Source of the DNA: Planctomycetaceae bacterium
GTDB taxonomy: Bacteria; Planctomycetota; Planctomycetia; Planctomycetales; Planctomycetaceae
Length of the DNA stretch: 36,660 nt
Reading direction: 5' to 3'
Assembly (NCBI GenBank): GCA_009691905.1
Contig: SIAF01000007.1
Span: forward strand, 1-36,660
The notes under the pieces are model-generated. The model was not told the origin of the DNA. It ran no database searches and saw nothing but the letters and a program-made list of their open reading frames with translations. Both the position numbers and the translations under genes were made by a program. This document shows positions 1-36,660 of the stretch, in pieces; position 1 is the stretch's first letter, and every line of letters begins with the position of its first letter.

Positions 1-112
1 CGAATGGACCTACACCGGAAAACCGATGCAAAAGGAACGCCGACCCAAATTCGTCTCGCCGCATCGGCGCGTTAAGCTGAGCAAAAACCAGAGGCTGGCA
101 GAACCCGTCACC

Positions 113-403
113 TCATGCACCTCTGTTTGAGAGATGTGGCACTAGCAGCGCGGCAGAAACGTTGATCAGTCCTTCAGCAATCAGCGACAGAAACGGACTC
201 GGGCCGAAAGTCCGAACAATGGCCTGTTGCACAATCTGTTCGGAAGCCTCGAAATGCTTTCCCAAATCTGATGTGAGCGCGATGAGACTCCACGCGAAAC
301 AGAACCAGGCAATTCCGGTGTTTCGCCACATACGCCAAGTCTCGGGAAGCTGCCCCGGAGTCGCATTCGTCGTGATGGGTCGCCGGCGTCTGTAAATGAT
401 CAT
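113..403 (-). CDS. Small hypothetical membrane protein
   Basis: 96 aa ORF with hydrophobic segments (GIAWFCFAWSLIAL; LSLIAEGLINVSAALLV); no family recognised; overlapping ORFs on the other strand. Confidence 0.4.
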   Translation of the reverse strand: MIIYRRRRPITTNATPGQLPETWRMWRNTGIAWFCFAWSLIALTSDLGKHFEASEQIVQQAIVRTFGPSPFLSLIAEGLINVSAALLVPHLSNRGA

Positions 404-479
404 TCTGTACTCATCGAACGGCGGTCTTACACAATTCGAGAATGTCGGTTGATCGTCTTAAAAGAACAACGCGCCTTGG

Positions 480-562
480 GTAAGTCCCGCCTGCCGGGCG
501 GAACCTCGCGCGTCTCGGTGGCGTCCTCTCGCAACCGGTCCCCTCCGGCAGAAGGGATCTAC
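480..562. repeat. REPIN-like nested palindrome, copy 1 (83 bp)
   Basis: GTAAGTCCCGCCTGCCGGGCGG...GGTCCCCTCCGGCAGAAGGGATCTAC; aligns without gaps to 5983-6065 (74/83 identical by hand count). Confidence 0.8.
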
Positions 563-575
563 TTCGTCGATATTT

Positions 576-1955
576 TTAGATCAACTCGGCAATCGGGGCA
601 CCTTCCCCCAGTATATGCACCGGCCTCCCGGAATGATCGGGGATCGTCGCGCTGTAGTCGATTCCCAGGTGCCGGTAGATCGTCGCCAGAATGTCTTTAG
701 GCGTCAGCGGCCGTTCGGACGGGTATTCGGCTCTCGAATTGGTCGAACCGACGACCTGCCCCATCTTCAGCCCCCCGCCCGAGATCAATACGCTCTGTGC
801 ATCGGGCCAGTGATCGCGGCCGGTGCCATTCGAGTTGTGGCTTAAGCGCGGGGTGCGCCCGAACTCTCCCAGCACGGCGACCATGATCTGCCGGTCAAGA
901 TTGCGAGCAAAAATGTCGTCAATCAGGGCCGACAATGCCTGGTCCATGTAGGGGAGGCGCCGCCGCATGTAGTCGGCAAAGTGCCCCGGACGGCCGGCGT
1001 TCATGATGTGGTCGTCCCAGTTCGTGAATTCGGGACCGTTGACGGGCGAGTCAATATAGATCGAGACGACGCTGGTCCCGGCTTCCGCCAGGCGCCGGGC
1101 CAATAAGCACGATTGCCCCCACAGGTGCCGGCCGTAACGGTCGCGAAGTCGATCGTCTTCTTTCGAGAGGTCAAACGCGTCGGCAACCGCGGGACCGGTC
1201 AGCATCGCAAAGGCCAGTTCGCGGAACTGGTCGGTCCCGTCAAGACTGCCATGCAGGTCGAGGCCTGTCCGCAACCGGTCGAGCTGGCGGATCAGCCCGC
1301 GTCGATCGTCGAGCCCTTTGCCTTCGATTCCCGCCGCCAGTTGCAAAGACGGTGGTTTGAAATCGGGGCGGGACGGGTCGCCGATCGCGAAGGCGCCATG
1401 GTGCAGGCCCAGGTATGCGGGCCGCGTCATGTACAGCGGCTGCGGGATGGCGACATACCGAGGCACGGCGTCGGGATGCGGGCCGCGCAGTTTGGCCGCA
1501 ATCGACCCCAGATCAGGGTGTTCGCTCTTCGAAGTCGACGTCGGGTCAGGACGTGTGGGGGTCTTGCCGGTGAGAACTTCGATTCCGCCGTCGCTGTGGC
1601 TGCTCATCGTGTGATGAACCGAGCGAACCAGCGAGAATTTGTCGGCAAGCTGCGCCTGCAACGGGAAATGCTCGCAGAGGTCGAGTCCGGGAACGTTCGT
1701 CGGGATCGGCGCAAAGACGCTGCGATACTCGATCGGCGCTTGCGGCTTGAGGTCGTAGGTTTCAAGCTGCGAAGGGCCGCCGTGCAGATAGAGCAATATT
1801 ATCGAAGTGTTCCGGCTCGACTCGCCGGCGGCGGCCCGCCCTCGCAAAACGTCGGCCAAGCCCAGCCCCCCCAGCACCAGGGCGCCCGCCTGCAGAAATT
1901 CGCGGCGTCGCAGCGGTCCTGGGCAACGGCGAGCAGGCATCGGGCGGTCTCGCAA
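576..1955 (-). CDS. DUF1501 domain-containing protein, Tat signal
   Basis: RRREFLQAGALVLGGLGLADVL Tat-like leader; LLYLHGGPSQLETYDLKP, VLGEFGRTPR, GRDHWP motifs typical of DUF1501. Confidence 0.93.
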   Translation of the reverse strand: MRDRPMPARRCPGPLRRREFLQAGALVLGGLGLADVLRGRAAAGESSRNTSIILLYLHGGPSQLETYDLKPQAPIEYRSVFAPIPTNVPGLDLCEHFPLQAQLADKFSLVRSVHHTMSSHSDGGIEVLTGKTPTRPDPTSTSKSEHPDLGSIAAKLRGPHPDAVPRYVAIPQPLYMTRPAYLGLHHGAFAIGDPSRPDFKPPSLQLAAGIEGKGLDDRRGLIRQLDRLRTGLDLHGSLDGTDQFRELAFAMLTGPAVADAFDLSKEDDRLRDRYGRHLWGQSCLLARRLAEAGTSVVSIYIDSPVNGPEFTNWDDHIMNAGRPGHFADYMRRRLPYMDQALSALIDDIFARNLDRQIMVAVLGEFGRTPRLSHNSNGTGRDHWPDAQSVLISGGGLKMGQVVGSTNSRAEYPSERPLTPKDILATIYRHLGIDYSATIPDHSGRPVHILGEGAPIAELI

Positions 1956-2038
1956 GGCGGGAATTAACGCGCAACGATTCGTTGATGGGTGTATTTTAGC
2001 GTCAGACTCGCGAGAAGGTCAATCGACGCACGGCGACG

Positions 2039-2500
2039 CTACGGCGCATGCACGAACTGCTTCCCGCTGGGATGCACGGTCAGCACCGGGCAGGGGGCTT
2101 TGCGCACGACTTTTTCGGCAACGCTGCCCAGCAGCAGGTGGGCCGCGGCACCCCGGCCGTGCGTGCCGAGGATGATCAGGTCGATGCGGTTGTCGCTGGC
2201 ATAGTCGATGACCTCGATGTGCGGCTTGCCGTGCCGCCATTCGATCTCGATCTTGAGCCCTTCCCCGTCGTCATCGGCGATCCAGTTTTCAAGGCGATCC
2301 TGGGCGTAGGTCTCAAACTGCTGCTTCGTCGGAAGCGGGTAACTTTCGAACATCGGCAGATAGACGACCGGGTCTTCGATCACGTGCATCAGATGCAGCG
2401 TGGCATCGAACCGGTGCGCGAGCGAGAGGGCATATTCGGTGGCCTTGAGGCTCGGCTCGCTGAAGTCGGTGGGGAGCAGAATGTTCCGCAACTCGATCAT
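2039..2500 (-). CDS. Universal stress protein (UspA family)
   Basis: MIELRNILLPTDFSEPSLKATEYALSLA ... IDLIILGTHGRGAAAHLLLGSVAEKVVRKAPCPVLTV; internal start at MIELRN preferred over the listed ORF start at 2647. Confidence 0.93.
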   Translation of the reverse strand: MIELRNILLPTDFSEPSLKATEYALSLAHRFDATLHLMHVIEDPVVYLPMFESYPLPTKQQFETYAQDRLENWIADDDGEGLKIEIEWRHGKPHIEVIDYASDNRIDLIILGTHGRGAAAHLLLGSVAEKVVRKAPCPVLTVHPSGKQFVHAP

Positions 2501-2823
2501 GATGTCCGTCCCAGCCTGGTTGCGAGTATTCCCGTTCTCCCACAGAACGCTCGGCGATCTGGTGGCCCGGCGCATCCCGATCTCAGATCGCATTCCCGCC
2601 CGCCACTGACCCCGGCGCGCGATTCTCGCTTGCATCTCGTGACCCAACCGTCAACATATCAAGATGTACTGAAATAGAAAACCAACCACGATCAGCGAGC
2701 CGTCGGGACCGATCAAAGCAGCACGCGCCCCTCGGCAGATTGGTCCTTGCCGTACGAATTTCCGACGGAACCAAGGTTGCCGTTTTACACTAACCGTCAT
2801 CACTCATTACGAAAGCGATTGCC

Positions 2824-3675
2824 ATGCAAGCCTGGCCCATCGGTGTCTTTACTTCGGTCGACGCGGGACTTGGTGTCCATCTCGAGGTCGCGCAGGAACT
2901 CGGCGTCCCCACCGTGCAGATTCACGCGCCGCACGCCAAAACTCGCACCGCCAAGGCGGCCGGCGAGTTTTGGAAGAAGACTCAGGCCGCCGGCATCGCC
3001 GTCACCGCCGTTTTCGGCGGGTTTGACGGCGAGAGTTATGCCGATATTCCCACGACGGTCCGCACAGTGGGACTGGTTCCGCGGGAGACCCGCGCGGCAC
3101 GGCTGGCCGAAATGACCGAAATCTCCGATTTCGCAAAGCTTTTGGGCTGCAATACGGTGGCGCTGCATATCGGATTTGTACCCCCCGACCGAAAGAGTGC
3201 CGACTACCGCGACGTCATCAACTGCACCCGCGACCTGCTCGATCACGTCGCGGGCAATGCCCAGCATCTGAACCTCGAAACCGGACAGGAATCAGCCGAT
3301 CACCTGCTGGAGTTCATCGAGGACGTCGAACGGGACAACTTGTTCATCAATTTCGACCCGGCAAACATGATCCTCTACGGATCGGGCGAACCGATCGCCG
3401 CTTTGAAGAAAGTCGGCAAATACGTCCGCAGCGTGCATTGCAAGGACGCCAGATGGGCCGCCCCCGACAAGCGCGGCAAAGAGTGGGGCAGCGAAGTCGC
3501 GCTCGGCACCGGCGACGTGGGAATGGAAACCTACCTGCGAACGCTCAAAGACCTGGGCTACACCGGGCCGCTGACCATCGAACGTGAAATCGCCCACGAC
3601 CCCGAACGGCAAAAAGCCGACATCGGCGTCGCGGTGAAATTGTTGACCGATCTGCGGAAAAAGATTCTGGGCTGA
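2824..3675 (+). CDS. Sugar phosphate isomerase/epimerase (xylose isomerase-like TIM barrel)
   Basis: Translation contains LLGCNTVALHIGFVP, LNLETGQESADHLLEFIEDV, FINFDPANMILYGSGEPIAALKKVGKYVRSVHCKDA, TGPLTIERE. Confidence 0.88.
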   Translation: MQAWPIGVFTSVDAGLGVHLEVAQELGVPTVQIHAPHAKTRTAKAAGEFWKKTQAAGIAVTAVFGGFDGESYADIPTTVRTVGLVPRETRAARLAEMTEISDFAKLLGCNTVALHIGFVPPDRKSADYRDVINCTRDLLDHVAGNAQHLNLETGQESADHLLEFIEDVERDNLFINFDPANMILYGSGEPIAALKKVGKYVRSVHCKDARWAAPDKRGKEWGSEVALGTGDVGMETYLRTLKDLGYTGPLTIEREIAHDPERQKADIGVAVKLLTDLRKKILG

Positions 3676-3685
3676 CTTGGTCAGC

Positions 3686-3746
3686 GTAGGTAAACGCGCC
3701 GAGCAAGCTCGGCGGCGAAACGAAGTGAATGAACGGGTTCACTTAC
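3686..3746. repeat. Two-hairpin intergenic element between convergent genes (possible terminator or REP doublet)
   Basis: CGCCGAGC-AA-GCTCGGCG (3697-3714) then AAGTGAA...TTCACTT (3723-3744); ends GTAGGTAAAC.../...GTTCACTTAC roughly inverted. Confidence 0.65.
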
Positions 3747-3769
3747 AGTGCGCCGATTCGCGAGTTACG

Positions 3770-5860
<2,091 letters not shown>

Positions 5861-5982
5861 GAATGGATTCCTTCTGGTGCCGTCGTATCGTAGCAGCCGC
5901 CCGGCCGGTGCGCCTTTCTCACGAAACTTTCCGTCGGTGTCCAAATCGGAAGGGACGCATATAACATGACAGCGCACTTTTT

Positions 5983-6065
5983 GTAGGTCCCGCCTGCCGG
6001 GCGGGACCTTGCGCGTCTTGGTGGCCTCCACTCGCAAACGGTCCCCTCCGGCAGAGGGGACCTAC
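5983..6065. repeat. REPIN-like nested palindrome, copy 2 (83 bp)
   Basis: GTAGGTCCCGCCTGCCGGGCGGGACC ... GGTCCCCTCCGGCAGAGGGGACCTAC: two perfect hairpins whose outer arms are also inverted repeats of each other (22/26). Confidence 0.85.
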
Positions 6066-6221
6066 TTCGTCGGCAAATCCGCGTTTTTTCCCGTCCTGAA
6101 CCAAAGTTAGCCACGAGGTGCGCTGTGGTGTGAAATGACCTGTACGCCGCTCGCGCCATTGGAGAAAATGCCAGTCTAGACGGTGTGGCCCGATCCAAAA
6201 AAAAACGTTGCATTGCGTATC

Positions 6222-6905
6222 ATGTGGATTAAAATCTGCGGAATTCGAGAGGTCGCGACCGCGCAACAGATCGCCGAATGCGGCGTGGATGCGATCGGAT
6301 TGAATTTCTTTGAGCGCAGTGGACGTTACGTCGTTCCTGAACTAGCTGCTGAAATTGTGAATCGCCTTCCCCGCGGCGTCGAGCCGGTCGGGCTGTTCGT
6401 GAATCATTCGATCGAACAGATCAACGAAATTGCATCAGGGTGCCGACTGCGAACGATCCAGTTACATGGAGACGAACCCCCTGAAGTCGTCGCTGCGCTC
6501 TCACGATTTCGGATCATCCGGGCATTCCGCGTGGGGGCGTCCGGACTCGATGAAGTCACCGACTATCTCGATGCGTGCCGCCGCTTGAATGCCCTTCCCT
6601 GGTCGTGCCTGATCGACGCCCGCGTCGAAGGGGCGTACGGAGGGACGGGACAAACAGCCCCCTGGGATCTCGTCGGCGAGGGGTACCGCACCGCCGAGTG
6701 GCCGCCGTTGATCCTCGCCGGCGGATTGCACCCCGACAATGTTGCCGCTGCCATAAAAGCCGTGCATCCGTGGGGTGTCGACGTCGCCGGCGGCGTCGAA
6801 TCGGCGGTGGCTTGCAAAGACCTGGCGATGGTGCGAAAGTTCGTCGACGCGGCCAGAAGTCGTGATGCGGGCGACGCGCGGGGCCAGCCCACGCGGCGAA
6901 ACTGA
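6222..6905 (+). CDS. trpF: Phosphoribosylanthranilate isomerase
   Basis: MWIKICGIREVATAQQIAECGVDAIGLNFFERSGRYV; LHGDEPPEVV; LAGGLHPDNVAAAI...GVDVAGGVES. Confidence 0.93.
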   Translation: MWIKICGIREVATAQQIAECGVDAIGLNFFERSGRYVVPELAAEIVNRLPRGVEPVGLFVNHSIEQINEIASGCRLRTIQLHGDEPPEVVAALSRFRIIRAFRVGASGLDEVTDYLDACRRLNALPWSCLIDARVEGAYGGTGQTAPWDLVGEGYRTAEWPPLILAGGLHPDNVAAAIKAVHPWGVDVAGGVESAVACKDLAMVRKFVDAARSRDAGDARGQPTRRN

Positions 6906-6992
6906 TGACGTCTCGTTTGCTCGCGCCGCGAACTCAGCAGGCGAAGCCCCCCTATTCCTTAACTCCTAATCCCTAGCCCCCTTTTTTGAAAT

Positions 6993-8297
6993 ATGGCTCA
7001 GGTTCATCCCTTTTGCGGTTGGCGTTACGACGTTTCTCAAGTCGGCGATCTGTCGGATGTCACCTGCCCTCCGTATGATGTGATTGATGCCGAGTTTCAA
7101 GAGCGGCTCTACGATTTGCATCCCTGCAACGTCGTGCGGCTCGAACTGAACCGCGACGAGCCGGGAGATACCGATCCCGATGAGAAGTACCGCCGCGCCG
7201 CCGAGTTTCTACGACGCTGGATGCACCAGGGGGTGCTGCTTCAGGAACGGGAAGACGCGCTGTACGTTTACCATCAGGTGTTCACCTGGGCCGGGCAAAC
7301 TTACACCAGACGCGGGTTCCTGGGTCGCATTCGGCTGGAGCGCTTCGGGGAAGGAAAGGTCTTCCCGCACGAGCAGACGATGTCGGGGCCGAAAGCCGAC
7401 CGGCTCAAACTGCTCGAAGCCTGCCAGATGAATCTCTCGCCGGTGTTCGGCTTGTTTCCCGACAAAGACAATGCCGTGCAGTCGCCTCTCGAAAAGGCAG
7501 TCCTGGGAATTACTGCGTTGGAAGCGACCGACCACCTGGGCGTCGTGCATCGGCTGTGGCCGGTCTCAGAACATTCCGTCGTCGATCCGGTGCGGCGAGC
7601 GATGTGGGACAAGCCCGTGTTCATCGCCGATGGCCATCACCGCTACGAGACGGCGATCAACTACCGCGACGGCTTGCAGTCGGCTGGGAAACTGAACGGC
7701 CCGGAAGCCCCGGCGAATTTTGCGCTGATGATGTTCGTCGGGATGAGCGACCCCGGGCTGATCATCCTGCCGACGCATCGCCTGGTCAGCAACTTGCCGC
7801 CGCTCACCGCAACGCAAATCAAAACCGCGCTGGCCCCGAATTTTTCCGTCGAGACGATCGGCACCGGCCCGACCGCCGCCCGCGAGACCTGGGAATTGAT
7901 TGATGCCGCCGGGCGCCAGGGGATCCTGGGGTTCGGGACAACGAGCGACGGCGAGTGGTTGCTGGCCCGACTCACCGACGGCAGCCCGATGCGGGACCTC
8001 GCCCCCGATCAGAGCGACGACTGGCATGGTCTGGGGGTCAGCCTGCTGCACAAACTGGTGATCGAGCATTTGCTGAAGCCGTTTCACCAGGCTCAGCCGC
8101 CCCAATGCCGTTACGTTCATCAGTTGGAAGAGGTCGAGGCAGCACAAAAGGCGAACGAAGTTCCGCTGGCGTGTCTGGTCCCTCCGGCACAAATCGAGCA
8201 CGTCGAGCAAATCGCCGCGCGACTGGAAAAAATGCCCCCCAAGAGCACCTATTTCTATCCCAAACTGCAAACCGGGCTGGTTTTCAACCCGGTTTAA
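6993..8297 (+). CDS. DUF1015 domain-containing protein
   Basis: VTCPPYDVID, NVVRLELNRD, FPHEQTMSGPKADRLKLLEA, ADGHHRYETAINYRD, LMMFVGMSDPGLIILPTHRLV. Confidence 0.93.
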   Translation: MAQVHPFCGWRYDVSQVGDLSDVTCPPYDVIDAEFQERLYDLHPCNVVRLELNRDEPGDTDPDEKYRRAAEFLRRWMHQGVLLQEREDALYVYHQVFTWAGQTYTRRGFLGRIRLERFGEGKVFPHEQTMSGPKADRLKLLEACQMNLSPVFGLFPDKDNAVQSPLEKAVLGITALEATDHLGVVHRLWPVSEHSVVDPVRRAMWDKPVFIADGHHRYETAINYRDGLQSAGKLNGPEAPANFALMMFVGMSDPGLIILPTHRLVSNLPPLTATQIKTALAPNFSVETIGTGPTAARETWELIDAAGRQGILGFGTTSDGEWLLARLTDGSPMRDLAPDQSDDWHGLGVSLLHKLVIEHLLKPFHQAQPPQCRYVHQLEEVEAAQKANEVPLACLVPPAQIEHVEQIAARLEKMPPKSTYFYPKLQTGLVFNPV

Positions 8298-8298
8298 T

Positions 8299-8470
8299 GT
8301 AGTCTTCATCGCTCCGCGTGAAGAGTGCGAACGCTTGCAACGACCAATTGGGATAATCGCGCGAACTTGACCGCCAGCGCTGTCGGCGGGGACAACGGCA
8401 TAATCCAGGCGATTACTCGAAATCAACATGTCACGTCTCGATACTCTTCACGCGGAGCGATGAAGGCTAC
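8299..8470. repeat. 172 bp MITE/REPIN-like element with 28 bp terminal inverted repeats
   Basis: GTAGTCTTCATCGCTCCGCGTGAAGAGT (8299-8326) versus ACTCTTCACGCGGAGCGATGAAGGCTAC (8443-8470): 27/28 complementary; starts directly after the DUF1015 stop codon. Confidence 0.85.
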
Positions 8471-8490
8471 TTTACTATTCTGAAAGGGAT

Positions 8491-9435
8491 TTGATGTCGT
8501 CGATCAGAACAGTCGCAGGCGGTACGGTCGCGTTTCTGGCGGTCCTGCTGGGCCTGACTGCGGCCCGCGGCGACGACGGCCCGAATTTCACGCGCACCGA
8601 AGATGTCGTTTACGGACGCAAGTTCGGCACGGCGTTGACGCTTGATGTCTTTACGCCCAAGGCGAATGCCAACGGCGCGGCACTGGTGTTCGTCGTCAGC
8701 GGCGGCTGGTTTTCGGCGCACGAGGCGATCAACCTCGGGTTCGTGCAGGAGTTTCTCAACCGCGGCTACACGGTGTTCGCCGTCGTCCACGGCAGCCAGC
8801 CCAAGTTCGCCATCCCCGAAGTACTGGTCGACATGCACCGGTCTGTGCGCTTCATTCGCAGCCGCTCGAAGCAGTACGACATCGATCCCGAACGGATCGG
8901 CATTTACGGCGGATCGGCGGGAGGGCATCTTTCGTTGATGCAGGGGACGGCCGGCGACGCCGGGAATTCAGACGCCAAGGACCCGGTCGAGCAGCAATCC
9001 AGCCGAGTGCAGGCGGTCGCCTGTTTCTACCCGCCGACCGACTTTCTGAACTACGGAAAACCGGGCGAGAACGCGCTGGGCCGGGGAGTGCTCAAGGACT
9101 TTCGCGCTCCGTTCGATTTCAAGGAACTCGATCCAAAAACCAAAGCCTTCGTGGCGATCACCGACGAGTCCAAAATTCTTGCGATCGGCCGACAGATTTC
9201 GCCGGTGAATCACGTCAGTTCAGACGACCCGCCGACGTTGATCATCCACGGCGATGCCGACAAGCTGGTCCCGATCCAGCAGTCCGAGCTGATCGTCGAA
9301 AAACTCAAAGCCGCCAACGTCACGGCCGAACTGGTGGTCAGGCCCGGTGCCGATCACGGCTGGGCGCCGGCCGAAATGGCCAAAGACCTCGGTCGATTCG
9401 CCGACTGGTTCGATAAATACCTTGTAAAGAAGTAA
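8491..9435 (+). CDS. Secreted alpha/beta hydrolase (esterase/BD-FAE-like)
   Basis: N-terminal signal-like segment; FVVSGGWFS, IGIYGGSAGGHLSL (GxSxG), PPTLIIHGDADKLVPIQQSE, GADHGW. Confidence 0.88.
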   Translation: MMSSIRTVAGGTVAFLAVLLGLTAARGDDGPNFTRTEDVVYGRKFGTALTLDVFTPKANANGAALVFVVSGGWFSAHEAINLGFVQEFLNRGYTVFAVVHGSQPKFAIPEVLVDMHRSVRFIRSRSKQYDIDPERIGIYGGSAGGHLSLMQGTAGDAGNSDAKDPVEQQSSRVQAVACFYPPTDFLNYGKPGENALGRGVLKDFRAPFDFKELDPKTKAFVAITDESKILAIGRQISPVNHVSSDDPPTLIIHGDADKLVPIQQSELIVEKLKAANVTAELVVRPGADHGWAPAEMAKDLGRFADWFDKYLVKK

Positions 9436-9466
9436 AAGGCGACCAGTTCGCGCAGCAAGCGCCGCC

Positions 9467-9533
9467 CCAGCGAGCCGGTGGGTTTACCCCACCGGTGTGT
9501 CCGCCCGGTGGGGTAAACCCACCGGCTCGCTGG
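9467..9533. repeat. Perfect 29 bp inverted repeat with self-palindromic arms, between convergent genes
   Basis: CCAGCGAGCCGGTGGGTTTACCCCACCGG (9467-9495) / CCGGTGGGGTAAACCCACCGGCTCGCTGG (9505-9533), 9 nt spacer; each arm folds as CCGGTGGG-N5-CCCACCGG. Confidence 0.9.
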
Positions 9534-9559
9534 AATGAACAAAGCCCTTTCGACATTCG

Positions 9560-10849
9560 TCATTCCGACACAGTGTGCTTGCGGGCCTTATCTGAAATAT
9601 CGTGACGGCACCAGGCACCGTCCCAGCGGATGCATTTGACTCCCTGATAGGCGCGGAGCTTGGCATCGACGATGTTCGCGCCCACCGCCGTCACCCCCAG
9701 CACCCTGCCGCCGGTGGCGACGACCCGGCCATCTTTGAGTTGCGTGCCGGCGTGAAAGACCTTGACGTGCGGGAGTTTCGCGGCAGCGTCGAGGCCTCGA
9801 ATCGCGGCGCCGGTTTCGTATTCTCCGGGGTACCCGGCCGACGCCATGACCACGCACACGGCGGGCCGAGGATCCCATTCGAGGGTCGGCAATTCACCCA
9901 GGCGCCCCTCGGCGACCGACAGCAACACCTCGGCCAAATCGCTTTTGAGCCGCATCAGCAGCGGCTGCGACTCGGGGTCGCCGAAGCGCACGTTGAATTC
10001 AAGCACCTTTGGGCCCTGGTTCGTCATCATCAACCCCGCGTACAGCACTCCCTTGAAGGGCCGGTTGCGCTTCCGCATGGCATCGATGGTCGGGACCAGA
10101 ATCTGCGAAATGATCTGATCCATCATCGGCGGCGTGATCAGCGGCGCCGGGCTGTAGGCCCCCATCCCACCCGTGTTGGGTCCCCTGTCGTCGTCGAAGG
10201 CCGCTTTGTGATCCTGCGACGTTTCGAGCGGAACGATCGTGCTGCCGTCGGTGATCGCCAGGATGCTGACTTCTTCGCCGTCGAGATGCTCTTCAACGAC
10301 GACTCGCTTTCCGGCGTCGCCGAACTCCTGCTGCCGCATGATTCGGTTGACGGCCTCCATCGCTGCCGCTTTGTTGGGGCAAACCGAGACTCCTTTTCCC
10401 GACGCCAGACCATCGGCTTTGACGACCAGCCGCGTTTCTTCGCGCTCAGCAATATAGGCCTCAGCCGCTTCGGCACTGGTGAACGTCTGCGACGCCCCGG
10501 TGGGGATCGCCGATTGCCGCATGATGTCTTTGGCGAAGACTTTGCTGCCTTCCAGTTCGGCGGCCGACCGGGCCGGACCGAATACGAGCAAGCCCTCTTT
10601 CTCGAACGCATCGACCAGCCCTGCGACCAGGGCCGCCTCGGGACCGACCACGGTCAAACCGATCGACTCGGCTTTGGCGAATTTCAGCAAGCCTTCGACA
10701 TTGGTGGCGCTGATATCGACATTGACGCCGTCCATGCCGGTCCCGGCATTGCCCGGCGCGCAGAAAACCTGCTTGACCAGCGGCGATTGCCCCAGCTTCC
10801 AAACCAGCGCATGCTCGCGCCCCCCCTGACCGACAACCAGCACTCTCAT
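9560..10849 (-). CDS. purD: Phosphoribosylamine--glycine ligase
   Basis: MRVLVVGQGGREHALVWKLGQSPLVKQVFCAPGNAGT; VVKADGLASGKGVSVC; GPNTGGMGAYSPAPLI; LEFNVRFGDPESQPLLMRLKSDL. Confidence 0.96.
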   Translation of the reverse strand: MRVLVVGQGGREHALVWKLGQSPLVKQVFCAPGNAGTGMDGVNVDISATNVEGLLKFAKAESIGLTVVGPEAALVAGLVDAFEKEGLLVFGPARSAAELEGSKVFAKDIMRQSAIPTGASQTFTSAEAAEAYIAEREETRLVVKADGLASGKGVSVCPNKAAAMEAVNRIMRQQEFGDAGKRVVVEEHLDGEEVSILAITDGSTIVPLETSQDHKAAFDDDRGPNTGGMGAYSPAPLITPPMMDQIISQILVPTIDAMRKRNRPFKGVLYAGLMMTNQGPKVLEFNVRFGDPESQPLLMRLKSDLAEVLLSVAEGRLGELPTLEWDPRPAVCVVMASAGYPGEYETGAAIRGLDAAAKLPHVKVFHAGTQLKDGRVVATGGRVLGVTAVGANIVDAKLRAYQGVKCIRWDGAWCRHDISDKARKHTVSE

Positions 10850-11179
10850 CGCGTTTCAAACCTCGTCAACGCCTACTCTGACAACTCGCGGCTACAATAA
10901 CGGCGCCATGTCCAAAGCGGTAGTACCGCTTGACGAAGTCACCGACTGGATTGTAGTGGGTTCGACCGACTGGGGCATCTGCACGACCGTCATAATCGAT
11001 TGCCGGCGACAGTCCACTGTCGAGACTGATAGTAAGTTTCAGCAGCAGCACATGTTGCCGCCGGAAATGGCTGTGTTGGTCGCGGGGCTGCTTTCCATCG
11101 CCGAGCGCGGCTGCTAGACTCAAACCATGCAAACGGTCGCTGCGGGTTCTTGATCGGCAATCTTTGAGGATCGGGACGA

Positions 11180-12436
11180 ATGGTCGCCATCGAATCGCAA
11201 CTGCCTGCAAACGCCGACAGGGTCTCGCGCCGCCATTTTCTGCGCGTCGGCGGCTTGAGTGTGCTGGGCGCCACGACCGCCGAGCAGCACGCCCGAGGCG
11301 AAACCGCGGGCAAATCGTCGCGGCGGTGCATTCTGGTGCTGCTCAACGGGGGGGCCAGTCAATTCGAGACATTCGACCCCAAGCCCGGCGCCCGGGGTGA
11401 CATTCGCGGCCCGTATCGCCCGATTGCCACCGCGACGGCAGGCCTTCAGCTTTGCGAGACTTTGCCGCTGCTGGCTCAGCGCAGTCAAAAATTCGCCGTC
11501 CTGCGGTCATTGTATCACGATGCGGCCCCGATTCATGAGACGTCGCTGCAACTGCTTCAAACGGGGCGGCTCGTGCAGCGCGACCTGACGCCGCCCAGCC
11601 TGGGATCAATTGTCGCGCACTGCCTGGGAACGAAAAACGATTGGCCGGCGTATGCCGTGCTGCCGCGACCTTTGAGTGATTGCGGCAGCCCGATTCGACA
11701 GGGTGCCGGTGCCGGGTCACTGGGCGCCTCGCTCGACCCCTGGAGCGTAGCCGGTCCCTGCGCCTCGGAAGAGCCTGAAAACCGTTTTGCAGAGGCCATC
11801 AGCCGGTCGGACGGCGGGATGCAGCACAGCGCGATGCAGCGCGAAGTCGTCCGCCGGTGGCTGGAGCAACCTGACGGAGAACGCCGGATTTACGGCGACA
11901 GCGAACTAGCACGCTCGTGCCTGGCGGCACGCCGCCTGGTCGAGCAGGGAACGCGGTTCGTTACGATCAATATGTTCGACTCGCTGGCCGAGCGCGTCAC
12001 CTGGGATTGTCACGCCAACAACACCTGGGCACCGGCCAGCGTTGCCGATTACCGAAGCACGCTGTGCCCCGACCTCGATCGCGGTGTGAGCGCCTTGCTC
12101 GACGATCTCGATCAGCGCGGGCTGCTCGAAGAGACACTCGTTGTGGTCACGGGAGAATTCGGCCGCACGCCGCGAATGAACGACCGCGGTGGTCGCGATC
12201 ACTGGACCGGCGTGTGGTCGGCGCTGCTGGCCGGCGGAGGCATCGCCGGCGGCCGCACGCTGGGGGCCAGCGATGCGCAAGGCACGTACCCGGCCGAACG
12301 CCCCACGTCACCGGCCGAGCTGGCGGCAACGATTCTGCAATCGCTGGGGATCGACGCCGACACGCGTTTGCCCATCTCACCGGGGGGTGATATCGCCCTT
12401 GCCGACGCGTCGCCGGTTCAGGAATTATTCGCCTGA
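11180..12436 (+). CDS. DUF1501 domain-containing protein, Tat signal
   Basis: SRRHFLRVGGLSVLGATTAEQ; LVLLNGGASQFETFDPKPGA; VTGEFGRTPRMNDRGGRDHWTGVWSALLAGGGI. Confidence 0.93.
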   Translation: MVAIESQLPANADRVSRRHFLRVGGLSVLGATTAEQHARGETAGKSSRRCILVLLNGGASQFETFDPKPGARGDIRGPYRPIATATAGLQLCETLPLLAQRSQKFAVLRSLYHDAAPIHETSLQLLQTGRLVQRDLTPPSLGSIVAHCLGTKNDWPAYAVLPRPLSDCGSPIRQGAGAGSLGASLDPWSVAGPCASEEPENRFAEAISRSDGGMQHSAMQREVVRRWLEQPDGERRIYGDSELARSCLAARRLVEQGTRFVTINMFDSLAERVTWDCHANNTWAPASVADYRSTLCPDLDRGVSALLDDLDQRGLLEETLVVVTGEFGRTPRMNDRGGRDHWTGVWSALLAGGGIAGGRTLGASDAQGTYPAERPTSPAELAATILQSLGIDADTRLPISPGGDIALADASPVQELFA

Positions 12437-12584
12437 GGCGATGGCTCTGAACGCGATTGCAGCGCAGCGGAATACCGCCTGAACGCAGCCGATGGATTCG
12501 GCCGAGTACAGCCGTTGATCGCGTTGTCGGTACTTTTGATGAAGCCGGTCTGCGTCGAGCGTTTCTCTTGTGACGGAAGAAGAG

Positions 12585-12693
12585 GTTAACCACGAATAAC
12601 CCGAATTATACGAATAAAGGAAAAGGGCTCGCTTTTGGACCGATGCTCGCCGGTCAATCTTAATTCGTTTGATTCGTGAGATTCGTGGTTAAC
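12585..12693. repeat. AACCACGAAT terminal-inverted-repeat element, copy A
   Basis: GTTAACCACGAAT (12585-12597) and ATTCGTGGTTAAC (12681-12693), perfect 13 bp TIR; right flank TTCTTTGGTAGCGGCCGAAGGCCGC resembles the inverted left flank of copy C. Confidence 0.75.
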
Positions 12694-12732
12694 TTCTTTG
12701 GTAGCGGCCGAAGGCCGCGCCATGCATTCCAG

Positions 12733-14007
12733 TCAATGATCGTGGCCGTGATCATGCCCGTGATCGTGACTGTGGCTGTGTTCGTGCGAGGTCGCGTCGG
12801 CGGCGACCAGCTTTGGCGATGGGGTTTCCGTAAACGCAACCGGATTGCGCCCGAACGCCGCCTCGGCTTCGCGATAAACGTCGCGCAGCGGAATATTGTA
12901 GCGTGCGGCGACGGTCGCGCAGCTCTCGAACTCCGGCGTGAAAACAACCTGGTCGCCGAGTTTGCCGAGCTTTCCCTGAATCGTCCCCCACGCTGTCTCG
13001 ACCTGGCACTCCTGCCGGGCACGCTTGGTGCGCTCGACGAGTCGGCGGCGAATTCCGAAGGTTGCCGTCTCAGTGAACATCAACGACTCGAGCCGCTCGC
13101 GATCGCCCAGGCGCGCAATCACGCTCAACAGCACACCCGGTCGATCTTTTTTCATCTGAATCGGCGTGCTGAAAACGTCCAGCGCACCGGCGGCGAGCAG
13201 TTTCTGCTTCGTATAGCCGATCACCTCGCCGGGCACGTCATCAAGATTGGTTTCGAGGACCCACACCTCGTCGGTCGACTCGTGGGCGGCCGCCTCGCCG
13301 ACCAGTAGTCGCAGGACGTTGGCGCGATCGGCAAAATCCTTCGTCCCGGCACCGTAACCAATCGTCTCGATCGTCATCGCCGGGAGCGGACCAAAGCGGG
13401 ACACGACCGTCCGCAGAATCGCAGCCCCTGTCGGAGTGGTCAATTCGGCATCGACGGGCACATCGATCAGGGGAATCCCCTTCAGCAGTTCGGCGGTGCC
13501 GGGAGTCGGGACGGTACACACCCCGTGAGCGATGCGGACCTGGCCGCGCCCGGTCGGGACCGGGCCGGACAAAATCTGATCGGCCCCCAATAGATCGAAG
13601 CCGATCGCCGCTGCCACGATGTCGACGATCGAGTCGATCGCGCCGACTTCATGAAAGTGAATTTGTTCGAGCGTCGAGCCATGCACCCTGGCCTCAGCCT
13701 CGCCGATAGCGGTGAAAATCCGTCGTGCCAAATCTTTCTGCGGCGGCGACAATCGGTCGGCGGCGTCAATGATTCGGCAGATGTCGGCAAAATGCCGGTG
13801 GGCGTGCTGCTCGGGATGTTCGATCCGCAGGTACGTCGCACGAAAGCCGCAGCGCATCACGGTTTGAGTCTCGAGCCGCACCCCCGGCAGTTTCAACGAT
13901 TCGATGCCGGCGCAAATCGCCCCAAAATCGACGCCGGCGTCAACGAGGGCGGCAACCGTCATGTCGCCGCTGATGCCCGAAGAACAATCGAGATAGGCAA
14001 TTTGCAC
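12733..14007 (-). CDS. larC: Nickel insertion protein LarC family (nickel-pincer cofactor nickel chelatase)
   Basis: MQIAYLDCSSGISGDMTVAALVDAGVDF; IHFHEVGAIDSIVDIVAAAIGFDLL; TPTGAAIL; LETNLDDVPGEVIGY; His-rich C-terminus EHSHSHDHGHDHGHDH. Confidence 0.93.
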   Translation of the reverse strand: MQIAYLDCSSGISGDMTVAALVDAGVDFGAICAGIESLKLPGVRLETQTVMRCGFRATYLRIEHPEQHAHRHFADICRIIDAADRLSPPQKDLARRIFTAIGEAEARVHGSTLEQIHFHEVGAIDSIVDIVAAAIGFDLLGADQILSGPVPTGRGQVRIAHGVCTVPTPGTAELLKGIPLIDVPVDAELTTPTGAAILRTVVSRFGPLPAMTIETIGYGAGTKDFADRANVLRLLVGEAAAHESTDEVWVLETNLDDVPGEVIGYTKQKLLAAGALDVFSTPIQMKKDRPGVLLSVIARLGDRERLESLMFTETATFGIRRRLVERTKRARQECQVETAWGTIQGKLGKLGDQVVFTPEFESCATVAARYNIPLRDVYREAEAAFGRNPVAFTETPSPKLVAADATSHEHSHSHDHGHDHGHDH

Positions 14008-14078
14008 GGTGCGTTACATCTCCTGAAGGAGCGAATCGTGTTGCTGCCGAGGATTCTATTGCCGGGCGGCTGATTTGC

Positions 14079-14128
14079 GTAGTGGTGGCTTCCAGCCGCC
14101 AATTGTGGGAGCAGGATGCTCCCACTAC
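14079..14128. repeat. REP-doublet-like element with GTAG...CTAC ends (50 bp)
   Basis: GTAGTGGTGGCTTCCAGCCGCCA (14079-14101) and TGGGAGCAGGATGCTCCCACTAC (14106-14128); each arm an individual hairpin, the pair inverted (17/23). Confidence 0.65.
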
Positions 14129-14205
14129 GAAACAAGCCGAATTCGTTCCTCTGACAATGCACGACATGTGTCAGAACGAGGCGCCGCAGCCGGTGAGACC
14201 GGCTC

Positions 14206-14325
14206 CATTGATTCTCAAGGACCTCATTGATTATCAGCATTGATTGTCAACTGACAATCAATGGCGGCACGTCGCAACTCATTCTCCCGCATCGGGATCG
14301 AAGAACGCTGCTCCATTGATTGTCA
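14206..14325. repeat. Cluster of five CATTGATTNTCA 12-mers
   Basis: Forward at 14206, 14225, 14238, 14314; reverse at 14252; 14238-14263 is a perfect 12 bp inverted repeat with 2 nt centre. Confidence 0.75.
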
Positions 14326-14369
14326 GCGTATTTCGAAAAAATCGAATCCGCTCGTTGGGATAACGGAGG

Positions 14370-14504
14370 AACCACGAATCGCTCGATTATCACAAATGAA
14401 TTCCGGGGCGTCGGCCCCGGACGAAAGACCGCGCGGGTCCACGACCCGCACTATTTGAACAGGCAGAAAATGCACGATTCGTGTCATTCGTAAGATTCGT
14501 GGTT
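14370..14504. repeat. AACCACGAAT terminal-inverted-repeat element, copy B, carrying internal hairpins
   Basis: AACCACGAAT (14370) and ATTCGTGGTT (14495-14504); internal hairpins CCGGGGC-GTCG-GCCCCGG (14403-14420) and GCGGGTC-CAC-GACCCGC (14433-14449). Confidence 0.7.
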
Positions 14505-14935
14505 GACCCGCTTTTAGTTGCGACCCAAGACCCAGCCGGGAATCTGCGGTTTGAACCTTTGCTTGAGGCCGCTGGCGGCGCTCGTGCCGGCGTTTCCCGG
14601 CGTTTGCAGGCGATTCGTGATGTCACAATGTCACAATGTCACGTTCATGTGAATTTTCGAATTCTGCTGCCGCTGAGGTTTTTACGCTCGCCAAGCGTGT
14701 CGTGTTGCCGGCGATTGGCTGTTTTGAATTCTACAATTCTACGTTCATGTATTATCGTGAATTCTTCCGCCCCAGGAGAATCAGCGGGCCGAAACAGCGT
14801 GTGGAAACAGCGGGCCGAATCGACGTGAAGGTCATCATTTGCGGCGACGACGAAAGGCTGTGCGGCACTGACGGTCAATCGCGGCTGCCGAAAGCGTCTG
14901 GCCGCCAAGTCACTCAGAAACCCGATGCAAACCAA

Positions 14936-14987
14936 TGTCGCCTTTCGCTCCGCGAAAGAAAAAACTTTCGCGGAGCGAAAGGCGACA
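14936..14987. repeat. Perfect 23 bp inverted repeat, REPIN-like
   Basis: TGTCGCCTTTCGCTCCGCGAAAG / AAAAAA / CTTTCGCGGAGCGAAAGGCGACA; each arm also folds as CTTTCGC-TCC-GCGAAAG. Confidence 0.9.
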
Positions 14988-15706
14988 ATGAGAAACGTTC
15001 CGGCGTCAGCGATCAAGATTGCCACCCGGAAAATCGCCGTCTTCCGGCGGTTTTTGCAGGTCTGTGCTTCACAGCCGCACCATCCAGTCTTCACCGGGCC
15101 ACGAACGACGCCCCGCCGTTCGAATTTCGTTGTCAATTGTCCTTTGTCAATTGTCAATTGCCACGCGCCCTATTTTACCACGCCGCAAGGTTCCGCCAGA
15201 AGACCGCGGTGCGCAAATCTGGAAACGTGCCAAAAAAAAAGCACGGATGACTCTGACGGCGCCAAACATCAGTTTTTGTTGCCCCAAACGAGAAAAAGCC
15301 CAAGACAGGGGAAAACGATTCCTCCGCCGGTCTTACGATCGGCGGCGTTCTTGATCGAGTCCCGGTGCGCCAGGATTGACCGCCAAGTTCCAGGTTCGAC
15401 CCCTTGTCGCGGAAGGTTTTACGATTCACGCCGACAGCGGTTGCGTATCGGGCGCGCGTCGGTGTGTCGGACCGACGCGTCTTTCCGAAGCTGTTTCATT
15501 GTCCCAATGATACCGGACTTCGGCAAACGCCGGAAACCGCATCGACACACGGCGACACGAGGGAGCATCCGATCGAATGCGGAGCACACGGGAGCGCGCA
15601 ACGACGCTCGGTCAGACACAGCCTGTCCTACTGCAACTCGGTCCGCACGAGAAAGTCGCGCCATTCGCACTCGGCCCAAACTCGCCCTTGGATTTTAGAC
15701 GGGTTG

Positions 15707-15735
15707 TTGAACGTGAACGATTCCAGAGGTAAGAT
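15707..15735 (+). promoter_or_regulatory. Possible sigma70-like promoter of the three-gene cassette
   Basis: TTGAAC - 17 nt - TAAGAT, upstream of the 15850 ATG. Confidence 0.3.
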
Positions 15736-15849
15736 AATTGAAAGTTGCTGGCTTGTTGGCTGATGGAGCGGAGTAAGAGCGAGCGGGGACCGTCGCAAGC
15801 CGTTCCGGCGGACACGATACTGAAGTCCAGAAAAATTCTTTCAACCAAT

Positions 15850-16587
15850 ATGTCCGGTCTCCGAAAGATCGTCGTCGAATGGCGCTACAAGCCGATGCTT
15901 GCCTTTTATCCGAAAATGGATGCGCTGGGAACCGAGCATGCGGAGGCGTTTCCTGATTGGCAGCGGACGGCGTTAAGTCTCGAAATCCGCGACAAGAAGC
16001 GACACCGGCGAGTGTTTTGGTCTCACCGGCGGAGTTTTTTTGAAGCCGAGAATCCGGAGAACCTGCCGGACACGTTCGCTATAATCGGTCGTTTCATCGA
16101 CAAGTTTTGTCGGGAAGTGGGCCATCGCGAATTAACGCGACTTGGCGTCCGCCAATGGTTCGCAATTCCAAGGGACGAGTCCTTTGCTGCGTTGCTCGAT
16201 CGGTTCTCCAGCAAGTTCCTGAACCCGAACGACAAATTAATTTCCGAAGCCGGCGGTTCGCTTACCGACACGCTTTATGCCGTCGACTTCAATTGGAAGG
16301 AAGGCTGGAAGGCGGCGCTCCGCGCTGGACCGATGATGCGAAAACAATGGTTTGATTCGATTCCCTACGAAACGGGCATTTTCCAAGACGCGCCGGCGTG
16401 GGAACGTGAACCTCCCAAAGGCACCTTTGAGGATTACCGTTGGTCGATTCCGGATCAGCTCCTATTCCTCGACCTGGATTGCTATCAAGAAGACATTGCG
16501 GTGGCTGATGTGGTGTCTCGTCTGTTGGATTGTCGACAGCAGTCGACGACGCTGGTGGACGCAGTGATCAAGTACTTCCTGGAGTGA
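15850..16587 (+). CDS. Uncharacterised protein, cassette gene 1 (possibly TIGR04255-like)
   Basis: ORF listed from 15745; MSGLRKIVVEWRYKP start at 15850 preferred. Segment HRELTRLGVRQWFAIPRDESFAALLDRFSSKFL is weakly reminiscent of the TIGR04255 core; family call tentative. Confidence 0.7.
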   Translation: MSGLRKIVVEWRYKPMLAFYPKMDALGTEHAEAFPDWQRTALSLEIRDKKRHRRVFWSHRRSFFEAENPENLPDTFAIIGRFIDKFCREVGHRELTRLGVRQWFAIPRDESFAALLDRFSSKFLNPNDKLISEAGGSLTDTLYAVDFNWKEGWKAALRAGPMMRKQWFDSIPYETGIFQDAPAWEREPPKGTFEDYRWSIPDQLLFLDLDCYQEDIAVADVVSRLLDCRQQSTTLVDAVIKYFLE

Positions 16588-16591
16588 TGAA

Positions 16592-17239
16592 ATGGCAGCG
16601 CTCGCTGGATTGGCCGAACGACAGAGGACTTGCGGTTCTCCCGGGAACCTTGTCAATTTCGAGTTGCCCGCCACCGTTCCTGGCGCCGAACGCACGCCAC
16701 CCCGACGCGCTCCAAAGTCCAATCCGTGGCAGCGAACCGTTTCGGAGACTGACGATGAGATCAACGTTGACGGGGAACGCGAACAATCCACGGCGACGGA
16801 CGGGGACGGCGGTTCGAGGGGGACTCAAGACGTACAGGACACCGGAGAACGCGCTCGTTTCGCCGAGCGACTGGTCGAACTGATTGATCGCACACGTCAC
16901 TCCGTCGGAAGACTCGAATTCGCGAGCGATCTTCAATTGCTCAAACGGGATTTGTCACGTTGCCACAACCTCTCTAAGACAAGCGCGAGCGATGTAATCT
17001 TCCAATCGCTGGTCACCGACGTCGAATCGTCGTTGGCGTCAACCGGATGGAGGGAGATCACGGCCAGCCAACTTGCCGTGATTCGGGAAGTCATTTTCTG
17101 CGCATACCGCCTACCAGGCCTCGACGTCGCCTTTCTCCGGGAGGCTCGGGAAAAAATGACTAAGGCAGGCATCGAGACGATTCCGCGAGTAGATCTCCTG
17201 TCGCTCAAAATCGACGACGACTCCGACGATGACTTCTGA
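16592..17239 (+). CDS. Uncharacterised protein, cassette gene 2 (low-complexity N-terminus, acidic C-terminal tail)
   Basis: Starts 4 nt after gene 1 stop and overlaps gene 3 by 11 nt; C-terminus DLLSLKIDDDSDDDF. Confidence 0.7.
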   Translation: MAALAGLAERQRTCGSPGNLVNFELPATVPGAERTPPRRAPKSNPWQRTVSETDDEINVDGEREQSTATDGDGGSRGTQDVQDTGERARFAERLVELIDRTRHSVGRLEFASDLQLLKRDLSRCHNLSKTSASDVIFQSLVTDVESSLASTGWREITASQLAVIREVIFCAYRLPGLDVAFLREAREKMTKAGIETIPRVDLLSLKIDDDSDDDF

Positions 17240-18140
17240 GAAAACTCCGACAAGATCGCGTAAACGCGCGCGATTTCTTCTCGACACGAGTGCCGTCTAC
17301 TACCAGTTGCTTGGCCACCGGGTACAAGTCGATTCAGTGGCTGATGCGGTTGGGGATGGGTGGACGGAAGTTCCCGGATTCGTGCGGATGGAGTTCCTCC
17401 GCGGGATCATCGTCAATCTGCTTCAATTGTACTTCCTCATCAAAGAGGAGGTCACCTCCGGTGGCACGGTCCGGGATGCACTGAAGGAGTGGGCACAGGT
17501 CGTCCATCAGGATCGGAAGCTCAAAGCATACATGCAAACGGAAGAAAACTGGTTGCTGGGCCACGAGGACTGGAACGACCCCGATCGGTCGCTGCCTCGC
17601 CTCGGAAATGCGATCGTTCGCCTCGTCGCGGCGTTTGATGCGCAATACACCAGCCATTCAAAGGACGAATTGAGCTGTGAATTGGGCAAGATCAGATTCC
17701 CCGATCGGCCCTATGGCGAAAATCTGCTGCTCGATTTCTTAGATCATTTCCGGTCGATCAAGTCAGGCGTCCCCGCGTGCAATCTTTGTAGGTTTCGAGC
17801 GCGGAACGAGCAGACGCTTCTTATCCGTGCCATTGACCTCCACAGTGAGGAGCAGCGACGCCGACACGCGAACAACAAGGGATACGTTCGCCAGGCCGAA
17901 CGACTTGAAGCGGAATTGGCCCGTAACCGCCGTCAACCAGCATGCTCGATTTGCGAAAAAGTGGGTGATACGATCATCGCCCTGCTTGCCCCGGAAGTTG
18001 CAACGATCCTGACGTCCGATCGCTCATTTGATGCGTTCGGTCAGATCCTAAGGATCAACGTGAGAGTGCTCCCTTCGCTTGCGCAGCTCAAGGCCCATCT
18101 ACAGCAGCAATCTGGCGATGTTGACACCGGCCGAATGTAG
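17229..18140 (+). CDS. PIN-like domain protein with CxxC...CxxC insertion, cassette gene 3
   Basis: ARFLLDTSAVYYQL (D19), FVRMEFLRG (E55), CEKVGDTIIALLA (D247), TILTSDRSFDAF (D264/D268) in PIN order; PACNLCRF and PACSICEK cysteine pairs (C184/C187, C239/C242). Confidence 0.75.
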   Translation: MTSEKTPTRSRKRARFLLDTSAVYYQLLGHRVQVDSVADAVGDGWTEVPGFVRMEFLRGIIVNLLQLYFLIKEEVTSGGTVRDALKEWAQVVHQDRKLKAYMQTEENWLLGHEDWNDPDRSLPRLGNAIVRLVAAFDAQYTSHSKDELSCELGKIRFPDRPYGENLLLDFLDHFRSIKSGVPACNLCRFRARNEQTLLIRAIDLHSEEQRRRHANNKGYVRQAERLEAELARNRRQPACSICEKVGDTIIALLAPEVATILTSDRSFDAFGQILRINVRVLPSLAQLKAHLQQQSGDVDTGRM

Positions 18141-18201
18141 GCTTCGAGATTCGTAGCTCCGCGAGCGGCCTGTGTAGGTGAGACGGGTCGTTCGGCAATG
18201 C

Positions 18202-18224
18202 GCATCGGTCACATCGACCGATGC
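18202..18224. terminator. Hairpin downstream of the three-gene cassette (candidate terminator)
   Basis: GCATCGGTC-ACATC-GACCGATGC, perfect 9 bp stem; no clear T-tract follows. Confidence 0.45.
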
Positions 18225-18358
18225 ATCGAAGCTGCTCAGGTGGGCGATATCACAGCCGTTCGGTAGAACAGCCATCGACGACTCTGGCCGTCAGCATCTT
18301 ATCGCGGTATCCTCAATGGGTCCGGCATTGGATGTCTCCGTCCCCCCGTGAGTCGCGC

Positions 18359-21300
18359 ATGATCGCTCCCTCGTCCCGTCCCGCCCGACTCTGGCTGGTC
18401 TTTCTATTGCTGATGATTATCGGTTTGGCCCGGGCACGCGCGGCGGTCGCCGACGAACTTCCGTCTTCCGCGAAAGGCAAATCACGCGTCGAATTCAACC
18501 GCGATATCCGGCCGCTGCTTTCGGACAACTGCTTTCAGTGCCATGGGCCTGATGCCGCGAAACGCCAGGCCGAACTGCGTCTCGACACCGAGGCGGGGGC
18601 CACAGCCGATCTCGGGGGCCGCTCGGCCCTCGTGGCGGCCAGCCTCGAACAGAGTGAGCTGTACCAGCGGTTGATTGCAGCCGACCCCGCCGAGACGATG
18701 CCCCCCCCGGCTTCGGGCAAATCGCTGACCCCCCCGCAAATCGAGCTGATTCGCCGATGGATCGAACAGGGGGCCGCGTGGCAACAGCACTGGTCGCTCA
18801 TCCCGCCGGTTCGGCTGCCGACGCCGATCGTCAACGGCTCGGAATGGGTCCGCAATCCGATCGATGCATTCGTCCTGGCCCGGTTGGAACGAGAAGGATT
18901 ATCGCCCTCTCCCGAAACCGATCGAACGACGCTGCTGCGACGGGTTTCGCTCGACCTCACCGGACTGCCCCCCACCCCCGACGAAGTCGATGCGTTTCTG
19001 GCCGACAACTCGCCGGCGGCCTATGAGAATGTCGTCAATCGTTTGCTCGACTCGCCCCGGTTCGGCGAGCGGATGGCCGTTCGCTGGCTCGACGGAGCGC
19101 GCTATGCCGACACCAGCGGATACCAGAGCGATGGCGAGCGGTACATGTGGCGCTGGCGCGACTGGGTGATCGAAGCCTACAATGCCAATCTGCCGTTCGA
19201 TCAATTTACGATCGAACAACTTGCCGGCGACCTGCTGCCGGGAGCGACTCTCGAACAGCAGATCGCCAGCGGCTTCAATCGTAACCATCGGCAGAACGCG
19301 GAAGGGGGCATCATTCCCGAAGAGTATGCCGTCGAGTACGTCGTCGATCGCGTTGAAACGACATTTACGGTCTGGATGGGCCTGACGATGGGCTGCGGCC
19401 GCTGCCACGACCATAAGTTCGACCCGCTGACGCAGCGCGAGTTTTATCAGTCGTTCGCCTACTTCAACAACGTGCCTGAATTCGGTCGCGCCAGCAAATA
19501 CGGGAACTCGCCGCCGATGATCAAGGCCCCGACACCATTTCAATTGCAGCAGCTCGCGGCGCTCGACGCCCGCGTGGCCCAGGCCCTGGCCGACTTCGAT
19601 CGGCAAGCGCCGGCGATCGCCGCCGGCCAGGCCGCATGGGAGCGGTCGCTCGACCCGCTCCAAATCGCCGACCCGACGACGACGCGCGGCGAGGTGTATC
19701 GCGCCTCCCTCAATCGAGTCGATTCTTCGGCCACACAGGCACTGCCCGAGCAGTTCGACGAGGGTGAGCCTGCCTATGCACCCGGCCGAATCGGGGAGGC
19801 GGCCGAGTTTGACGGAACCCGGTTTGTGAACGCGGGGGACGTGGCGGCGTTCGGCTTTCTCGACAAATTCAGCCTGTCGGGGTGGATTTTCCCCCGTGGG
19901 CCAGCGGGCGGGGCGATTGTCTCCCGCATGACCGATGCCGAACACGCCGACGGGTACTCTCTCGTTCTCGAGAACGGCCGCCTGCAACTCAATCTCGTCA
20001 AACGCTGGCTGGACGATGCGCTGCGCGTCGAAACCGAGCACCCCCTGGAACCCGACTTGTGGCATCATGTTCTGGTCACCTATGACGGTTCGCGCCAGGC
20101 CGCGGGCGTCAACTTCTACATCGACGGCAGCCCGGCGGCGATCAAGGTGAATCTGGACCAGCTCAATCAGACCTTCGCGACAAAGGAACCGCTGCGGATC
20201 GGCGCCGGGAACGGGCCAAACGGACGGTTTCATGGACTGATCGACGATGTGCGAGTCTACAAGACCGTCGTGACGGCCCAGGAAGCGGCGGTCGTTTCCA
20301 CAGCCGATACGGTGGCCGAAATCGCGGCCCTGCCCGAGAACCGCCGCACTCCGAATCAGGCAACGAAGCTCCGCGTGCTGTATCTTGAAAAGTATGCGCC
20401 GGCCGCTCTGCGTGAGGCGCGCGACCGCTTATTTTCACTCCGGCAGGCGTCCTCGGAGTTTGCCGAAAGTCTCCCCACGACGATGGTCATGCAGGAGTTG
20501 CCGACCCCCCGTGAAACGCACATTCTGCTTCGCGGCGAATACGACAAACCCGGTGACAAAGTGACGCGCGGCACCCCCGGATGCCTCCCCGCGTTCCCTC
20601 CCCGAGGGCCGCTCAACCGCCTGGGCTTTGCCCGATGGCTGGTTGAGCCGAATCATCCGCTCACGGCGCGCGTCGCCGTCAATCGCCTGTGGCAAATGCT
20701 GTTTGGCACCGGAATCGTCAAGACGGTCGACGACTTCGGAGCACAAGGTGAATGGCCCAGCCACGCTGAACTGCTCGACTGGCTGGCGTGCGAATTCATG
20801 CAACCGGGCGACAATCTCGGCACTGCACCCGCCTGGGACACGAAGCGTCTGCTGCGCCTTTTGGTCACGTCGTCGACCTATCGGCAGTCGTCGCGCGTGA
20901 CGAGCGAGCTATGGCACCGCGACCCCGACAACCGGCTGCTGGCCCGCGGCCCCCGCTTGCGGCTGCCGGCCGAAATGGTCCGCGACCAGGCGTTGTTCGC
21001 CTCCGGCCTGCTCGTCGAAAAACGGGGCGGTCCGTCGGTCAAACCGTATCAGCCCGACGGCCTGTGGAAAGAACTGGCCGATGTCGAGTACGTTCAGGAT
21101 CACGGCGATAATTTGTATCGCCGGGGGATGTACACCTTCTGGAAGCGAACGATTCCCCCACCCACGATGATGACGTTCGACAGCGCCGGCCGTGAAACGT
21201 GCATCGTTCGCGAAACGCGAACCAACACGCCGTTGCAGGCCCTGACGCTGATGAACGACGTCACGTTTGTCGAAGCCTCGCGGGCGCTGGCGCAGCGTGT

Positions 21301-21574
21301 GCTGCGTGCCGCCGGCCCGACCCCCGCCGAGCGGCTGACGCTGGCCTTTCGACTGGCCGTCTCGCGCACACCGACGCCGGCCGAGCTGCAGGTGCTGGTC
21401 GCCGGCTGGCAGGCACAACGGGATCGCTTTGCCGCCGACCCGCAGGCGGCCGACGAGTTGCTCAGCCAGGGAGAATTGCCTCGCGACAACCAATTCGACC
21501 CTGCCGAAGCGGCCGCCTATACGACGCTGGCGGGCGTGATTCTGAATCTGGATGAGACGATTACGAAGGAATGA
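18359..21574 (+). CDS. PSD1-type protein: planctomycete cytochrome c, DUF1549, LamG-like and DUF1553 domains
   Basis: Signal-like [94 protein letters not shown]...[11 protein letters not shown] (LamG-like); [19 protein letters not shown]; listed ORF starts at 18221. Confidence 0.93.
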
Positions 21575-23088
21575 AAATGCATCCACTGACCGAACGCCAA
21601 CTGATCCTCAGTCGCCGTGCGCTGCTGGGCCGAGCCGGGCTTGGCCTGGGGTCGCTGGCGCTCGCCTCGCTGCTCGACGGGCGCGTGCTGCCCGACGACA
21701 GCCCGCCTCCTGCGGCGCCGATCGGCGCCGCACGCGCCGGCGCAGGCAACGGTCAGCAAGACCCGGACGGAGGCCTTCCCGGCTTCCCCTCGTTTACCGC
21801 AAAAGCCAAGCGCGTGATTTACCTGTTTCAATCGGGCGCGCCGAGCCAGATGGACCTGTTCGACTGGAAGCCGCGGCTGGCCGATCTGCGCGGAACCGAG
21901 TTGCCCGATTCGATCCGTCGCGGGCAACGACTGACGGGTATGACCTCGACGCAGACCTCCTTTCCGGTCGCCCCGAGCAAATACAAATTCGAACAGCACG
22001 GCCAAAGCGGCGCGTGGATCAGTGAGCTGTTGCCGCACACGGCCAAAATCGCCGACCGGCTGTGTTTCATCAAGTCGATGCATACCGAAGCGATCAATCA
22101 CGACCCGGCGGTGACGTTTTTTCAAACGGGAGCGCAGCTTGCCGGCCGCCCCAGTATCGGCGCATGGCTCTCGTACGGACTGGGCAGCGAAAACCGCGAC
22201 CTTCCGGCGTTTGTCGCCATGATCTCGCAGGGGAGCGGCAATCCCCTCGATCAACCGCTCTACGACCGCTTGTGGGGCAGCGGGTTTTTGCCGTCGCGCT
22301 ATCAGGGGGTCAAGTTCCGCTCGGTCGGCGACCCGGTGCTGCATCTCTCGAACCCGCCCGGTCTCGACAGCACGGCCCGTCGGCGGTTTCTCGACGACCT
22401 CGCACAGCTCAACCGCCTGAAACTCGACGAAGCCGGCGACCCCGAAATCGCCACCCGAATGGCGCAATACGAAATGGCCTACCGGATGCAATCCTCGGTG
22501 CCCGAACTGACCGACGTGTCGAGCGAGCCCGAGCACATTTTCGAGATGTACGGCCCCGACTCGAAAAAGCCGGGGACGTTTGCCGCGAATTGTCTGTTGG
22601 CTCGGCGGCTTGCCGAGCGCGGCGTACGGTTTGTCCAGCTCTTCCACCGCGGCTGGGACCAGCACGCCAAGCTCCCGACGCAAATCGTCGGCCAGTGCCG
22701 CGATACCGATCAACCTTCGGCGGCGCTGATTCAGGATCTGGCCCAGCGCGGCCTGCTGGAGGACACGCTCGTCGTCTGGGGGGGCGAGTTCGGACGGACC
22801 GTCTACTGCCAGGGGCAACTCACCGCGACCGACTACGGACGCGATCATCACCCACGTTGCTTCACGCTGTGGCTGGCCGGCGGCGGGATCAAGCCCGGCG
22901 TCAGCTACGGCAGCACCGACGACTACTGTTACAACATCGCCGAAAACCCGGTACATGTTCACGATTTACATGCCACACTGCTGCATTGCCTGGGAATCGA
23001 CCACACGAAACTGACCTACAAGTTTCAGGGACGCTATCACCGGCTGACCGACGTGCATGGGAAGCTGATCAAAGAGATTCTCAGTTGA
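21571..23088 (+). CDS. DUF1501 domain-containing protein, Tat signal
   Basis: [60 protein letters not shown]...[21 protein letters not shown]; start overlaps preceding stop (translational coupling). Confidence 0.95.
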
Positions 23089-23093
23089 ATCAA

Positions 23094-23294
23094 GACTTGG
23101 TGGGCGCGAAGAGGCAAGCGACGGATACTCGTGACGCAAGCGAACTCGACGCGTGGACGCAGCGGCTGGGCGAACTGGGCATCGCCATCGAAGAGCGCAA
23201 AGTGTGGGACCGCGGCGGAATCAGCCTCTACTTTCGCGATCCCGATCAGCACCTGCTAGAACTGGCCACCCCCGGCGTCTGGTCGATTTATTAG
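23094..23294 (+). pseudogene. VOC/glyoxalase-family protein, C-terminal remnant
   Basis: ELDAWTQRLGELGIAIEERKVWDRGGISLYFRDPDQHLLELATPGVWSIY followed by stop; no N-terminal half is present, the upstream frame runs through the DUF1501 gene. Confidence 0.8.
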
Positions 23295-24035
23295 CTGAGC
23301 GCTCGTGAGTCGCTTAGGGTCTCGACGTTTTTCCGAGACAGTGCCGAACCTCAAATGCGGGGTTGCCCTGCACCATGCCAATTCCACTTCAGCATATGCC
23401 CGAGCCACGTTCACTTCAATGGAATCTGAATTCGGGTGACACGACATTTTCCACCGAGTATTTCCAGCTTGTGACCCGTTCGACCTCTCAGAAGGCGCGA
23501 ATTCCCATTATGCACTTCTGAGCGAATTTGGCCAGGATTTGGCGAAAATCGCCTCAGAAGGCGCATATTGCTGCGCGACACCCCCCCCGCCGGGTTTTTG
23601 CCATTTGGCATAACATTTTCTGTCACCTCGGCAGGCCCCGGAACCACTTTCGCTTGCCAACACCTCCATTTTGATATGGCTTGATGCGCAGGTGCTTTCT
23701 GGCCCCCTTCACGGTCTGCTCCTTGAACCCGGCCTCTCATTGCAAGCTCCCACATCTCGGCTGCCGGTCGCGGGCCTTCGCATTGGGACCAGCATCTTTA
23801 GGGCAGACCGTCGACGGCGCGTCTGTGAAGGCCCACGAGACATTCGCCACCGCCTGGCAACCGGGGGCACAAGGTCGCGGCGGCTCGGCACGACATCCAT
23901 CAGGCGTCTGGTTCATATTAGGATTCATATGAACACTATTATACCATACGGTGCCGTAGGGGCGAAAGAGCGATTGGCAGAAATCATGTTCACCGCAAAG
24001 ACGCAAAGCGGCCGTTGGCCGCTGCCAAAGAAGGG

Positions 24036-24114
24036 AACCACGAATCTCACGAATTAAACGAATAAGGCGTTTTGTCCCTATTCGAAATTCGTGATATTCG
24101 ACCTATTCGTGGTT
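24036..24114. repeat. AACCACGAAT terminal-inverted-repeat element, copy C
   Basis: AACCACGAATCTCACGAATTAAACGAAT ... ATTCGTGGTT; left flank GCGGCCGTTGGCCGCTGCCAAAGAAG. Confidence 0.75.
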
Positions 24115-24217
24115 AGCGTTTTCTTCGGTCACAGGCTGGGAGCCAAGCGACATGAGTTCGCCATCTTGAAATTCTTCTCACGATGAAAAGATTCTGGGTG
24201 TTTGCTGCGCGAAGGGC

Positions 24218-27200
24218 TTACTTTCCCGCCCCTGCCACGATAGTGGTCCCTTTGACCTCCAGGCGTATCCCCGGCGCCGCGTGGCGTTCGTTCTTGGCTT
24301 CGACTTTGGCCGCGGCGTAAAACATCAATGGCCCCGGTTCGGCCCAGGGATCGCAGGCGACGACGAACGATCGGCTGGTTTCGTCTTCGTTGATCAGGAC
24401 GCCGTTGAGACCGACATCGAGGACGCGAAGGCCGTGGGGCAGGTTCAAGACCTCAACCGGGACGCGTCCTTTGAATCCGTTCCTGCGCTCGATCGTGGCT
24501 GTGAAGCGCAGTTCCTGCCCTGGTGCAATCTCAGCAAAGGGGGGCTCGATGGTCGTTTTCAGGTCGGGGGGTGACGTGATCGTCACATGGTGTGAGCCGA
24601 AACCGGGGGAGGAGGCATGCTCGAGCGGTTTGCCGTCGATTACGGCGCTTGCGATGGCGCGCATCGTCAGGTCGGTTCGCGGTTCGGGGGTCGAATCTGC
24701 GGCAGGCGACCCCCCCTGGCCCCCCCTTGCTAAGGGGGGGAGCGATGTGAGTTGATCGTCGGCGGTTAGTGTCAGGATGGCTGTATGCAGATCGGGGCCG
24801 ATGCGCGTGGTGGTGGCCGTGATTCCGTCGGGCAGGCCGTCGATGCGAATATCAACATTGCCGTTGAATCCGTCGAGCCGGTCGACCGTGACCGTAATCG
24901 GCAACGAGCCGCCGCGGGGAATGTTCGGGTTTTCGGGATCGAGCGAGATGCGGAAGTCTTCCTGTCGCGGGCGGATGACCAGGCGATACACAAAATCGTT
25001 CGCCGACAGGTCGCGGACATCGCGAACTCGGGCGACGTACCTGCCGTCGGACGGCACGTCGAACAGCACCTGCGAATCGCTCCCTAGCCCGGGTGCGTCG
25101 TCGTTTCGCCAATCGAGGGTGACCACCGGCATGCCGTTGGGGGGAAATTGCACTCCCGGCGGGTGGATTTCGACTTTGAACGCAGCCGTGTTGATGGCAT
25201 GCGCCTGCGGGGTGGTGCCGAAATAGCCTGTCCGAGGCCCCAGGCGGTCGAAAAACTTCACGTCTTCATCGGGACCCAGCGGCATCACCTGCACCTTAAG
25301 CACTTCGGCGCCGACCATCACGAAGTCGTTGGTCAGCAAGTCGTCCCAGGCCTGCAGGCGAATTCCCTTCGTCCGCGATTCGTGATCGCGAAGGACGATG
25401 TACGTCTCGGCAACAGCCCGCAGCGTGTGTCGCGGAACCGGTTGACCGTTCGCATCGAGAATGTCGATGACCGTGTCGATGGGCGAGCCGAGGCGGCGGG
25501 CAAACGTCTCGATCGTCAGGCGGTCGCCGCGTTTGGCTTCGAACGCGAAGTGGTCGGCGTCGGGGGTTGAGGTGCCGGATGCAATGACAACTGTCGGCGG
25601 CGCGCCCCCTGCAGATTGCGCCAGCACACCCTTCCCTTCGTTCGACTGCGACAAGGCAGCGATTGCCGCGATTCGTCCTGAGACCGCGCCGGGTACGGGC
25701 AACACCTGAGCCTGGTTCGGCCCGTCGTTGGGCTCCACTTCGGCGAACTCGGCAAACGGGCTGGCCTCGTATCTTACGGAATTGATGGCTTTCGTGGTGA
25801 ACGTATTGGGGGCGATGAACCTCGACGCGACGCCGGGAATCGCGGTCAGCCGCGTGAGCGGAGCCAGGTTGAATCCATCCAGTTCGATGGCGGCGACTTC
25901 ACCGGCAACCGGCTGTCCCTGATCGGCAGCGCGCATGCCTAATGGGAATCCCCCTGTAACATAGGGAAACGTGCCGGCATGCACATAGTAAAAATGGTTC
26001 CCGCCGCCGGTATTGTCTCGATCTTCGATTTCCAGATAGCATTTCCCCGCAGTCTCGAACCGCCGACCCAGCACGACTTCACTGCGGGCCGTCTGGCGGA
26101 CGGCGGCTTGGATCACTTTCCCATCGACATCCCGCAGCGTGAGCCTGGCCTGCAGCGACGACCCGAGGTTTGGCCCGATCAGCAGAAACACCAGCTCTTG
26201 TCCCGCCTGGGTTTCGAACGACCACAGGTCGCGGTCGCCGCGGCGGTCAATGCTGCCGACCAGCGTTGCAGGCAATGAGACGGCGGTCGCCTTCTCAAAG
26301 ACGTTGTTGTCTTCCTTCTCGCCGACCTCAGGGAAAGGCCCGACGTAGAACGATTTCGACCCGGCAGTACCCAGCGGTGTGTGCAACCGCAGCGCCACGG
26401 TGCCGGGTGGCAGATCGGCGGGGATGTCGATCTCGCAAAAGGCGGCATTCGCGTTCTTCTCGTCGGCCGGCAGAAGGTTTGCCTTCAAGTTGCCGTGGGA
26501 AATGAAAATTTGATCGGCGGCGGAGACATTTTGCCCCCCCAGCGTCAGCTTGACCTTGCTGCCGCGAACGACCGTCCGCGGGCTGATCGCGTCCAATCGC
26601 GGCGTCGGGGGATTGGGCAGGGGCGCTTCGACTTTCGGCGGGTCGGCGCCGCCGGCTGGCTGCGCGTCCTGCCGGTTAAGAAGTGCTGCAACCAAAGGCG
26701 CCGGCGTGCCGCCTGATGCGTGAACGGCAGCCGCTGCGTCCTGAGCTGCGGGCGCCGACAGGCCATCGCGGAGTTTCGCCGGCGAGCGGGCGTCGAACAC
26801 AGGCAGTTCGCCGTTGTAAAGCCCTGCCGCGAGTTGCTCGCCCGAAGGAGAGACAGCCAGAGCCAGCGGCCAATCGGCCAGGCCCTCGTAAACGTGGCGT
26901 TCGCGAAGCTGGCCGACGTCCCAGGCTTTGATGCGGCGATCTTCACTCGACGAAAACAGCGTCTGGCCATCGGGACTGTAAACCAGCGCCAGAATCGGCG
27001 CATCGTGGGCGAAGGCGCTGCGCTTCAACCTGGCGATGGTCCCGTTCCATCCATACACCCGAATCATCTTGTCGACGCCCCCCACGGCGATTTCATGCCC
27101 CTGCGGATGGAAGGCGACGGCGCTTTGCGGCTTGGTAGGCTCGGTGAGCGTGAGAATCCGCTGACCGTCGGCGACGTTCCAGAGTTTGACCGTCTGATCG

Positions 27201-28159
27201 GCGGCGACTGAAGCGAGCGCCTTGCCATCGGGGCTGAAGGCGACTCCGAAGACCGCCGCCGTGTGATGCTTGAGAGTGTGCCGCTCGGCACCCGAGTCAA
27301 CGTCCCACAAAATCAGCAGCTTGTCGTAGCTCGCCGAGACCAGTTGCCGGCCATCCGGGCTGAAGGCGATGGCGTAGATCGAGTCGACATGACCGGCGAG
27401 GGAACGCAAAACCGGCGTCGGAGCATTCCCTTTGACAACCTCAGCCCCCTGTGGCTTGCCCTCTTCGCGATTGGGCTTTTCGCGACTGGGCACTTCCCAG
27501 ATTCGCACATTGCCCCCGACACTGGGCAACCCTTCGGCGGCAGCAACCAGGCGACCATCAGGGCTGAAAGCGATGGCATTGATCGGGTTTTCGGCACCGG
27601 TCAGCGTCGTGACGATCGTGCCCCCTGAGGCATCGAGCAACAACACTTCGCGATGCCTTGCGGCGGCAAGCCAATGGCCGTCACGGCTGTAGGCGACCGA
27701 CGAAATCGCCGGTGCGACGGAAACTTTCGGCTGAATGCGGGGCAGGGCCAATTCGTCGATCGACCCAAGCTCGCTGCTGACCGGTGGCTTGGCCCCCAGG
27801 TCGATCCAGTGCCGTACCAGTTCGATCTCTTCGGCCTTGGGCTGCTTAGCATCTTTGGGAGGCATTTTTGGCTGCTCGGCGCCCAGCAGCATCTGGACAA
27901 GCCGGCTTTCGCGGCTGTTGCCCGCGACGATCACGGCACCCCCGTCGCCGCCAGCCAACAGCGACTTGTGCGTGAGCAGGCTGAGCCCCGCCTTGCTGTC
28001 GTCGCCGCCATCGTGGCAGCCCAGGCAGTAGGTTTTGAAGAAGGGGGCGATTTGTTTTTCGTAGGTGGGGGGGGCGTCGGCACGGGCGGCTTGGGCCGCG
28101 AACGCGAGTTCGCTCAGGAACAGCACAAGTATCAAACTGGATCGGAGAGTCATCGCCAT
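24218..28159 (-). CDS. Large secreted protein: cytochrome-c (CxxCH) domain, WD40 repeats, C-terminal Ig/pre-peptidase-like regions
   Basis: APFFKTYCLGCHDGGDDSKAGLSLLTHKSLLAGG; repeated AIAFSPDGRxxxSxxxDxxxxxWD units; EVGEKEDNNVFEKATAVSLPATLVGSIDRRGDRDLWSFE. Confidence 0.93.
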   Translation of the reverse strand: MAMTLRSSLILVLFLSELAFAAQAARADAPPTYEKQIAPFFKTYCLGCHDGGDDSKAGLSLLTHKSLLAGGDGGAVIVAGNSRESRLVQMLLGAEQPKMPPKDAKQPKAEEIELVRHWIDLGAKPPVSSELGSIDELALPRIQPKVSVAPAISSVAYSRDGHWLAAARHREVLLLDASGGTIVTTLTGAENPINAIAFSPDGRLVAAAEGLPSVGGNVRIWEVPSREKPNREEGKPQGAEVVKGNAPTPVLRSLAGHVDSIYAIAFSPDGRQLVSASYDKLLILWDVDSGAERHTLKHHTAAVFGVAFSPDGKALASVAADQTVKLWNVADGQRILTLTEPTKPQSAVAFHPQGHEIAVGGVDKMIRVYGWNGTIARLKRSAFAHDAPILALVYSPDGQTLFSSSEDRRIKAWDVGQLRERHVYEGLADWPLALAVSPSGEQLAAGLYNGELPVFDARSPAKLRDGLSAPAAQDAAAAVHASGGTPAPLVAALLNRQDAQPAGGADPPKVEAPLPNPPTPRLDAISPRTVVRGSKVKLTLGGQNVSAADQIFISHGNLKANLLPADEKNANAAFCEIDIPADLPPGTVALRLHTPLGTAGSKSFYVGPFPEVGEKEDNNVFEKATAVSLPATLVGSIDRRGDRDLWSFETQAGQELVFLLIGPNLGSSLQARLTLRDVDGKVIQAAVRQTARSEVVLGRRFETAGKCYLEIEDRDNTGGGNHFYYVHAGTFPYVTGGFPLGMRAADQGQPVAGEVAAIELDGFNLAPLTRLTAIPGVASRFIAPNTFTTKAINSVRYEASPFAEFAEVEPNDGPNQAQVLPVPGAVSGRIAAIAALSQSNEGKGVLAQSAGGAPPTVVIASGTSTPDADHFAFEAKRGDRLTIETFARRLGSPIDTVIDILDANGQPVPRHTLRAVAETYIVLRDHESRTKGIRLQAWDDLLTNDFVMVGAEVLKVQVMPLGPDEDVKFFDRLGPRTGYFGTTPQAHAINTAAFKVEIHPPGVQFPPNGMPVVTLDWRNDDAPGLGSDSQVLFDVPSDGRYVARVRDVRDLSANDFVYRLVIRPRQEDFRISLDPENPNIPRGGSLPITVTVDRLDGFNGNVDIRIDGLPDGITATTTRIGPDLHTAILTLTADDQLTSLPPLARGGQGGSPAADSTPEPRTDLTMRAIASAVIDGKPLEHASSPGFGSHHVTITSPPDLKTTIEPPFAEIAPGQELRFTATIERRNGFKGRVPVEVLNLPHGLRVLDVGLNGVLINEDETSRSFVVACDPWAEPGPLMFYAAAKVEAKNERHAAPGIRLEVKGTTIVAGAGK
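24720..24740. repeat. GC-rich perfect palindrome inside a CDS
   Basis: CCCCCCCTT-GCT-AAGGGGGGG, 9 bp stem; translated in frame (minus strand) as ..SLPPLARGGQGGSPA.. Confidence 0.8.
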
Positions 28160-28204
28160 GTTCAGTCTAATTCGGGGTTAGATACGGAAGGCCGTCAGAT
28201 TCAA

Positions 28205-28435
28205 TCAACCGACGACCTTTACCTTCGCTTTGGCTTTTGCCGGAACTTCGATGAAAGCGAAGTATTTAGCGGGATACAGGTAGTCCTCGCCGGATTCGTC
28301 CACAATGCGGACGTATTTGGTCTTCGCAGCGCTTTCGTCGGGAAGGACTTGATAAACTTTGCGTGCGTCGAGATCGGGTTCGACATCGGTAATGCACACC
28401 GCGAAACGAACCTCGGGTTTTGGTTTGCGAGCCAT
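28205..28435 (-). CDS. Small hypothetical protein
   Basis: 76 aa, MARKPKPEVRFAVCITDVEPDLDARKVYQVLPDESAAKTKYVRIVDESGEDYLYPAKYFAFIEV; protein-like composition, between two supported minus-strand genes. Confidence 0.65.
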   Translation of the reverse strand: MARKPKPEVRFAVCITDVEPDLDARKVYQVLPDESAAKTKYVRIVDESGEDYLYPAKYFAFIEVPAKAKAKVKVVG

Positions 28436-28542
28436 AACAGTTCAATCCAATCCAATTCCGTGACGGCCCCGACAACGTCGAAATGCAGCCAGTGTTTACG
28501 GCTTCAGTGTCGCGTCGTTCGAGAGCAGTGCGACGCGGAACA

Positions 28543-28968
28543 TTAAACAGACCAGTCTTCGATCCTGAGATCAGGGACTCGCCCAAAGTCGATTGAATTT
28601 CGCGTGAGCAGCGTGGCGTCGTGTGCCAGGCAAATCGCGGCAATTTTCAGATCCATCGTGCCAATCCGGACCTTGTCACTGTGAAGCTGTTGAAACACGA
28701 TTGCTGCTCGATTGTCAAAGTCCAAAACTCGCATCTGAGTATAGTTTTCCAGGTGGCGGTGTAATTTCCCATAACACTGGACTTGTCTCGCAATTGTTTT
28801 CGCTTTGGCGAGATATGCCAACCAGCCTCGAGTTTGCTCTTCGTAGGTCACGATTGTTGTCGCAACCGCGTCACCGGCCTGATCCTCAAGGCGTGAAGTC
28901 AATCGAGCCCCTTCCGGTGAATGCGCGTGCTGCAACAGAGTTATGTGGTCAGTGTCAAGAACGACCAT
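28543..28968 (-). CDS. PIN domain (VapC-like) toxin
   Basis: MVVLDTDHITLLQ, TTIVTYEEQTRGWLAYL, DKVRIGTMDLKIAAICLAHDATLLTRNSIDFGRVPDLRIEDW. Confidence 0.9.
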   Translation of the reverse strand: MVVLDTDHITLLQHAHSPEGARLTSRLEDQAGDAVATTIVTYEEQTRGWLAYLAKAKTIARQVQCYGKLHRHLENYTQMRVLDFDNRAAIVFQQLHSDKVRIGTMDLKIAAICLAHDATLLTRNSIDFGRVPDLRIEDWSV

Positions 28969-29176
28969 TTCGTCGTCTTCCAGATTTGGGCCGGAGGGAC
29001 TCCCGGTATTCGCGACCAAGTTTCATGGCGGCCTCATGATCGGCATCGCCAGCGAAGGAGCCTTGAATCAATTTCCACCAGGGAATTTCGGCCTTTGACG
29101 CCGATGCTTTCTGATTCAACGATTCGACTTTGGATTCGAGGGCGGCGAGGCGTTTTTCCAATTGTGCAATAGTCAT
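28955..29176 (-). CDS. Putative antitoxin/partner of the VapC-like toxin (coiled-coil)
   Basis: MTIAQLEKRLAALESKVESLNQKASASKAEIPWWKLIQGSFAGDADHEAAMKLGREYRESL...; 3' end overlaps the toxin start by 14 nt. Confidence 0.7.
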   Translation of the reverse strand: MTIAQLEKRLAALESKVESLNQKASASKAEIPWWKLIQGSFAGDADHEAAMKLGREYRESLRPKSGRRRNGRS

Positions 29177-29272
29177 CAATTCTCTCCCCCCCCTCGCACG
29201 TCTCGTCATTGGTCGTCTGCTGAAAGCGCTCACAAATGAGACGATGCGGTTCTCATGCAAAATGGCACTTCA

Positions 29273-29288
29273 GGGGGCTTAGGCCCCC
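29273..29288. terminator. Candidate terminator hairpin downstream of the DUF1549/DUF1553 gene
   Basis: GGGGGC-TTAG-GCCCCC, 6 bp GC stem, about 50 bp beyond the minus-strand stop at 29341. Confidence 0.4.
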
Positions 29289-29340
29289 CGCTGACCTGTT
29301 CGAATACTTCTGAATCTCAAAAAAAGCGCCGATACGACAT

Positions 29341-31842
29341 TCAATGCACAAACAAAAACTCTTTGCTGGTCAGCACCGCCCACAGCAGGTCTTCAATCGC
29401 CTCGCGGCGGGCGGCGAGCTTTGCCGCTTCATCGCCTTCGACCTGCATCGCCTCGGTCAGCGCGGCGACGAGTTTTTCTTTCTCGTCCGGCGCCGGGTAG
29501 CGCGTCAGCGCACCCAGGTAGATGCGGTCGATGACATCGGCCGCGCTCAAGTTCCGGTCAATCCATTGTTTGACGACGTTGTCGGCGACCTTGAGCTTTT
29601 CATTGAGCGTCTTTCCGTTGGCCAGGTGCAGCGTCTGGGTGATGCTCGGCTCTTCGCTGCGTTCGCATTCGCAGGTAAACTCGCGAGCCGGTCGTCCAAA
29701 TGCGCTCAAAAAATACGAGGCGACGTTATTGTCGGGAAGCTGCAGTGCCCGCAGGCCGCTGGGGTAGTCGGGAAAATCGGTCGCCACGGCCGTCACCTGC
29801 GACAAGGCGTCGAGCATCACCTCGGCCGACATCCGCTTGACCAGATAATGCGAATAGAACCGATCGTCGGCGGCATTTTCAGGGGTCGCCTGCGGCGATC
29901 GCTGGTAGGCGGCCGAATTCATGATCGTGCGAATCAGGTGTTTGACGTCGTAGCCATGCGCTACGAAGTCCCGCGCCAGCGCCTCGAGCAAGACTTCGTT
30001 CGAAGGAGGATTCGTGGCGCGCAGGTCGTCGACCTTTTCAACCAAACCGCGCCCCATGTAGTTGGCCCAGACGCGGTTGGCCAGCGCTTTGCCAAAGTAC
30101 GGGTTCTCGGGGGCGGTGAGCCACTGCGCCAGGTGCTCGCGGCGGTCGCGGGGATCGTCATTCGCCAGAGCGATGCCGTCGAGTGGACGGGGCGTCGGCT
30201 TCGCCTGCCGGGTAGGATGCTTGATATCGCCGTCACTCACGGGAAACACGATCGACTCGCCTTCGGTCGCCCCATCTTTGGTACGGATCCTGGCAAACAG
30301 GTTGGCCATGCCGTAGTAGTCGTCGAGCGTCCAGCGTTCGAGCGGGTGGTCGTGGCACTGGGCGCAGCCGATCGAAAGCCCCAGAAACGTCAGCGTTGTG
30401 GCTTCATTGAGCAGCTTGGCATCTTTGTGCAAGACGAAGTAATTGGCCGCCCCGTTATCGATCGTGCTGCCTCGGGCGGTGATGACCTCCCGGGCAAATT
30501 CGTTCCACGGTTTGTTGGCCGCGACCGCCTGGCGAATCCAGTTGGAGAACGACCACACGGCCGGCCCCTTCAGCTTTTTCGTGCTGACGAGCAGCAGGTC
30601 TGACCATTTGTAGCTCCAGTAGTCGACGTATTCGGGACGCGCCAGCAACGACTCAATCAACCGAGGTCGTTTGTCGGCGCTCTGGTCGGCCAGATACAGT
30701 TGAGCTTCTTCGACGCCGGGCAGCACCCCCAGCGTGTCGAGAAAGGCGCGACGCATGAACTCGGCGTCGGTCGCCATGCCGCCCGGAGGGATTCGCAGCC
30801 GCTGGAGTTTGTCGAGAACCAGACCGTCGACAAAATTGTGGCGCGGGCTGTTGGCATAGACCTCAACCCGCACCTCTTTTTCGTAGGGCACGCTGATCGT
30901 GGCGAGGGCGACCTTGCTGGCAAACCAGACGGTGATCGCCGCTTCGCCATGGCCGGCGACGGTAATCAAGCCCTCGTCGTCGACCGCCGAGACGCCGACC
31001 TCGGTACTGGTGTATTTGGCCCAATGCGTCACGTCCCGCCGCCGACCGTCGCTGTAGGTGGCCTGGACGAGCATCTGCTGCCGGCGCTGAGGAGCCAGCG
31101 TCACCTGTTTGGGAAAAATATCGAGGCTGACCACGGCGGGGTCGGAGTCGCGAGGGGCGGGGGCGCCCTCGGCAATCCATTCAGAGACGATTCGGTACTC
31201 GAGGCTGTCGTCGTCGAAGCGAGTCGCACCGCCGTGAGGAATCACGCCGGTCGCTTTGAGCAAAATCAGGCTGCGCGCCGGGTCGCTCAGGCTGACGCGG
31301 CGACCTTTGGCCTGCCGCGTGAGCGTGTTGTAGTCCATCTCGTGGTCATAACCCCGCAGGGCGAGTTTAAACCCTTTCTTGCCGGCCTGGGCACCGTGGC
31401 ACGACCCCATGTTGCAGCCGGTCCGCGTAAAAACCGATTGCACGTCGTGGCGAAAGCTCCACGGCTCGGGCGTTTGCGCCCCTTTTACGATGACCTGGGT
31501 CTCGATGCTTCGCCCGCCGAGTTCCGCCCGAATCGTGGCCGTGCCATCAGCGACCGGCGACACAATTCCAGTTGGGTCGACCGTCGCGATTTCGGGATTC
31601 AAGGAAACGAATTTCGCGTCTGCCGACAAATCTCCAAAGAACTGCCCGTCACGGACTTCTTCGACCACAAGTCGTTGCGTGGCGTGCGGACCGGACAGCG
31701 CGGGCTGGGCCGGGAGAATCTGGAGAGTCGACTGCGGCTGAGCGTCGAAGGCACTGCATCGCGCACTCCAACCACCGCCGGATGCCGTCGCCAGCAGGAT
31801 CAACGACAATTGGAACCAGTGCCGAAAACGCGAAGCCATCAT
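29341..31842 (-). CDS. DUF1549/DUF1553 protein with N-terminal bacterial Ig-like region
   Basis: SLNPEIATVDPTGIVSPVADGTATIRAELGG (BIG2-like); TGCNMGSCHGAQAGKKGFKLALRGYD; FVDGLVLDKLQRLRIPPGG; GLSIGCAQCHDHPLERW; NPYFGKALANRVWANYMGRGLV. Confidence 0.93.
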   Translation of the reverse strand: MMASRFRHWFQLSLILLATASGGGWSARCSAFDAQPQSTLQILPAQPALSGPHATQRLVVEEVRDGQFFGDLSADAKFVSLNPEIATVDPTGIVSPVADGTATIRAELGGRSIETQVIVKGAQTPEPWSFRHDVQSVFTRTGCNMGSCHGAQAGKKGFKLALRGYDHEMDYNTLTRQAKGRRVSLSDPARSLILLKATGVIPHGGATRFDDDSLEYRIVSEWIAEGAPAPRDSDPAVVSLDIFPKQVTLAPQRRQQMLVQATYSDGRRRDVTHWAKYTSTEVGVSAVDDEGLITVAGHGEAAITVWFASKVALATISVPYEKEVRVEVYANSPRHNFVDGLVLDKLQRLRIPPGGMATDAEFMRRAFLDTLGVLPGVEEAQLYLADQSADKRPRLIESLLARPEYVDYWSYKWSDLLLVSTKKLKGPAVWSFSNWIRQAVAANKPWNEFAREVITARGSTIDNGAANYFVLHKDAKLLNEATTLTFLGLSIGCAQCHDHPLERWTLDDYYGMANLFARIRTKDGATEGESIVFPVSDGDIKHPTRQAKPTPRPLDGIALANDDPRDRREHLAQWLTAPENPYFGKALANRVWANYMGRGLVEKVDDLRATNPPSNEVLLEALARDFVAHGYDVKHLIRTIMNSAAYQRSPQATPENAADDRFYSHYLVKRMSAEVMLDALSQVTAVATDFPDYPSGLRALQLPDNNVASYFLSAFGRPAREFTCECERSEEPSITQTLHLANGKTLNEKLKVADNVVKQWIDRNLSAADVIDRIYLGALTRYPAPDEKEKLVAALTEAMQVEGDEAAKLAARREAIEDLLWAVLTSKEFLFVH

Positions 31843-31959
31843 GTCGGATTACCTGTTGCAGGCGAGAGTGCTTTTAGCGCAGCGCTCGCTGTTGTTGCTC
31901 GGCTGCGCCTCGCGGCTAAACGGGGTGCGCCCTTGCGCTGCAATTCAAAGCGCTTCTAT

Positions 31960-33333
31960 TCAAAACAGTTCGCGAATCTCGCGGACACCAAAGTCGGAAA
32001 CCGGCACGGGACGGCGCTTTGGTCCCGGCAGATGGTGCTCGAGATCGATCCCCAGCGCCTTGTAAATTGTCGCCACGACTTCAGAGGTCGTCACCGGGCG
32101 ATCGGCCGGATAGCCGCCGGTCTCGTCGCTCTGCCCGACCACGCGGCCCCCCTGAATTCCCCCGCCGGCAAACCACACTGTCCAGACCTGCGGCCAGTGG
32201 TCGCGGCCGCCGGCCGGATTGACCTTGGGTGTGCGGCCGAACTCGCCGAGCACGGGGATCACCGTGTTCTGCAGCATCCCCCGCTGGTCGAGGTCTTCAA
32301 TCAGCGCCGCGACTCCCTGGTCGAACATCGGGGCGACGAACTTTTTCATCCCCTCGATCGAGGTGAACGGGACTGAGCCGTGAATATCCCAGGTAATCTC
32401 GTTGAACACCGTGAGAAACGTGTTGACGGTGACGAACCGCACGCCGCGTTCGATCAGTCGGCGGGCCAGCAGCAGGCACTGGCCGAAGCGGTTGCGGCCG
32501 TAGCGATTGCGAATCTCGTCGGGCTCTTGTTCGAGGGCAAACGCCTCGCGGGCCTGGGCTGACGTCATCAGCCGGTATGCCTGCTCGAAACTGGCGTCCA
32601 TCAACTTCGCCTGGGGCGAGGCTTCGAATTCTTTGACCGCGGTATCGACCAGTTCGCGCAGCTTGCGGCGTCGATCGCTGCGGATGGCCGGCAGGTCGGT
32701 CGGCGGGAGCAGGTCGGGTACGCGAAAATCTTTTGCCGAAGGATCGGCATTCAACACGAACGGATCAAACTGCTTCCCCAGAAAGCCGGCTTCCTGCCCG
32801 TGCGGCAGATTGCCGCCGGTGGGGCCCATTTTCTCAGGCAGCACGACGAACGGCGGCAGGTCGGTTTTCCGCCCCTTGAGGTAACCCAAAACGCAGCCGA
32901 CGTGCGGACTTTCGAGCCCCCCGCTGAACAGCCGCCCGGTCTGCATCATCTGATGGCCGGTATCGTGGACTGCCGCCGCCGTGTGATACACCGTGCGAAC
33001 ATACGAAATCTTGTCGCCGTGCTTCGCCATCCCCGGAAACATTTCCGAGACCATGATGCCGGGGGCGCTCGTCGGGATGGGATTGAACGGCCCCCGAATT
33101 TCGGCAGGGGCGCTGGGCTTCATATCCCAGGTATCCAACTGGCTCGGCGCGCCGAGGTTGAAAATCATGATTCCGTTGACGTCGCGGTTGGGGTCGACGG
33201 CTCCGGCCGCACGGAGTGTTTGCCATTCGGCCATCCCCAATCCGACGGCACCCAACGAACCGACTTGCAGAAAATCGCGGCGGGAAAGTCCGTCGCAGGT
33301 GTGTACCTTCCCCGGTCCATGAAATTCGAGCAT
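31960..33333 (-). CDS. DUF1501 domain-containing protein, Tat signal
   Basis: LSRRDFLQVGSLGAVGLGMAEW; IMIFNLGAPSQLDTWDMKPSAPAEIRGPF; VLGEFGRTPKVNPAGGRDHWPQVWTVWFAGGGI; start at MLEFHGPGKVHT preferred over 33375. Confidence 0.94.
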   Translation of the reverse strand: MLEFHGPGKVHTCDGLSRRDFLQVGSLGAVGLGMAEWQTLRAAGAVDPNRDVNGIMIFNLGAPSQLDTWDMKPSAPAEIRGPFNPIPTSAPGIMVSEMFPGMAKHGDKISYVRTVYHTAAAVHDTGHQMMQTGRLFSGGLESPHVGCVLGYLKGRKTDLPPFVVLPEKMGPTGGNLPHGQEAGFLGKQFDPFVLNADPSAKDFRVPDLLPPTDLPAIRSDRRRKLRELVDTAVKEFEASPQAKLMDASFEQAYRLMTSAQAREAFALEQEPDEIRNRYGRNRFGQCLLLARRLIERGVRFVTVNTFLTVFNEITWDIHGSVPFTSIEGMKKFVAPMFDQGVAALIEDLDQRGMLQNTVIPVLGEFGRTPKVNPAGGRDHWPQVWTVWFAGGGIQGGRVVGQSDETGGYPADRPVTTSEVVATIYKALGIDLEHHLPGPKRRPVPVSDFGVREIRELF

Positions 33334-33712
33334 CGCGCAGGATCCTTGCCGTAAGCCGAAGGGTCGAAACGTCACATCGTTGCCATCGTCCTCGAGAAGT
33401 GCAGACTTCGACGATTTGTGCGGGCCTGCTCTGAGTGCTTTAAACGTGCATCAACATCAATTGATGATACCCTTGAGACCGACGGGTGAGCAACCGCATC
33501 ACGTTCACGAGTCGCGACCGCGCCACTTGTCGCCTCAATGACCGGCACGCTCCGCAGAAAGCGGAGAGGTTTGGGGCATCCCTGCAAAGTGACGACCTTC
33601 CGAGCAATCGGCTCGATCGTCAAAAGCCCACCATCCTCGGTGAGCGAAGGCCCTGACATGACGAGCTGAGTCTGGACCCGCGCGCAGTCAGGTCATTTAT
33701 CGTGGACGCCCT

Positions 33713-33937
33713 TTATCGAGGAAGCCCAGGGTCGCTGCGGTGGGCCTCGTCGCCCAGTGCCGACCCTGCGATCGCGGCACCGCGATCGTCAAAGCACAAC
33801 TCTTCACGGACGATGTTCAGGCTTCCAGGCGCATCAATGCCGATGCGAACCGTGTTGGGGCCAATTCGAATGACCGTGATCTTGACGTCGGGGCCGATCA
33901 GGATCCGTTCGCCCGGCTTACGGGACAACACAAGCAT
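33713..33937 (-). CDS. csrA: Carbon storage regulator
   Basis: MLVLSRKPGERILIGPDVKITVIRIGPNTVRIGIDAPGSLNIVREEL; AAGGAG Shine-Dalgarno on the minus strand just upstream. Confidence 0.95.
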   Translation of the reverse strand: MLVLSRKPGERILIGPDVKITVIRIGPNTVRIGIDAPGSLNIVREELCFDDRGAAIAGSALGDEAHRSDPGLPR

Positions 33938-34400
33938 GGCTTCACTCCTTTTCTGGGCCGCCTTTGTTGGTGCATAGACCGCACGTCATCATTCTGATGA
34001 CAATATCGCAAAGAGTACAGGTTTCAACGGCATAAAAATCGAACTGACGACAAGATTTTCGACCCCCTGCCGATCAGATTCTCTGGGCCGATTCAGCCGC
34101 TTTCGCAAAACCGACCAGGGAATTCACGCCGACCATCGCTTTCCTTCACGGAATCATGGAATTTTCCACGAAATCCTTGCCGTCGCCGACATGCCTCACG
34201 AGCCAACCCGATCAACGCCAAGCCTCGCCTGGAGATCAAAGCCACCTACCGGGGATGGCGACCCGGTCTCGATGCCTAAAAACAAGGCGATCATCAATGT
34301 GCCCAAATAATGCGCACGATTGTCCAAAAAAGAGCACGAATACGCCGCCGACTTCGCTCAGTTGATAAAACAGGGGAGACCCGCAAACCATAAGATTTTG

Positions 34401-34429
34401 TTGACATGTTGTTTGCGTCTGTCTATCGT
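34401..34429 (+). promoter_or_regulatory. Candidate sigma70-like promoter upstream of the DUF1501 gene
   Basis: TTGACA - 17 nt - TATCGT, about 70 nt before the 34502 ATG. Confidence 0.5.
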
Positions 34430-34501
34430 GACTTCTACAGCGGCTGCGACCGGGGGATTGCCCCGCGGTCGGTCCTTCCTCAATTTTCGGGAGACTCGCG
34501 C

Positions 34502-35806
34502 ATGTTGAGCCTGTTCGGGGATCGGCGGTTCAAAGATTGCGATGGAGCCACGCGACGTGACGCTCTGAAAATCGGGTCGCTGGGCCTGGGGTCGCTCAGC
34601 CTGCCGTCGCTTTTGGCAGCCCGATCGGCGGCTTCAGAATCGGGACAGCCGGTCAAAAACACCTCGGTCGTCTGGCTCTGGCTCGGGGGCGGGGCGACAC
34701 ACATTGAAACCTTCGATCCGAAGATGACGGCGCCGGCCGAGTTTCGGAGTGTGACGGGCGAAGTCACCACGAATTTGCCGGGGGTCACGCTGGGAGGCAC
34801 ATTTCCCCAGATCGGACAGGTTGCCGATCGAATGGCGTTCGTCCGCTCGTTTTCCCACAAAAACAGCGGACACGGCGGCGGAACGCACTGGGTGATGACC
34901 GGCTATGACAACAAACAGGTCGACAACGGCGGCCGACCCACCCGTCCGTCGCTGGGAGCCATTGCCTCGAAAGTCCGCGGCGCAAATCACCCGGTCACCG
35001 GAATGCCGACCTACGTGAGGCTGGGTGGAATTCTCGCCGACGGCCCGTCGTTTCTCGGGACGCCGTATGCTCCATTCGATCCTCAGGGGCAGGCCCGCAA
35101 CAACCTGACGCTGAGTACGAAGCTCGAGCGCCTTGGAGATCGCCGATCGCTGCTTGCGAGCCTCGACCGCTTTCAACGCGACGCCGACAACGCGGGCCTG
35201 ATGAACGGCCTCGATCAGTTCGAAGAGCAGGCGTTCAACCTGGTTCTCGGCAACGCCCCCGCCGCCTTCGATTTGAAAAAGGAAGATCCGCGGCTGGTGG
35301 CCAAGTACGGCAAAGACCTCGGTCAGCAATTGCTGATCGCGCGGCGATTGTGCGAGGCGGGTTGCGGGTTCGTGACCGTCAGCTTCGGCGGTTGGGACAT
35401 GCATGGCGGAATCAAACAAGCGATGCAGCGTCGCGGACCCATTGTCGATCATGCGGTCGCCACCTTTGTGCAGGATCTGTACGACCGCGGCCTCGACGAC
35501 CGCATTTTGCTGGTTGTCACCGGTGAATTCGGCCGCACGCCCCGGGTCAACGCCGGCGGCGGCCGCGATCATTGGGCGCCGCTCAGCACGCTGGCCTTAT
35601 CCGGCGGCGGGCTGAAAATGGGGCAGGTCGTCGGCGAATCGAGCGCCAAGGCCGAGCTTCCGCAGTCGACGCCGATCACTCCGCAAGACCTGATGGCCAC
35701 GGTGTTTGACGTGCTGGGGATCGACCGCAAAATGCAACTGGTCAACCTGGCCGGTCGCCCGGTTTATGTGCTCGAAGACGGAAACCCGATTCGCGAGCTG
35801 GTCTAA
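34502..35806 (+). CDS. DUF1501 domain-containing protein, Tat signal
   Basis: TRRDALKIGSLGLGSLSLPSLLAARSAA; VWLWLGGGATHIETFDPKMTAPAEFRSV; VVTGEFGRTPRVNAGGGRDHWAPLSTLALSGGGL; start at MLSLFGDRRF preferred. Confidence 0.95.
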   Translation: MLSLFGDRRFKDCDGATRRDALKIGSLGLGSLSLPSLLAARSAASESGQPVKNTSVVWLWLGGGATHIETFDPKMTAPAEFRSVTGEVTTNLPGVTLGGTFPQIGQVADRMAFVRSFSHKNSGHGGGTHWVMTGYDNKQVDNGGRPTRPSLGAIASKVRGANHPVTGMPTYVRLGGILADGPSFLGTPYAPFDPQGQARNNLTLSTKLERLGDRRSLLASLDRFQRDADNAGLMNGLDQFEEQAFNLVLGNAPAAFDLKKEDPRLVAKYGKDLGQQLLIARRLCEAGCGFVTVSFGGWDMHGGIKQAMQRRGPIVDHAVATFVQDLYDRGLDDRILLVVTGEFGRTPRVNAGGGRDHWAPLSTLALSGGGLKMGQVVGESSAKAELPQSTPITPQDLMATVFDVLGIDRKMQLVNLAGRPVYVLEDGNPIRELV

Positions 35807-35962
35807 TCAAAAACCGCCGATGGATTGCAACTTTCGTCTGATTCAGACATCCTAATGGGGTCTTGAGGTGACAGGCTGACATCGTCAGGCTGGAATGTTC
35901 GTCCTGTGCCGTGGATCAAACTGTTTCACCCCCCGTTCTATGCAAGGAAGAAGGAGTTCTCA

Positions 35963-36517
35963 ATGAAGAAGTTTTCTGCGTTTGTGACGTTGTGTGGCGT
36001 GGCCGTCTCGGGCCTCGCGCTTGCCGCTGAAAAGCTCGAATCGGGCCTGCCGGTCGGCGAAACGGTTCCCGCGTTCAATGTGCGGGACATCACCGGCCCG
36101 GCGAAAGGCGAGACATTGTGCTATCGCTGTCGCTACGGCGCGAAGCCGGTCGTAACCGTTTTCACCCGCGAGATGAATGACACGGTGACCGATCTGATCA
36201 AGAAGATCGATGCGAAAGTCGGCGCCAACAAGGACAAGAAGATGTCGGCGTTCGTCGTCGTTCTCACCGACGACCCGGACACGGTCGAACCCAAGCTCGA
36301 GAAGCTCGCCAAGGACGAGAAGATTGAGAACACCCCGCTGACGATCGTCGAAGGCGTCACCGGTCCCCCCGAGTACAAACTCTCGAAGGACGCGGAAGTG
36401 ACCGTCATGATGTGGGTCGAAAGCGAAGTCAAAGTCAACCAGTCCTTCGCGAAGGGCAAGCTCGATAAGAAAGCCATCGACGCGCTCGTCGCCGAGACCA
36501 GGAAGATCCTGAACTAG
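35963..36517 (+). CDS. Secreted thioredoxin-fold-like hypothetical protein
   Basis: Signal peptide MKKFSAFVTLCGVAVSGLALA; VGETVPAFNVRDITGPAKGETLCYRCRYGAKPVVTVFTRE; AAGGAG Shine-Dalgarno at about 35951. Confidence 0.8.
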   Translation: MKKFSAFVTLCGVAVSGLALAAEKLESGLPVGETVPAFNVRDITGPAKGETLCYRCRYGAKPVVTVFTREMNDTVTDLIKKIDAKVGANKDKKMSAFVVVLTDDPDTVEPKLEKLAKDEKIENTPLTIVEGVTGPPEYKLSKDAEVTVMMWVESEVKVNQSFAKGKLDKKAIDALVAETRKILN

Positions 36518-36660
36518 TCTTCAACCAAGCACACCCGATTTCGTCATTTCCGGCGTAGCAACAAAAAACTCGGAATCCCTGGGCGTTCTGTGGTGTTTCA
36601 TGTGTGCGTAAACAATGAAGCACCTCGAACACAAAGGAATTTCGAGTGAAACGGATTATG

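Follow-up and report, generated by a model that had tools for sequence, protein, structure and literature searches.

The window analysed here, by which we mean the whole stretch of DNA, is a 36,660-base contig within a 6.4-Mb planctomycete assembly. It contains a cassette of three tightly packed plus-strand genes between larC (12733–14007, minus strand) and a PSD1 gene (18221–21574, plus strand). Both these flanks and the packing, with a 4-nt gap between genes 1 and 2 and an 11-nt overlap of genes 2 and 3, agree with the first-pass annotation. The three open reading frames are treated as genes because homologues of all three stand elsewhere in the same order. The features of the cassette are as follows.

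15850..16587, plus strand: gene 1, 245 aa; remote likeness to TIGR04255; third component as proposed (a sensor, or a protein on which the antitoxin depends)
16592..17239, plus strand: gene 2, 215 aa; proposed antitoxin
16592..16846, plus strand: low-complexity N-terminal extension of gene 2, approximately residues 1–85 (approximate boundary); three-gene loci only
16979..17239, plus strand: conserved C-terminal region and acidic tail of gene 2, from alignments; boundaries approximate
17229..18140, plus strand: gene 3, 303 aa; PIN-like with an insertion of ~190 aa; proposed RNase toxin
17283..17285, plus strand: D19 codon, first PIN acid; invariant
17391..17393, plus strand: E55 codon, second PIN acid; invariant
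17676..17678, plus strand: C150 codon, insertion cysteine; invariant
17778..17780, plus strand: C184 codon, insertion cysteine; invariant
17943..17954, plus strand: C239-x-x-C242, directly before the third acid; C242 invariant, C239 variable
17967..17969, plus strand: D247 codon, third PIN acid; invariant GD
18018..18020, plus strand: D264 codon, fourth PIN acidic position; Asn in two relatives (G494 and G281)

Two flanking signals proposed in the first-pass annotation did not hold up. For the −35/−10-like pair at 15707–15735, a scan gave no match on the plus strand and shuffled sequence yielded as many, and on these grounds a sigma-70 promoter upstream of the cassette was rejected. The hairpin at 18202–18224 has a z-score of −1.5, is matched by 19 of 200 shuffles, and lacks a T-run; an intrinsic terminator downstream of the cassette was rejected likewise.

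GC3 of the cassette genes is 0.63–0.64, compared with 0.74–0.78 in larC, PSD1, purD, and two DUF1501 genes of the same window, a difference that points to probable horizontal acquisition of the cassette. The repeat-rich stretch noticed nearby does include an element recurring across the genome, namely a near-perfect 26-bp palindrome at 14933–14990 (CAATGTCGCCTTTCGCTCCGCGAAAG and its complement, with a 6-nt loop). Its 20-base arm has 47 copies in the genome at two or fewer mismatches, mostly as inverted pairs, and none when read backwards, as in a REP-like element. Elsewhere in the window, the minus strand at 28543–29019 carries an ordinary VapC-like PIN gene (a 158-aa open reading frame with a PF01850 match at 28573–28965). 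Its GC3 of 0.545 is far below that of its neighbours, and a short open reading frame upstream of it is a possible antitoxin gene.

Distribution in planctomycetes and on cyanobacterial plasmids

The order of genes 1, 2, and 3 recurs in four other planctomycete genomes (G048, G473, G494, and G281). Thus, genes 1 and 2 accompany gene 3 in 5/5 complete planctomycete loci, which upholds the earlier idea of a conserved module. The locus of G048, a Fuerstiella sp. MAG found by the gene 3 search, has the trio in the window order and adjoins a tyrosine-integrase fragment; of two scans of genome contigs, one was empty and the other matched G048 alone. Profile searches detected the complete trios of G473, G494, and G281, which come from other families of the phylum. 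Several relatives have a short gap in place of the 11-nt overlap of genes 2 and 3, the order being the same. In G288 and G546, only C-terminal pieces of gene 3 were found, near contig ends. Gene 3 was searched in an estimated ~620 different Planctomycetota genomes, and five complete trios in this set suggest a sporadic distribution; five is a lower bound, since G494 and G281 had been missed by earlier, narrower profiles.

A tblastn search with gene 3 matched eight Nostocales plasmids at ~25% identity over 83–92% of its length, with E-values down to 1e-12. A 136-aa gene 2 precedes gene 3 there, both annotated as hypothetical, and gene 1 is absent at all cyanobacterial plasmid loci. A 115-aa gene upstream of the pair at two loci (L010 and L011) was considered as a substitute for gene 1 and dropped, as it has no family and is not on every plasmid. 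Close to the pair are parA/parB and/or a tyrosine recombinase; plasmids pCC7120gamma of Nostoc sp. PCC 7120 and pNPUN03 of N. punctiforme carry it without annotation. Among the Nostocales plasmids, gene 3 is 84–94% identical, with dN/dS mostly 0.1–0.2. The three-gene module looks mobile.

Sequence features of the gene 2 and gene 3 products

The first-pass annotation had described gene 3 as PIN-like, and profile–profile comparison supports this for the N-terminal half. Against a profile of 24 planctomycete PF01850 proteins, the half containing D19 and E55 scores an E-value of 2.5e-6 and a z-score of 18.6, reached by 0/100 column shuffles. The C-terminal half, marginal when taken alone (z 3.1, reached by 2/100 shuffles), aligns in register, with GD247 and D264 falling on the third and fourth PIN acids, and the middle of the protein matches nothing (z −0.5). 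The D19–E55 and D247–D264 spacings agree with those of the aligned PIN proteins. From the match of the N-terminal half, the register of the C-terminal half, and the blank middle, we provisionally assign the gene 3 product to the PIN type, with an insertion of ~190 residues separating the second acid from the third.

Conservation was scored in an alignment of 11 gene 3 sequences, in which D19-T-S, E55, C150, C184, C242, and G246-D247 are invariant; the acids D19, E55, and D247 are thus kept across phyla. The set of acidic residues listed earlier stands in these three, and in D264 except for Asn in G494 and G281; D268 is not conserved. That gene 3 exceeds an ordinary VapC in size is true of all members, which have 273–303 aa and ~190 residues between E55 and D247. 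C239 is missing in G473, G494, and G281; together with C242, C150, and C184 it marks a possible metal site. The two PIN halves submitted separately to hmmscan gave no match, and AlphaFold2 with a two-sequence input produced an unusable model (pLDDT 45.6).

Gene 2 is the fastest-evolving of the three module genes. Its product in G494 and G281 is clearly related to that of G473 (z 11.8) and also to the cyanobacterial family (z 6.3). The window protein resembles the latter weakly (z 2.6; p 0.01 in another comparison), with a W…P segment likewise placed, and for the G048 protein the link to the cyanobacterial family is not significant. The gene 2 product measures 189–215 aa at the five loci that have gene 1 and 136 aa on the plasmids, which lack gene 1. 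The additional residues are at the N-terminus and are not conserved from one locus to another, and we propose them as the region through which gene 2 might depend on gene 1. The C-terminal region, with the pattern ...G(F/I)xTxP... followed by an acidic end, is the proposed toxin-binding part. No DNA-binding domain was found in gene 2, and no antitoxin family among the Pfam, NCBIfam, PADLOC, and PHROG models matched it or its homologues.

More generally, genes 1–3 and their homologues passed no model of Pfam, NCBIfam, PADLOC, or PHROGs, the sole sub-threshold hint for gene 3 being NCBIfam VapC (E 0.08). PADLOC-DB 2.0.0 gave no match to them at E ≤ 1, and the GenBank phage collection none to the module. 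The three-gene module is real, conserved, and undescribed; no described system matched it.

Gene 1 and the operons of the TIGR04255 family

The weak resemblance of gene 1 to TIGR04255, noted in the first-pass annotation, disappears at the level of family models and returns in profile comparisons. The TIGR04255 model (cut-off 30 bits) has no match in the genome of the window even at E ≤ 10, and hmmscan gave none either, so that direct membership was rejected. On the other hand, a profile of five gene 1 sequences aligns end to end with 34 planctomycete TIGR04255 proteins (E 2.5e-5 and z 11.1 in a global hhalign comparison, a score that none of 100 column shuffles reached); an earlier comparison of three and twelve sequences had given z 5.9, with reversed sequence at background. 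Because this alignment extends from end to end and no shuffle is as good, gene 1 is classed, at the profile level, as a remote relative of TIGR04255 and not as a member by the curated threshold. Homologues of gene 1 occupy the same position in four loci (L002, L017, L090, and L091). Neither gene 1 nor the TIGR04255 proteins match SecB in Pfam, and identity of gene 1 with SecB was rejected on this basis. TIGR04255 proteins had no match among PDB sequences, and the AlphaFold2 model of gene 1, again from two sequences, was unusable (pLDDT 34.1).

Neighbourhoods of TIGR04255 genes were examined at 35 planctomycete loci (including L022–L033 and L064–L086). Many of them are compact operons in which the TIGR04255 gene is followed, with an overlap or almost no gap, by a small divergent gene (recognised by position only) and then by an exchangeable third gene. 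The third genes most commonly encode QGD-motif proteins, others being MBL-fold proteins and unknown proteins of 130–150 aa. At three loci (L029, L030, and L081) the third gene encodes a PIN protein, shortened in L030, and follows a gene of 71–104 aa; at L073, the TIGR04255 gene is followed by a Phd-like gene and a PIN gene. All PIN-profile matches in these loci are downstream and on the same strand. In our reading, the ends of the small genes in L030 and L081 resemble those of VapB-type antitoxins.

Three further loci (L083–L085) have a TIGR04255 gene, then a 240-aa gene, then a ComEC-like MBL-fold gene. The MBL gene of L084 is weakly similar to the MBL models of Lamassu LmuA and AVAST Avs1a; its PADLOC matches, being partial and weak, were rejected as a system match. 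The planctomycete TIGR04255 operons look like an undescribed family of modules, and a full-text search of one collection of papers turned up no article that names TIGR04255.

Unequal loss of genes 2 and 3 and the proposed function

A search with the 136-aa gene 2 yielded 14 plasmids. Gene 3 is intact in 8/14, all with gene 2, and absent, deleted, or broken in 6/14; no intact gene 3 stands on a plasmid lacking gene 2. In Anabaena cylindrica PCC 7122, TIOX110, and Dolichospermum DET69, the last ~22 codons of gene 3 stand right after an intact gene 2; the spacers at these deletions are 94–97% identical, and their sequences mark the deletion as one shared event. Gene 2 of these three is under purifying selection (dN/dS 0.17–0.29). 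In Nostoc NIES-3756, gene 3 is reduced to its last ~77 C-terminal codons, with another gene between the remnant and gene 2. It is gone from a Lobaria cyanobiont plasmid, where CBASS and type I restriction genes adjoin gene 2, and absent from UHCC 0302, where gene 2 is slightly changed near its end. Gene 3 thus appears to have been lost several times, perhaps in four events, with gene 2 kept. Such unequal loss fits an antitoxin–toxin pair, because a toxin without its antitoxin should not persist; alternatively, selection on a solitary gene 2 could reflect an independent function.

Some of these loci have further features. On plasmid pNLP4 of the lichen cyanobiont (L093:3001–5436), the solitary gene 2 has type I restriction genes on one side and, on the other, a CBASS cyclase with an S-4TM effector. 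On three related plasmids (L094, L096, and L097), a DEAD/DEAH helicase gene begins at 3639, 227 nt past the solitary gene 2, and some of the spacer sequence recurs upstream of gene 2, possibly as a scar of the recombination that removed gene 3.

The reading that we favour, and hold to be reasonably probable, takes the cassette to be a mobile module that has three components and resembles toxin–antitoxin systems, with a PIN toxin (gene 3), its antitoxin (gene 2), and a controlling third component (gene 1). It builds on what the sequence comparison offers, i.e., gene order, the PIN relation, the remote TIGR04255 relation, the unequal loss of genes 2 and 3, and the plasmid context. The first-pass annotation had made gene 3 the effector and genes 1 and 2 sensor or antitoxin; the pattern of gene 3 loss makes gene 2 the likely antitoxin, and gene 1 becomes a dispensable third component, absent on the cyanobacterial plasmids. 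Gene 3 would be a PIN-fold ribonuclease toxin enlarged by the cysteine-bearing insertion between its second and third catalytic acids, and gene 2 a protein antitoxin binding it through the C-terminal region and acidic tail. In the three-gene versions, the extra N-terminal segment would make gene 2 depend on gene 1. A trigger titrating gene 1 away would then cause gene 2 to fail or be degraded, and the freed gene 3 product would cut RNA and stop growth.

Gene 2 might instead be an adaptor or targeting subunit, and genes 1–3 a sensor–adaptor–nuclease immune complex attacking the RNA or DNA of invaders, in which gene 3 would stay inactive before assembly. The conserved C-terminal part, divergent N-terminus, and acidic tail of gene 2 suit an adaptor as well, the solitary gene 2 of the Lobaria cyanobiont has defence genes as neighbours, and other TIGR04255 operons have MBL-type third genes with a weak likeness to LmuA and Avs1a. 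This possibility is nevertheless an unlikely one, given that gene 2 persists, and remains under purifying selection, where gene 3 has been lost, that no intact gene 3 occurs without gene 2, and that most plasmid pairs adjoin partition genes and not defence islands. Still less likely are genes 2 and 3 to be a plain two-gene toxin–antitoxin pair for plasmid or locus addiction, with gene 1 as a functionally separate passenger. Such a pair would account for the missing gene 1 at all cyanobacterial plasmid loci, but gene 1 is directly upstream in all five complete planctomycete loci, which come from several families, the longer form of gene 2 coincides exactly with the presence of gene 1, and TIGR04255 genes generally head similar operons. 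The least probable alternative makes gene 3 a non-toxic nuclease serving RNA processing or plasmid maintenance, its cofactors being the products of genes 1 and 2. In its favour are the strong conservation of gene 3 on Nostocales plasmids and the adjacent parA/parB; these are outweighed by the sporadic distribution, the atypical composition, the retention of gene 2 where gene 3 has been lost, and the PIN–antitoxin arrangement of related TIGR04255 operons.

Read as a toxin–antitoxin module, the cassette resembles VapBC in having the antitoxin gene directly upstream of the PIN gene and, in the window, overlapping its start, in the PIN-type N-terminal half and acidic-residue spacing of gene 3, and in its mobile, sporadic occurrence. 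It differs in the length of gene 3 and its insertion with conserved cysteines, in that gene 3 passes no PIN family model, in a gene 2 without a recognisable VapB domain, and in the third gene of the planctomycete module. Simple VapBC membership was rejected because of the size of gene 3 and the lack of a family match.

A second comparison is with TAC systems, in which a short extension of the antitoxin, variable in sequence, confers dependence on a SecB-like chaperone and is absent in chaperone-independent antitoxins (PMC5105189). In CmdTAC, a capsid protein of the phage diverts the chaperone, upon which the antitoxin is degraded and the toxin freed (PMC11618068). The module likewise comprises three genes, a longer form of its proposed antitoxin occurs solely alongside the third gene (cf. 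the ChAD region of TAC antitoxins), and its third component could be a sensor. In contrast to TAC, gene 1 resembles TIGR04255 with no match to SecB, the proposed toxin is a PIN protein, the antitoxin extension is N-terminal and not C-terminal, and the gene order differs. Because the length pattern of gene 2 is shared and the third component, the extended end, and the toxin are not, the module may work like a TAC system by analogy, without being a member. On this reading it would have a new PIN subtype in gene 3 and a third component unrelated to that of TAC.

The operons of TIGR04255 (sporadTIGR04255) share with the cassette their compactness and their layout, in which the TIGR04255 gene or gene 1 comes first and a small divergent gene and a third gene come after it; L029, L030, and L081 have a PIN gene in third place. 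However, gene 1 is under the model cut-off and related by profile–profile comparison only, and the PIN genes of those operons are ordinary-sized. The order regulator–antitoxin–toxin is also that of omega-epsilon-zeta, whose first gene is dispensable in some relatives; the zeta toxin, in contrast, is a kinase and not a PIN nuclease. More tentatively, as a possibility that we would not yet call probable, TIGR04255 proteins may serve as the shared sensor or gatekeeper in a large, as yet undescribed class of conflict modules, each made up of a TIGR04255 gene, a small antitoxin or adaptor gene, and a gene for an interchangeable effector such as a PIN, MBL-fold, or QGD protein. The cassette would then be a divergent member with a new PIN subtype, its gene 2 extension serving as a dependence tag that couples the antitoxin to the sensor.

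If the proposed function is true, a family of PIN toxins that current models miss would be added, a second protein family besides SecB-like chaperones would act as the third toxin–antitoxin component, and the uncharacterised TIGR04255 family would gain a testable function. Model cyanobacteria have the pair on their plasmids, and related plasmids provide natural variants that have lost the proposed toxin gene, so that the idea would be directly testable in laboratory strains.
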